Shown piece by piece: positions 1 through 47,949 of a stretch of 47,949 bases of DNA. The first letter of the stretch is position 1. Each line of letters opens with the position of its first letter. The translations under genes were made by a program, and so were the position numbers. This DNA comes from Roseiflexus sp. (GTDB taxonomy: Bacteria > Chloroflexota > Chloroflexia > Chloroflexales > Roseiflexaceae). Where the stretch lies: NCBI GenBank assembly GCA_017743475.1, contig JAGHYV010000033.1:1-47949 (forward strand), in the 5' to 3' direction. The notes beneath the pieces were generated by a model that saw nothing but the letters and a program-made list of their open reading frames with translations, ran no database searches and was not told the origin of the DNA.

Positions 1-231
<231 letters not shown>

Positions 232-248
232 CGACGGAGTAATTCGTA

Positions 249-1397
<1,149 letters not shown>

Positions 1398-1401
1398 TCC
1401 T

Positions 1402-3216
<1,815 letters not shown>

Positions 3217-3329
3217 GAGCAGCCACTCGCTCTGTGTCACCTATGGCGACGCAGCTGAATGCCATCAGGTCGTCCTGACCACAGGGTGAAAGCGAGAGCG
3301 GTTTGTCTTCTATAGACTTCATCAAGATT

Positions 3330-3343
3330 AATGGTATACCATT
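3330..3343. repeat. Perfect 14-bp palindrome followed by a T run
   Basis: AATGGTATACCATT is self-complementary over all 14 bases and is followed by further T residues. It lies between herA and the transposase remnant. It could be a small operator, part of a transposon end, or a weak terminator; the stem is AT-rich, so termination is doubtful. Confidence 0.45.
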
Positions 3344-3375
3344 TTTTCATATGAACTGACATGGAGGGAGAAGCG

Positions 3376-3522
3376 ATGTGCAAGTATATCATCGAACATC
3401 CGACGACATGATGTTCTGTGACCGGACTGACCGCTAATGAGTTTCACGCGCTAATTCCGATCTTCCATGCTGCATTTGAAGCATATATGCAACATTGCAC
3501 AATTGATGGCCATGTCTATTAG
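3376..3522 (+). pseudogene. Transposase N-terminal remnant with internal stop
   Basis: The ATG at 3376 follows a good GGAGGGAG ribosome binding site and opens a frame that reads MCKYIIEHPTT, meets a TGA at 3409, and continues in the same frame as VTGLTANEFHALIP followed by FHAAFEAYMQ and TIDGH up to a TAG at 3520. This resembles the N-terminal helix-turn-helix region of IS5/IS4-like DDE transposases (T-G-L-T-x-x-E-F-x-A-L-x-P-x-F). The catalytic domain is missing. The remnant abuts the truncated rhamnulose aldolase gene, so it is probably the scar of an insertion or an IS-mediated deletion. The family assignment comes from pattern recognition only. Confidence 0.6.
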
Positions 3523-4009
3523 TGTTACCGGGCACTACATCGTTGCCGACGAAGCGGCGGCGATCTGGCGCGCGCAGGGCTTGCCCGCCAGTCTGGTGCT
3601 GACCACGTCGGTCAATGCAGTGGTGGCAAAGAAAGGATCACTGGCTTACGACGCCAGCAAAGCGGCAGCCAACCATCTCATCCGCGAACTGGCTATCGAA
3701 CTGGCGCCGCTGGTGCGGGTCAATGGTGTCGCCCCGGCAACCGTCGTACAGGGCAGCGGTATGTTTCCCCGCGAACGGGTGATCGCCTCACTCACAAAGT
3801 ACGGCATCCCCTTTGCACCAGATGAACCAACCGAGTCGCTGACGGCAAAACCGGCTCAGTTCTACGCTGATCGCTCGCTCCTCAAGCGACCGGTGACGCC
3901 AGGTGATCAGGCGGAAGCGTTCTTCCTCCTGCTCACACAGCGTCTGGGGCAAACGACTGGACAGATCATCACGGTTGACGGCGGCTTGCATGAGGCATTC
4001 CTGCACTAA
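3512..4009 (+). pseudogene. Truncated rhamnulose-1-P aldolase/lactaldehyde dehydrogenase (C-terminal SDR part)
   Basis: The 160-odd residues from SVTGHYIVADEAA onwards match the C-terminal end of the bifunctional rhamnulose-1-phosphate aldolase/lactaldehyde dehydrogenase (RhaD-SDR fusion, about 680-700 residues). The SDR Tyr-x-x-x-Lys catalytic pair is present in AYDASKAAANHL, as are the VNGVAPATVVQGS loop and the C-terminal GQIITVDGGLHEAFL. The aldolase domain and the NAD-binding Gly-rich motif are absent; upstream sequence is a transposase remnant instead. An ATG at 3467 would give a 180-residue product, but without a nucleotide-binding fold it is unlikely to work. It ends 12 bases before rhaB, so it is the relic of a rhamnose operon. 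Confidence 0.8.
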
Positions 4010-4021
4010 AGAGGTACGACT

Positions 4022-5497
4022 ATGAGTGAAGAGGCGCATTTTCTGGCGATTGACATTGGCGCTTCCGGCGGTCGGGTGATCCTGGGTCGCTGGGATGGCA
4101 GTCGCTTTGCCCTGGAGGACATCCATCGCTTTGCTAACGGTATGGAGGAGCGGGATGGTCACCTGTTCTGGAATGTTGACCGGCTCTGGCGCGAAATCCA
4201 GGCGGGGATGCGACGCTACGCCGCCTGTGAGGATGATGTGCGCTTGAAAGGTATCGGCATTGATACCTGGGCAGTCGATTATGTCTTGCTCGATGCCCAC
4301 GGTGCGCCGCTCGGCGATCCCTACGCCTATCGCGATCCGCGCAGCGAAGGGATGGCGGAACTGGTTGACCAGATGATCCCGCCCCAAGAACTGTACGAAC
4401 GCACTGGTTTGCAGCGTCTGCCCTTCAACACCCTCTATCAGTTGTACGCCGAACGGAATGATCCACGCCTGGCGGCGGCAGCAACGCTGCTCCTCATCCC
4501 CGACTTCTTCCACTACCGCCTGACCGGCAAACAGGTGGCAGAGTACACCAACGCCACGACAACTATGTTCCTCGACGCCAGAAGGCGAGCATGGGCCACT
4601 GACCTGCTTGAGCGGCTGGGGTTGCCAACCCGCATTCTGCCGCCACTGGTGATGCCGGGTACACCCCTTGGTCCGCTGTTGCCGGATGTTCAGCAGGCAG
4701 TTGGGTTCCGTTCCCCGGCAGAAGTGATCGCCGTCGGCAGCCACGACACTGCCAGCGCTGTGGCGGCTATTCCGGGTCTTGACGATCACAGCGCCTATAT
4801 CAGCAGCGGCACCTGGAGTCTGGTCGGTGTTGAACGAACTGAACCGCTTATCAACGAGGAGGCGCGCCAGTTCAATGTCACAAACGAGGGTGGCGTGTAT
4901 GGCACAATTCGTCTGCTGAAAAATGTGAGCGGGCTATGGCTCTTGCAGGAGTGCCAGCGGCGCTGGAATGAAGAGGGACTGCATCTCACCTGGGATGCGA
5001 TTGTCGCCCAGGCGGCAGCGGCGCCGCCGTTGCGCTGCCTGATCGATCCCGACGCGCCAGAGTTTCTGCCGGTCGGCGACATGCCAGCGCGCATTCGTGA
5101 CTATTGCCAGCGCAGCGGTCAACCTGTTCCCGAGACAGTGGGCGAAATTGCGCGGTGCTGTCTGGAGAGCCTGGCATTACGCTACCGCCAGGTGATCGAC
5201 ACCCTGGAACAGCTCACCGGTCAATCGATCTCGACTGTGCGGATCGTAGGGGGTGGGAGCCAGAATGCGCTGCTCTGCCAGTTGACCGCCGACGCATGCC
5301 AGCGCACGGTAGTCGCCGGTCCTGCCGAGGGCACAGCTTTGGGAAATATCCTGGTTCAGGCGATTGCGACAGGTCATCTCCCCGATCTCGCAACGGCTCG
5401 TCAGGCAGCGGCGGCGTCGGTTCCACAGCAGGTGTACACCCCCCAGACAACTGTTCACTGGGAAGCGGTATCCCTGCCGGGGCAGTTTCGCCAGTAG
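4022..5497 (+). CDS. rhaB: Rhamnulokinase
   Basis: This 491-residue FGGY-family sugar kinase phosphorylates L-rhamnulose to rhamnulose-1-phosphate in the cytoplasm. Its first ATP-binding strand, AIDIGASGGRVILG, is typical of rhamnulokinases (other FGGY kinases have D-x-G-T-T/S). GIDTWAVDYVLLD, GSHDTASAVAAIP, SSGTWSLVGVE and the C-terminal adenosine motif IVGGGSQNALL are all present. The length is normal and the frame is intact. The ATG at 4022 follows AGAGGT. It sits 12 bases behind the truncated rhaD-like gene, so its product would accumulate rhamnulose-1-phosphate unless an aldolase is encoded elsewhere. Confidence 0.92.
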   Translation: MSEEAHFLAIDIGASGGRVILGRWDGSRFALEDIHRFANGMEERDGHLFWNVDRLWREIQAGMRRYAACEDDVRLKGIGIDTWAVDYVLLDAHGAPLGDPYAYRDPRSEGMAELVDQMIPPQELYERTGLQRLPFNTLYQLYAERNDPRLAAAATLLLIPDFFHYRLTGKQVAEYTNATTTMFLDARRRAWATDLLERLGLPTRILPPLVMPGTPLGPLLPDVQQAVGFRSPAEVIAVGSHDTASAVAAIPGLDDHSAYISSGTWSLVGVERTEPLINEEARQFNVTNEGGVYGTIRLLKNVSGLWLLQECQRRWNEEGLHLTWDAIVAQAAAAPPLRCLIDPDAPEFLPVGDMPARIRDYCQRSGQPVPETVGEIARCCLESLALRYRQVIDTLEQLTGQSISTVRIVGGGSQNALLCQLTADACQRTVVAGPAEGTALGNILVQAIATGHLPDLATARQAAAASVPQQVYTPQTTVHWEAVSLPGQFRQ

Positions 5498-5500
5498 TTT

Positions 5501-5613
5501 TCGTTTTCTGCGAAGGTGGGCTTTGTCCTGAATAGCCGAGATAGTCGAGAGCCGATAGGGTCACTGTCGGAGTTCGCGTTCCGCGCAGGCGGGCTTTGCC
5601 TCGTATAGCCGAG
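5501..5613. repeat. Pair of degenerate 40-bp direct repeats
   Basis: The 40-mers at 5501-5540 and 5574-5613 match at about 31 of 40 positions; both contain GGGCTTTG and end in ATAGCCGAG. They lie immediately after the rhaB stop, in the 197-bp gap before the convergent hydrogenase protease gene. They look like decayed copies of a small interspersed element and have no coding potential. Confidence 0.6.
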
Positions 5614-5660
5614 GGCATATGGTCTTTGAGTAATTATTCCGCGACGAGAGAAGAAGACAG

Positions 5661-5690
5661 CTGGGCGTCCTGATGCTTGAAATTAAAGAA
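5661..5690 (+). repeat. Partial copy of an interspersed repeat
   Basis: The stretch contains GGCGTCCTGATGC followed by TTGAAA. The same core recurs at about 31811-31830 and, inverted and diverged, at about 28776-28795, where the repeat is longer. Only the outer 30 bases are present here, just downstream of the hydrogenase protease gene. Confidence 0.4.
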
Positions 5691-5694
5691 ACCG

Positions 5695-6192
5695 CTAGTT
5701 TGCAGATCGCTCCGGGATCGGTCGCACATCGGCGCCCCAGGCACGCAGTTCGCGCACGACGGCATCCACCAGATCATCGAGATGTGCTTCACACTCAGGA
5801 GTCAATTCCAACCCCGGTTCGGAAGTTCCCGGTTCCATTCCCCACAGCACGATCCGCTGCGGTGATGAACCCGCTGAGCCACAAAGGGCGATCAACTCGT
5901 GCAGACGGACATCCTGCGGCAGGAGGTGCATAGTTTCTGCCCAGGCAACCTCCTCTCCTTCAAGACGAATAAGCGATCCGGGACGTTGACCGCGATGAAC
6001 AGCGTCGATGATCAGCACTTCCTCGACGCCTTCGAGGAACGAGAGGAGTGATAATCCAAGCGCACCTGCATCGATAGCCTCGACGTCGTCAGGCAGGATG
6101 TAGCGTTCCGTCAGACGACGCAATGCGCGCACTCCTAATCCCTCATCCTGCAGGAGAACGTTCCCCAATCCCATCACAAGTATCGGCGCCAT
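5695..6192 (-). CDS. [NiFe]-hydrogenase maturation protease (HyaD/HycI family)
   Basis: This 165-residue endopeptidase of the M52 family would remove the C-terminal tail of a hydrogenase large subunit after nickel insertion. It has the expected N-terminal strand MAPILVMGLGNVLLQDEG with metal ligands at Asp16/Glu17 and a second ligand in LIIDAVHRG (Asp63). In the region that normally carries the third ligand (H-x-x-x-L-x-E-x-L-A-L) the protein reads QDVRLHELIAL, so the usual His may be Gln93 or shifted to His98. The start at 6192 is preferred over upstream in-frame codons because a perfect AGGAGGAG site lies just before it. No hydrogenase structural gene is in the window, so the protease is an orphan here. 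Confidence 0.83.
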   Translation of the reverse strand: MAPILVMGLGNVLLQDEGLGVRALRRLTERYILPDDVEAIDAGALGLSLLSFLEGVEEVLIIDAVHRGQRPGSLIRLEGEEVAWAETMHLLPQDVRLHELIALCGSAGSSPQRIVLWGMEPGTSEPGLELTPECEAHLDDLVDAVVRELRAWGADVRPIPERSAN

Positions 6193-6463
6193 TGCTCTCC
6201 TCCTCTCGCTCAGCAGTGATACGAGAACAGGTTTAGCCATCCGATAGAAGGAGGCGCCAGCACGTCTCTCGCCTGTCTGCTTCACCTTGATGTTCTGTCA
6301 TATAATCCTGCTTTCTTACTGGGCAACCAGGCAAGAACTGCACGACTAAGCCTGTTGAGCAGTTGAGACTCGCACTCATAGCCTCACACAGGAGTGACAG
6401 AAGGGATGCCGATATTGCAGCGAGTGGTGCGGATCGCCTGAATGCCACAAGCTTCTGTGTTCT

Positions 6464-6479
6464 TTCATGATACCATGAA
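6464..6479. promoter_or_regulatory. Operator-like inverted repeat upstream of pfk
   Basis: Six-base arms TTCATG and CATGAA flank a four-base spacer, giving a 16-bp near-palindrome of the size bound by dimeric regulators. It is about 150 bases before the phosphofructokinase start and 270 bases before the divergent protease start. No regulator gene is adjacent, so the function is only a suggestion. Confidence 0.3.
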
Positions 6480-6544
6480 CTTTTCCTTGCTCGCTTTGAT
6501 ACGATGTTAAGCATTTGAGAACGCAAAAAGTGGTGATGAAAGAC

Positions 6545-6553
6545 TGGTATCAT
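6545..6553 (+). promoter_or_regulatory. Extended -10 promoter candidate for pfk
   Basis: TGGTATCAT fits the extended -10 pattern TGnTATnAT, 73 bases upstream of the phosphofructokinase start. No good -35 element is visible at the usual distance. Confidence 0.3.
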
Positions 6554-6626
6554 ACACGCTGGTGGAGCGGAGAAGTATGCGATCATATTGAATGCTCAAT
6601 GAGCGCAGTGAGGGAAGGAGAGTCGT

Positions 6627-8852
6627 ATGATGCTGTCAACAGGGATCGGCGTGCTGACCAGCGGTGGCGATGCGCCGGGCATGAATGCCGCTTTACGCGC
6701 GGTTGTACGAACCGCGCTGAGCCGCGGCGTGCCAGTGTACGCCATTTATGAAGGATACCGCGGTATGGTGGAAGGTGGCGACCGTATTCGCCCGCTTGGT
6801 TGGGATGATGTCGGCGGCATTATGCATCGTGGCGGAACGATCATCGGCACGGCGCGCTGCCGCGAGTTCCGTACCCGCGAGGGACGGTTGCAAGCTGCTG
6901 CGAACCTGATCGCACGCGGAATCAATCGTTTGGTGGTTATCGGCGGCGATGGCAGCCTGACCGGCGCCGATACGTTTCGTCGCGAATGGTCTAGTCTGGT
7001 GGCGGAACTGGTGGAAACTGGCAAACTATCACGTGACACCGCCGCACAGTACCCATTTCTGGCGCTGGTTGGACTGGTCGGATCGATCGACAACGATTTT
7101 TACGGCACCGACATGACGATCGGCGCCGATTCGGCGCTGCACCGCATTACCGCTGCCATCGATGCACTCGTCAGCACGGCTGCCAGCCACCAGCGCACAT
7201 TCGTTGTCGAGGTGATGGGACGGCACTGCGGGTATCTGGCGCTGATGGGAGCAATTGCCGGTGGCGCTGATTATGTGCTCATCCCTGAAAATCCACCCGA
7301 ATCAGGCTGGGAAGATCGCATGTGCACACTGCTGCGCGCCGGACGCGCGTCCGGTCGGCGCGAAAGTATCGTTGTCATTGCTGAGGGCGCGCGCGATCGT
7401 GATGGCAATCCGATCTCAGCCGATTATGTTCGGCGGGTACTGGAGGAGCGCATGGGTGAAGATGCGCGCGTCACAATCCTGGGACATGTGCAGCGCGGTG
7501 GAACACCGAGCGCCTTCGACCGCTGGATGAGCACGCTTGTCGGGTATGCGGCTGTCGAAGAACTGCTGAGCGCCACACCCGAAAGTGAGCCGCAGCTGAT
7601 CGGTATGCGCTATCATCGTATCACCCGTCAACCATTGATGTATTGCGTAGAGCAGACGCAGCAGGTGGCGATAGCGATCAACTCTGGCGACTATCAGCGT
7701 GCGATGGAACTGCGTAGCGGCAGTTTCAAAGAGATGTTCCAGACCTTCCAGGCGCTCAGCAGCGCTCTGCCGGGTGTCACCCGTGCGCGCAAAAGTCGGA
7801 TTGCACTGCTGCACGCTGGCGGACCCGCACCTGGTATGAATACTGCCGTCCGCGCAGCAGTGCGCCTCGGTCTTAATCAGGGACATACCATGCTGGTGGT
7901 GCGCAACGGCTTCGATGGTCTTATTGCCGGAGAAATCGACGAGTGCGAGTGGCAGGCGGTTGATGGTTGGGGGGCAATGGGTGGCGCCGAACTGGGAACC
8001 AGCCGACGGGTACCTGCTGGTGAGGATCTCGCAGCGGTTGCGCAGGCGTTGACCGCGCATCGTATTGACGGCTTGCTTATCATTGGCGGGTGGAACGGCT
8101 ACCAGGCAGCGCATCGTCTCTATCAGGAACGCGCCACTTATGAACCGTTCAACATCCCGATCATTTGTCTGCCCGCTTCGATCAACAATGATCTGCCAGG
8201 ATCAGAGCTGAGCATTGGCGCCGATACTGCGCTGAATGCAATCGTTGAAGCGCTCGACCGCATTAAGCAGTCGGCAGTAGCGGTGCGACGCACCTTTGTG
8301 GTCGAGGTTATGGGGCGCTACTGTGGCTATCTGGCGTTAATGAGCGGGATGGCATCGGGCGCAGAACAGGTCTATCTGCACGAAGAGGGTATTACGCTCG
8401 ACAATCTGCGCGCCGACATTCAGACGATGATCGAAGGATTTCGCCACGGGAAGCGTCTTAGCCTGATCATTCGCAACGAATATGCGAACCGTCTCTACAC
8501 GACCGATGTCATCTGCGCTCTGTTCGAGGAAGAGGGAAAGGACCTATTCGACGTGCGCCGCGCCGTGCTGGGTCATTTGCAGCAGGGAGGCAGTCCGTCA
8601 CCCTACGACCGCATCCAGGCGACACGCCTAGCAGCGCGCTGCATTCACTTCCTGAGCGAGGAACTCGACCGAGGCACGGCGGCGGCGGCGTTTATTGGCT
8701 TTGTCAATGGCAAGGTGCGCGTGTTCGACCTGGGCGAATTGCCGCATATGGTTGATGCCACATACCGCCGACCAAAGGAACAGTGGTGGCTGGAACTCGC
8801 GCCGATTGCACGGGCGCTCGCACAACAAAAGTACGATACGAGGGGAGCATGA
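6627..8852 (+). CDS. pfkA: Tandem (eukaryote-like) ATP-dependent 6-phosphofructokinase
   Basis: Two PFK domains are fused in one 741-residue chain, about twice the usual bacterial 320 residues. The N-half has GGDAPGMN near residue 14, ATP-type GGDGS, and the catalytic motif SIDND with base Asp155; the residue before S-I-D-N-D is Gly and the GGDGS motif lacks the PPi-type Asp, both signs of ATP use. The C-half repeats the pattern (GGPAPGMN, VEVMGRYCGYLALM) but its motif is SINND, with Asn520 in place of the catalytic Asp, as in the regulatory half of animal and fungal enzymes. It would commit fructose-6-phosphate to glycolysis. The start has GGAAGGAG upstream. The downstream rhamnosidase relic begins four bases before its end (ATG at 8849). 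Confidence 0.9.
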   Translation: MMLSTGIGVLTSGGDAPGMNAALRAVVRTALSRGVPVYAIYEGYRGMVEGGDRIRPLGWDDVGGIMHRGGTIIGTARCREFRTREGRLQAAANLIARGINRLVVIGGDGSLTGADTFRREWSSLVAELVETGKLSRDTAAQYPFLALVGLVGSIDNDFYGTDMTIGADSALHRITAAIDALVSTAASHQRTFVVEVMGRHCGYLALMGAIAGGADYVLIPENPPESGWEDRMCTLLRAGRASGRRESIVVIAEGARDRDGNPISADYVRRVLEERMGEDARVTILGHVQRGGTPSAFDRWMSTLVGYAAVEELLSATPESEPQLIGMRYHRITRQPLMYCVEQTQQVAIAINSGDYQRAMELRSGSFKEMFQTFQALSSALPGVTRARKSRIALLHAGGPAPGMNTAVRAAVRLGLNQGHTMLVVRNGFDGLIAGEIDECEWQAVDGWGAMGGAELGTSRRVPAGEDLAAVAQALTAHRIDGLLIIGGWNGYQAAHRLYQERATYEPFNIPIICLPASINNDLPGSELSIGADTALNAIVEALDRIKQSAVAVRRTFVVEVMGRYCGYLALMSGMASGAEQVYLHEEGITLDNLRADIQTMIEGFRHGKRLSLIIRNEYANRLYTTDVICALFEEEGKDLFDVRRAVLGHLQQGGSPSPYDRIQATRLAARCIHFLSEELDRGTAAAAFIGFVNGKVRVFDLGELPHMVDATYRRPKEQWWLELAPIARALAQQKYDTRGA

Positions 8853-11548
8853 CACATCTCAACGTCGGACATCTCCGCTGTGAGTACCTGGAAAACCCCT
8901 TGGGTATCGATGTTCTCAAGCCGCGTCTGAGCTGACGACTGTTCAGTGATCGGCGCGGCGCGCGGCAAACAGCGTACCGTATCATTGCCGCACCATCTGC
9001 CGACGATGTGACGGCGGAACGAAACCTGATCTGGGATAGTAGTCGCGTTGAGTCGGATCAGTCGATCCACGTGGTCTATGCTGGCGCACGTCTCCGTTCG
9101 CGTCAGCGCGTCTTCTGGTGTGTTCAGGTGTGGGACGAAATCGGAAACCTCGCCATGAGTCCGATTGCCTGGTGGGAAATGGGGTTGCTGCGTCGCACTG
9201 ACTGGTCGGCATCCTGGATCGGCGCGACGCTTGTCGGCGGACGCTGGACGACCATTCCGGCGCCGTTGCTGCGGCGCTCATTCACGCTAGACGAGCCGAT
9301 TGTTCAGGCTCGTCTGTACATCACGGCATTAGGGTTGTACGAGTGTACGATCAACGGGCACCGCGTCGGTGAGGATGTGTTCACTCCAGGTTGGACCGAC
9401 TATCGCCAGCGAGTGCAGTATCAGGTCTACGATGTGACGGGTCTGGTGCGCACCGGTGAGAATGCCATCGGAGTCATCCTCGGCGATGGATGGTACTGCG
9501 GACATGTGGCATGGTCTGGTCGGCAACATTACGGAGATCGCCCCAAACTGCTGGCGCAACTGGTTGTAACGCTCGCCAATGGCAGAACCCAGACGATTGT
9601 GAGCGACCGTTCCTGGCGGTATGCCTTCGGTCCGGTCCTGGAAAGCGATATCCTACATGGCGAGAGTTACGATGCCAGACTGGAGATCCCTGGATGGGAC
9701 ACACCCGGCTTCGATGATTCTTCCTGGCAGCCTGTGGAACTCTTCACCGCACCCGATATTGCCCTGGTCGCAATGCGCGGTCCGACCGTCCGGCACCACG
9801 AAGAATTGCGCCCGATCGCACTGCCGACCGCTTTTCATACTCATCAAACGACACGCTGGGTCTTCGATCTGGGGCAGAACATGGTTGGGCGGGTCCGCCT
9901 GCGCGTCCGGGGTCCGGCAGGCACGACGGTAACGATCCGACATGCCGAGATGCTCAACCCGGATGGTACGATCTACACCGCCAACCTGCGCAGCGCCCGC
10001 GCGACGGATCACTACACGCTGCGCGGCGATAGCGAGGGTGAAACGTGGGAACCGCGCTTCACCTTTCATGGTTTCCGATATGTCGAACTCTCCGGGTATC
10101 CCGGCGTCCCCGACATGGAGGCTGTCTCCGGTATTGTCATCCACTCCGCGACTCCGCCAACGGCGAGTTCAATTGTTCCGACTCGCTGATCAACCAGTTG
10201 CAACGCAATATCGTCTGGGGGCAGAAGGGCAATTTTCTTGATGTACCAACCGATTGCCCGCAACGCGATGAGCGTCTGGGATGGACGGGTGATGCACAAG
10301 TATTCATCCGCACGGCTGCCTTCAACACGCACGTTGCGCCGTTCTTTACCAAATGGATCCGCGACCTGGAGGATGCACAAAGCCCCGAAGGCGCATACCC
10401 GCCAGTTGCGCCGCTGGCGGGCATCAGCGGATTGACCGACGGCGGACCAGCATGGGCAGACGCGGGTATTATCTGTCCCTGGACAATCTACCTGTGCTAT
10501 GGTGATACACGTTTGCTGGAAGATCACTATCCTTCAATCCAGTGTTTTGTCGAATATCTGGAACGGAGCAGTCGCGACTTCATCCGCTGCTACGAAGAGT
10601 ATCCAGGCTTTCGCGGATTCGGCGACTGGCTGGCGCTTGATGGGAGCGGCAGGACCGATGGCGGCACCGCGAAAGACCTGATCGGCACGGCCTTCTTTGC
10701 TCACAGCGCCCGGCTGCTCAGTCGTATCGCAGCGATCATCGGGCGCCAGCGCGACGCAACCCGCTATCGTCGCCTGTTCGAGCGGGTGCGCCAGGCATTC
10801 ATCACGCGCTTTGTGACAGGAGCAGGTCGGGTAACAGGCGAAACACAGACCGGTTATGTCCTAGCGCTGCACTTCGACCTGCTGCCGCCGGAGTTGCGTC
10901 CGGCTGCCGCAGATGCGCTGGTACGCGACATCCTGGCACGTGGTGTGCACCTCTCAACCGGATTCGTCGGCACTCCTTATCTGCCACATGTCCTGACCTC
11001 TGTTGGACGTCTTGATCTCGCCTATGCGCTCCTGCTGTAACAAACCTGCCCTTCATGGCTGTACCCGGTGACCCAGGGCGCAACCACCATCTGGGAACGA
11101 TGGGATGGCTGGACGCACGACAAAGGGTTCCAGGATCCGAGCATGAATTCGTTCAACCATTATGCGTATGGCGCAATCGGAGAATGGCTGTATGCCACCG
11201 TTGCCGGCATCGACATCGACCCCGAATGTCCTGGCTACCGTCATCTGGTGCTGCGCCCGCGTCCTGGCGGTGGGCTGACCTCGGCGCGTGCAGCGCTTGA
11301 TACGCTGTATGGGCGCGCAGTGAGTGACTGGCACATTGACAGAGATCGTTTCGTCTGGACGATTGTCGTGCCGCCCAACACAACAGCCACCGCATATGTT
11401 CCTGCTATTAAAGGAACCATCGTACAGGAAAGCGGTCGCCCGGCAGAGGAAATCAGAAGATGTCACCTTTGTCCAGCGCGACGAGGAGACGGCTGTGTAC
11501 CGATTAGTGTCAGGCAATTATACATTCGTGGCGGAAAGGGTCGGTTGA
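8849..11548 (+). pseudogene. Alpha-L-rhamnosidase (GH78) pseudogene
   Basis: The frame starts at the ATG at 8849 overlapping the pfk stop, with LRCEYLENPLGIDV typical of GH78 N-termini. A TGA at 8933 replaces the expected Trp after KPRLS. The frame then continues to about 10161, where one base appears lost (the protein moves to the next frame at T-G-E-F-N-C). The catalytic barrel motif LDVPTDCPQRDERLGWTGD follows. A TAA at 11038 interrupts before CPSWLYPVTQGATTIWERW, and a further frameshift near 11448 is needed to reach the C-terminal EDVTFVQRDEETAVY and the TGA at 11546. All domains of a roughly 890-residue enzyme are recognisable, so inactivation is fairly recent. With the broken aldolase gene it points to loss of rhamnoside use. 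Confidence 0.9.
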
Positions 11549-11656
11549 TCGCTCTTCGCCTGGCATCCTTCCGTAGTAGAGCGCAGCACTGTTACGTCTC
11601 TGTCACATATTACTCGCATTTGCGCTATTTTATATGTAGATTTACCTGCTATTCTG

Positions 11657-11665
11657 TGTTATACT
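11657..11665 (+). promoter_or_regulatory. Extended -10 promoter candidate for zinc-ribbon gene
   Basis: TGTTATACT fits the extended -10 pattern TGnTATAAT with one mismatch. It lies in an AT-rich stretch in the 278-bp gap after the rhamnosidase relic, about 160 bases before the zinc-ribbon gene. Confidence 0.4.
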
Positions 11666-11826
11666 ACCGATTGTGACCCAAACCACGATCCCAGCGTCGG
11701 TATCGTTCCTCGCCGCGTTTCTGGTGACTTCACGCTCGATTGTTTGGGTGGCGAAGCATGTCAGCGACTATGGTCGCTGATACAGGGAAGGCGCGGCTTG
11801 CGAAATCCAGTTTTAAGGAGGGGACG

Positions 11827-12228
11827 ATGACTCAGACTGAGCGCAACGTGCAGCGGTGCCCGAACTGTGGCGCAGAGTGGCGCCCGACAACACCCATCAC
11901 TGGTGACTACATCACCTGTCCAGTCTGTTTTTACCGCTTCGAGGCGACTGCTGTCGGGCAAAAGCGTGCACCATTCAGTGTACGTGAATTTGCCGAGCAG
12001 ATCAGCGCACTTATCCATCGCGCGCGGACGGAAGGCTTGAGCAACGATGTGATCACCAAAGTACTGCGCGACGAGCTTGCCTATAACGCAGAGTTAGCCA
12101 ATCCCAGTCATACCTTTCATGTTCAGATCGTCGATCTTGGTCCTGCTGAAGGTATGACGCGCATGTTGCCTCCCAACGAAGCGCGGATCATGGTGCAGCG
12201 GCGCAGCACGCCGATCATTAAGCGCTAG
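11827..12228 (+). CDS. Small zinc-ribbon protein of unknown function
   Basis: This 133-residue cytoplasmic protein begins with a zinc ribbon: CPNCGAEWRP near residue 11 and CPVCFYRFEA about 20 residues later give four cysteines in two CxxC knuckles. The middle is helical (SVREFAEQISALIHRARTEGLS) and the C-terminal third is predicted beta-rich without known motif. The ATG at 11827 has a near-perfect TAAGGAGGGG site; longer in-frame starts upstream lack one. It is probably monocistronic, with an extended -10 upstream and a 10-bp stem hairpin 17 bases after its stop. The ribbon could bind nucleic acid or a protein partner; no function is assigned. Confidence 0.8.
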   Translation: MTQTERNVQRCPNCGAEWRPTTPITGDYITCPVCFYRFEATAVGQKRAPFSVREFAEQISALIHRARTEGLSNDVITKVLRDELAYNAELANPSHTFHVQIVDLGPAEGMTRMLPPNEARIMVQRRSTPIIKR

Positions 12229-12244
12229 CCATTGCCGTCCGGCA

Positions 12245-12288
12245 ACTGGCGCTCGTTGGATGCGCCACCGTTACCACAGAGCGCCAGT
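12245..12288. terminator. Hairpin after the zinc-ribbon gene
   Basis: ACTGGCGCTC and GAGCGCCAGT are perfect 10-bp complements separated by 24 bases, 17 bases after the zinc-ribbon stop codon. There is no clear T run, so it may act as a Rho-dependent pause, an mRNA 3' stabiliser or a weak terminator. Confidence 0.5.
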
Positions 12289-12375
12289 CTTACGCGCATC
12301 CTTCCCGATCTTTCTAGACAGGGTCCTATGCGCCACAACCGGGCGCGACTGTGACATTGTTGTCGGAGTGTTTCT

Positions 12376-15300
12376 ATGAACCTTGCCACGTTGACTAGCG
12401 ACTTCTCGCACCGGTTTAACACATTGACCCGCGCTGTGCAGCAGACATTTTCCTTCATCCAACGGCGCCAGCCGCTATCGGATCGTCCGATCCGCGGAGT
12501 GATCCTGACGACCGGGCAACTCGAAGAACGCGCGCGGGCGCTCGCAGCCGGACACACGGTCGTTATGCAAGCCGGTAAGGCACGCGCATTGCTTGCGTCA
12601 GTGGATCGCAACCATCGCCTGCTGCGCCTGACGTACCAGACACTCGCTGCCGATGCTGCGCAACGCCAGCCGCTCACCCCTGCCGCTGCCTGGCTGGTTG
12701 ACAACTACCACGTTATTGTCAGTCAGATCCGCGAAATTCGTCAGGACCTGCCCGGAGGGTACTACCACGAACTTCCTAAACTGAAAGGTGGACCACACGA
12801 CGGCAAACCGCGTGTCTATGCGCTGGCGCTCGAACTGATCGAGCATACTGACGGTCGGATCGATCTCGAACAGTTGACTCGCTTTGTCCTGGCATATGAA
12901 GCGGTAGCGCCGCTCTCGATTGGTGAGATTTGGGCAATTCCGATTATGCTGCGTGTCGGGTTGATCCAAAACCTGGGGCGCCTGGCGCGCCTGATGATCG
13001 ATGAGCGTCGCCTGCGCCTTGAAGGAGCAACCTGGGCAGAACGGATTCTGGCGCAGAAACATGTTGGATCCTTCGAGGGAAATACTGCCTTTCGACAACT
13101 GGCGCGGATGTACCCCCAACTTCCACTGCCGCTTGCTGTCGAACTGATCCAGCGTCTGCGCGATCAGGAAGGGGAGTTCGACATCGCCCAACTGATGGTC
13201 TGGCTGGAACAGCAACCTTCCATCCCCTACAACACTGCCGAGGAGATTATTCTCGCCGAACAGCGGCGTCAATCTGCCAATCAGGTATCGGTCGCCAATA
13301 CAATCACCAGCATGCGGACGATGGACGCGGTCGATTGGCCCGATTGGTTCGAGCGTGTCAGTCTGGTCGAACAGGTGTTGCGTCAGGACCCGGCTGGCGC
13401 GTATGGTCAAAGCACCTTTGCCACCCGCGATCGCTACCGACACGAACTGGAGCGTCTGTCGCGCCGCAGTGGATTGAGCGAAGACGCCATTGCGCGACGG
13501 TTGATCCACGTCGCCGCACGCGCCCGCGAAGAGGGACGTCCGCTGCGCGAAACGCACATCGGGTATTACCTGGTCGATGAAGGGCGCTTTGCCTTTGAGG
13601 CGTCGCTGGGGTGTCGCCTGACACCCGGCGAGGTGGTACGCCGCGCAGTGCTGCGTCATCCCGAAGCAGTCTATCTTGGCGCAATCACAGCAGGAACCGT
13701 CGCCATCACAGCTGCCGGTATGCGCCTTGCCCGTTCGACTGGACGCAGCGAGCCTTCTGCTGTTTCACCGATCCTTACCGCTGCCCTTTCACTTACGGCG
13801 GTCATTCCGGCATTCGCGCTGGCGAAAGAACTGGTTGATCGCGCAGTCACGCGCCTGGTACCCCCGCGTGTCCTGCCACGACTCGATTTTCGTCATGGTA
13901 TTCCGCGCGAACTACGCACAATGGTTGTCGTACCAACATTGCTGCTCACACCCGATAGCATTCGTACACAGATCGAGTCGCTGGAAGTGCTGGCGCTTGC
14001 TAATCAGGATCTACATCTGCATTTCGCACTGCTCACCGATTTCGCCGATGCGCCTCGACAGCATATGCCGGAAGATGAGCACCTTCTTGCACTGGCAGTC
14101 AGTGGCATCGAAAGGTTGAACGAACGCTACGGCAGCAACCGTTTCTTTCTCCTGCATCGCCACCGCGTGTGGAACGAGCGACAGGGTTGCTGGATGGGAT
14201 GGGAGCGCAAACGCGGAAAACTTGAAGAGTTCAACCGGTTGCTCGCTGGCGCACGTGACACTACTTACGAGATGTTCATCGGTGATCTCAGCATTCTGCC
14301 ACAAATTCGCTACGTTATCACGCTTGACGCTGATACGCAACTGCCGCGCGATACGGCGCGCGCGTTGATCGGCACACTGGCGCATCCGCTTAATCAGGCG
14401 GTGATCGACCCGCAGACGCAGCGTGTGGTGCAGGGTTACGGTATTCTTCAGCCGCGTGTCGGCATCGACCTGCCGAGTGCGTTGCGCAGTCGCTTCGCGC
14501 GCATTTCATCGGGGAATGTCGGTGTCGATCCCTACACCACTGCGGTCTCCGACGTCTACATGGACCTGTTCGGCGAGGGGATTTTCGCTGGGAAAGGCAT
14601 CTACGACCCGGTCGCAATGCGGACGGCGCTGCACGACCGTTTCCCGGAGAATACGCTCCTCAGCCACGACCTGATTGAAGGATGTTATGCGCGCGCAGCG
14701 CTTCTCTCCGATGTCGAACTGCTTGACAGTTACCCGACGACGTATGCGGCTTACTCAGCGCGTCAGCACCGCTGGGTGCGCGGCGACTGGCAGATTGCAG
14801 GATGGCTCCTGCCGCGTGTTCCACGTGCATCAGGCGGTAGCGCACCAAACGTCCTAACGTTGATCAGTCGCTTCAAAATTGCCGATAACCTGCGTCGCAG
14901 TCTGACTCCCCCAGCAACGCTTGCTCTCCTGGTCGCTGGATGGTTCGTTCTTCCCGGTCGCCCTGCCGTCTGGACGCTGCTGGCACTGGGGCATTACCTT
15001 GCGCCGCTAACCTTTGCTGTCATAAACCTGCGGTTGATGCCAGCCAACTGGCGCTACCTGCGCACTCATCTGATCATGACGATCGGAAGTCTGCGCTGGC
15101 CAGCATTGCAACTGCTGCTGAACGTTGCCATGCTTCCCGATCAGGCATGGCTAAACATGGACGCTATCGTCCGCACTCTCTGGCGCATGGGAGTGACCCA
15201 TCGGCGGATGCTCGAATGGGAGACGGCGGCACAGGCGCAGCGACGCCTTACCAATTCGTTCGACTACCTGATCAGGCGGATGGCGCCTTCGGCAGTTGTA

Positions 15301-18300
15301 GCGCTGGCACTGGCAGTAGTGCGCATTGATCGCCTACGCACGTCATGGCTTCCTGCGCTGCCAGTTGTGGCGTCGTGGGTTGCGGCGCCCTTCTTCGCTC
15401 GCTGGCTCGATCAGGAGTACATCCCGCGCAACGTTGCGCCGCTGAGCGCCAATGATCGCCGGATGCTGCGCCGCGTGGCGCGCGCAACGTGGGCATATTT
15501 CGACCGGTTCATTGTACCGGATCAGAACTTCCTGGCGCCGGATAACTTTCAGGAAACGCCGCGACCGGTGGTGGCGGAGCGCACCTCGCCAACCAACATC
15601 GGGTTGCAACTGCTCGCCGACCTGGCTGCTGTCGATTTTGGCTACCTGGGTGCGCGCAGCCTGGTGGAGCGCGTCGAGCGTGTATTCGACACGATTCAGC
15701 GGATGGAGCGCTTCCGCGGACATCTGTACAACTGGTACGATACGCGCACCCTGCATCCCTTGCCGCCACTCTATGTTTCGACAGTTGACAGCGGCAACTT
15801 CGCCGCTCATCTGCTCACCCTACGCCAGGGGTTGCGCGCACTTATCGAACGCCCGACATACGGACCATGGATTATTGAAGGGCTGCGTGACATCCTGGAA
15901 ATTATTCAGGAACGGTTGCCTACCGATGCGCGCGGGCGCACCTCGCTGATTGCACTCCTTCAAGCGCTCGACGCTACTCCGGATACGCTGGAGGGGTACC
16001 GCGCACGGTTGTTGCAGGCTGCCGACCTGGCAATCATCCTGGCACGGGAGTCGCGTGTGGCTGAATGGGCAGAAGCACTGACGCGTCAGGCATACAGCCT
16101 CCTCAACGATATGCCGCACGACGATGTGCCGTCAGCAGCGGAAGATCCGCAGTTCCGCGCCGCAGTTGAGCGACTTGCAGACGTGTGCACTGTTCTGATC
16201 ACAGAGATAGACTTCCGCTTCCTCTACGACGAGCGTCGCCGCCTGTTTGCCATTGGCTACAATGTCAGCGAAGGACGGCGCGACAATTCGTACTATGATC
16301 TGCTCGCGTCTGAAGCCCGACTGGCAAGTTTCATCGCCATTGCACTCGGCGAAGTGCCGCAGGAACACTGGTTCTACATCGGGCGCAAGATTTCGCCAGC
16401 AGTGGCAACTCCGACGTTGCTCGCCTGGAGCGGCACAATGTTTGAGTATCTTATGCCGCTGCTGGTGATGCGCAATTTCCCCGAAACCCTGCTCGATTCG
16501 ACCTATCGCGGGGCGGTCGAACGTCAGATCGCCTATGCTACCGGGCGCGGTATTCCGTGGGGCATCTCAGAGTCGGCGTTCAATCTGCGCGATTCGCAGA
16601 TGAACTACCAGTATCGCGCATTCGGCGTGCCGGGTCTGGGACTACAGAGCGGACTGGCGAACGATCTGGTAGTTGCACCATATGCAACGCTGCTAGCATT
16701 GCAGGTCGCACCCAACGAAGCTATCGCCAACCTCCGTACTCTGATGGAGTATGGTGCATTTGGCACATATGGCTTCTACGAAGCGATCGACTTTACGCCT
16801 GAACGCCTGCCGCCTGGCGTTAGGCACGCTATCGTTCAGACGTATATGGTGCATCACCAAGGGATGGGACTTCTGGCGCTCGATAATCTGTTGCACGACA
16901 ACATCATGCAGCGTCGCTTCCACGCCGAGCCAATCGTGCAGGCGACTGAATTGCTGCTCCAGGAGAAGATTCCTGCTGACCGGCCTCTGCCGCTGCCGCA
17001 GGAGAGCGCCGTTAGCGAAATCATAACTACACCAGACATCACGCTCGAACGTCACTTCACAACGCCGCATACCGCAGCACCATATGCCTATATCCTCTCG
17101 AACGGCGTCCTGACCACGATAGTAACCAATGCTGGCGGCGGCGGGAGTCGCTTTACCCTGCCCGAACGCACAACGACCGTTGCGCTTACCCGCTGGCGAC
17201 CCGACCCGACCCGCGATGCGTCCGGCAGTTTCGTCTACGTGCGCGATATACGCAGCGGCGTCACATGGTCGCCGACGTACCAACCGCTCCGAACGCTCGG
17301 CGACGATTACCGCGTCACCTGCGGCGCCGGACGGGTCAAGTTCCGCCAGCACTACGCTGGCATCGACACGCGCCTGGAGATTACTGTATCGCCCGAAGAC
17401 CACGTCGAGGTGCGCGTTCTGACCCTGGTGAATCTGACGTCGCAACCTCGCGAACTGGAGGTCACTACCTATGCTGAGATTGTGCTGGCGCCCGATGCCG
17501 CCGACGCTGCCCACCCGGTCTTTTCGAACCTATTCATCGAAACATCGTTCGATCCGATGAGCGAAGCGTTGCTGGCGACGCGCCGACCGCGCGCGCCGAG
17601 CGATGAACGCCTGTGGGTTGCTCAGACAATCGGCGTACGTGGGCGCACCCTGGGTGAGCTGGAGTACGAAACCGACCGGATGACATTCATCGGGCGCGGG
17701 CACGATCCTTCACGTCCACAGGCGCTCGACCGTCCGCTGAACGGTCGTGTTGGCTCGGTGCTTGACCCAATCTTCAGCCAGCGGCGCCGGGTGCGGATCG
17801 TACCCGGCGGACAGGCACAGGTTATCATAACCCTGTCGGTTGCCGCCACACGCGAGGATGCAATCCGCCTGGCGGATCACTACCGCGATGCTGTCATTGC
17901 AATGCGCGCCTTCGATATGGCACGTATCCAGGCACAGGTTGAACTGACGCACCTGGGCATCAACGCCGACCAAGCACATCAGTTCCAGCGCCTGGCATCA
18001 CTCACCCTCTTGCCCGATCCGGTGCGCCGCGCTGCATCCGATGCACTGCTACGCAACACCAAAGGACAGCCAGGGCTGTGGGCATACGGCGTTTCCGGTG
18101 ATTACCCAATAGTCGTCGGGCGCATCGCGCCCACTTCCGATACTTCACTGGCGCGCTCGCTGATCCAGGCGCACGAGTACTGGCGCTTGAAGGGGGTACT
18201 CATCGATCTGGTGTTGCTGGTCGAAGATGGCACCGATTATCGTCAGGAGCGGTATGAGCAGATCATGGCGCTGATGCGCAGCAGCCGATCGAGTCGCTGG

Positions 18301-20970
18301 CTCAACCAGCGTGGCGGCGTTTTTGTGCTGCGCACCGGAATTATGCCCGAAGCCGACCAGACTCTCTTCGAGGCGGTGAGTCGCATCACACTCCACAGTC
18401 GGCGTGGCGACCTGTCTTACCACCTGCGCCGTCGCCTGCCCGATAAGGCGCCACCCCCGCCGTCGATCACGATGCTGCCGTTCGATGATGCTCCGCTACC
18501 AGCAGAAGATTTGATATTAACCACAGAGTACGGCGGGTTTACTGTTGATGGACGTGAGTTCGTTATCGAGGTTGTACCCGGCAACCCCACGCCATTGCCG
18601 TGGGTCAATGTTGTTGCCAATCCACGCGCTGGTTTCATCGTCTCAGAGAGTGGCTGCGGCTACACCTGGGCAGAAAACAGCCGCGAAAACCGTCTGACTC
18701 CCTGGTCGAACGATCCGGTCAGTGATCCGCCCGGCGAGGCAATCTACCTGCGCGACGAAGCGGGCGGTGCGCTTTGGTCGCCGCTGCCGCGTCCGTGCGC
18801 AAGCGGGCGCGTTCGCGTCTACCATGGGATGGGGTACTCCCGCTTCCTGCAGCAGTCCAATGGCATCGAGAGCGAAACTACGCTCAGTATTGCGCCCGAT
18901 GATCCGGTGAAGATCATTCGCCTGCGCCTGCGCAATCGCTCTGCTTACGAGCGTCGTCTGAGCGCGACCATGTATGTGGATTGGGCGTCTGGTGTCCTGC
19001 GTGAGCAGACGGCGCTCTTCATCGTTACATCGACCGCTCCGGAGCGGAGTGCACTCCTGGCACGCAACGTCTATAGCCACGATTTTGCTGGTCGGGTTGC
19101 ATTTCTAGCATGCAGCGAGTCAGAGGTCGCATTCTGTGGTGATCGCACAGCATTCATTGGGCGCAATAGCGATCTGGCGCGTCCAATCGCGCTGGTGGGC
19201 GCTCACGATGGCGCCTTCGACAATCGGATCGGCGCAGGTCTTGACCCGTGTGGCGTCGTTATGGCGACATTTACCCTTAACTCTGGTGAAACACGCGACC
19301 TGTTCTTCCTGCTGGGTCAGGGAGCAGATGAGGCTGAGGCACTCACCCTGATTGACCGCTACCGTAATCCCGCTGCTGCGACTGGCGCTATCGAAGAAAC
19401 CATCGCACGCTGGCGCAATCTGGTCAGCCTGCTGCGGGTGCGCACCCCCGACCCGGCACTTGATGTGTTGCTCAACGGATGGCTGCTCTACCAGACCCTC
19501 TCCTGCCGTATCTGGGGGCGATCAGCATTCTATCAGTCGGGCGGCGCCTATGGCTTTCGCGACCAGTTGCAGGATGTGATGGCGCTGACCATGATCGAGC
19601 CATCGATTGCACGTGACCATATCCTGCGCGCCGCGGCGCGCCAGTTTGTCGAAGGCGATGTGCAACACTGGTGGCACCCTCCGCTCGGTCGTGGCATCCG
19701 CACTGCATTCTCCGATGACTACCTGTGGCTGCCCTTCGTTGTGTGTCACTATGTCGAAACGACTGGCGACTGGGCATTGCTCGATGTGGTTGCGCCGTAC
19801 ATCAAAGGGCGACCGCTCGCGGAGGACGAAGCCGAATACTACGACCTTCCTGAGCAGGCGAACGAGTCGGGCAGTATCTACGACCACTGCATTCGCGCGA
19901 TTGATCGTGCGCTGAGGCGCATGGGCGCGCATGGACTGCCACTGATGGGATCGGGGGACTGGAATGACGGCATGAACCTGGTAGGACACGGCGGACGCGG
20001 CGAGAGTGTGTGGGTCGCTTGGTTTTTGATTGTAATCTTGAACCGCTTCGCTCCGATTGCCGAGCAGCGGCGCGACATCGAGCGCGCTGCACGCTATCGC
20101 GCCGAAGCGCGTCGCCTAAGTGAGGCGATTGATCGTCATGCCTGGGATGGCGACTGGTACCTGCGCGCCTTTTACGACGATGGCACGCCGCTTGGCTCAG
20201 CGCGTGACGATGAGTGCCGCATCGATTCCCTCAGCCAGTCATGGGCAGTCATTGCTGGCACTGCTGACCCGACACGGGCGCGGCAGGCAATGGAGGCAGT
20301 CGACCGCTATCTGGTTGACCGCGAAACCGGCATTGTTAAGCTCTTCACGCCACCGTTCGATCAGACACCGCGCAACCCCGGCTATATCAAGGGATACGTG
20401 CCTGGCGTCCGTGAAAATGGCGGGCAATATACTCACGCTGCGATCTGGGTCGCCTGGGCGTGGACAATACTGGGTGAACACGCACGCGCAGGTGAAATGC
20501 TGCGGATGCTCAATCCAGTGCACCACGCACAATCCTGTGGTCGCGTCTACGCCGTCGAGCCGTACGTCATTGCGGCAGACATCTATAGCGCGCCGCAGCA
20601 CCTGGGGCGTGGCGGATGGACGTGGTACACTGGCTCGGCAGCATGGTTCTACCGGCTTGGCATCGAGCGTATCCTGGGTATCCAGCGCCATGGTGATCAC
20701 TTGACTCTGACGCCCTGCCTGCCGCCCGACTGGCCAGGTTACGAGGCGTGGTACCGCTGCGGTTCGAGTGAGTACCATATCATTGTCGAGCGCGGCAGCA
20801 ACGGGTACGCGCTGACGATCGATGGCGTTCCTGCGGATGAACTGATCATCCCACTGCGCGACGACGGGTTGCGGCACGAGGTGCACCTGTTCCTGCCAGC
20901 AGCGGAAGTGAGCGTTTCTGGCAAAGATGGTTCAGGCACGGTGCAGGAGCGCAGCGCTGCATCGCAATGA
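12376..20970 (+). CDS. ndvB: Cyclic beta-1,2-glucan synthase (NdvB/ChvB-like)
   Basis: This 2864-residue inner-membrane enzyme makes cyclic beta-1,2-glucan from UDP-glucose. The order is: N-terminal cytoplasmic helical region; membrane segments near residues 435-490; a GT84 glycosyltransferase domain with LDADTQ (Asp651, Asp653) and QHRWVRGDW (Gln797-Trp800); more membrane segments around 840-900 and 975-1010; a glycoamylase-like/cyclisation (GH189-type) region ending near IPWGISESAFN and TYMVHHQGMG; then a GH94 phosphorylase-like part with the general acid region GSGDWNDGMN (Asp2531). All parts of the Brucella/Rhizobium and Thermoanaerobacter type are present, with no frame break over 8.6 kb. 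The start has CGGAG upstream. The product may serve as an osmoprotectant or surface glucan. A 334-bp gap separates it from the next gene. Confidence 0.92.
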   Translation: MNLATLTSDFSHRFNTLTRAVQQTFSFIQRRQPLSDRPIRGVILTTGQLEERARALAAGHTVVMQAGKARALLASVDRNHRLLRLTYQTLAADAAQRQPLTPAAAWLVDNYHVIVSQIREIRQDLPGGYYHELPKLKGGPHDGKPRVYALALELIEHTDGRIDLEQLTRFVLAYEAVAPLSIGEIWAIPIMLRVGLIQNLGRLARLMIDERRLRLEGATWAERILAQKHVGSFEGNTAFRQLARMYPQLPLPLAVELIQRLRDQEGEFDIAQLMVWLEQQPSIPYNTAEEIILAEQRRQSANQVSVANTITSMRTMDAVDWPDWFERVSLVEQVLRQDPAGAYGQSTFATRDRYRHELERLSRRSGLSEDAIARRLIHVAARAREEGRPLRETHIGYYLVDEGRFAFEASLGCRLTPGEVVRRAVLRHPEAVYLGAITAGTVAITAAGMRLARSTGRSEPSAVSPILTAALSLTAVIPAFALAKELVDRAVTRLVPPRVLPRLDFRHGIPRELRTMVVVPTLLLTPDSIRTQIESLEVLALANQDLHLHFALLTDFADAPRQHMPEDEHLLALAVSGIERLNERYGSNRFFLLHRHRVWNERQGCWMGWERKRGKLEEFNRLLAGARDTTYEMFIGDLSILPQIRYVITLDADTQLPRDTARALIGTLAHPLNQAVIDPQTQRVVQGYGILQPRVGIDLPSALRSRFARISSGNVGVDPYTTAVSDVYMDLFGEGIFAGKGIYDPVAMRTALHDRFPENTLLSHDLIEGCYARAALLSDVELLDSYPTTYAAYSARQHRWVRGDWQIAGWLLPRVPRASGGSAPNVLTLISRFKIADNLRRSLTPPATLALLVAGWFVLPGRPAVWTLLALGHYLAPLTFAVINLRLMPANWRYLRTHLIMTIGSLRWPALQLLLNVAMLPDQAWLNMDAIVRTLWRMGVTHRRMLEWETAAQAQRRLTNSFDYLIRRMAPSAVVALALAVVRIDRLRTSWLPALPVVASWVAAPFFARWLDQEYIPRNVAPLSANDRRMLRRVARATWAYFDRFIVPDQNFLAPDNFQETPRPVVAERTSPTNIGLQLLADLAAVDFGYLGARSLVERVERVFDTIQRMERFRGHLYNWYDTRTLHPLPPLYVSTVDSGNFAAHLLTLRQGLRALIERPTYGPWIIEGLRDILEIIQERLPTDARGRTSLIALLQALDATPDTLEGYRARLLQAADLAIILARESRVAEWAEALTRQAYSLLNDMPHDDVPSAAEDPQFRAAVERLADVCTVLITEIDFRFLYDERRRLFAIGYNVSEGRRDNSYYDLLASEARLASFIAIALGEVPQEHWFYIGRKISPAVATPTLLAWSGTMFEYLMPLLVMRNFPETLLDSTYRGAVERQIAYATGRGIPWGISESAFNLRDSQMNYQYRAFGVPGLGLQSGLANDLVVAPYATLLALQVAPNEAIANLRTLMEYGAFGTYGFYEAIDFTPERLPPGVRHAIVQTYMVHHQGMGLLALDNLLHDNIMQRRFHAEPIVQATELLLQEKIPADRPLPLPQESAVSEIITTPDITLERHFTTPHTAAPYAYILSNGVLTTIVTNAGGGGSRFTLPERTTTVALTRWRPDPTRDASGSFVYVRDIRSGVTWSPTYQPLRTLGDDYRVTCGAGRVKFRQHYAGIDTRLEITVSPEDHVEVRVLTLVNLTSQPRELEVTTYAEIVLAPDAADAAHPVFSNLFIETSFDPMSEALLATRRPRAPSDERLWVAQTIGVRGRTLGELEYETDRMTFIGRGHDPSRPQALDRPLNGRVGSVLDPIFSQRRRVRIVPGGQAQVIITLSVAATREDAIRLADHYRDAVIAMRAFDMARIQAQVELTHLGINADQAHQFQRLASLTLLPDPVRRAASDALLRNTKGQPGLWAYGVSGDYPIVVGRIAPTSDTSLARSLIQAHEYWRLKGVLIDLVLLVEDGTDYRQERYEQIMALMRSSRSSRWLNQRGGVFVLRTGIMPEADQTLFEAVSRITLHSRRGDLSYHLRRRLPDKAPPPPSITMLPFDDAPLPAEDLILTTEYGGFTVDGREFVIEVVPGNPTPLPWVNVVANPRAGFIVSESGCGYTWAENSRENRLTPWSNDPVSDPPGEAIYLRDEAGGALWSPLPRPCASGRVRVYHGMGYSRFLQQSNGIESETTLSIAPDDPVKIIRLRLRNRSAYERRLSATMYVDWASGVLREQTALFIVTSTAPERSALLARNVYSHDFAGRVAFLACSESEVAFCGDRTAFIGRNSDLARPIALVGAHDGAFDNRIGAGLDPCGVVMATFTLNSGETRDLFFLLGQGADEAEALTLIDRYRNPAAATGAIEETIARWRNLVSLLRVRTPDPALDVLLNGWLLYQTLSCRIWGRSAFYQSGGAYGFRDQLQDVMALTMIEPSIARDHILRAAARQFVEGDVQHWWHPPLGRGIRTAFSDDYLWLPFVVCHYVETTGDWALLDVVAPYIKGRPLAEDEAEYYDLPEQANESGSIYDHCIRAIDRALRRMGAHGLPLMGSGDWNDGMNLVGHGGRGESVWVAWFLIVILNRFAPIAEQRRDIERAARYRAEARRLSEAIDRHAWDGDWYLRAFYDDGTPLGSARDDECRIDSLSQSWAVIAGTADPTRARQAMEAVDRYLVDRETGIVKLFTPPFDQTPRNPGYIKGYVPGVRENGGQYTHAAIWVAWAWTILGEHARAGEMLRMLNPVHHAQSCGRVYAVEPYVIAADIYSAPQHLGRGGWTWYTGSAAWFYRLGIERILGIQRHGDHLTLTPCLPPDWPGYEAWYRCGSSEYHIIVERGSNGYALTIDGVPADELIIPLRDDGLRHEVHLFLPAAEVSVSGKDGSGTVQERSAASQ

Positions 20971-21303
20971 TGGGGAACGCCACACCACTGCCCATTGACT
21001 GCGAGTAAGACGCCTGCGCTCCCGATCACTAGCAAACAGCGAGCACATTTGATGCGCGCCTGTGCTGAACATCGGTTGCAGGCGCGACGCCCCACTTGCC
21101 AGCGACCACTCGCTGCATTCCGACCGCTGCTATCAATGCATCTAGCAAAGCAATCCTGAACGCGAATACTAAAGTTTGACATCCCTCATCACAGTACGCT
21201 AAGATGCAAACATGAGCGCATAGATGACAGTATGCTGGTGCACGAAGCGCATCAACGCTGGCGAGAGCGCGAGGCTCAATCACTGTGGAGCGAATGAGCA
21301 CTC
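20971..21303. other. Intergenic region after the glucan synthase
   Basis: No gene, RNA or strong hairpin is seen in these 333 bases. A good sigma70-type promoter lies at 21176-21205, leaving a leader of about 90 bases before the MBL hydrolase gene. Confidence 0.6.
21176..21205 (+). promoter_or_regulatory. Sigma70-type promoter for the MBL hydrolase operon
   Basis: A consensus -35 TTGACA is followed after 18 bases by TAAGAT as -10. It faces the MBL gene at 21304 and may drive the following PrsW-like, Uma2, aguB and aguA genes, which are all closely spaced on the same strand. Confidence 0.55.
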
Positions 21304-21921
21304 ATGGAACTACGCATGCGATCCGTTGGTCCCTGGCCCATGAACAGTTATGCGCTGGTCTGTCCATTGACCAGACACAGTGTCCTGATCGATCCAGGAG
21401 CAGAGCCAGACGAACTGATAGCAATGCTCGACGGCACAACACCAGTCGCCCTTCTCCTGACCCACACCCATCCAGATCATATTGGTGCGCTGGATGACAT
21501 GCGTAACCGGCTCGGTGTCCCGGTGTTCGCCCATGCCGGATCACACGCTGGCAGCGTTGTGCTGCCAGTTGATCGCACACTAGCGCATAGAGAAGTTATC
21601 ACAGTGGGCGCATCGACGATCAGCGCCTGGCATACGCCAGGTCATACCGCAGACATGATCTCCTACCTAGTCGACAGTGCACCAATTGCAATTGTGGGCG
21701 ATACGCTGTTTGATGAGGGACCAGGGCGCACCTGGTCGGTGGAGGATTTTCGCACCACCCTGACGACGCTGCGTACCGTTGTGCTGACCTGGAGTGACGC
21801 CACGATCTGTTACCCTGGCCATGGTCCTTCCTTCCGCCTGGGAGACCGCCGCGCAGCGATTGAACGCTTTCTGGCGCGCGCGCCGGCTGATTTCTTCGGT
21901 GATGCTACGTGGGATATGTAA
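21304..21921 (+). CDS. Metallo-beta-lactamase-fold hydrolase (glyoxalase II-like)
   Basis: This 205-residue protein carries the metal motif T-H-T-H-P-D-H-I-G (His54, His56, Asp58, His59), a second His in HTPGHTADM, an Asp in AIVGDTLFDEG and a C-terminal His in CYPGHGP, so both zinc sites are complete. It is probably a cytoplasmic thioesterase or lactonase of the hydroxyacylglutathione hydrolase group; the substrate cannot be read from the sequence. The ATG at 21304 is the first of a good frame and has GGAGCGA some distance upstream. It is followed after 11 bases by the PrsW-like gene. Confidence 0.85.
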   Translation: MELRMRSVGPWPMNSYALVCPLTRHSVLIDPGAEPDELIAMLDGTTPVALLLTHTHPDHIGALDDMRNRLGVPVFAHAGSHAGSVVLPVDRTLAHREVITVGASTISAWHTPGHTADMISYLVDSAPIAIVGDTLFDEGPGRTWSVEDFRTTLTTLRTVVLTWSDATICYPGHGPSFRLGDRRAAIERFLARAPADFFGDATWDM

Positions 21922-21932
21922 TTGAGGTTGCT

Positions 21933-23159
21933 ATGCCCGCTTCGGCAAAACTGGTCGCGCGTGCCATGGTTGGGTCGCCAATTGCGCGACCCTTCGGCGG
22001 ATGTCTGTTCGTCGGCGGTATGCTGCTGCTCCTTGGCTTTGCGTTTCTGGGGCACCTGGCGCTCTGGGTCCTGGAGCCAGCTGCACGTATTGGCGTTTTC
22101 CTGACTGCCGCATTGATCGGTACGGTCGCATCACTGCCACTACTGGCGTTGCTGCGCTGGCTGGATCGGCGCGAGCGCGAGTCGCTCTGGCTGGCGATCG
22201 GCGCCGTGGTATGGGGTGCAGTGATTAGCACTGGTCTTTCCGCCATTTTCAACGCACTTGGCTTCGGATTCATCGCTGTCGGCCTGGAGATCGTCGGCAG
22301 CGTCGATAGCGAACTCATTGGGCAATTGCTCGCTGCTGCGCTGATTGCGCCGCCGGTCGAGGAGGCTTTCAAAGGGCTTGCCGTTCTGGTGCTCTTCTGG
22401 TTTCTGCGCGCCGAGTTCGATAATGTGCGCGATGGAATCATCTACGGGGCATTGGTCGGTATCGGCTTCAACATTGCTGAGTACGCGCTCTACGTGATGC
22501 AGGGGTACGCTGAAACTGGCGTTGCTCCTTTCGCTCAGCAGTTTGCCGGGCGTTTCGTCTTTCTGGGATTCAACGGGCATATGCTCTGGAGCGCAATCTG
22601 CGGCGCTGGCGTTGGCTTCGCGCGTCAGTCGCGCGAGGGGTGCGCCCGGCTTGGTGCACCGGTTGCCGGGTACCTGGCGGCAACCTTCGGGCACGCGCTC
22701 AACAATTCGGTCGGGGTGTTCCTGCTTGGTATTTTCGTGGTACTTATGGGGTATGATGTCGAACGCGGACTGGAGAGCATCCCGCCGGTTGCGCTGTGGG
22801 GAGCAGCGGCGGCAATGAATATCGTGGTGCAGGGTGTGCTGTATATTGCCCTGCTAGTGCTGCTGGCGCTTAGTTCGCGCTGGGAACGTGATGTGATCCG
22901 CACCTATCTAGCGGATGAAGTCGGGATCAGCATTACCCCTGAGGAGTATGCCGCAATTGTGAACGACCGCATGTTTGGCGCGCTCGGCAGCCGTGGCATA
23001 CCCTGGCGTCTTGCGCTGGCGCAGAACGAACTGGCATTTCGCAAATGGCATGTCGCGCGCGAAGGCGGCAACCCGGCAACCGACCCGCTAGTGGCGGCGT
23101 GGCGTCAGGATATTGCGACACTGCGCGCTGAGTGGCTTCGCTCCAGACAAACGAGGTAG
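21933..23159 (+). CDS. PrsW-family intramembrane metalloprotease
   Basis: This 408-residue multi-span membrane protein has the PrsW/CAAX-like signature: PVEEAFKG with Glu143-Glu144 and Lys147, Glu183 in NIAEYALYV, His216 in FNGHMLW, and His254 in FGHALNNSVG, which together form the metal site within membrane helices. About eight hydrophobic segments are seen, then a hydrophilic C-terminal tail of about 100 residues. PrsW of Bacillus cleaves an anti-sigma factor; the substrate here is unknown and no sigma/anti-sigma pair is nearby. An upstream GTG at 21909 would overlap the previous gene; the ATG at 21933 with TGAGG upstream is preferred. It is probably in one operon with the genes on either side. 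Confidence 0.82.
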   Translation: MPASAKLVARAMVGSPIARPFGGCLFVGGMLLLLGFAFLGHLALWVLEPAARIGVFLTAALIGTVASLPLLALLRWLDRRERESLWLAIGAVVWGAVISTGLSAIFNALGFGFIAVGLEIVGSVDSELIGQLLAAALIAPPVEEAFKGLAVLVLFWFLRAEFDNVRDGIIYGALVGIGFNIAEYALYVMQGYAETGVAPFAQQFAGRFVFLGFNGHMLWSAICGAGVGFARQSREGCARLGAPVAGYLAATFGHALNNSVGVFLLGIFVVLMGYDVERGLESIPPVALWGAAAAMNIVVQGVLYIALLVLLALSSRWERDVIRTYLADEVGISITPEEYAAIVNDRMFGALGSRGIPWRLALAQNELAFRKWHVAREGGNPATDPLVAAWRQDIATLRAEWLRSRQTR

Positions 23160-23162
23160 GTT

Positions 23163-23744
23163 ATGGCAATCACTACCGATCAGCGTCTCGCGCTGGCGAT
23201 GACCATTCCAGACACACCGGTCTGGCGCTTGAGCCTTGAGCAGTACCACCGGATGATCCAGACCGGCATTCTCACCGACGATGATCCTGTCGAGTTTCTC
23301 GAAGGGTTGCTGGTGACAAAAATGCCCAAGAATCCACCGCGCAGTCTTACAACCTATCTGACACGCGACGCGCTTGCGCGGGTTGTGCCAGCGCAGTGGT
23401 ATGTCGACGCGCAGGAACCGTTCACCACTGCCGACAGCGAGCCAGAACCGGATGTCCTGCGTCACCTGCAGGCGCAGGATGTTGCGCTGGTTGTGGAGGT
23501 GGCTGATGCGACGCTTCAGCGTGACCGAACGCTGAAGAAACGGATGTATGCCCGCGCAATGATTCCGGTCTACTGGATCATCAACCTTGCTGAGCGTATG
23601 ATCGAATGGTACACGCGGCCTTTCACGGCTGAAGGGGAAGCCGATTATGCGCAGCGTCAGGATGTTGCTGAAGACGGCATGATCCCGGTTGTGCTCGATG
23701 GCGTGGAGGTTGCCCGTCTCCCTGTGCGCGACCTGTTGCCCTGA
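23163..23744 (+). CDS. Uma2-family (DUF820) PD-(D/E)xK nuclease-like protein
   Basis: This 193-residue protein shows the Uma2 pattern: VEFLEGLLVTKMPKNPP, then a catalytic PD in SEPEPDV, the strand VALVVEVAD with Glu, and the DRTLKKRMYARAMIPVYWI block. Most relatives have 10-15 more residues between the PD motif and VVEVAD (usually an R-Y-x-x-x-H-P segment); here they are missing, so a small internal deletion may have occurred. Uma2 proteins are abundant in cyanobacteria and Chloroflexota and have no settled function. It starts three bases after the PrsW-like stop, with GAGGTAGG as binding site. Confidence 0.83.
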   Translation: MAITTDQRLALAMTIPDTPVWRLSLEQYHRMIQTGILTDDDPVEFLEGLLVTKMPKNPPRSLTTYLTRDALARVVPAQWYVDAQEPFTTADSEPEPDVLRHLQAQDVALVVEVADATLQRDRTLKKRMYARAMIPVYWIINLAERMIEWYTRPFTAEGEADYAQRQDVAEDGMIPVVLDGVEVARLPVRDLLP

Positions 23745-23771
23745 ACATCATTCCACGAAAGTGAGCATTCA

Positions 23772-24656
23772 ATGTCACGTATTGTTTCTCTCGGTCTCGT
23801 ACAAATGCGAATGACCGACAACCCGCAACGGAACTTCGCTGTTGCCGTCGAGGGTATCCGTGAAGCGGCAAAACGCGGCGCGCAGATCGTCTGCCTGCCC
23901 GAACTGTTTCGGTCACTCTACTTCTGCCAGAGCGAGGATCACCGGCATTTCGCACTGGCGGAACCGATCCCCGGTCCTTCAACCGAGGCTTTGGGCGCAC
24001 TGGCGCGCGAACTCGGCGTTGTGATCATTGCCAGTCTGTTTGAGAAGCGCGCCGAAGGGTTGTACCACAACACCGCTGCCGTACTCGACGCCGATGGGCG
24101 CTATCTAGGCAAGTACCGCAAGATGCACATTCCCGACGATCCGCTCTACTACGAGAAGTTCTATTTCACACCCGGCGATCTGGGGTTCAAAGTGTTCGCC
24201 ACGCGCTATGCGCGGGTCGGTGTGCTTATCTGCTGGGATCAGTGGTACCCCGAAGCGGCGCGTCTCACCGCACTGCGCGGCGCCGACATTCTCTTCTACC
24301 CGACGGCCATCGGCTGGCATCCTAAAGAAAAAGAAGCATATGGCGCGGCGCAGCACGCGAGTTGGGAGATCATCCAGCGTTCGCACGGTATCGCAAATGG
24401 GTGCTACGTCGTCAGCGTCAACCGCACCGGTCACGAAGGTGATCCCGACGGCGGCATCGAGTTTTGGGGGCAGAGTTTCGTTTCCGATCCGGGTGGAACA
24501 ATCCTGGCAAAGGCTGCCGTTGATCAGCCGGACATTCTAGTTGTCCCGATCGATCTGGCGCGCATTGACGAGCAGCGCACCCACTGGCCCTTCCTGCGCG
24601 ACCGGCGGATCGATGCGTATGGCGAGATCACCAGACGCTACATTGATGAGGAGTGA
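23772..24656 (+). CDS. aguB: N-carbamoylputrescine amidohydrolase
   Basis: This 294-residue nitrilase-superfamily enzyme hydrolyses N-carbamoylputrescine to putrescine, CO2 and ammonia. The catalytic triad is complete: Glu44 in CLPELF, Lys117 in YRKMHIPDD and Cys154 in LICWDQWYPE. Conserved family stretches such as YYEKFYFTPGDLGFKVF and YPTAIGWHP place it with AguB rather than with general nitrilases. The length is normal. It is followed after nine bases by agmatine deiminase, whose product is its substrate, which makes the assignment firm. The ATG follows CGAAAGTGAG. Confidence 0.93.
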   Translation: MSRIVSLGLVQMRMTDNPQRNFAVAVEGIREAAKRGAQIVCLPELFRSLYFCQSEDHRHFALAEPIPGPSTEALGALARELGVVIIASLFEKRAEGLYHNTAAVLDADGRYLGKYRKMHIPDDPLYYEKFYFTPGDLGFKVFATRYARVGVLICWDQWYPEAARLTALRGADILFYPTAIGWHPKEKEAYGAAQHASWEIIQRSHGIANGCYVVSVNRTGHEGDPDGGIEFWGQSFVSDPGGTILAKAAVDQPDILVVPIDLARIDEQRTHWPFLRDRRIDAYGEITRRYIDEE

Positions 24657-24665
24657 AGCAGCGGT

Positions 24666-25712
24666 ATGACAACGTCCCAACCAACGCCGACGCAACTCGG
24701 ATACCGGATGCCCGCAGAATGGGCGCCCCACCAGGCTACCTGGCTCTCCTGGCCCCACAACGAGGAGTCATGGCCCGGCAAACTGCATGTTGTCCTGCCA
24801 ATCTATGCCCGCATGGTTGCAGCGCTGGCATGCTCTGAAACTGTGCATATCAATGTCAACGATGAAGCGATGGAAGATCAGGCGCGTCGGTTGCTGCACG
24901 CAGCTGGGGCACAGGGCGACATTCGCTTCCACCATTTTCCAACCAATGACGCGTGGTGCCGCGATCACGGCGCGATCTTCGTCGTGCGCGCGGGCGATGA
25001 TCCCCTAGCTGCGATCAACTGGGAGTACAACGCGTGGGGCGGCAAATATCCGCCGTATGACCTGGATAATCAGATACCGCGGCGTATGGCGGAGGCGCTG
25101 AGCGTGCCCTGTTTCGACGGCGGCATGGTGCTGGAGGGCGGCTCGATTGATGTCAACGGTGAAGGGTTGCTGCTCACCACCGAAGCATGCCTGCTCAACC
25201 CCAACCGCAACCCGCATCTGACCCGTGAACAGATCGAGCAGCGCTTGTGCGATTACCTCGGTGTCTCAAACATCCTCTGGCTTGGCGATGGCATTGTGGG
25301 TGACGATACCGACGGGCACATCGACGATCTGGCGCGCTTCGTCGCTCCCGATACCGTTGTAACCGTTGTTGAAAGCGATCCCACCGACGAAAACTACGAC
25401 GCACTCCAGGAGAACCTGCGTCGTCTGAAGCGGATGACCGATCTGCGCGGCGGCGCGCTGCGGATCGTCGAACTGCCGATGCCACCGGTGATTGTGTATG
25501 AAGGACGGCGTCTGCCAGCGTCCTACGCCAATTTCTACATTGCCAATCGCGTCGTGCTGATGCCCACCTTCAACCATCTGAACGACGAACGCGCAGCGGC
25601 AATTCTGGCGGAACTGTTTCCGACCCGTGACATCGTGGGTATCGATTGCACCGACATCGTCTGGGGATTGGGTGCCTGGCACTGTCTGACGCAGCAGGTT
25701 CCGGCAGTATAG
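24666..25712 (+). CDS. aguA: Agmatine deiminase
   Basis: This 348-residue member of the guanidino-group modifying (pentein) family converts agmatine to N-carbamoylputrescine. It contains MPAEWAPHQATWLSWP, the acidic TNDAWCRDHGAIFVV, NWEYNAWGGKYPPYDLD, the His of DTDGHIDDLARF and the nucleophile Cys340 in the C-terminal HCLTQQ. The residues before the Cys read GLGAW where many enzymes have GGGNI. It lies directly behind aguB. No arginine decarboxylase is in the window, so agmatine must come from elsewhere. It ends three bases from the convergent DUF92 gene. Confidence 0.94.
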   Translation: MTTSQPTPTQLGYRMPAEWAPHQATWLSWPHNEESWPGKLHVVLPIYARMVAALACSETVHINVNDEAMEDQARRLLHAAGAQGDIRFHHFPTNDAWCRDHGAIFVVRAGDDPLAAINWEYNAWGGKYPPYDLDNQIPRRMAEALSVPCFDGGMVLEGGSIDVNGEGLLLTTEACLLNPNRNPHLTREQIEQRLCDYLGVSNILWLGDGIVGDDTDGHIDDLARFVAPDTVVTVVESDPTDENYDALQENLRRLKRMTDLRGGALRIVELPMPPVIVYEGRRLPASYANFYIANRVVLMPTFNHLNDERAAAILAELFPTRDIVGIDCTDIVWGLGAWHCLTQQVPAV

Positions 25713-25715
25713 TGC

Positions 25716-26537
25716 TTACCCGCCACTCGTCAGGGCATACACGCCGAATGCAGCGGCGCCGCCTGCCAGCGAACTCAGGAAGTTGACCATATCGTTGTTC
25801 ATCCAGCGCCAGCCGCGCAGCAGCGGATAGCGCACCCCATCGCGGGAGGCGCGCTTTTCGGTTTCGCCGGTCGGCGACAGGTACATCGCCTGCACCGTCG
25901 CCCCAAGAAGACTATCGACCAGGCTTCCGACAACCCCGCCGACAAGTGCGGCTGGCAGCAGTGCAACCAGCCAGACCCCGCGTTCAGCAGCCATGAACAG
26001 CAGGGTTGCAGCGCCGATTAGGAGTGCGCCTCCAGCCGATGCGCCAGTTCCATACAGCGTGACCCCGCCCGAAGTGCCCGGCGCGACAATCCTGCCGGAC
26101 GTGATCAGGCGTGGCGGATGCGGACTGAGAACCCCGATTTCGGTAGCCCAGGTATCGGCAGTGACCGTTGCCATCACACCGACATACGCTGCGAGCAGTA
26201 CTATCGGCTCGCCAGTCAGCACATACGCCAGCGCGAGCGCCGCACCTGCGCCACCATTGGCAAGCGCCTGCCAGAGATCGCGTCGTCCGCCCTTCTCGAA
26301 CTTCTCACCGGCAATACGCTGTTTCTGCGCCTGGCGAAAATGAGAAAGCGCACTGGACGTTACAAAAAAGACGATCAGTACGCTTCCCCACGTCCAACCA
26401 CCAAAACCGAAGGTTGCTGTCCCAGTGATGATGGCGCCCAGCCATCCACTCCGATCAAGCGAATGGCGTCGATACGCCACAGCCCCAATGAAGGCGCTCA
26501 ACACCAATCCGGCAGCAATACGAGGAATATCAAACAT
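25716..26537 (-). CDS. DUF92 integral membrane protein (VTE6-like prenyl-phosphate kinase candidate)
   Basis: This 273-residue protein has six or seven membrane segments and the DUF92 signatures: DRSGWLGAIITGTATFGFGGWTW-like N-terminal stretch (split here only for naming), the loop FEKGGRRDLWQALANGG, ATVTADTWATEIG, and SLVDSLLGATVQ. The plant and cyanobacterial members (VTE6) phosphorylate phytyl phosphate to phytyl diphosphate for tocopherol or chlorophyll side-chain salvage. In a phototroph it could recycle phytol from bacteriochlorophyll; this is an inference. An ATG at 26573 would add 12 residues; neither start has a strong ribosome binding site, and 26537 is chosen because the membrane helix begins soon after it. 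Confidence 0.78.
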   Translation of the reverse strand: MFDIPRIAAGLVLSAFIGAVAYRRHSLDRSGWLGAIITGTATFGFGGWTWGSVLIVFFVTSSALSHFRQAQKQRIAGEKFEKGGRRDLWQALANGGAGAALALAYVLTGEPIVLLAAYVGVMATVTADTWATEIGVLSPHPPRLITSGRIVAPGTSGGVTLYGTGASAGGALLIGAATLLFMAAERGVWLVALLPAALVGGVVGSLVDSLLGATVQAMYLSPTGETEKRASRDGVRYPLLRGWRWMNNDMVNFLSSLAGGAAAFGVYALTSGG

Positions 26538-26625
26538 AATGACAGATGGCAGGATCGAAACGCCATCTATCATACCACAATATCACCGCATTCCGTAACT
26601 GTTCACACCTGGGGTAACACACGCG

Positions 26626-26688
26626 CCTGGGAGCGAGGGCGAAACGCTTTCGTCGCGTCTACGAGGGCAAGATACTCTCGCTCCCAGG
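26626..26688. repeat. 12-bp inverted repeat (hairpin) between DUF92 and SRPBCC genes
   Basis: CCTGGGAGCGAG at 26626-26637 and CTCGCTCCCAGG at 26677-26688 are perfect complements around a 39-base loop. The element sits 14 bases downstream of the SRPBCC gene stop (minus strand). It may be a 3' hairpin or a small REP-like element; no T run follows on either strand. Confidence 0.6.
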
Positions 26689-26702
26689 AGAAATGCGAAC
26701 AC

Positions 26703-27215
26703 TTACCGCATTCCCTCAATCCGTCGGGCAATCGCAGTCAAAGCCTGGTCGAGGTCCGGTCCGATCATCGCTGTGACCTGATCTGACGGAACCATTGCTG
26801 CAAACGGTCCGAGCATCGGCGCAAGATCGATGGTCAACGTCACCCGCAGATCGGTTCCCCTCCCATCCGGCACAAACAACCAGCGCGACTCGACACTGAC
26901 CGGATGGCGTGACGTAAAGACCACTTCCTGGTCTTGCTGCCAGAACACATCCCCCTCGGAGCGAATGGTAGCGAACGGACCCATCGCCATATGGGTGGCG
27001 ACGCGCGCACTAGATGCGCCGCGCTGCAACACCTCAACTTTCTTCACGCGCGGCAACAACCCCGCCAGTGTCTGCGGATCGGACAGCGTCGCAAAAACGC
27101 GACTCGCGCTCGCCGCAATGCGTCGGCTACGCTCGACAGTCACGACCGGACCGCCTCTGGTCGCTGCTTCTTTCGTCTTGTTCCACGTCAGATCACCGGG
27201 TCGAACCATGCTCAT
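26703..27215 (-). CDS. SRPBCC-superfamily (START/polyketide cyclase-like) protein
   Basis: This 170-residue protein shows the SRPBCC pattern: VERSRRIAASASRVFATLSDPQTLAGLLP-type start of helix alpha1 (A-x-x-V-F-x-x-L-x-D-P), central beta strands including a W-L-F-V-P block, and a long amphipathic C-terminal helix (LDQALTAIARRIEGM). Such proteins bind lipids or other hydrophobic ligands in a deep pocket; the ligand is not known. The ATG at 27215 has GGAGG seven bases upstream; longer starts have none. It is followed by a hairpin and then by DUF92 on the same strand, which may be a separate unit. Confidence 0.78.
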   Translation of the reverse strand: MSMVRPGDLTWNKTKEAATRGGPVVTVERSRRIAASASRVFATLSDPQTLAGLLPRVKKVEVLQRGASSARVATHMAMGPFATIRSEGDVFWQQDQEVVFTSRHPVSVESRWLFVPDGRGTDLRVTLTIDLAPMLGPFAAMVPSDQVTAMIGPDLDQALTAIARRIEGMR

Positions 27216-27429
27216 TGTGCGCCTCCATGCGGCGGACTGCCGCCATCGCCACGAATACGACGAGCGTTGCACGTAGTAGGGTTGCAAGGGTGTGTATCTG
27301 CAACGTACCATGATCTACGATTCTGTGCAAGTAATGGATGTAACCCGTGCAAAGACCCCGTCAAGATGACGAGCGGCAGGTCGCCGACGCCTGTTCAATA
27401 CGTGAAACGGCGCGCACCAATGCAAGGTA

Positions 27430-27438
27430 TGCTATAAT
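27430..27438 (+). promoter_or_regulatory. Extended -10 promoter of the small zinc-protein gene
   Basis: TGCTATAAT is a perfect extended -10, 57 bases before the ATG at 27496. No -35 consensus is visible, which is common with extended -10 promoters. Confidence 0.5.
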
Positions 27439-27495
27439 ACGTGCAGGAACAGAAACAACCCACAACCTGGCATCAGGTAACGGAGAGACCAGATC

Positions 27496-27681
27496 ATGGC
27501 AGAGAAGAAATCGAAGACCGATGTTACTGCGCGCGATAAGAGCGGCAAGCCCACCAATCACAACTGCGTAAACTGCGGGGAGCGCATTATGAACGACCGC
27601 GAGATGGTGGTTGTGATGGATGGGCGGCGGCGAAACAAGACGTATCACCATCGCGCATGCTTTCAGAAGTCTATCGCTTGA
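27496..27681 (+). CDS. 61-residue putative zinc-binding protein
   Basis: The ORF codes for a small charged protein with a basic, low-complexity N-terminus (KKSKTD, DKSGKP) and a compact C-terminal motif: C-V-N-C at residues 25-28 and HHRAC near the end, giving a C-x2-C...H-H-x2-C set of ligands for one zinc ion. It has a GGAGAGAC ribosome binding site, its own extended -10 promoter and a strong hairpin 36 bases after the stop, so it looks like an independent expressed unit. The function is unknown; a regulator or a partner of a larger complex is possible. Confidence 0.72.
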   Translation: MAEKKSKTDVTARDKSGKPTNHNCVNCGERIMNDREMVVVMDGRRRNKTYHHRACFQKSIA

Positions 27682-27717
27682 GCATCGCCTGCATGTCCGA
27701 GTCCAAAAGGGTTTTGT

Positions 27718-27744
27718 CGGCTCATCCGTCGCGCGGGTGAGCCG
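27718..27744 (+). terminator. Intrinsic-like terminator after the small zinc-protein gene
   Basis: CGGCTCATCC and GGGTGAGCCG pair over ten positions (one G-T) around a seven-base loop; the following bases are moderately T-rich (ATCTGTTCTTCTG). It separates the small gene from the retropepsin-like gene. Confidence 0.65.
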
Positions 27745-27767
27745 ATCTGTTCTTCTGAACTGCGGGT

Positions 27768-28655
27768 ATGGTCGAGGATCGCACCCAGATCGAATTTCCG
27801 GCGCAAGGAATTACCACAATTGCGCTATGTGAGCCATTTGGCGTTCTGTGCTGTCGCGCATCCGGTCCCGGCGGTCACCCGTTGCGCGTCCTGATCGACA
27901 CTGGCACCGACCCATCAGCCGTTGATGCCCGGCTCGCGCGTCGTCTGGCGCTGCGCACCGGTGGCAGCGGTGTCGGGCATGGCGCTGCCAGCGATACCGT
28001 CGCTTTTACCGAGACTATCTTCCCCTGGTTGCGCCTGGGCAATCCGGACGCCCCTGGCAATCAGGCGCTGACCATCCGCGATCTCTACGCCCCGGCTCTC
28101 GACCTCAGCAGTCTCCCCTTTGAGGTCGACGTGGTGATTGGCTATAGCGTGCTCCGTCACCTGACCCTGCGGATAGATTTCCGGTCGCGCACGCTAACGC
28201 TGGCGCATCCCGACCTGGGATTTCCACCTGTTGGCGACTCAGGCGCCATCATTCCTGTCTCATTCTTCGAACACTTCCCGGCAATTGGTGATCTAGTTAT
28301 TGACGGTGTGACGCTTCCCAATGCAGCAATCGACACTGGCTCGAATACCGCTATTACCGTTGGACCAGACCTGGCGATGCGTCTGGGGTTGCACCGGGAT
28401 GGGACTGATGTGCGGATTGTGCATGGAGAAGGATTTGGCGGCGGTGGAGAGGTTGTGCGTCGTCGTTTCGATCAGGTGCGATTGGGTCCGTTTACACTAA
28501 AGGACGTTGATATTGATGCGCCTCTAACATGGGCTGGCGACCTGGGGCGGCGCTCGCGCGCAACGATCGGGATGCAACTCCTCTCCCGTTTCGCCACTGT
28601 CATCATCGATTATGGGCGGGAACAGGCGGCTCTCGAACCTGTCGAGTTAACCTGA
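27768..28655 (+). CDS. Two-lobed retropepsin-like aspartyl protease
   Basis: This 295-residue protein has two copies of the aspartyl protease core in tandem. The first has VLIDTGTDPS (Asp44) followed about 75 residues later by the hydrophobic-Gly strand DVVIGYSVLRHL. The second has AAIDTGSNTA (Asp189) followed by RATIGMQLLSRF. Each half thus looks like one retropepsin monomer, so the chain may fold as a two-lobed, pepsin-like enzyme without needing to dimerise. No signal peptide or membrane segment is seen, so it is probably cytoplasmic. The ATG at 27768 lies 23 bases after a terminator hairpin and has only a weak GCGGG site; a slightly different start cannot be excluded. The substrate is unknown. 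Confidence 0.75.
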   Translation: MVEDRTQIEFPAQGITTIALCEPFGVLCCRASGPGGHPLRVLIDTGTDPSAVDARLARRLALRTGGSGVGHGAASDTVAFTETIFPWLRLGNPDAPGNQALTIRDLYAPALDLSSLPFEVDVVIGYSVLRHLTLRIDFRSRTLTLAHPDLGFPPVGDSGAIIPVSFFEHFPAIGDLVIDGVTLPNAAIDTGSNTAITVGPDLAMRLGLHRDGTDVRIVHGEGFGGGGEVVRRRFDQVRLGPFTLKDVDIDAPLTWAGDLGRRSRATIGMQLLSRFATVIIDYGREQAALEPVELT

Positions 28656-29052
28656 GAAGCACCCCTGTCAGAGAATGCCCGTCGCCAAGTCCGTGCCTTG
28701 CTCCTGCCGCTCCGTATAGGCTTACAAGAGTAGGCTTTTGTGAAGATTCTGCATTCCTTTTCTGGTTTTGAGTTTCAGGACGCCTAAACTCCCCCTTCTT
28801 CCCTTGTGGAAGAAGGGGGCGGGGAGGATGAAGGGCAAAAACGCACGGGAACGCAGAGAATTGCTGATCTCCACCAGTAACTCTACCTTGAGAGCCTGTA
28901 TGGGTACAGCGTTGCTGCGCCCGCTGCACCCATCGCTGCGCCCGCACCCCGCTCCTATTACAATCGCCCAATACCAACATCCTTCCCCCTGTCTGCTTGC
29001 GTATCATCTCCACAGGAAATAACCATACCATACATGCATTCCGAGATCGATC
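28656..29052. other. Intergenic region containing an interspersed repeat
   Basis: No gene is supported in these 397 bases. The centre holds a copy of the repeat described at 28745-28866. The last part is pyrimidine-rich and leads to the lipoprotein gene; no clear -35/-10 pair was found. Confidence 0.5.
28745..28866 (-). repeat. Interspersed repeat, copy A, with a perfect hairpin
   Basis: Read on the minus strand this roughly 120-bp stretch aligns with 31733-31853 on the plus strand: CTGCGTTCCCGTGC, TTTTTGCCC, a long C/G-rich hairpin and GGCGTCCTGA occur in the same order. The hairpin arms CCCCCTTCTTCC and GGAAGAAGGGGG (28791-28819) are perfect complements around a five-base loop. The copies are about 3 kb apart in inverted orientation. 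Confidence 0.65.
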
Positions 29053-29463
29053 ATGAACGCTCGATTACTTCTCATGTTCTTGGCGCTTTTTTTGGCTGCA
29101 TGCGGCAGCGCGCCATTGGCGGAACCGCCTATCTATCCTGACGCCACACCTGCCGTGCGTGGTGAGTCGCCGCTCGCAGATGCGATGATGAGCGGCTTCA
29201 CAAATGAAATCGTTGGCGAGCGTAACGCTTCTGCAATCCGGCTCTTTCGGGCACCAGGCAACATTGCCTGGGAGCAGGTCAAACAGTTCTATGCTGGACG
29301 CCTCGAACCTAACGGATGGCGCGCCGACACCCGCCTGCTTGTCGAAGGAGATACGATCAGTTACGCCGGGTGGCGCAATGGTGACCAGCTCCTCGCAATC
29401 GCCCATACCGAGGATGCCGCTGCTGGCGCAACCTTTCTGGCCGTTGCCGTTGTGCGGCGATGA
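29053..29463 (+). CDS. Putative lipoprotein
   Basis: This 136-residue protein has a type II signal peptide: a short basic start (MNAR), a hydrophobic core, and a lipobox L-A-A-C with Cys17. The mature part begins with a Pro-rich linker (EPPIYPDATP) and then has a compact domain of about 90 residues containing APGNIAWEQVKQFYAGRLEPNGW, a pattern seen in small extracytoplasmic proteins of Chloroflexota with no known function. It would be anchored outside the cytoplasmic membrane. It lies 42 bases before the flippase gene on the same strand; that gene seems to have its own promoter. Confidence 0.75.
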   Translation: MNARLLLMFLALFLAACGSAPLAEPPIYPDATPAVRGESPLADAMMSGFTNEIVGERNASAIRLFRAPGNIAWEQVKQFYAGRLEPNGWRADTRLLVEGDTISYAGWRNGDQLLAIAHTEDAAAGATFLAVAVVRR

Positions 29464-29489
29464 TGCCATCGGGAGCGGGCGCACAGGTG

Positions 29490-29498
29490 TGGTATTAT
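29490..29498 (+). promoter_or_regulatory. Extended -10, possibly giving a leaderless flippase mRNA
   Basis: TGGTATTAT fits TGnTATnAT and ends only seven bases before the ATG at 29506. Transcription would start at or next to the A of the start codon. No ribosome binding site is visible before this ATG, which fits leaderless translation. Confidence 0.45.
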
Positions 29499-29505
29499 AT
29501 GCCGC

Positions 29506-31086
29506 ATGCTGAGCGTAAATGCCCGGATTTTTTTGATCGTCGTCGCTGCCCTGATCCCTCTGCTGCTAATCGCAGCCTGGCTATGGCATCGATTCTACCG
29601 GGATGATCACACCGACCCCGCGCGCACGGTTGCGAAAAACAGCCTGCTGCCAATCGCCGCAAATCTGATCAACAAGGTCGTCGACTTTGGCTTTGCGGTT
29701 ATTGCGCTCCGCTTTCTGGGACCGGAAGGGAATGGCGCGTATGCGTTCGTCGCCCTGATAGCCGGTCTTTACTTTTTGACCATCACCAACTGGGGGTTGA
29801 ACGACCTGGCGGTGCGCGAGGCAGCGCCCGATCTCGCACGCGCGCCACGCCTGTTCAGTATCACGCTCCTCCTCCGCTTTGGCATCGCCACGCTGCTGAT
29901 GCCTGTCGCTGCAATCCTGGTGATCGGATACTCGCTGATCGAACGCCCGTTGAGCAATGCTGAAATGCTCGCACTGGCGCTGCTGATGATCCACCTCTAC
30001 CCGGCAGCGCTCGCCGCAGCGTGTTCGGCGTCATTTCAGGCATATCAGCGGATGGAAGTAACGGCGCTGGTTCTGCTGTTGACGAATATAGTGAAGACGC
30101 TCGTCGGTGTTGGAGCGCTGCTCATCGTGCCCGACATCCCCGCGCGGGTGGTGGCACTGGCAGCGGTGGCACTGGGAACGACGACGCTAAATGCTGCGGT
30201 GTTCTTTGCCCTGCAACGGCGCATGCTGTTTCGCACGTCGCTGGTGTGGGACTGGCCCACCGGACGCGAACTGCTGCGCGAGGGGTTTCCACTACTGTTG
30301 AACAGCCTGCTGCTGGCGGTTTTTTTTCGTTTCGATGTCGTGCTACTCCGGGCACAGGCTGGCGCCGAAGCGCTCGGTTTGTACGATGCAGCCTACAAAG
30401 TCATCAACATGACCCAGATCATTCCGCCGTACTTTGTGGCCGCGCTGTTTCCGCTGCTAGCGCAGTATGCGGTCATGGATCGCACTGCACTCGAACGGAT
30501 GTATCACCGCGCGCTCAGTTTCCTGCAACTCCTCGCCTGGCCCGGCGCAGTCGGCGGAACGCTGCTGGCGCCAACGATTATCGCCATTATCGGCGGGCAG
30601 GCGTTTCTGCCGGGGGCAGCGCTGGCGCTGGCGATCCTCATCTGGTACCTGCCGCTTTCGTATGCCAACGGCGTGACCCAGTACGTCCTGGTCGCCCTCC
30701 GACGCCAGCAATCGATCACGGTTGCATTCGCCATCGGTGCTTTGTTCAATCTGGGCATGAATCTGGCGCTCATCCCCATGTATGGCTACCTGGCCACTGC
30801 GACGGTCACAGTGGCAACCGAGGCAGTCCTATTGTTGCCGTTTTTGCGCACATTGCGACGCGAAGGTGTTGCACTGCCACTACTGCGCCTTGCCTGGCGC
30901 CCGGCAGTCGCCTCATGCGTGATGGGAGCGTCGATGTGGGTGGCACTCCCCTTTTCGCCAGGTGCGGCGATCGCGGTCGGGATACCGGTCTACCTCGCGG
31001 CGCTCTGGGCGCTTGGGGCGTTTGGACCGGAAGAGCGAGCGCTTATGCGACGTATGTTGGGGAGAAGTGTGACATCTTCTGGTTAG
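29506..31086 (+). CDS. Polysaccharide/oligosaccharide flippase (MATE/Wzx-like, MVF fold)
   Basis: This 526-residue protein has about 14 hydrophobic segments. After a first membrane helix, the NSLLPIAANLINKVVDFGFAV-like stretch and RFLGPEGNGAYAFV are typical of Wzx/RfbX flippases, which move lipid-linked sugars across the cytoplasmic membrane. The central LREGFPLLLNSLLLAVFFRFDVV-type segment and DAAYKVINMTQIIPPYF match the second half of the fold. No glycosyltransferase genes are adjacent, so the carrier's substrate is unknown; the glucan synthase lies 9 kb upstream. The start lacks a ribosome binding site and may be leaderless. Confidence 0.85.
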   Translation: MLSVNARIFLIVVAALIPLLLIAAWLWHRFYRDDHTDPARTVAKNSLLPIAANLINKVVDFGFAVIALRFLGPEGNGAYAFVALIAGLYFLTITNWGLNDLAVREAAPDLARAPRLFSITLLLRFGIATLLMPVAAILVIGYSLIERPLSNAEMLALALLMIHLYPAALAAACSASFQAYQRMEVTALVLLLTNIVKTLVGVGALLIVPDIPARVVALAAVALGTTTLNAAVFFALQRRMLFRTSLVWDWPTGRELLREGFPLLLNSLLLAVFFRFDVVLLRAQAGAEALGLYDAAYKVINMTQIIPPYFVAALFPLLAQYAVMDRTALERMYHRALSFLQLLAWPGAVGGTLLAPTIIAIIGGQAFLPGAALALAILIWYLPLSYANGVTQYVLVALRRQQSITVAFAIGALFNLGMNLALIPMYGYLATATVTVATEAVLLLPFLRTLRREGVALPLLRLAWRPAVASCVMGASMWVALPFSPGAAIAVGIPVYLAALWALGAFGPEERALMRRMLGRSVTSSG

Positions 31087-31185
31087 CTTGCATTAATCTT
31101 CCTGTCATGTCCTTATCTTGGTCGTAATCCTCCCCGGCGCGTATGGTACTCCCAAATGTGATTGTCAAAGGGAGGACTCAGCGCC

Positions 31186-31281
31186 ATGGATTACGACGAC
31201 CTGCCAGACGATGCACCGGGTGGCGATTGCCCCGATCACGGACCATACGCTGACGAAGAATGCCCGAAATGTTCGTTATAG
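31186..31281 (+). CDS. 31-residue acidic CxxC mini-protein
   Basis: A short ORF codes for MDYDDLPDDAPGGDC then PDHGPYADEE and CPKCSL. It is strongly acidic in its first half and ends in a compact C-x2-H ... C-x2-C set that could hold one zinc ion. It has a purine-rich GGGAGGA site 11 bases before the ATG, a possible TTGGTC/TATGGT promoter upstream (31118-31147, 18-bp spacing), and a strong hairpin 11 bases after its stop. These flanking signals make expression credible even though the ORF is too short to stand on coding statistics. Function is unknown. Confidence 0.55.
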   Translation: MDYDDLPDDAPGGDCPDHGPYADEECPKCSL

Positions 31282-31291
31282 CGTCACGGGA

Positions 31292-31326
31292 CATCCGGTA
31301 CGCTGTCGCGTGTAGCGTGCCGGATG
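31292..31326 (+). terminator. Strong hairpin after the mini-gene
   Basis: CATCCGGTACGCT and AGCGTGCCGGATG pair over 13 positions with one G-T, around a nine-base loop. There is no T tract, but the stem is long and GC-rich. It closes the unit formed by the 31-codon gene or by the flippase gene. Confidence 0.6.
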
Positions 31327-31480
31327 ACACGATCTCGCACCTCCCCTAAGAACACAAGCGTCGCATCCCCTCTGCGGAACAGGCTGTATCTCCAGGGAGA
31401 ATATCACAGCACACGCGAGCCAAGCAAATAATGCTTCGCCTGAACCATTCTATGGTTGTTCTGGAATGTTCTTTGGCATC

Positions 31481-31670
31481 CCGGAACAGTGCGCGTTCCC
31501 GCACTGTCCGGACGCACAGGCGTCTCACCTGCATGCAGTGATGCAACCCATCACGAGAGCAAGGACACCGTTCGTGGCAAGCTGGAACTGGGGCGCATTC
31601 CTGCACTGCCTGGGTGCGCAGGCGTCTCGCCCGCATTCAGATGCGACCCATTACGGAAGCGAGGGCATCG
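31481..31670. repeat. Two degenerate ~90-bp direct repeats
   Basis: 31481-31570 and 31581-31670 share GGAAC, TTCC, GCACTG, CAGGCGTCTC, GCAT, CAACCCAT or CGACCCAT and ACG in the same order and spacing, with the unit repeating every 100 bases. The identity is high enough to be common descent but both copies are eroded. Confidence 0.65.
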
Positions 31671-31732
31671 CGCCCTTGACCGCCCCGTGGGAGCAGGACC
31701 TCTCGAAGGTAGATTTCTTAGGGAAAAATGGG

Positions 31733-31853
31733 CAGTTTTCTGCATTTCCGTGCACTTTTTGCCCCTTATCACTCCGCCTCCTTCTCCCGCGAGGGGAGAG
31801 GGGGAGTGTGGGCGTCCTGATGCCCGAAACAGAAGATGACACGCAGGAGCTTC
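31733..31853 (+). repeat. Interspersed repeat, copy B
   Basis: This copy aligns with the minus strand of 28745-28866: TTTTCTGCATTTCCGTGCAC, TTTTTGCCCC, a CTTCTCCCGCGAGGGGAGAG hairpin, GGCGTCCTGATGC and CGAAACAGAAGATGA. The hairpin is preserved although the bases have changed in both arms. Confidence 0.65.
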
Positions 31854-32033
31854 CCCAAAAACTTGCTCCTGTTGAGGAGAGCGGGACGCTCTCGCTCTGG
31901 GCAACCAGCGCAGATGGCGAATGAGCACGTAGATAGTGCATTGTGTTCTACCAGACGTAACATGAGACCCCGCATTGATAACGCTTATGTCCACTTGTTT
32001 CCCGCGCGCCAAGTTGTACAACCCCCTGTCCTA

Positions 32034-32062
32034 TTGTTTCATTGCCGGGATCGTGCTATACT
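32034..32062 (+). promoter_or_regulatory. Promoter for the TPR-protein operon
   Basis: TTGTTT, a 17-base spacer and TATACT form a good sigma70-type promoter. Transcription would start near 32069, about 40 bases before the TPR gene, and could continue through the amidohydrolase and MFS genes. Confidence 0.55.
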
Positions 32063-32109
32063 GCGATCCGATCCTGGGCTGAAGCATGCCCACTGTTGTC
32101 CGAACGACC

Positions 32110-33933
32110 ATGAGTGAACCTGCAAACCCCCGCCAACGCGCTGCGCAGTTGATCGACGAAGGAATTGCGGCGATCCGTGCTGGCGACCAGATGCGTGCCC
32201 GCCAGTTGCTTAGCCAGGCAGTGCAACTCGACCCACAGAACGAACGTGGATGGTTATGGCTTTCCGGTGCACTGCCGGATGCCGCCCAGCGCCGCTATTG
32301 CCTGGAGCGCGTGCTTGCCATCAATCCGCAGAACGAAATAGCAAAACGCGGATTGGCGAGCCTTATGTCCGCCGCTCCACCGGCAGCGCCGTCTGCAAGT
32401 GCACCGAAACCGGTCACGCCTCCGCGCTCACAACCCGTCTTCGACCCGCTCGCGCCAGATGTCACCGCGAAACGCGACCGACCAACCGGCGCGCCCTCGC
32501 CAGCTGCGTCCGTTGCTTCGTCGCCTCTCCCCGCGCCGCGACCATCTGCTCAGGCAACCGGCAGCGCCGCAACCGGAACGCTAGAGTTGGCAGAAAGCGC
32601 CAGACACGCTGCCAGCACGCTCCCCCTTCCCGGCAGCGCTCCCCCTGCAACGCCAAAGCCAGCAGAACCACGGCAACGCCTGACAGAGTCGCCCCCTGCG
32701 GCGTCACCCGTCGATCCGCTGGCATCGCTGCGTCCCGGTTCAGGCGCGAAACGCAGCTCGCTGCTGCGTCGTCCCGGCGTACCCGGCAAGATTGAATCCA
32801 GCGCAACGCCGACAGACACAACGACCGTTCAGCCAAAGAGACGCTCGCGTACACTTGTCGTCGCCCTTTTGGGTGTGCTGGCAGTGGTTGCGCTCCTAAT
32901 CGTCGGCAGTGTGTATCTGTATCCTGAACTGCTCACGCCGTTGCGATCACCTGAAGAAGCATCCGTACCGACTGCGGAACCCGAACCGCCTCCACCGACG
33001 CCGGTTCCCACCCCGACGAGTATCCCAACAGCAACGCCCCTTCCAACGCCGACGCCAGCAGACGTCCGCGAACTGATCCGCGAAGCCAGCGAACTCGCCG
33101 CAATCGGCAGCCTTGGGCAGGCGGTCGAACGCTACACCGAGGCGATTCGTGCCGATCCGTCCTCCTTCGAGGCATACTTCGGACGCGCTCAGGCCAACTT
33201 CAACCTGTCGCTCTTTCAGAGCGCCATCGATGACTTCACCAAAGCGCTTGCTCTCGATCCAGACAATGTCGAAGCATACCATCAACGCGCCCGCGCGTTC
33301 TACCGTCTGAACCAGTACGATGCGGCTATTCGCGACTTTACCGAGGCGCTGGAGCGTGACCCCAACAATGATGTCATTCTGATGCGACGTGGCGTTGCAT
33401 ATCGTGACAATCGACAGTACGACGAGGCGCTGGCAGATTTCGATCAGTCGCTGCAACTGAACCCGGATGTCAGTTTTACCTACTACCACCGGGCGCTGCT
33501 GTTCCAGGCAATTGGCAAACTCGACCGCGCGCGCGCCGATTTCGACCGCGCGCTGACTATTGCACCGGAGTATCGCCGGGCGTTCGTCGGTCGTGGGCTG
33601 CTGCGGTTGGAACAGCGCGATGCACGCGGCGCGCTCAGCGATTGTTCGCGCGCCATCGAACTCGACGCCACCGAGATCGACGCCTACCTTTGCCGCGCCA
33701 GAGCGGCGGTTGCCCTCAGAGATTATCGCACCGCCATCGCCGATCTCGATGTTGTCATTGCGCGTGACCCCGACAACGCCGATGCGTATCGAGAACGGGG
33801 CAGGGCGCACCAAGCGCTGCGCAATGTCGCCGAAGCGCGTGCAGATTATCAGCGTGCAGCCGAGTTGTACCGCACACAGGGGCGCACCGAAGACCTTGCG
33901 GAAGTCGAGAAGTTGCTTGCTGCATTAAGGTAG
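32110..33933 (+). CDS. Membrane-anchored TPR-repeat protein
   Basis: This 607-residue protein starts with a TPR-like pair (AAQLIDEGIAAIRAGDQMRA and a WLWLSGAL helix), followed by a long Pro/Ala/Ser linker, one membrane segment near residues 250-275 (LVVALLGVLAVVALLIVGSV), a Pro/Thr linker of the P-T-P-x-P-T-P kind, and then about eight TPR repeats to the C-terminus (for example AVERYTEAIRADPSSFEAYF). The topology suggests short cytoplasmic TPRs and a large extracytoplasmic TPR array for protein assembly. An ATG at 32086 would add eight residues; neither start has a clear ribosome binding site. It is followed after two bases by the amidohydrolase gene. Confidence 0.85.
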   Translation: MSEPANPRQRAAQLIDEGIAAIRAGDQMRARQLLSQAVQLDPQNERGWLWLSGALPDAAQRRYCLERVLAINPQNEIAKRGLASLMSAAPPAAPSASAPKPVTPPRSQPVFDPLAPDVTAKRDRPTGAPSPAASVASSPLPAPRPSAQATGSAATGTLELAESARHAASTLPLPGSAPPATPKPAEPRQRLTESPPAASPVDPLASLRPGSGAKRSSLLRRPGVPGKIESSATPTDTTTVQPKRRSRTLVVALLGVLAVVALLIVGSVYLYPELLTPLRSPEEASVPTAEPEPPPPTPVPTPTSIPTATPLPTPTPADVRELIREASELAAIGSLGQAVERYTEAIRADPSSFEAYFGRAQANFNLSLFQSAIDDFTKALALDPDNVEAYHQRARAFYRLNQYDAAIRDFTEALERDPNNDVILMRRGVAYRDNRQYDEALADFDQSLQLNPDVSFTYYHRALLFQAIGKLDRARADFDRALTIAPEYRRAFVGRGLLRLEQRDARGALSDCSRAIELDATEIDAYLCRARAAVALRDYRTAIADLDVVIARDPDNADAYRERGRAHQALRNVAEARADYQRAAELYRTQGRTEDLAEVEKLLAALR

Positions 33934-33935
33934 CC

Positions 33936-35096
33936 GTGCGCATCGACGTCCACATCCACTTTCAACCGCCTGAATTGATCGCGTACCTGGCAACGCACGC
34001 AGGGCGTGAACCCTACTGGGCGCTATTGCTAGCGCCCAACCCGACAACGGGACATCCTATTGCCCCTGACGCCGATCGTATGCTCGTCGATATGGATCGC
34101 GCTGGCATCGATCGTGCTGTGATTCAGGGTGAATACTACCGTCAGCATGAGTCGTGCGTTGCTGCCAACGACCGCGCGCTGGCGCTGCAACATCGATACC
34201 CTGAGCGGTTTCTGGTCTTTGCAACTGTGCAGCCTGCTGATGAACGCGCGCTTGATGAAGTGCGACGCTGCGCTGCGGCAGGCGCAGTCGGCATTGGTGA
34301 ACTCAACCCATACGCGCAGGGGTTTCGGCTCGACTCACCAGCATTCCTGCGCCTGGCGGAATGCTGTATCGACCTCAACCTGCCGATCCTGCTCCACGTG
34401 AACGAACCAGTCGGACGCTACTACCCTGGTAAAGCTGTTACGCCACTGGTGCAGTATTACGACCTGGCAGTGCGCTATCCGGAACTCAAACTTATCCTGG
34501 CGCACTGGGGCGGCGGGTTGTTCTTCTACGAACTGATACCGTCGGTGCGCCGCGCACTGCGCAATGTCTGGTACGATACAGCGGCATCGCCGCTTCTCTA
34601 CCCAACTGACGATGTTATAGCGGTGGCGCTGCGATGCCTGTCGCCTCATAAAATCCTGTTTGGCAGTGATTATCCGCTGCCGCTCTATCCGCGCCGGTCG
34701 CGTGAACCTGATATGTCTGCTTTTCTCAACGAAATCATTGCACTGGACATCGTCCCAGACGTTCGCGATGACATTCTTGGACGCAACGCTGCCCGCCTGC
34801 TGGGATTGACGCCGCCTGTCGGAGGATCACCAGAAAACCCCGTACCACACCAGAAAACCTCGCCTCTGCCGCATCTTCCTATCACAGCGACCACGCCGGT
34901 CGCCGCTATCGCCGCAGCATGGCCCGCAACCCGCGCAATTCTTGACGCATACGGCATCCCGTGGGAAACGGTCGAGGTTCCATTCTGGGAACCGCTGCAC
35001 CAGGCGGCGGCAGCGCGTGGTATCGGACCGGAACGCCTGGCGCAACTGATCAACGACCTCGATACCGCCATTCGCCATGAGAACAAGATGCCATGA
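33936..35096 (+). CDS. Amidohydrolase-2 family enzyme fused to a DUF1858/DUF542-like C-terminal domain
   Basis: The first 300 residues of this 386-residue protein are a TIM-barrel amidohydrolase: D-V-H-I-H (His6, His8), a metal-site His in ILLHVNEP, another in LILAHWGGG and the Asp in FGSDYPLP. Family members are hydrolases or decarboxylases. After a Pro-rich linker, the last 75 residues (TPVAAIAAAWPATRAILDAYG, then PLHQAAAARGI) resemble the small helical domain DUF1858/DUF542 found in ScdA-like and redox-linked proteins, though its usual Cys is absent. The GTG start is two bases after the TPR stop. The stop overlaps the MFS start by four bases (ATGA), so enzyme and carrier are translationally coupled and may act on the same compound. 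Confidence 0.82.
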   Translation: MRIDVHIHFQPPELIAYLATHAGREPYWALLLAPNPTTGHPIAPDADRMLVDMDRAGIDRAVIQGEYYRQHESCVAANDRALALQHRYPERFLVFATVQPADERALDEVRRCAAAGAVGIGELNPYAQGFRLDSPAFLRLAECCIDLNLPILLHVNEPVGRYYPGKAVTPLVQYYDLAVRYPELKLILAHWGGGLFFYELIPSVRRALRNVWYDTAASPLLYPTDDVIAVALRCLSPHKILFGSDYPLPLYPRRSREPDMSAFLNEIIALDIVPDVRDDILGRNAARLLGLTPPVGGSPENPVPHQKTSPLPHLPITATTPVAAIAAAWPATRAILDAYGIPWETVEVPFWEPLHQAAAARGIGPERLAQLINDLDTAIRHENKMP

Positions 35097-36316
35097 ATCG
35101 CGCACTTGCGGTCTTTATCCTCTTCGGCATCGGCTACTTCCTTTCAAACTTCTTCCGCGCTGCCAATGCGGTGATTGCTAACGATCTCATGCGCGACCTA
35201 GGACTGAGCGCCGCTGACCTGGGAATGATGACCAGTCTGTTCTACGCCGGATTCGCTGCGGTTCAGCTGCCCCTTGGGGTCGCTCTGGATCGCATCGGTC
35301 CGCGTATTGCGGTGCCATCCCTGATGCTGATGACAGTCGTCGGATGCCTGTTATTCGCCACTGCAACGGCGCTGCCACAGGTAGCAGTTGGGCGCACCCT
35401 AATCGGTATCGGCATGGCAGGCAACCTGATGGGCGCTGTCAAGGCGTTTGGCGTCTGGTTTCCACCAAACCGGGTGGCGACATTCACCAGCCTGATGGTT
35501 GGCATTGGGGCGCTGGGTGCACTGGTGGCGGCAACGCCGCTCGCGTGGCTGAACCAGCAGTTTGGCTGGCGGGCTGTATTCCTTGGTAGCGCTGGCGTCG
35601 TTCTGCTGAGCGCAGCAGGCATCGCCCTTGGCACTCGGAACGCACCGCCGGGTGTTCCCTGGCGCGTAACGTCTGATGCCGCCAATGGCGGATTCGGCCG
35701 GATTTTCCGAAACAGTCAGTTCTGGCGCATTGCACCGCTCAACTTTGTCTGGCTCGGGACGATGCTTTCTGTCCAGACTCTATGGGCAGGACCCTACCTC
35801 TTCGATGTGTTGCGCCTGCCGCAGATCGAAACTGGCAACCTCCTGTTGCTCATCAGCGCCGGTGTAGCAACGGGGTACGCGAGTTGCGGCGCGCTGGCTG
35901 ACACCTTTGGCGTGCGACGCACCGTGCAGGGGGGCATGGTGCTCTTTCTCGTATCGCAAACACCTCTGCTGTTACCCATACCACTGCCGCCACCAGCGCT
36001 TGCGATCGCGTTCTTCATGTTCGGGTTCACCGGCGCATTCAACCTGTTGATGCTCACCGAAGTACGCATCCTGTTTCCGCCGTCCATGGTCGGGCGTGCT
36101 GTGACGGCTGTCAACCTGTTCGGCTTCACTGGCGCCACAGCAATCCAGTGGGGGATGGGTGTCATTATTGGTGCATTCACGCCGGATGAGGCAGGACGCT
36201 ATCCCGTAGAAGCCTACATCGCTGCCTTTGGTGCTGCGCTGGCAATCAACATTGCTGTCTTCCTCTGGTACCTGACGCCGGTTGCAGTGCAGAAGGGGTT
36301 GAAGGTGGAAGGTTGA
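35093..36316 (+). CDS. MFS transporter
   Basis: This 407-residue protein has 12 hydrophobic segments and the MFS loop 2-3 motif (GVALDRIGPRIAVP, a form of G-x-x-x-D-R-x-G-x-R). The N-terminal SNFFRAANAVIANDLMRDLGLSAADLGMM is typical of the organic-anion/hexuronate or nitrate-like branches. The substrate is not known. Its ATGA overlap with the amidohydrolase gene is the best clue: it may import the substrate or export the product of that enzyme. Confidence 0.85.
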   Translation: MNRALAVFILFGIGYFLSNFFRAANAVIANDLMRDLGLSAADLGMMTSLFYAGFAAVQLPLGVALDRIGPRIAVPSLMLMTVVGCLLFATATALPQVAVGRTLIGIGMAGNLMGAVKAFGVWFPPNRVATFTSLMVGIGALGALVAATPLAWLNQQFGWRAVFLGSAGVVLLSAAGIALGTRNAPPGVPWRVTSDAANGGFGRIFRNSQFWRIAPLNFVWLGTMLSVQTLWAGPYLFDVLRLPQIETGNLLLLISAGVATGYASCGALADTFGVRRTVQGGMVLFLVSQTPLLLPIPLPPPALAIAFFMFGFTGAFNLLMLTEVRILFPPSMVGRAVTAVNLFGFTGATAIQWGMGVIIGAFTPDEAGRYPVEAYIAAFGAALAINIAVFLWYLTPVAVQKGLKVEG

Positions 36317-36325
36317 GGGTAGACG

Positions 36326-37147
36326 TTGGAACATCGCAAGAAGCCACTCCCACACTATAGCGCATACATCTTCGATCTCGATGGAACGATTTATCTCGGT
36401 GACGCGCTCCTGCCCGGCGTTGCCGAAACCATCGCGTGTCTACGCACTGGCGGGTCGAAGGTTCTGTTCCTCTCTAACAATCCGACCCGCACGCGCGCCC
36501 AATACGCGGCAAAATTGACCGCGCTCGGCATTCCGACGACGCCGGACGAGGTGATCAACTCATCGTATGTGATGGTGCGCTGGTTACGCGCAGAAGCGCC
36601 GGGGAGCCGGATTTTCGTTATTGGAGAGCAACCGCTTTGCGACGAACTGGCTGCCGCCGGCTTCGACCTGGCGACAGATGCCGGTGGCGTTCAATTCGTC
36701 ATTGCGTCGTTCGACCGCACCTTCACCTATCGCAAGTTACAGATCGCATTCGATGCTATTCGCGCTGGAGCACGCTTCGTCGCCACGAATCCCGACCGCT
36801 ACTGTCCGACGCCAACCGGCGGCGAACCGGATGCCGCAGCAATCATTGCTGCGATTGAAGCGTGCACCTCACATCCGGTCGAAGTGGTGGTCGGCAAACC
36901 ATCGCCGATCATGGCGCAGACCATCGCCGATGTCCTGCAACTGTTGCCTGAACAGTGCCTTATGGTCGGCGACCGACTCGAAACCGATATTGCGATGGGA
37001 CGCGCCGTCGGCATGGCGACAGCGCTGACCCTCACCGGCGCAACTGATCGCCGGGCGTTGATCACTTCGCCTATTCAACCAGATTATGTCATCGAGTCGA
37101 TAGGCGAACTGATACGGCAAACAGAGTATAATGAGTTGCAAGCATGA
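36326..37147 (+). CDS. HAD-IIA family phosphatase (NagD/phosphoglycolate phosphatase-like)
   Basis: This 273-residue protein has the HAD motifs: nucleophile in YIFDLDGTIYLGD, motif II LFLSNNPTRT, the Lys of VVVGKPSP and the acidic motif IV in MVGDRLETDIAMG. The C2-type cap between motifs II and III (about residues 85-190) identifies it as subclass IIA, like NagD and eukaryotic phosphoglycolate phosphatase. A role in clearing 2-phosphoglycolate or another small phosphoester is possible. No ATG or GTG precedes the motif; the TTG at 36326 has GAGGG seven bases upstream and is taken as the start. It lies nine bases after the MFS stop. Confidence 0.86.
   Translation: MEHRKKPLPHYSAYIFDLDGTIYLGDALLPGVAETIACLRTGGSKVLFLSNNPTRTRAQYAAKLTALGIPTTPDEVINSSYVMVRWLRAEAPGSRIFVIGEQPLCDELAAAGFDLATDAGGVQFVIASFDRTFTYRKLQIAFDAIRAGARFVATNPDRYCPTPTGGEPDAAAIIAAIEACTSHPVEVVVGKPSPIMAQTIADVLQLLPEQCLMVGDRLETDIAMGRAVGMATALTLTGATDRRALITSPIQPDYVIESIGELIRQTEYNELQA
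37127..37132 (+). promoter_or_regulatory. -10 candidate for ppc within the phosphatase gene end
   Basis: A perfect TATAAT lies inside the last codons of the HAD gene, about 75 bases before ppc. No matching -35 is present at 16-18 bases, so it is uncertain. Confidence 0.3.
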
Positions 37148-37183
37148 CCCCGCCGCTTTAATTCCAGGCACCATCACCGTCCC

Positions 37184-37207
37184 GCAGCATAGCTCAGTGG
37201 ATAGACT
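37184..37207 (+). other. tRNA 5'-half-like fragment before ppc
   Basis: The stretch reads GCAGCATAGCTCAGTGGATA then GACT, directly joined to the ppc ATG. The TAGCTCAGTGGATAGA part matches bases 8-22 of a typical bacterial tRNA (the U8-A9, D-stem GCUC and D-loop AGUGGAUA), but the D-stem partner GAGC is only partly present (GACT) and no anticodon or T arm follows, because coding sequence begins. It may be a tRNA relic or chance. Confidence 0.45.
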
Positions 37208-40066
37208 ATGTCACATCCAACCCGTCGTGAAAACGAGCGTCTTTCAGCAACGATCCGTTTTCTGGGAAACCTGCTCGGCGAAGTCATTCGCAACCAGGCA
37301 GGCGAAGAGGCGTTTCGATTGGTCGAACAGTTGCGGACGCTGGGGAAAGAACTGCGCAACGACAAACCAGATTGTGCCGACACATCTCTCCGCACACTCG
37401 CGTCGCAGATGTCCGTTACCGATATTCAAACTGTCATCAAGGCGTTCAACGCTTACTTTCTCCTCGTGAACCTCGCCGAACAGATGCAGCGCGTCTGGAC
37501 TCTACGCGACCGCGAGCAAGCAAGCCCGACAGTGCCACGCACCGAGTCGATTGCTGCCGCAATTGCGGAGATCCACGCCCACGGCGTTACCGCGACTACG
37601 GTGCAGGAGTGGCTCGAAACCGCGCGCATTCAGCCGGTGTTCACTGCTCACCCGACCGAGGCGCGTCGCCGCACCGCACTGGAAAAGGTCCGTCGCCTGG
37701 CAACCCTGCTCGACCGACGGTCAGGCGGTTTACAGGGGTTTGAACTTGAAGAGAACACGCTGCGCATTCGTGAAGAAATCGTCTCATTGTGGCAGACCGA
37801 TGAAGTGCGAGTCGTCAAGCCGACCGTGATTGACGAAGTTAAGAACGGCCTGTTCTACTTTGAAAGCGTCCTGTTTGATCTCATCCCGCGCCTCTACCGC
37901 GAACTGGAGTATGCGCTGCGCATCGCGTACCCGAATCACGAGTGGCGCGTGCCGCCACTGTTACGCTACGGAGTGTGGATGGGCGGCGACCGTGATGGCA
38001 ACCCGAACGTCACTCACGCTGTCACCCTTCAGACGGTTCGCCTGCTGCGCGCTGCTGCGGTACAGCGCCACATAACCGCCATTGAAGAACTCAGCCATCG
38101 TCTCGGTCAATCGACGCGACAGGCGCCTGTGAGTGATGAACTGCGTGCGTCGCTGGCGAACGATGCCGCTCTCTTCCCCGATGTCGCCAATATGCTCGCG
38201 CAACGCAATCCCTACGAACTCTACCGTCAGAAGTGCACCTACATCCGCGAAAAACTGCTGCGCACTCTCCACGATACCAATACCGTGTCACTCGATTGGG
38301 GGCGATCAGATCCGCTGCCGAACGGCGCGTATGTCAGAAGCGATGATCTGCTTGCCGATCTGCGAGTTATGGAACAGAGTCTGCGCGCCAATAACGCCGC
38401 AGTGGTCGCCGATGGTGCACTGCGCGACCTCATCCGACAGGTCGAAGTATTTGGTCTGCACACAGCCACTCTGGACATTCGACAGCATAGTGAGCGGCAT
38501 ACCGCTGCGCTTGCCGAGGTGCTGGCAGCCGCAGGCGTATGCGCCGACTACACAGCGCTCAACGAAACTGAACGGATCGATCTCCTGTCGCGCGAGATCG
38601 GCAACCCGCGCCCACTTATTCCCGCTCATCTTGACTACTCACCCGACACAGTCGAAGTCATTCAAACATTCCGCACCATCGCAGCGATCCTCAACCGTCT
38701 CAGCCCGGAAGCCATCGAGACGTACATTGTGAGCATGACGCGCGGCGCGAGCGATCTGCTGGCGCCGCTCCTGCTGGCGAAAGAGGCAGGATTGTTCCGC
38801 CCCTTCCGTTTCAGCCGGTTGAACATTGCGCCACTCTTCGAGACTGGCGCCGACCTCACACGGTGCGACACGATGCTCGAAGCGTGTTTGCGTCTGCCAG
38901 TCTACCGCAATCATCTAGCGCTGCGCGGCAACCTGCAAGAAGTGATGATCGGCTACTCCGACAGCAACAAGGACGTAGGATATGTCGCCGCCAACTGGGC
39001 ACTCTACCAGGCGCAGCGCAAATTGCGTGATTTTGGGCGACGGTACAGCATCCACATGCGCCTGTTCCACGGGCGGGGTGGTGCCATCGGGCGCGGCGGC
39101 GGACCGGCGAACCACGCCATCTTGGCGCAACCGCCTGGCAGCATCGGCAACCAGATCAAAATCACCGAGCAAGGTGAAGTCATCGCCGACCGATATGGAT
39201 TGCCCCTGCTGGCGCACCGCCATATCGAACAGGTGATGAATGCCGTCCTGCGCGCTGGTCTGGTGCAGCGCGACGATCCTCCAGTAGAGTGGATGCAGGC
39301 GCTCGAACGTCTGGCGGACCTATCACAGCGCCACTATCGCGCGCTTGTGTATGAACGGAACGATTTCGTTCCATACTTCCACAACGTTACCCCGATCACC
39401 GAAATCAGCCGCCTCAACATTGGCAGTCGCCCGGCAAGCCGCCGCAATACCGGGCGCATCGAAGACCTGCGCGCCATTCCGTGGGTATTCAGCTGGATGC
39501 AGAGTCGCCACACCCTTCCGGGCTGGTACGGTATGGGGTTTGCACTCGAAACGTTCGTGTACAAAGGGGATGGCATCGATCTGGACATGAGCGGCGACAG
39601 CGGGAACGTGACCGGCGACGGAACGACCGACCACGTGGGGTCAGCCATCGACCGTCTCGCGCTGCTGCAGGAGATGTACGCCAGGTGGTCTTTTTTCCGG
39701 GTCATGATCGACAATGCCCAGATGATTCTGGGCAAAGCCGACCTCCATATTGCTGCACGTTACGCCGAACTTGCGCCGGATCGAGAAGCGGCGGCGTCCA
39801 TTTTCGCCGCCATCCGCGACGAGTATGGACGCACCGACCGGATGATCCGCCAGATCGCCCGGATCGAACGCCTGCTCGACAATAGCCCGGTGCTGCAACA
39901 CTCGATCCAGCGTCGCAACCCGTATATCGATCCGATGAGTTACCTGCAGATCGAACTGTTGCGCCGGTTGCGCGCCGCACCCGACGGACCGCAGCATGCC
40001 GCCATCGAGGATGCCATCCTGCTCAGCATCAGCGGGCTGGCGGCAGGGCTGATGAATACCGGGTAA
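37208..40066 (+). CDS. ppc: Phosphoenolpyruvate carboxylase
   Basis: This 952-residue enzyme adds bicarbonate to phosphoenolpyruvate to give oxaloacetate. The active-site FTAHPTEARRR has the catalytic His148; GVWMGGDRDGNPNVT, the GYSDSNKDVGYV block and the glycine-rich HGRGGAIGRGGGPANHAI loop with its Arg are all intact. The length fits bacterial-type PEPC. In a phototroph using the 3-hydroxypropionate cycle it supplies C4 acids; this is an inference from the suspected lineage. The ATG at 37208 has no clear ribosome binding site; the 24 bases before it look like the start of a tRNA. It ends two bases before the convergent gene. Confidence 0.95.
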   Translation: MSHPTRRENERLSATIRFLGNLLGEVIRNQAGEEAFRLVEQLRTLGKELRNDKPDCADTSLRTLASQMSVTDIQTVIKAFNAYFLLVNLAEQMQRVWTLRDREQASPTVPRTESIAAAIAEIHAHGVTATTVQEWLETARIQPVFTAHPTEARRRTALEKVRRLATLLDRRSGGLQGFELEENTLRIREEIVSLWQTDEVRVVKPTVIDEVKNGLFYFESVLFDLIPRLYRELEYALRIAYPNHEWRVPPLLRYGVWMGGDRDGNPNVTHAVTLQTVRLLRAAAVQRHITAIEELSHRLGQSTRQAPVSDELRASLANDAALFPDVANMLAQRNPYELYRQKCTYIREKLLRTLHDTNTVSLDWGRSDPLPNGAYVRSDDLLADLRVMEQSLRANNAAVVADGALRDLIRQVEVFGLHTATLDIRQHSERHTAALAEVLAAAGVCADYTALNETERIDLLSREIGNPRPLIPAHLDYSPDTVEVIQTFRTIAAILNRLSPEAIETYIVSMTRGASDLLAPLLLAKEAGLFRPFRFSRLNIAPLFETGADLTRCDTMLEACLRLPVYRNHLALRGNLQEVMIGYSDSNKDVGYVAANWALYQAQRKLRDFGRRYSIHMRLFHGRGGAIGRGGGPANHAILAQPPGSIGNQIKITEQGEVIADRYGLPLLAHRHIEQVMNAVLRAGLVQRDDPPVEWMQALERLADLSQRHYRALVYERNDFVPYFHNVTPITEISRLNIGSRPASRRNTGRIEDLRAIPWVFSWMQSRHTLPGWYGMGFALETFVYKGDGIDLDMSGDSGNVTGDGTTDHVGSAIDRLALLQEMYARWSFFRVMIDNAQMILGKADLHIAARYAELAPDREAAASIFAAIRDEYGRTDRMIRQIARIERLLDNSPVLQHSIQRRNPYIDPMSYLQIELLRRLRAAPDGPQHAAIEDAILLSISGLAAGLMNTG

Positions 40067-40068
40067 GG

Positions 40069-40710
40069 CTACCACACAATGATCGGCAAGCCATTTGCGA
40101 CACTGACATCGGCAGCTTCGCGCAGGACGCTCAGACAACGCCGAACCGGGTGCCCGGGTTTGACGCCAGCCTGATCGATCATCGCCTCCAGATCCGTCAG
40201 TTCGCGCTGAAGCGCCGGTGACGAGCCGAAACTGACGACGGTCTCTTCGATCGGCTCGTCTTCATCACCTTCCGGTTCCTCCTCGATCCAGATCGGCTCG
40301 GGGAAATCGACCGGCAAATAGTACCCGCCCTCGCCCTGATGCTTGATCAGGTGCGGAAAACGTGTTGATTGCTCGTCCTCCCAGATGGCTGCCAGCAATG
40401 GGTCTGGTTCTTCATCGAACTCGAAATCGGGCGCCAGCAGGGGTTGAATATCCCGCCCCTGCTCCAGGTATGCAGCGATGAGACGCAGCAGAAAAAGATC
40501 GTGATAGCGCTCGATGCCCCCTTCCCAGATCTCGGCGCCTGGGTTGGCCAGCAGATCCACCTCGACACCTTCTTCTGCCAGCAGACGCTGCACATCGATC
40601 AACCATGCCCGCTCCGCTTCGTAGCGCTCACGGTCCTCGTCGGGCAGAGCGGTAAACATCGACCCAACCAGAAGGTCCAGTTCGGTTACTCCATTGTCAG
40701 GCATATCCAT
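40069..40710 (-). CDS. Acidic protein of unknown function
   Basis: This 213-residue protein is not recognised. It is highly acidic with a D/E-rich middle section (EFDEEPDPLL, EEEPEGDEDE), mostly helical at the N-terminus (PDEDRERYEAERAWLIDVQ), without membrane segments or cysteine clusters. The conserved-looking tryptophans (AEIWEGG, AAIWEDE, PIWIEEE) suggest a folded domain rather than a linker. The start at 40710 has GAAGGA six bases upstream. It is convergent with ppc and has no operon partners in view. Confidence 0.7.
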   Translation of the reverse strand: MDMPDNGVTELDLLVGSMFTALPDEDRERYEAERAWLIDVQRLLAEEGVEVDLLANPGAEIWEGGIERYHDLFLLRLIAAYLEQGRDIQPLLAPDFEFDEEPDPLLAAIWEDEQSTRFPHLIKHQGEGGYYLPVDFPEPIWIEEEPEGDEDEPIEETVVSFGSSPALQRELTDLEAMIDQAGVKPGHPVRRCLSVLREAADVSVANGLPIIVW

Positions 40711-41102
40711 TCGTCCTTCACTTACGATGATAAACGTCCGAGAGATTATTTCACCACAGCGGCACAGCGAGCGATTGAAAACGCCGCATTTCTAGGGATC
40801 CGTCGGTGAGTTTGTGCAGTGATGCTGCTTATGCATCCAGCGAGCAGATTCGCCAGTTGGAATGAGCACGCACTGCTCCTCGCCGAACAACCCGTATCGC
40901 TCCTGTTTTTCCAGGTATGCCAGGAGTATACCACATCTATCAGTCTCCGGTCATTGACAGCACATATCTCTTTGCAGTATAGTGATGCAGTGTTGCTCTG
41001 AGATGCGATCACGCATCTCTTCGCGCGTTCTAAACAGATTTCTCAGACGTCCCATGCTGGGTTCGATCCATTCCTGGCAGCATTGTTGCGCTGGAGGTCT
41101 GT
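40711..41102. other. Divergent intergenic region before the VanW-family gene
   Basis: These 392 bases have no supported gene. A very good plus-strand promoter is present at 40954-40983; no convincing minus-strand promoter for the acidic protein was found. Confidence 0.55.
40954..40983 (+). promoter_or_regulatory. Strong sigma70-type promoter for the VanW-family gene
   Basis: Consensus -35 TTGACA, 18-base spacer and -10 TATAGT (five of six). Transcription would start near 40990, leaving a leader of about 110 bases before the GTG at 41103. Confidence 0.62.
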
Positions 41103-43124
41103 GTGTCGGTCAAACGGGTTCACTTTTCGTCGGTAGCCGAAGCGGCGGAGGGTGAAGGATTTCCGGTCACAGCACGCACACGTGTGCGACCGCCGCGTCG
41201 TCGTGGTGATGGGTGGCTCTGGTTTGCGCTGGCAGTGATCACGCTCGTTCTACTGGGCATTACAGGGGGAATCGCTTCCTTCTACCGGTCGTACGAAGGG
41301 CGGATCTACCCCAATGTTTCGATCCAGGGCATTGCTGTTGGCGAGATGACGCCCGAACAGGCCGAGTCTGTGCTGCGCTTGCGCTACGCGGCATTCCTCC
41401 GTCAACCGGTGGTTATTACGTACGGTGACCGTCAGTGGACTCCAACGCTTGACGAATTGGGGATGACGTTCGATTTTCGTGGTGCAGTCGATACAGCATA
41501 CAATGCTGGTCGCGGTCGCGGAGTAGTCGATGACATCCGTGAACTTGTTGCAATATGGCAGCACGGTCTCGATATACCGCTGCATGTGTCCTACGATGAA
41601 ACGCGCGCACAGGCGTACCTGATGCAACTGGCGCGTGAGATCGAGCGCGCACCTGTCGATGCACAGGTGCGGCTTGATGGCGCAAAGATCACCACTGTCG
41701 GCGCTGTTATCGGGCGCCAGGTGCTGGTCGACGCAACCCTGGCGCAGATGTCGCAGCAATTACAATCTTTCGTTCCCGCCACGATCCCGTTGCAGATCCG
41801 CGAGATCCCGCCCCGTCTCGATGATGCTACAGTCGCTGCGACGCGTGCGCAGATCGAGACTATCCTGCAAGGTCCGTTGACACTGCGAGTGGGTAAGAAT
41901 GAGTACAAGTGGACGGTCAGCGACCTCGCGGACATGATCATCATAAATCGCGTTCCTTTGGACGAAGGAGACCACATTACGGTGACCCTCGACCAGAACA
42001 AGATCGAGAAGCGTATTCGCCAGATTGCCGACGAAACAGAAAAACCGGGGACGCGACCACGGGTGGCGTGGAACAATGGCAATCTCAAGATCACCAGGCC
42101 CGGTAAACCGGGGTTGCGCCTGGACGAAGTGCGCGCTCGCGATATGGTGATCGCCGCAGTAATGGGGCGTGATCGAACGCTCGAACTGCCAATGATTCCC
42201 ACCGATCCGCCAGTTACCGAAGCGAACCTTCATCAACTCGGCATCCGTGAACTGGTTAGCATCGGCAAAAGCGACTTTACCGGCTCGGCAGCCTATCGTG
42301 TGCACAACATTGGTGTTGGGATGCAGCTGTTGAACGGTTTGCTGATTGCACCAGGTGAGGAGTTTTCATTCAATAAGAATATTGGGCAGATCAACGCTGC
42401 CAATGGGTTCGTCGAAGGTGCGGCCATTATTCAGAACCGGACGCAACAAGAGTTCGGCGGCGGCATCTGCCAGGACTCAACGACCCTGTTCCGTGCTGCA
42501 TTCTGGGCTGGATTACCGATTACTGAGCGATGGGGACACTCATTCTATATCAGCTGGTACGACAAGTATGCGCTTGGTCCTCGCGGCAACGGTCCTGGAC
42601 TCGATGCCACTATTTTCACTGGCGGACCAGACCTGAAGTTTGTCAACGACACTGGCGCCTGGCTGTTGATCCAGGCATGGTCAGACCCAAAGACCGGCGT
42701 GGCGCAAGTCGAGCTGTACGGCACGAAGCCAAATCGCACGGTCGATCTAACGCATAAAGTGTATGATCATGTGCCTGCACCCACGGAACCGGTATTCGTC
42801 GCCGATCCGAAAGTGCCGCGCGGAACGATCAAGCATACCGATAAAGCACGCGGTGGTATGACGATAGATGTATATCGTCTGGTTGTGGAAAATGGCGTCC
42901 CTCGCCAGCCCGAATTGTTCCGCACTCGTTTCCGCCCGTGGCCTAACATCTATACCCTGAACCCCGCCGACATTGGTCCTGACGGTAAACCGCTGATCCC
43001 GTTCCCACAGGGCAATCAACCGGCGCCCACTCCTCCACCGCCAGCAGAACAACCAACAGAATCACCACCACCGCCAGGTATTGAACCAACAACTGGTGAT
43101 CAGTCACCACCACCGAACGGATAA
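41103..43124 (+). CDS. VanW-family exported protein with PG-binding-like repeats
   Basis: This 673-residue protein has an N-terminal cytoplasmic basic stretch, one membrane helix near residues 38-60, two YoaR/PG_binding_4-like domains (IYPNVSIQGIAVGEMTPEQA and DEGDHITVTLDQ regions), then the VanW domain with FSFNKNIGQINAANGFVEGA, EFGGGICQDSTTLFRAAFWA and ERWGHSFYISWYD. The C-terminal tail is Pro/Thr-rich. VanW domains are linked to cell-wall or glycopeptide resistance loci but no reaction is established. The GTG at 41103 has GGAGG six bases upstream. The coding end overlaps the convergent gene by 25 bases. Confidence 0.85.
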   Translation: MSVKRVHFSSVAEAAEGEGFPVTARTRVRPPRRRGDGWLWFALAVITLVLLGITGGIASFYRSYEGRIYPNVSIQGIAVGEMTPEQAESVLRLRYAAFLRQPVVITYGDRQWTPTLDELGMTFDFRGAVDTAYNAGRGRGVVDDIRELVAIWQHGLDIPLHVSYDETRAQAYLMQLAREIERAPVDAQVRLDGAKITTVGAVIGRQVLVDATLAQMSQQLQSFVPATIPLQIREIPPRLDDATVAATRAQIETILQGPLTLRVGKNEYKWTVSDLADMIIINRVPLDEGDHITVTLDQNKIEKRIRQIADETEKPGTRPRVAWNNGNLKITRPGKPGLRLDEVRARDMVIAAVMGRDRTLELPMIPTDPPVTEANLHQLGIRELVSIGKSDFTGSAAYRVHNIGVGMQLLNGLLIAPGEEFSFNKNIGQINAANGFVEGAAIIQNRTQQEFGGGICQDSTTLFRAAFWAGLPITERWGHSFYISWYDKYALGPRGNGPGLDATIFTGGPDLKFVNDTGAWLLIQAWSDPKTGVAQVELYGTKPNRTVDLTHKVYDHVPAPTEPVFVADPKVPRGTIKHTDKARGGMTIDVYRLVVENGVPRQPELFRTRFRPWPNIYTLNPADIGPDGKPLIPFPQGNQPAPTPPPPAEQPTESPPPPGIEPTTGDQSPPPNG

Positions 43125-43666
43125 ACCCGACGTGTGGCGTTACCAGTACGACGACGCGCGATTGCCCATCCCATACTCTCCGGCGGCGCGCTTGCCGCTA
43201 CCAGTTTCCCGTCGCGCCAGGCCGCAAGACCGGCAGACACAAGCCATGCTGCTGCCGTATGTGCACGCCGCCGCGCCGTGCTTTCTGCCAGCGGCGCCAG
43301 TTGCTGCAACACGCCAGCGATCCCATTATAATCGAGACCACCACACTCGCGGATTGCGCGTAAGACCGAGCGCGTCGGCTCCTGTTCGCGCAGCAGACGA
43401 CGCAACGCAGTGCTTTGCGCCGAACGATCATACTGCGCAAATGCTCGACCGTAGGGCGTTAGCGGAACCGTTCCATCCGCCTCTGGCTCGCCAACTAGAC
43501 CGAGTACACGCGCAGCCTGTGCGTAATACAGACCCTGCCGCTGCCCTTTCGCACCGAGGTAGGCGCCGATTGCTTCGTGGGTGGCATGACCACGCACAAT
43601 TGCCTCCGGTACGCGCGCAACGTGCCACAACACGTCCGCTTGGGGAATATCACTCGTTGCCAGCAT
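43100..43666 (-). CDS. Winged-helix-like protein of unknown function
   Basis: This 188-residue protein has two helical segments of winged-helix type: HEAIGAYLGAKGQRQGLYYAQAARVLGLV followed by a wing-like LTPYGRAFAQYD, and a second unit DYNGIAGVLQQLAPLAESTARRRAHTAAAWLVSAGL-like near the C-terminus (written here as names of blocks). The pattern resembles the DNA-binding modules that accompany some restriction endonucleases and AAA-associated regulators. No nuclease motif is seen. The start at 43666 has AGAGG upstream and a strong promoter further up. The 3' end overlaps vanW-family coding by 25 bases. Confidence 0.68.
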   Translation of the reverse strand: MLATSDIPQADVLWHVARVPEAIVRGHATHEAIGAYLGAKGQRQGLYYAQAARVLGLVGEPEADGTVPLTPYGRAFAQYDRSAQSTALRRLLREQEPTRSVLRAIRECGGLDYNGIAGVLQQLAPLAESTARRRAHTAAAWLVSAGLAAWRDGKLVAASAPPESMGWAIARRRTGNATRRVYPFGGGD

Positions 43667-43729
43667 GATCGCCTCTTACCTGTGAGAACCGGAGAACTGA
43701 GAACCAGGAACGTGCAACTCTCTACGTTC

Positions 43730-43758
43730 TGTATACCATATCGAAACATGTGTGTCAA
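43730..43758 (-). promoter_or_regulatory. Sigma70-type promoter of the winged-helix-like gene
   Basis: On the minus strand, TTGACA (43753-43758), a 17-base spacer and TATACA (43730-43735) form a near-consensus promoter directed at the gene starting at 43666. Confidence 0.62.
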
Positions 43759-43782
43759 GATCTATTGTTGCTGATTTACGTC

Positions 43783-43788
43783 TATAAT
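43783..43788 (+). promoter_or_regulatory. -10 element giving a possible leaderless mRNA
   Basis: A perfect TATAAT ends six bases before the ATG at 43795, so transcription would begin at the start codon. No ribosome binding site precedes this ATG. The -35 region is poor (TTGTTG at too short a distance). Confidence 0.45.
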
Positions 43789-43794
43789 GTCACC

Positions 43795-44265
43795 ATGCCT
43801 GCGCTTCTAGCAGTCGATCTCGGGTTGCGAACCGGTCTGGCGTTGTACGGCAGTGATGGACGATTACGCCGTTACGGATCGCACAATTTTGGCAGCGCTG
43901 CTCGCCTGCGGCGCGGTGTCTCTGCTGTGCTGGCTGAACCGGGTGACCTGGAGTGGGTCTACATCGAAGGTGGTGGACCGCTGGCGGATATCTGGATGCG
44001 TGAAGCCGAACGACGCGGCATAATCGCCCGTCTGGTCAGCGCCGAAACCTGGCGACGCGCCATCCTTTACGAGCGTGAGCAGCGGAACGGCGATCAGGCG
44101 AAGCGTGTCGCCGATACACTGGCGCGTCGGGTAATTGTATGGTCTGGAGCGCCCCGCCCAACCGCACTGTGTCACGATACAGCCGAGGCGATCCTGATCG
44201 GCTTATGGGGTGTGCTGGAGGTAGGCTGGCTTGACCGCCTGCCGGACGATCTGCGTCGCTGGTGA
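43795..44265 (+). CDS. RuvC/RNase H-fold nuclease-like protein
   Basis: This 156-residue protein looks like a small Holliday-junction resolvase relative. It has the first acidic strand ALLAVDLGLRTGLALYG (Asp8), a second acid in VYIEGGGP (Glu58), and the C-terminal CHDTAEAILIGLW with Asp128 and Glu131, matching the spacing of RuvC catalytic acids. It is probably a cytoplasmic DNA-processing nuclease, perhaps in repair, since endonuclease V follows after eight bases. An in-frame ATG at 43750 is rejected: it would include an unlikely hydrophobic extension and lies upstream of the -10 element. Confidence 0.75.
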   Translation: MPALLAVDLGLRTGLALYGSDGRLRRYGSHNFGSAARLRRGVSAVLAEPGDLEWVYIEGGGPLADIWMREAERRGIIARLVSAETWRRAILYEREQRNGDQAKRVADTLARRVIVWSGAPRPTALCHDTAEAILIGLWGVLEVGWLDRLPDDLRRW

Positions 44266-44273
44266 TACCAGAT

Positions 44274-44942
44274 ATGGATCAATCATTCGACCAACCGTGG
44301 CCCGCAAGCCTTGCAGAGGCGCGAGCCATTCAGGAACACATACGCACACGGATCATCACCCACAATGCACACGGACCGATCCGCACGGTTGCTGGCGTTG
44401 ATACCGGCTACAGCGGTGATAGCGCACTCGCAGCCGTCGTTGTGCTGGCATTTCCGTCGTTGGAGGTGCTCGACTATGCAGTGGCACGACGGCAGATCGA
44501 TTTCCCGTATGTCCCTGGCTACCTTTCGTTCCGTGAAGCGCCTGCTGTGCTTGATGCACTTGCCAGCCTCCGCATCGCGCCTGATCTGCTGATCTGTGAC
44601 GGCCATGGGCTTGCCCATCCCAGGCGTTGCGGTATTGCATCCCACCTCGGTGTTCTCACCGACCTTCCCTCGATTGGATGCGCAAAATCGTTGCTGGTCG
44701 GCACGCACGAACCGCTGCCCAACGTGCGCGGCGCCTGGACATTGCTGCATGACCAGGGAGAAGTTGTCGGAGCAGCTTTGCGCACCCGTCCGGGAGTGCG
44801 CCCGGTGTACGTTTCCATTGGCCATCGCGTAGCACTGGAGACGGCGATCCGGTTCGTGATGGCGTGTGTTACCCGCTATCGACTGCCGGAGACAACTCGT
44901 GCCGCTGATGCGCTTGCGTCGCATGGGCGTATCCCACGATAA
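44274..44942 (+). CDS. nfi: Endonuclease V
   Basis: This 222-residue enzyme cuts DNA near deaminated adenine (inosine). The catalytic acids match the Thermotoga enzyme almost residue for residue: Asp43 in AGVDTGYSG, Glu88 in GYLSFREAP and Asp109 in LICDGHG, with the strand wedge motif FPYVPGY before it and HPRRCGIASHLGV after it. A GTG at 44262 would overlap the upstream stop, but the ATG at 44274 has GGTGA eight bases upstream and fits the family's N-terminus. With the RuvC-like gene it forms a small DNA-repair pair. Confidence 0.92.
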   Translation: MDQSFDQPWPASLAEARAIQEHIRTRIITHNAHGPIRTVAGVDTGYSGDSALAAVVVLAFPSLEVLDYAVARRQIDFPYVPGYLSFREAPAVLDALASLRIAPDLLICDGHGLAHPRRCGIASHLGVLTDLPSIGCAKSLLVGTHEPLPNVRGAWTLLHDQGEVVGAALRTRPGVRPVYVSIGHRVALETAIRFVMACVTRYRLPETTRAADALASHGRIPR

Positions 44943-44958
44943 CGGGCATGTCATTCTC

Positions 44959-44987
44959 TTAACCAATTTCTCACAAAGTAGTACTAT
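44959..44987 (+). promoter_or_regulatory. Promoter candidate for the coiled-coil protein gene
   Basis: TTAACC, a 17-base spacer and TACTAT lie in an AT-rich segment after nfi; transcription would start about 85 bases before the ATG at 45078. Confidence 0.4.
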
Positions 44988-45077
44988 AGTCACATTGTTA
45001 TGCCCTGGCAGAGGGTATATGCTACAGGTGTAACGCCCTGGCGAGGCATGTTTGCCCAATTTCCGCCGGAGCAGCCT

Positions 45078-45449
45078 ATGCAATCTGCATCATCCCACAA
45101 CAGTCATACACCCCAGCCCTGCTTATTGACCGACGACCAGATGAGCCTGATCGCATCTGCATTGCTCGATATGCAACGTGCGCTTAATCATCAGACGATC
45201 CTCATCGCCCAGCTCCAGGACGAACTGGCGGAATTGCGGCGCCACAACGACTGGTACCATGCGCAATTCGCGCAAATGTTTCGTGTGGTAGCGCGTGATG
45301 TGCGCGAGTTACGGGCAACGCTGATCTGCTCGCTGCTCGAAGAAGGACCAATCACTGCCGATCGCCTGATAACGTTGCTGCGCCAGACGCCCGACGAAGA
45401 ACTGGAGCACAAGATCAGATCCGGGACCATCGGGCGGCAGACAAATTAG
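45078..45449 (+). CDS. Small coiled-coil protein of unknown function
   Basis: The 123-residue product has a polar Ser/His/Gln-rich start and then a continuous amphipathic helix (LLDMQRALNHQTILIAQLQDELAELRRHN) with heptad-like leucines, followed by a second helical part (ARDVRELRATLICSLLEEG). No membrane segment or catalytic motif is visible. The ATG at 45078 has CGGAG eight bases upstream; an in-frame ATG at 45000 is less likely because it has no binding site and lies close to the proposed transcription start. The family is not recognised. Confidence 0.6.
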   Translation: MQSASSHNSHTPQPCLLTDDQMSLIASALLDMQRALNHQTILIAQLQDELAELRRHNDWYHAQFAQMFRVVARDVRELRATLICSLLEEGPITADRLITLLRQTPDEELEHKIRSGTIGRQTN

Positions 45450-45491
45450 CGCGTGATTGGCCAGAGTGGGGTAGAGGAGCGAGAGGAGAAA

Positions 45492-45695
45492 TTACGGGTT
45501 TGGTGAAGAGGTCGTGTTTTCACCGGACTGCTTTTTTGCCCGTGTTTCCTCGCGTTTTTGCCAGAGTTGCTCGACCCGCTGCTGCAGTCGCAGCAGCACC
45601 TTACGCCTGTCATCCGGCAGATCGGTTCCTGAGCGCACCATGCGACGTACAACGCTGGCTTTTTCTTTCTCATCATTTTCCGCTTTCTGCCTCAC
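45492..45695 (-). CDS. Small basic helical protein
   Basis: This 67-residue ORF codes for a charged, mostly helical chain (LPDDRRKVLLRLQQRVEQLWQKREETRAKK) with a polar Ser/Asn/Pro end. The GTG at 45695 has an AGAGGTGG site at good distance and lies 15 bases after the DUF192 stop, so it may be the third gene of the minus-strand operon. The short length makes the call uncertain; no homologous family is recognised. Confidence 0.5.
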   Translation of the reverse strand: MRQKAENDEKEKASVVRRMVRSGTDLPDDRRKVLLRLQQRVEQLWQKREETRAKKQSGENTTSSPNP

Positions 45696-45710
45696 TGTTC
45701 CACCTCTGCT

Positions 45711-46346
45711 TCATCTGATCACCAGGCCTGGCGGCAACTCAAACACTACCTCATCACCGGGCTTGATGCCACGCGTTGCAAACCACCCCTGGTTTACCTC
45801 AAGCGCATAGAACGCCTCGCCGTGCGGAGCATGCTGTGTGATCTCATCAAACGGCTGCATATCTTCGATATTGAGAATACGCCGCTCTTTGCTGATGAAT
45901 GCAATCGAAAGCGGAATACGGGTGTTACGCATCCAGAACGTGCCGGTGTATGGACCGGCAAAGACGAAGAGCATACCACGATTCTCAGGCAGCGCATCCC
46001 GAAACATCAGCCCAACGCTGCGTTTCTCTGGTGTGGCGACAACCTCTGCCTCAAGGCGGTGTGTTCCGATCACGATCTCGATCGTCGCATCAGGAACGAC
46101 AGTCGCCTCTGGCACTCCTGACGTCGCAGCCGACGTCGCAACCGGCGCCGGATATGCTGACTCCGGCGTCAGATATGGTCCTCCTGGCACCGGATATGGT
46201 TCCGGTGAAGCAACGACGACTGTCAGCGCATGGGCACCTGCGCCTTCCGGTGCGACGATGGGGCGATCATTCACCGGCGACTGACCGCACGCCATCGCAA
46301 CGAACAGCAGCAGGAGCAAGGACATCACGCGCACGAGGTTGCTCAC
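45711..46346 (-). CDS. DUF192-domain lipoprotein
   Basis: This 211-residue protein has a type II signal peptide (hydrophobic core followed by V-A-M-A-C, Cys20), then a Pro/Tyr/Ala-rich linker with repeated P-Y/E-P-x-P units, and a C-terminal DUF192 domain of about 120 residues: VGLMFRDALPENRGMLFVF, FWMRNTRIPLSIAFI, and the C-terminal LEVNQGWFATRGIKPGDEV. DUF192 is a small beta-barrel of unknown function that usually occurs on exported proteins. Its start overlaps the WS/DGAT stop by four bases, which suggests coupling. Confidence 0.85.
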   Translation of the reverse strand: MSNLVRVMSLLLLLFVAMACGQSPVNDRPIVAPEGAGAHALTVVVASPEPYPVPGGPYLTPESAYPAPVATSAATSGVPEATVVPDATIEIVIGTHRLEAEVVATPEKRSVGLMFRDALPENRGMLFVFAGPYTGTFWMRNTRIPLSIAFISKERRILNIEDMQPFDEITQHAPHGEAFYALEVNQGWFATRGIKPGDEVVFELPPGLVIR

Positions 46347-47815
46347 CTTCTGCCATCGACGCCTGGCGCGCTACCCCCTACAGCGCACGCACGCTCCGAC
46401 ACGTCACCAGTGACAATGCACGCCAGACGTAAGAGATCGTTGAACTCGGCATGAAACGCGGCAACAATTGTGTCCGGATCGGGAACCAGCCCTGCATCGA
46501 CCGCAATACCGATCAATACATCACCAGCGTAACTGAAGATGCTAACCCCCAGACCCAGGTGACCCGCCTGCGGCACCCAGAACATGATCTGACGAACTGG
46601 GCTACCCGCGAGATAAATGCGCTGCCGCGGACCGGGAACATTGGTCATCACTGCGGTTGCCTTGCTGCCAAAGAGATCAACGACCAGTTCCGCCATCTGC
46701 TGCGGCATAACGCCAATCATATTCAGAACGCTGAAGGCAATCGCCGCTTCGGGCGAACTCTTGATCCCCTCCATCCGGCGCTTCAACTCCAGCAACCGAT
46801 CGAACGGATCCTCGATACCGATTGGCAGATCAAGAAAGACTAGACTGAAGCGATTTCCTAGTTCGGTGATCGGTCCTGGCGGACGGAGATTCACCGGCAC
46901 AACGGCGCGAATGTTGAGACTATCAACAACAGCGCCGCGGTTGACCAAGTACCGTCGCAGCGCCCCTGCAACCGCATTGAGCAGCACATCGTTGATCGTG
47001 CAGCGAAACATGCCGCCAACCCGCTTGACGTCATTGAGCGGAATGGGTTCTGACCATGCGGCGCGTTTCTGGACGCCCAGCGATCCTTTGAAGAGCGTTG
47101 GCGGATCGGACGGCATGAGGAGCAGTTTGCTCAACGCTTGCACCCCGCTTATCCCAGCACGCGTCACATCGACCAGGCGCTTTGGATTGCTGATCAGTTC
47201 ACGACTTTCATTGATGATCGTTCTGGCACCCATCAATGCATCGCTCAACGACCTGACAGCGGGAAGGAGGAAGGACTCGATTGGATTCGCAGCGCGCGTA
47301 TCCTGTCCGGTGCCATCGACAACTGGAACTGGCGGCGTGTCCTGCTGTTCATCGGTCAGCGAGAGGAGCACCTGTACCAGCGCAATACCGTCGGCGATAG
47401 CATGGTGCAACCTGCATAGCGCAGCGCTGCCGCCATTGTAATTTTCGACGATGTGAAAATGCCACAGAGGCTTGCTGAAATCGAGTGGCGTGCTCATCAG
47501 ATCGCTGACGAGCGCCTGAAGTTCGCGCTTGCCACCAGGCGCTGGCAGACCAATCCGATGAATGTGCGCATTGAGATTGAAATACGGATCGATCTCCCAC
47601 TCTGGCAGAGCATTGGACATTCGCCCTGGTTTCACCCGCATCCGAAAACGATCAAAGACCAGCACCCGCTCCTCAATGACCCGATGAAGCCGTGCAACGT
47701 TGATAGGCTCATCGAACATCAGGATGCCGGTGATCATCATAAGGTTGGTAGGGTCTTCCATCCGCAGCCACGCGGCATCGACGCTGGTGAATGCCTCCGT
47801 TCGTCGTGCTGCCAT
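46343..47815 (-). CDS. Wax ester synthase/diacylglycerol acyltransferase (WS/DGAT)
   Basis: This 490-residue protein has the acyltransferase motif HHAIADG (HHxxxDG, residues 137-143) typical of WS/DGAT enzymes, an N-terminal TSVDAAWLRMEDPTNLMMI that matches the family start, and the second conserved block MFRCTINDVLLNAVAGALR (N-D-V-x-L) plus a C-terminal VTNVPGP motif. Such enzymes esterify fatty alcohols or diacylglycerol with acyl-CoA to form storage lipid; wax esters are known from filamentous phototrophic Chloroflexota. A TTGACA/TACGAT promoter lies about 60-90 bases upstream. It is followed by the DUF192 lipoprotein gene with a four-base overlap. Confidence 0.9.
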   Translation of the reverse strand: MAARRTEAFTSVDAAWLRMEDPTNLMMITGILMFDEPINVARLHRVIEERVLVFDRFRMRVKPGRMSNALPEWEIDPYFNLNAHIHRIGLPAPGGKRELQALVSDLMSTPLDFSKPLWHFHIVENYNGGSAALCRLHHAIADGIALVQVLLSLTDEQQDTPPVPVVDGTGQDTRAANPIESFLLPAVRSLSDALMGARTIINESRELISNPKRLVDVTRAGISGVQALSKLLLMPSDPPTLFKGSLGVQKRAAWSEPIPLNDVKRVGGMFRCTINDVLLNAVAGALRRYLVNRGAVVDSLNIRAVVPVNLRPPGPITELGNRFSLVFLDLPIGIEDPFDRLLELKRRMEGIKSSPEAAIAFSVLNMIGVMPQQMAELVVDLFGSKATAVMTNVPGPRQRIYLAGSPVRQIMFWVPQAGHLGLGVSIFSYAGDVLIGIAVDAGLVPDPDTIVAAFHAEFNDLLRLACIVTGDVSERACAVGGSAPGVDGRR

Positions 47816-47874
47816 AGTGCGCTCTGCTCGCTTGTCCGATTCAGCAATCCATCTACAGCGGTTATCGCTGCACT

Positions 47875-47903
47875 ATCGTACACTGAGGCGGGGAAAGTGT
47901 CAA
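47875..47903 (-). promoter_or_regulatory. Promoter of the WS/DGAT operon
   Basis: On the minus strand, TTGACA (47898-47903), a 17-base spacer and TACGAT (47875-47880) form a good sigma70-type promoter; transcription would start near 47868, about 53 bases before the ATG at 47815. Confidence 0.6.
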
Positions 47904-47949
47904 CGATAATACGTCGTACACGTCAGGAAAAACCGGGGGTTTGCATTTC

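Follow-up and report, generated by a model that had tools for sequence, protein, structure and literature searches.

A conserved two-lobed retropepsin-like protease of Roseiflexus, probably cytoplasmic, and its place among bilobed bacterial chains

In the window (the whole stretch of 47,949 nucleotides of a Roseiflexus sp. contig that was analysed), one open reading frame encodes a protein of 295 residues in which a DTG triad and a hydrophobic-Gly motif appear twice. Since the pepsins presumably arose when a single-lobe ancestor that formed dimers was duplicated and fused (PMC2761423), the locus raises the question of whether the two halves of this chain build one active site and, if so, whether such a fused form is exceptional in bacteria. 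The two units, noticed in a sequence-only reading of the locus, were confirmed: both halves were recovered as PF13650 domains above the cut-off, and their motifs proved invariant. The features of the gene are as follows.

27768..28655, plus strand: gene of the two-lobed retropepsin-like aspartic protease (whole ORF, 295 aa, ATG start)
27870..28148, plus strand: N-terminal Asp_protease_2 lobe (PF13650; 27.9 bits, E 1.3e-5, above the cut-off)
27897..27905, plus strand: DTG of the N lobe, codons 44-46, followed by Thr47; Asp44 putatively catalytic; invariant in 31 homologues
28131..28142, plus strand: hydrophobic-hydrophobic-Gly of the N lobe (VVIG, residues 122-125); G125 invariant
28296..28574, plus strand: C-terminal Asp_protease_2 lobe (PF13650; 35.5 bits, E 5.8e-8, above the cut-off)
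28332..28340, plus strand: DTG of the C lobe, codons 189-191, followed by Ser192; Asp189 putatively catalytic; invariant in 31 homologues
28560..28571, plus strand: hydrophobic-hydrophobic-Gly of the C lobe (ATIG, residues 265-268); G268 invariant

The motifs read VLIDTGT and DVVIG in the N lobe and AAIDTGS and RATIG in the C lobe. In the Pfam hmmscan the whole protein matched PF13650 in two stretches (58.1 bits, E 1.4e-15), and gag-asp_proteas also matched in two stretches (E 2.5e-11). Each lobe passed the curated PF13650 cut-off of 24.3 bits alone in the six-frame search and carried the D-[TS]-G and hydrophobic-hydrophobic-Gly psi-loop motifs, which places the protein in this family. The likeness of the lobes to each other was weak (BLASTP E 0.23); hhalign of the N- and C-lobe profiles put DTG on DTG and hhG on hhG over 102 columns at E 0.0013, with a probability of only 18.

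Homologues were found in 46 of the 158 genomes of the class, nearly all from two families of Chloroflexales. A genome of the same genus encoded a protein 98% identical, MAGs (three of them named Roseiflexus) encoded proteins 83-85% identical, and the whole set spanned 46-98% identity to the 295-aa protein. In the alignment of 31 non-identical Chloroflexales sequences, D44 T45 G46 T47 D48, G125, D189 T190 G191 S192 N193, and G268 were invariant (31/31). A chance pair of motifs would not be kept in this way, and none of these relatives has lost either DTG, a loss proposed earlier as evidence against the two-lobed reading. The dN/dS values of whole-gene pairs with unsaturated dS were approximately 0.04-0.07 and low in both lobes; judged from these alignments, strong purifying selection acts on the gene. 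At the protein level the N lobe was more conserved than the C lobe in all pairs except the closest. The host genome comprises 4.97 Mb in 206 contigs, and a tblastn search of plasmids gave no match to the protease.

AlphaFold2 run on the single sequence produced a poor model (pLDDT 36.8), which was remedied by a 10-sequence alignment from the window and the genome contigs (pLDDT 76.5, pTM 0.80; unreliable at residues 54-83, where pLDDT was <50). The program may be recalling the common fold. The top fold match, clearly first, was 9iy9, a putative endopeptidase of Bacteroides fragilis (Foldseek E 1.1e-12; VIA Z 18.3, rmsd 3.9 Å over 257 residues, model 1-290). Pepsin-type enzymes, renin and penicillopepsin among them, came next, with Z of approximately 14-15 over 225-242 residues (model ~12-294); the superposition on renin 2bkt had Z 14.4 and rmsd 3.4 over 225 residues (model 15-293). 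Foldseek's own pepsin alignments had a high rmsd (7.8-12.6 Å among those listed), and the angle between the lobes may therefore not be that of pepsins. Because a lobe has at most approximately 150 residues, superpositions of 225-257 residues span both lobes, which the model thus places as in pepsin, and Asp44 and Asp189 should then meet in one cleft. Structure prediction, another of the proposed checks, therefore came out on the side of a pepsin-like arrangement, and it is most likely, on the evidence of the model and its superpositions, that the two Asp residues share one active site. The search of PDB sequences with the protein or the family profile gave no significant match.

We consider it likely that the protein is an aspartic endopeptidase of the cytoplasm whose single chain acts as an intramolecular pseudo-dimer; catalysis, the Asp–Asp contact, the cytoplasmic location, and the flap are the parts that we infer. 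Its two retropepsin-fold (Asp_protease_2) lobes, joined head to tail, would form a single pepsin-like pseudo-dimer, with the attacking water held jointly by Asp44 of the N lobe and Asp189 of the C lobe. The cleft between the lobes would hold the substrate under a flap, probably supplied by the poorly modelled N-lobe stretch 54-83. As to the location, no part of the chain reached the hydrophobicity expected of a signal or membrane segment by Kyte–Doolittle hydropathy (19-residue window, whole protein): the maximum was 1.45, and 1.19 within the first 40 residues. Together with the start codon, aligned in nearly all homologues, this makes it likely that the protease resides in the cytoplasm; the location proposed at the outset thus agrees with the hydropathy profile, which gave no sign of a secretion signal. 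Another consideration fits the cytoplasm poorly. According to the residue 218 argument cited in PMC2761423, Ala at this position accompanies neutral-pH activity, so Ser/Thr after both DTGs would lead one to expect an acid optimum.

Two features lie just upstream of the protease.

27496..27681, plus strand: zinc-ribbon-like ORF of 61 aa just upstream of the protease (weak Prok-RING/DksA-type matches)
27716-27746, plus strand: terminator-like hairpin, 14 bp, between the zinc-ribbon ORF and the protease

The zinc-ribbon ORF adjoins the protease in most Roseiflexaceae loci and not in the other family; it is 84-98% identical among loci, being more conserved than the protease itself. The hairpin would argue against a simple operon, but hairpins are no more numerous in the region than in shuffled sequence. 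In two Chloroflexus loci the protease follows an apparent photolyase gene; the remaining contexts differ, and the gene context across the homologous loci points to no function. Downstream of the protease, a perfect 12-bp inverted repeat (CCCCCTTCTTCC...GGAAGAAGGGGG) was noted at 28791-28819; the only exact copy in the genome is this one, so by that test it is not a dispersed repeat.

The gene occurs in one copy per genome and has been kept across two families while its neighbors change, which makes conserved housekeeping processing or regulatory cleavage the likeliest role. A proteolytically silent descendant, in which the two-lobed fold is kept for peptide binding or regulation as in some inactive pepsin-fold proteins, would be in keeping with the lack of an evident substrate or partner gene and with a gene context that differs between the families. 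The fold matches also included conglutin gamma (4pph), a pepsin-fold seed globulin that is not known to be an active protease. With catalysis lost, however, one would not expect the DTG triads, the hhG glycines, T47, D48, S192, and N193 to be invariant in 31/31 sequences, and we regard a silent protein as unlikely.

If the active endopeptidase is the preferred reading, is the chain unusual? The tandem arrangement, two PF13650 lobes in one chain, was found in other Chloroflexota proteins too. The same genome encodes a two-lobed Asp_protease_2 paralogue of another subfamily (L083, G000:C156:54952-55701, minus strand), and further two-lobed chains are its relative L084, L079 and L080 from the same class, L071-L073, extended by a PDZ domain (as tested on L073), L074, and L070. 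In the present assembly the six-frame match of L083 contains a single TAG, whereas the corresponding part of L084 has an open frame. In L070 (G236:C11) a TPR-like N-terminal region precedes two Asp_protease_2-like lobes, the second of which has VASG in place of DTG and has lost the Asp. The Chloroflexota tandem chains resemble the 295-aa protein in their two DTG/DSG lobes and similar length, but belong to other subfamilies, with 15-23% identity (alignment of five chains) and DTGA, DSGA or DTGG motifs. When five such chains were combined into a profile, it returned two-lobed matches from further Chloroflexota genomes that cover most of the profile; single-lobe Asp_protease_2 chains are also common in Chloroflexota. 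A search for homologues with the same duplication, which had been suggested, was thus successful, and the idea that such a chain is unusual for bacteria did not hold: two-DTG chains recur in Chloroflexota, even within this genome, and the structure 9iy9 had already been solved.

It was the fold search that led to the entry 9iy9; a sequence match to it was later obtained with a related single lobe. Here too a single chain carries retropepsin-type lobes: FIFDTGAG and an hhG motif (VLG) mark the first, NIG at the corresponding place marks the second, and the alignment displays the first-lobe Asp only. The entry differs in being named as exported ('Exported protein'), in a match that begins only at residue 146 of its chain numbering, and in an identity of 16%. 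Neither 9iy9 nor the tandem retropepsins of bacteria were the subject of any paper in the literature searched.

The Roseiflexus protein can be set against both retropepsins and pepsins. Strictly defined, retropepsins of family A2 are single-lobe homodimers, whereas here two lobes lie in one chain with a predicted bilobed fold. With pepsin family A1, including the shewasins, the protein shares a bilobed fold of a single chain in which each lobe holds one Asp (found here in the AlphaFold2 model, as a prediction), and also DTG[ST] in each lobe; a Thr or Ser behind DTG is the pepsin motif definition (PMC11957791), and most of the other chains compared have Ala or Gly there. On the other hand, the Roseiflexus lobes belong to PF13650, the structural Z to A1 enzymes is below that for 9iy9, and PF00026 (pepsin) was not matched by the 295-aa protein even with hmmscan admitting E values as high as 1, so by sequence it falls outside A1. 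In the lobe tree, which held no pepsins, each lobe of the Roseiflexus protease family formed a clean clade with a support of 100, which dates the fusion before the divergence of the two Chloroflexales families; the deep branches between the tandem families were weakly supported and fit one fusion as well as several. The suggestion made at the outset, that such a chain would be an intermediate between retropepsins and pepsins, found no support here and stays a conjecture. The age of the fusion and the presence, in both lobes, of DTG[ST] in place of the DTGA typical of retropepsins raised the idea of a cytoplasmic two-lobed retropepsin family branching near the origin of pepsins, either as a preserved early duplication-fusion state or as an independent invention of the pepsin plan. 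We think this quite unlikely.

The single-lobe bacterial relatives RloA, RimB, and APRc share with the Roseiflexus protein the retropepsin-type lobe with DTG and an Asp dyad from two lobes, and differ in being single-lobe chains. RloA is secreted and is a dimer in the crystal and in solution (PMC12239564), RimB was modelled as an active dimer (PMC11957791), and APRc was described as retropepsin-like (PMC4140852). That RloA and RimB act as dimers, and that our prediction covered the monomer only, leaves some room for lobes pairing between two chains in a domain-swapped dimer with two active sites; we judge this very unlikely, since 225-257 residues of the monomer model can be superposed on bilobed enzymes made of one chain. 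Least probable of all is a true pepsin (MEROPS A1) of eukaryotic origin, as may hold for some bacterial pepsin homologues: the bilobed fold, the similar length, DTG[ST] in both lobes, and the predicted intracellular location, shared with the bacterial pepsins (shewasins; PMC2761423), would fit it, but Pfam gave PF13650 twice and PF00026 never, the PF00026 search of the genome itself was empty (though control genomes gave no match either), and the gene has been inherited through two families of Chloroflexales.

The intramolecular pseudo-dimer is thus the preferred reading, and its bearer is not unique, because two-lobed chains recur in Chloroflexota and the bilobed fold has already been solved in Bacteroidota (9iy9). 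The Roseiflexus two-lobed protease is a new family-level member of an already known bilobed bacterial kind and no missing link. Fusions of two retropepsin-type lobes in one bacterial chain exist in several subfamilies. Among them the Roseiflexus protease, conserved across two Chloroflexales families, devoid of a signal peptide by hydropathy, and with every catalytic motif kept, would be a suitable case in which to test the idea of a single-chain retropepsin inside the cell.
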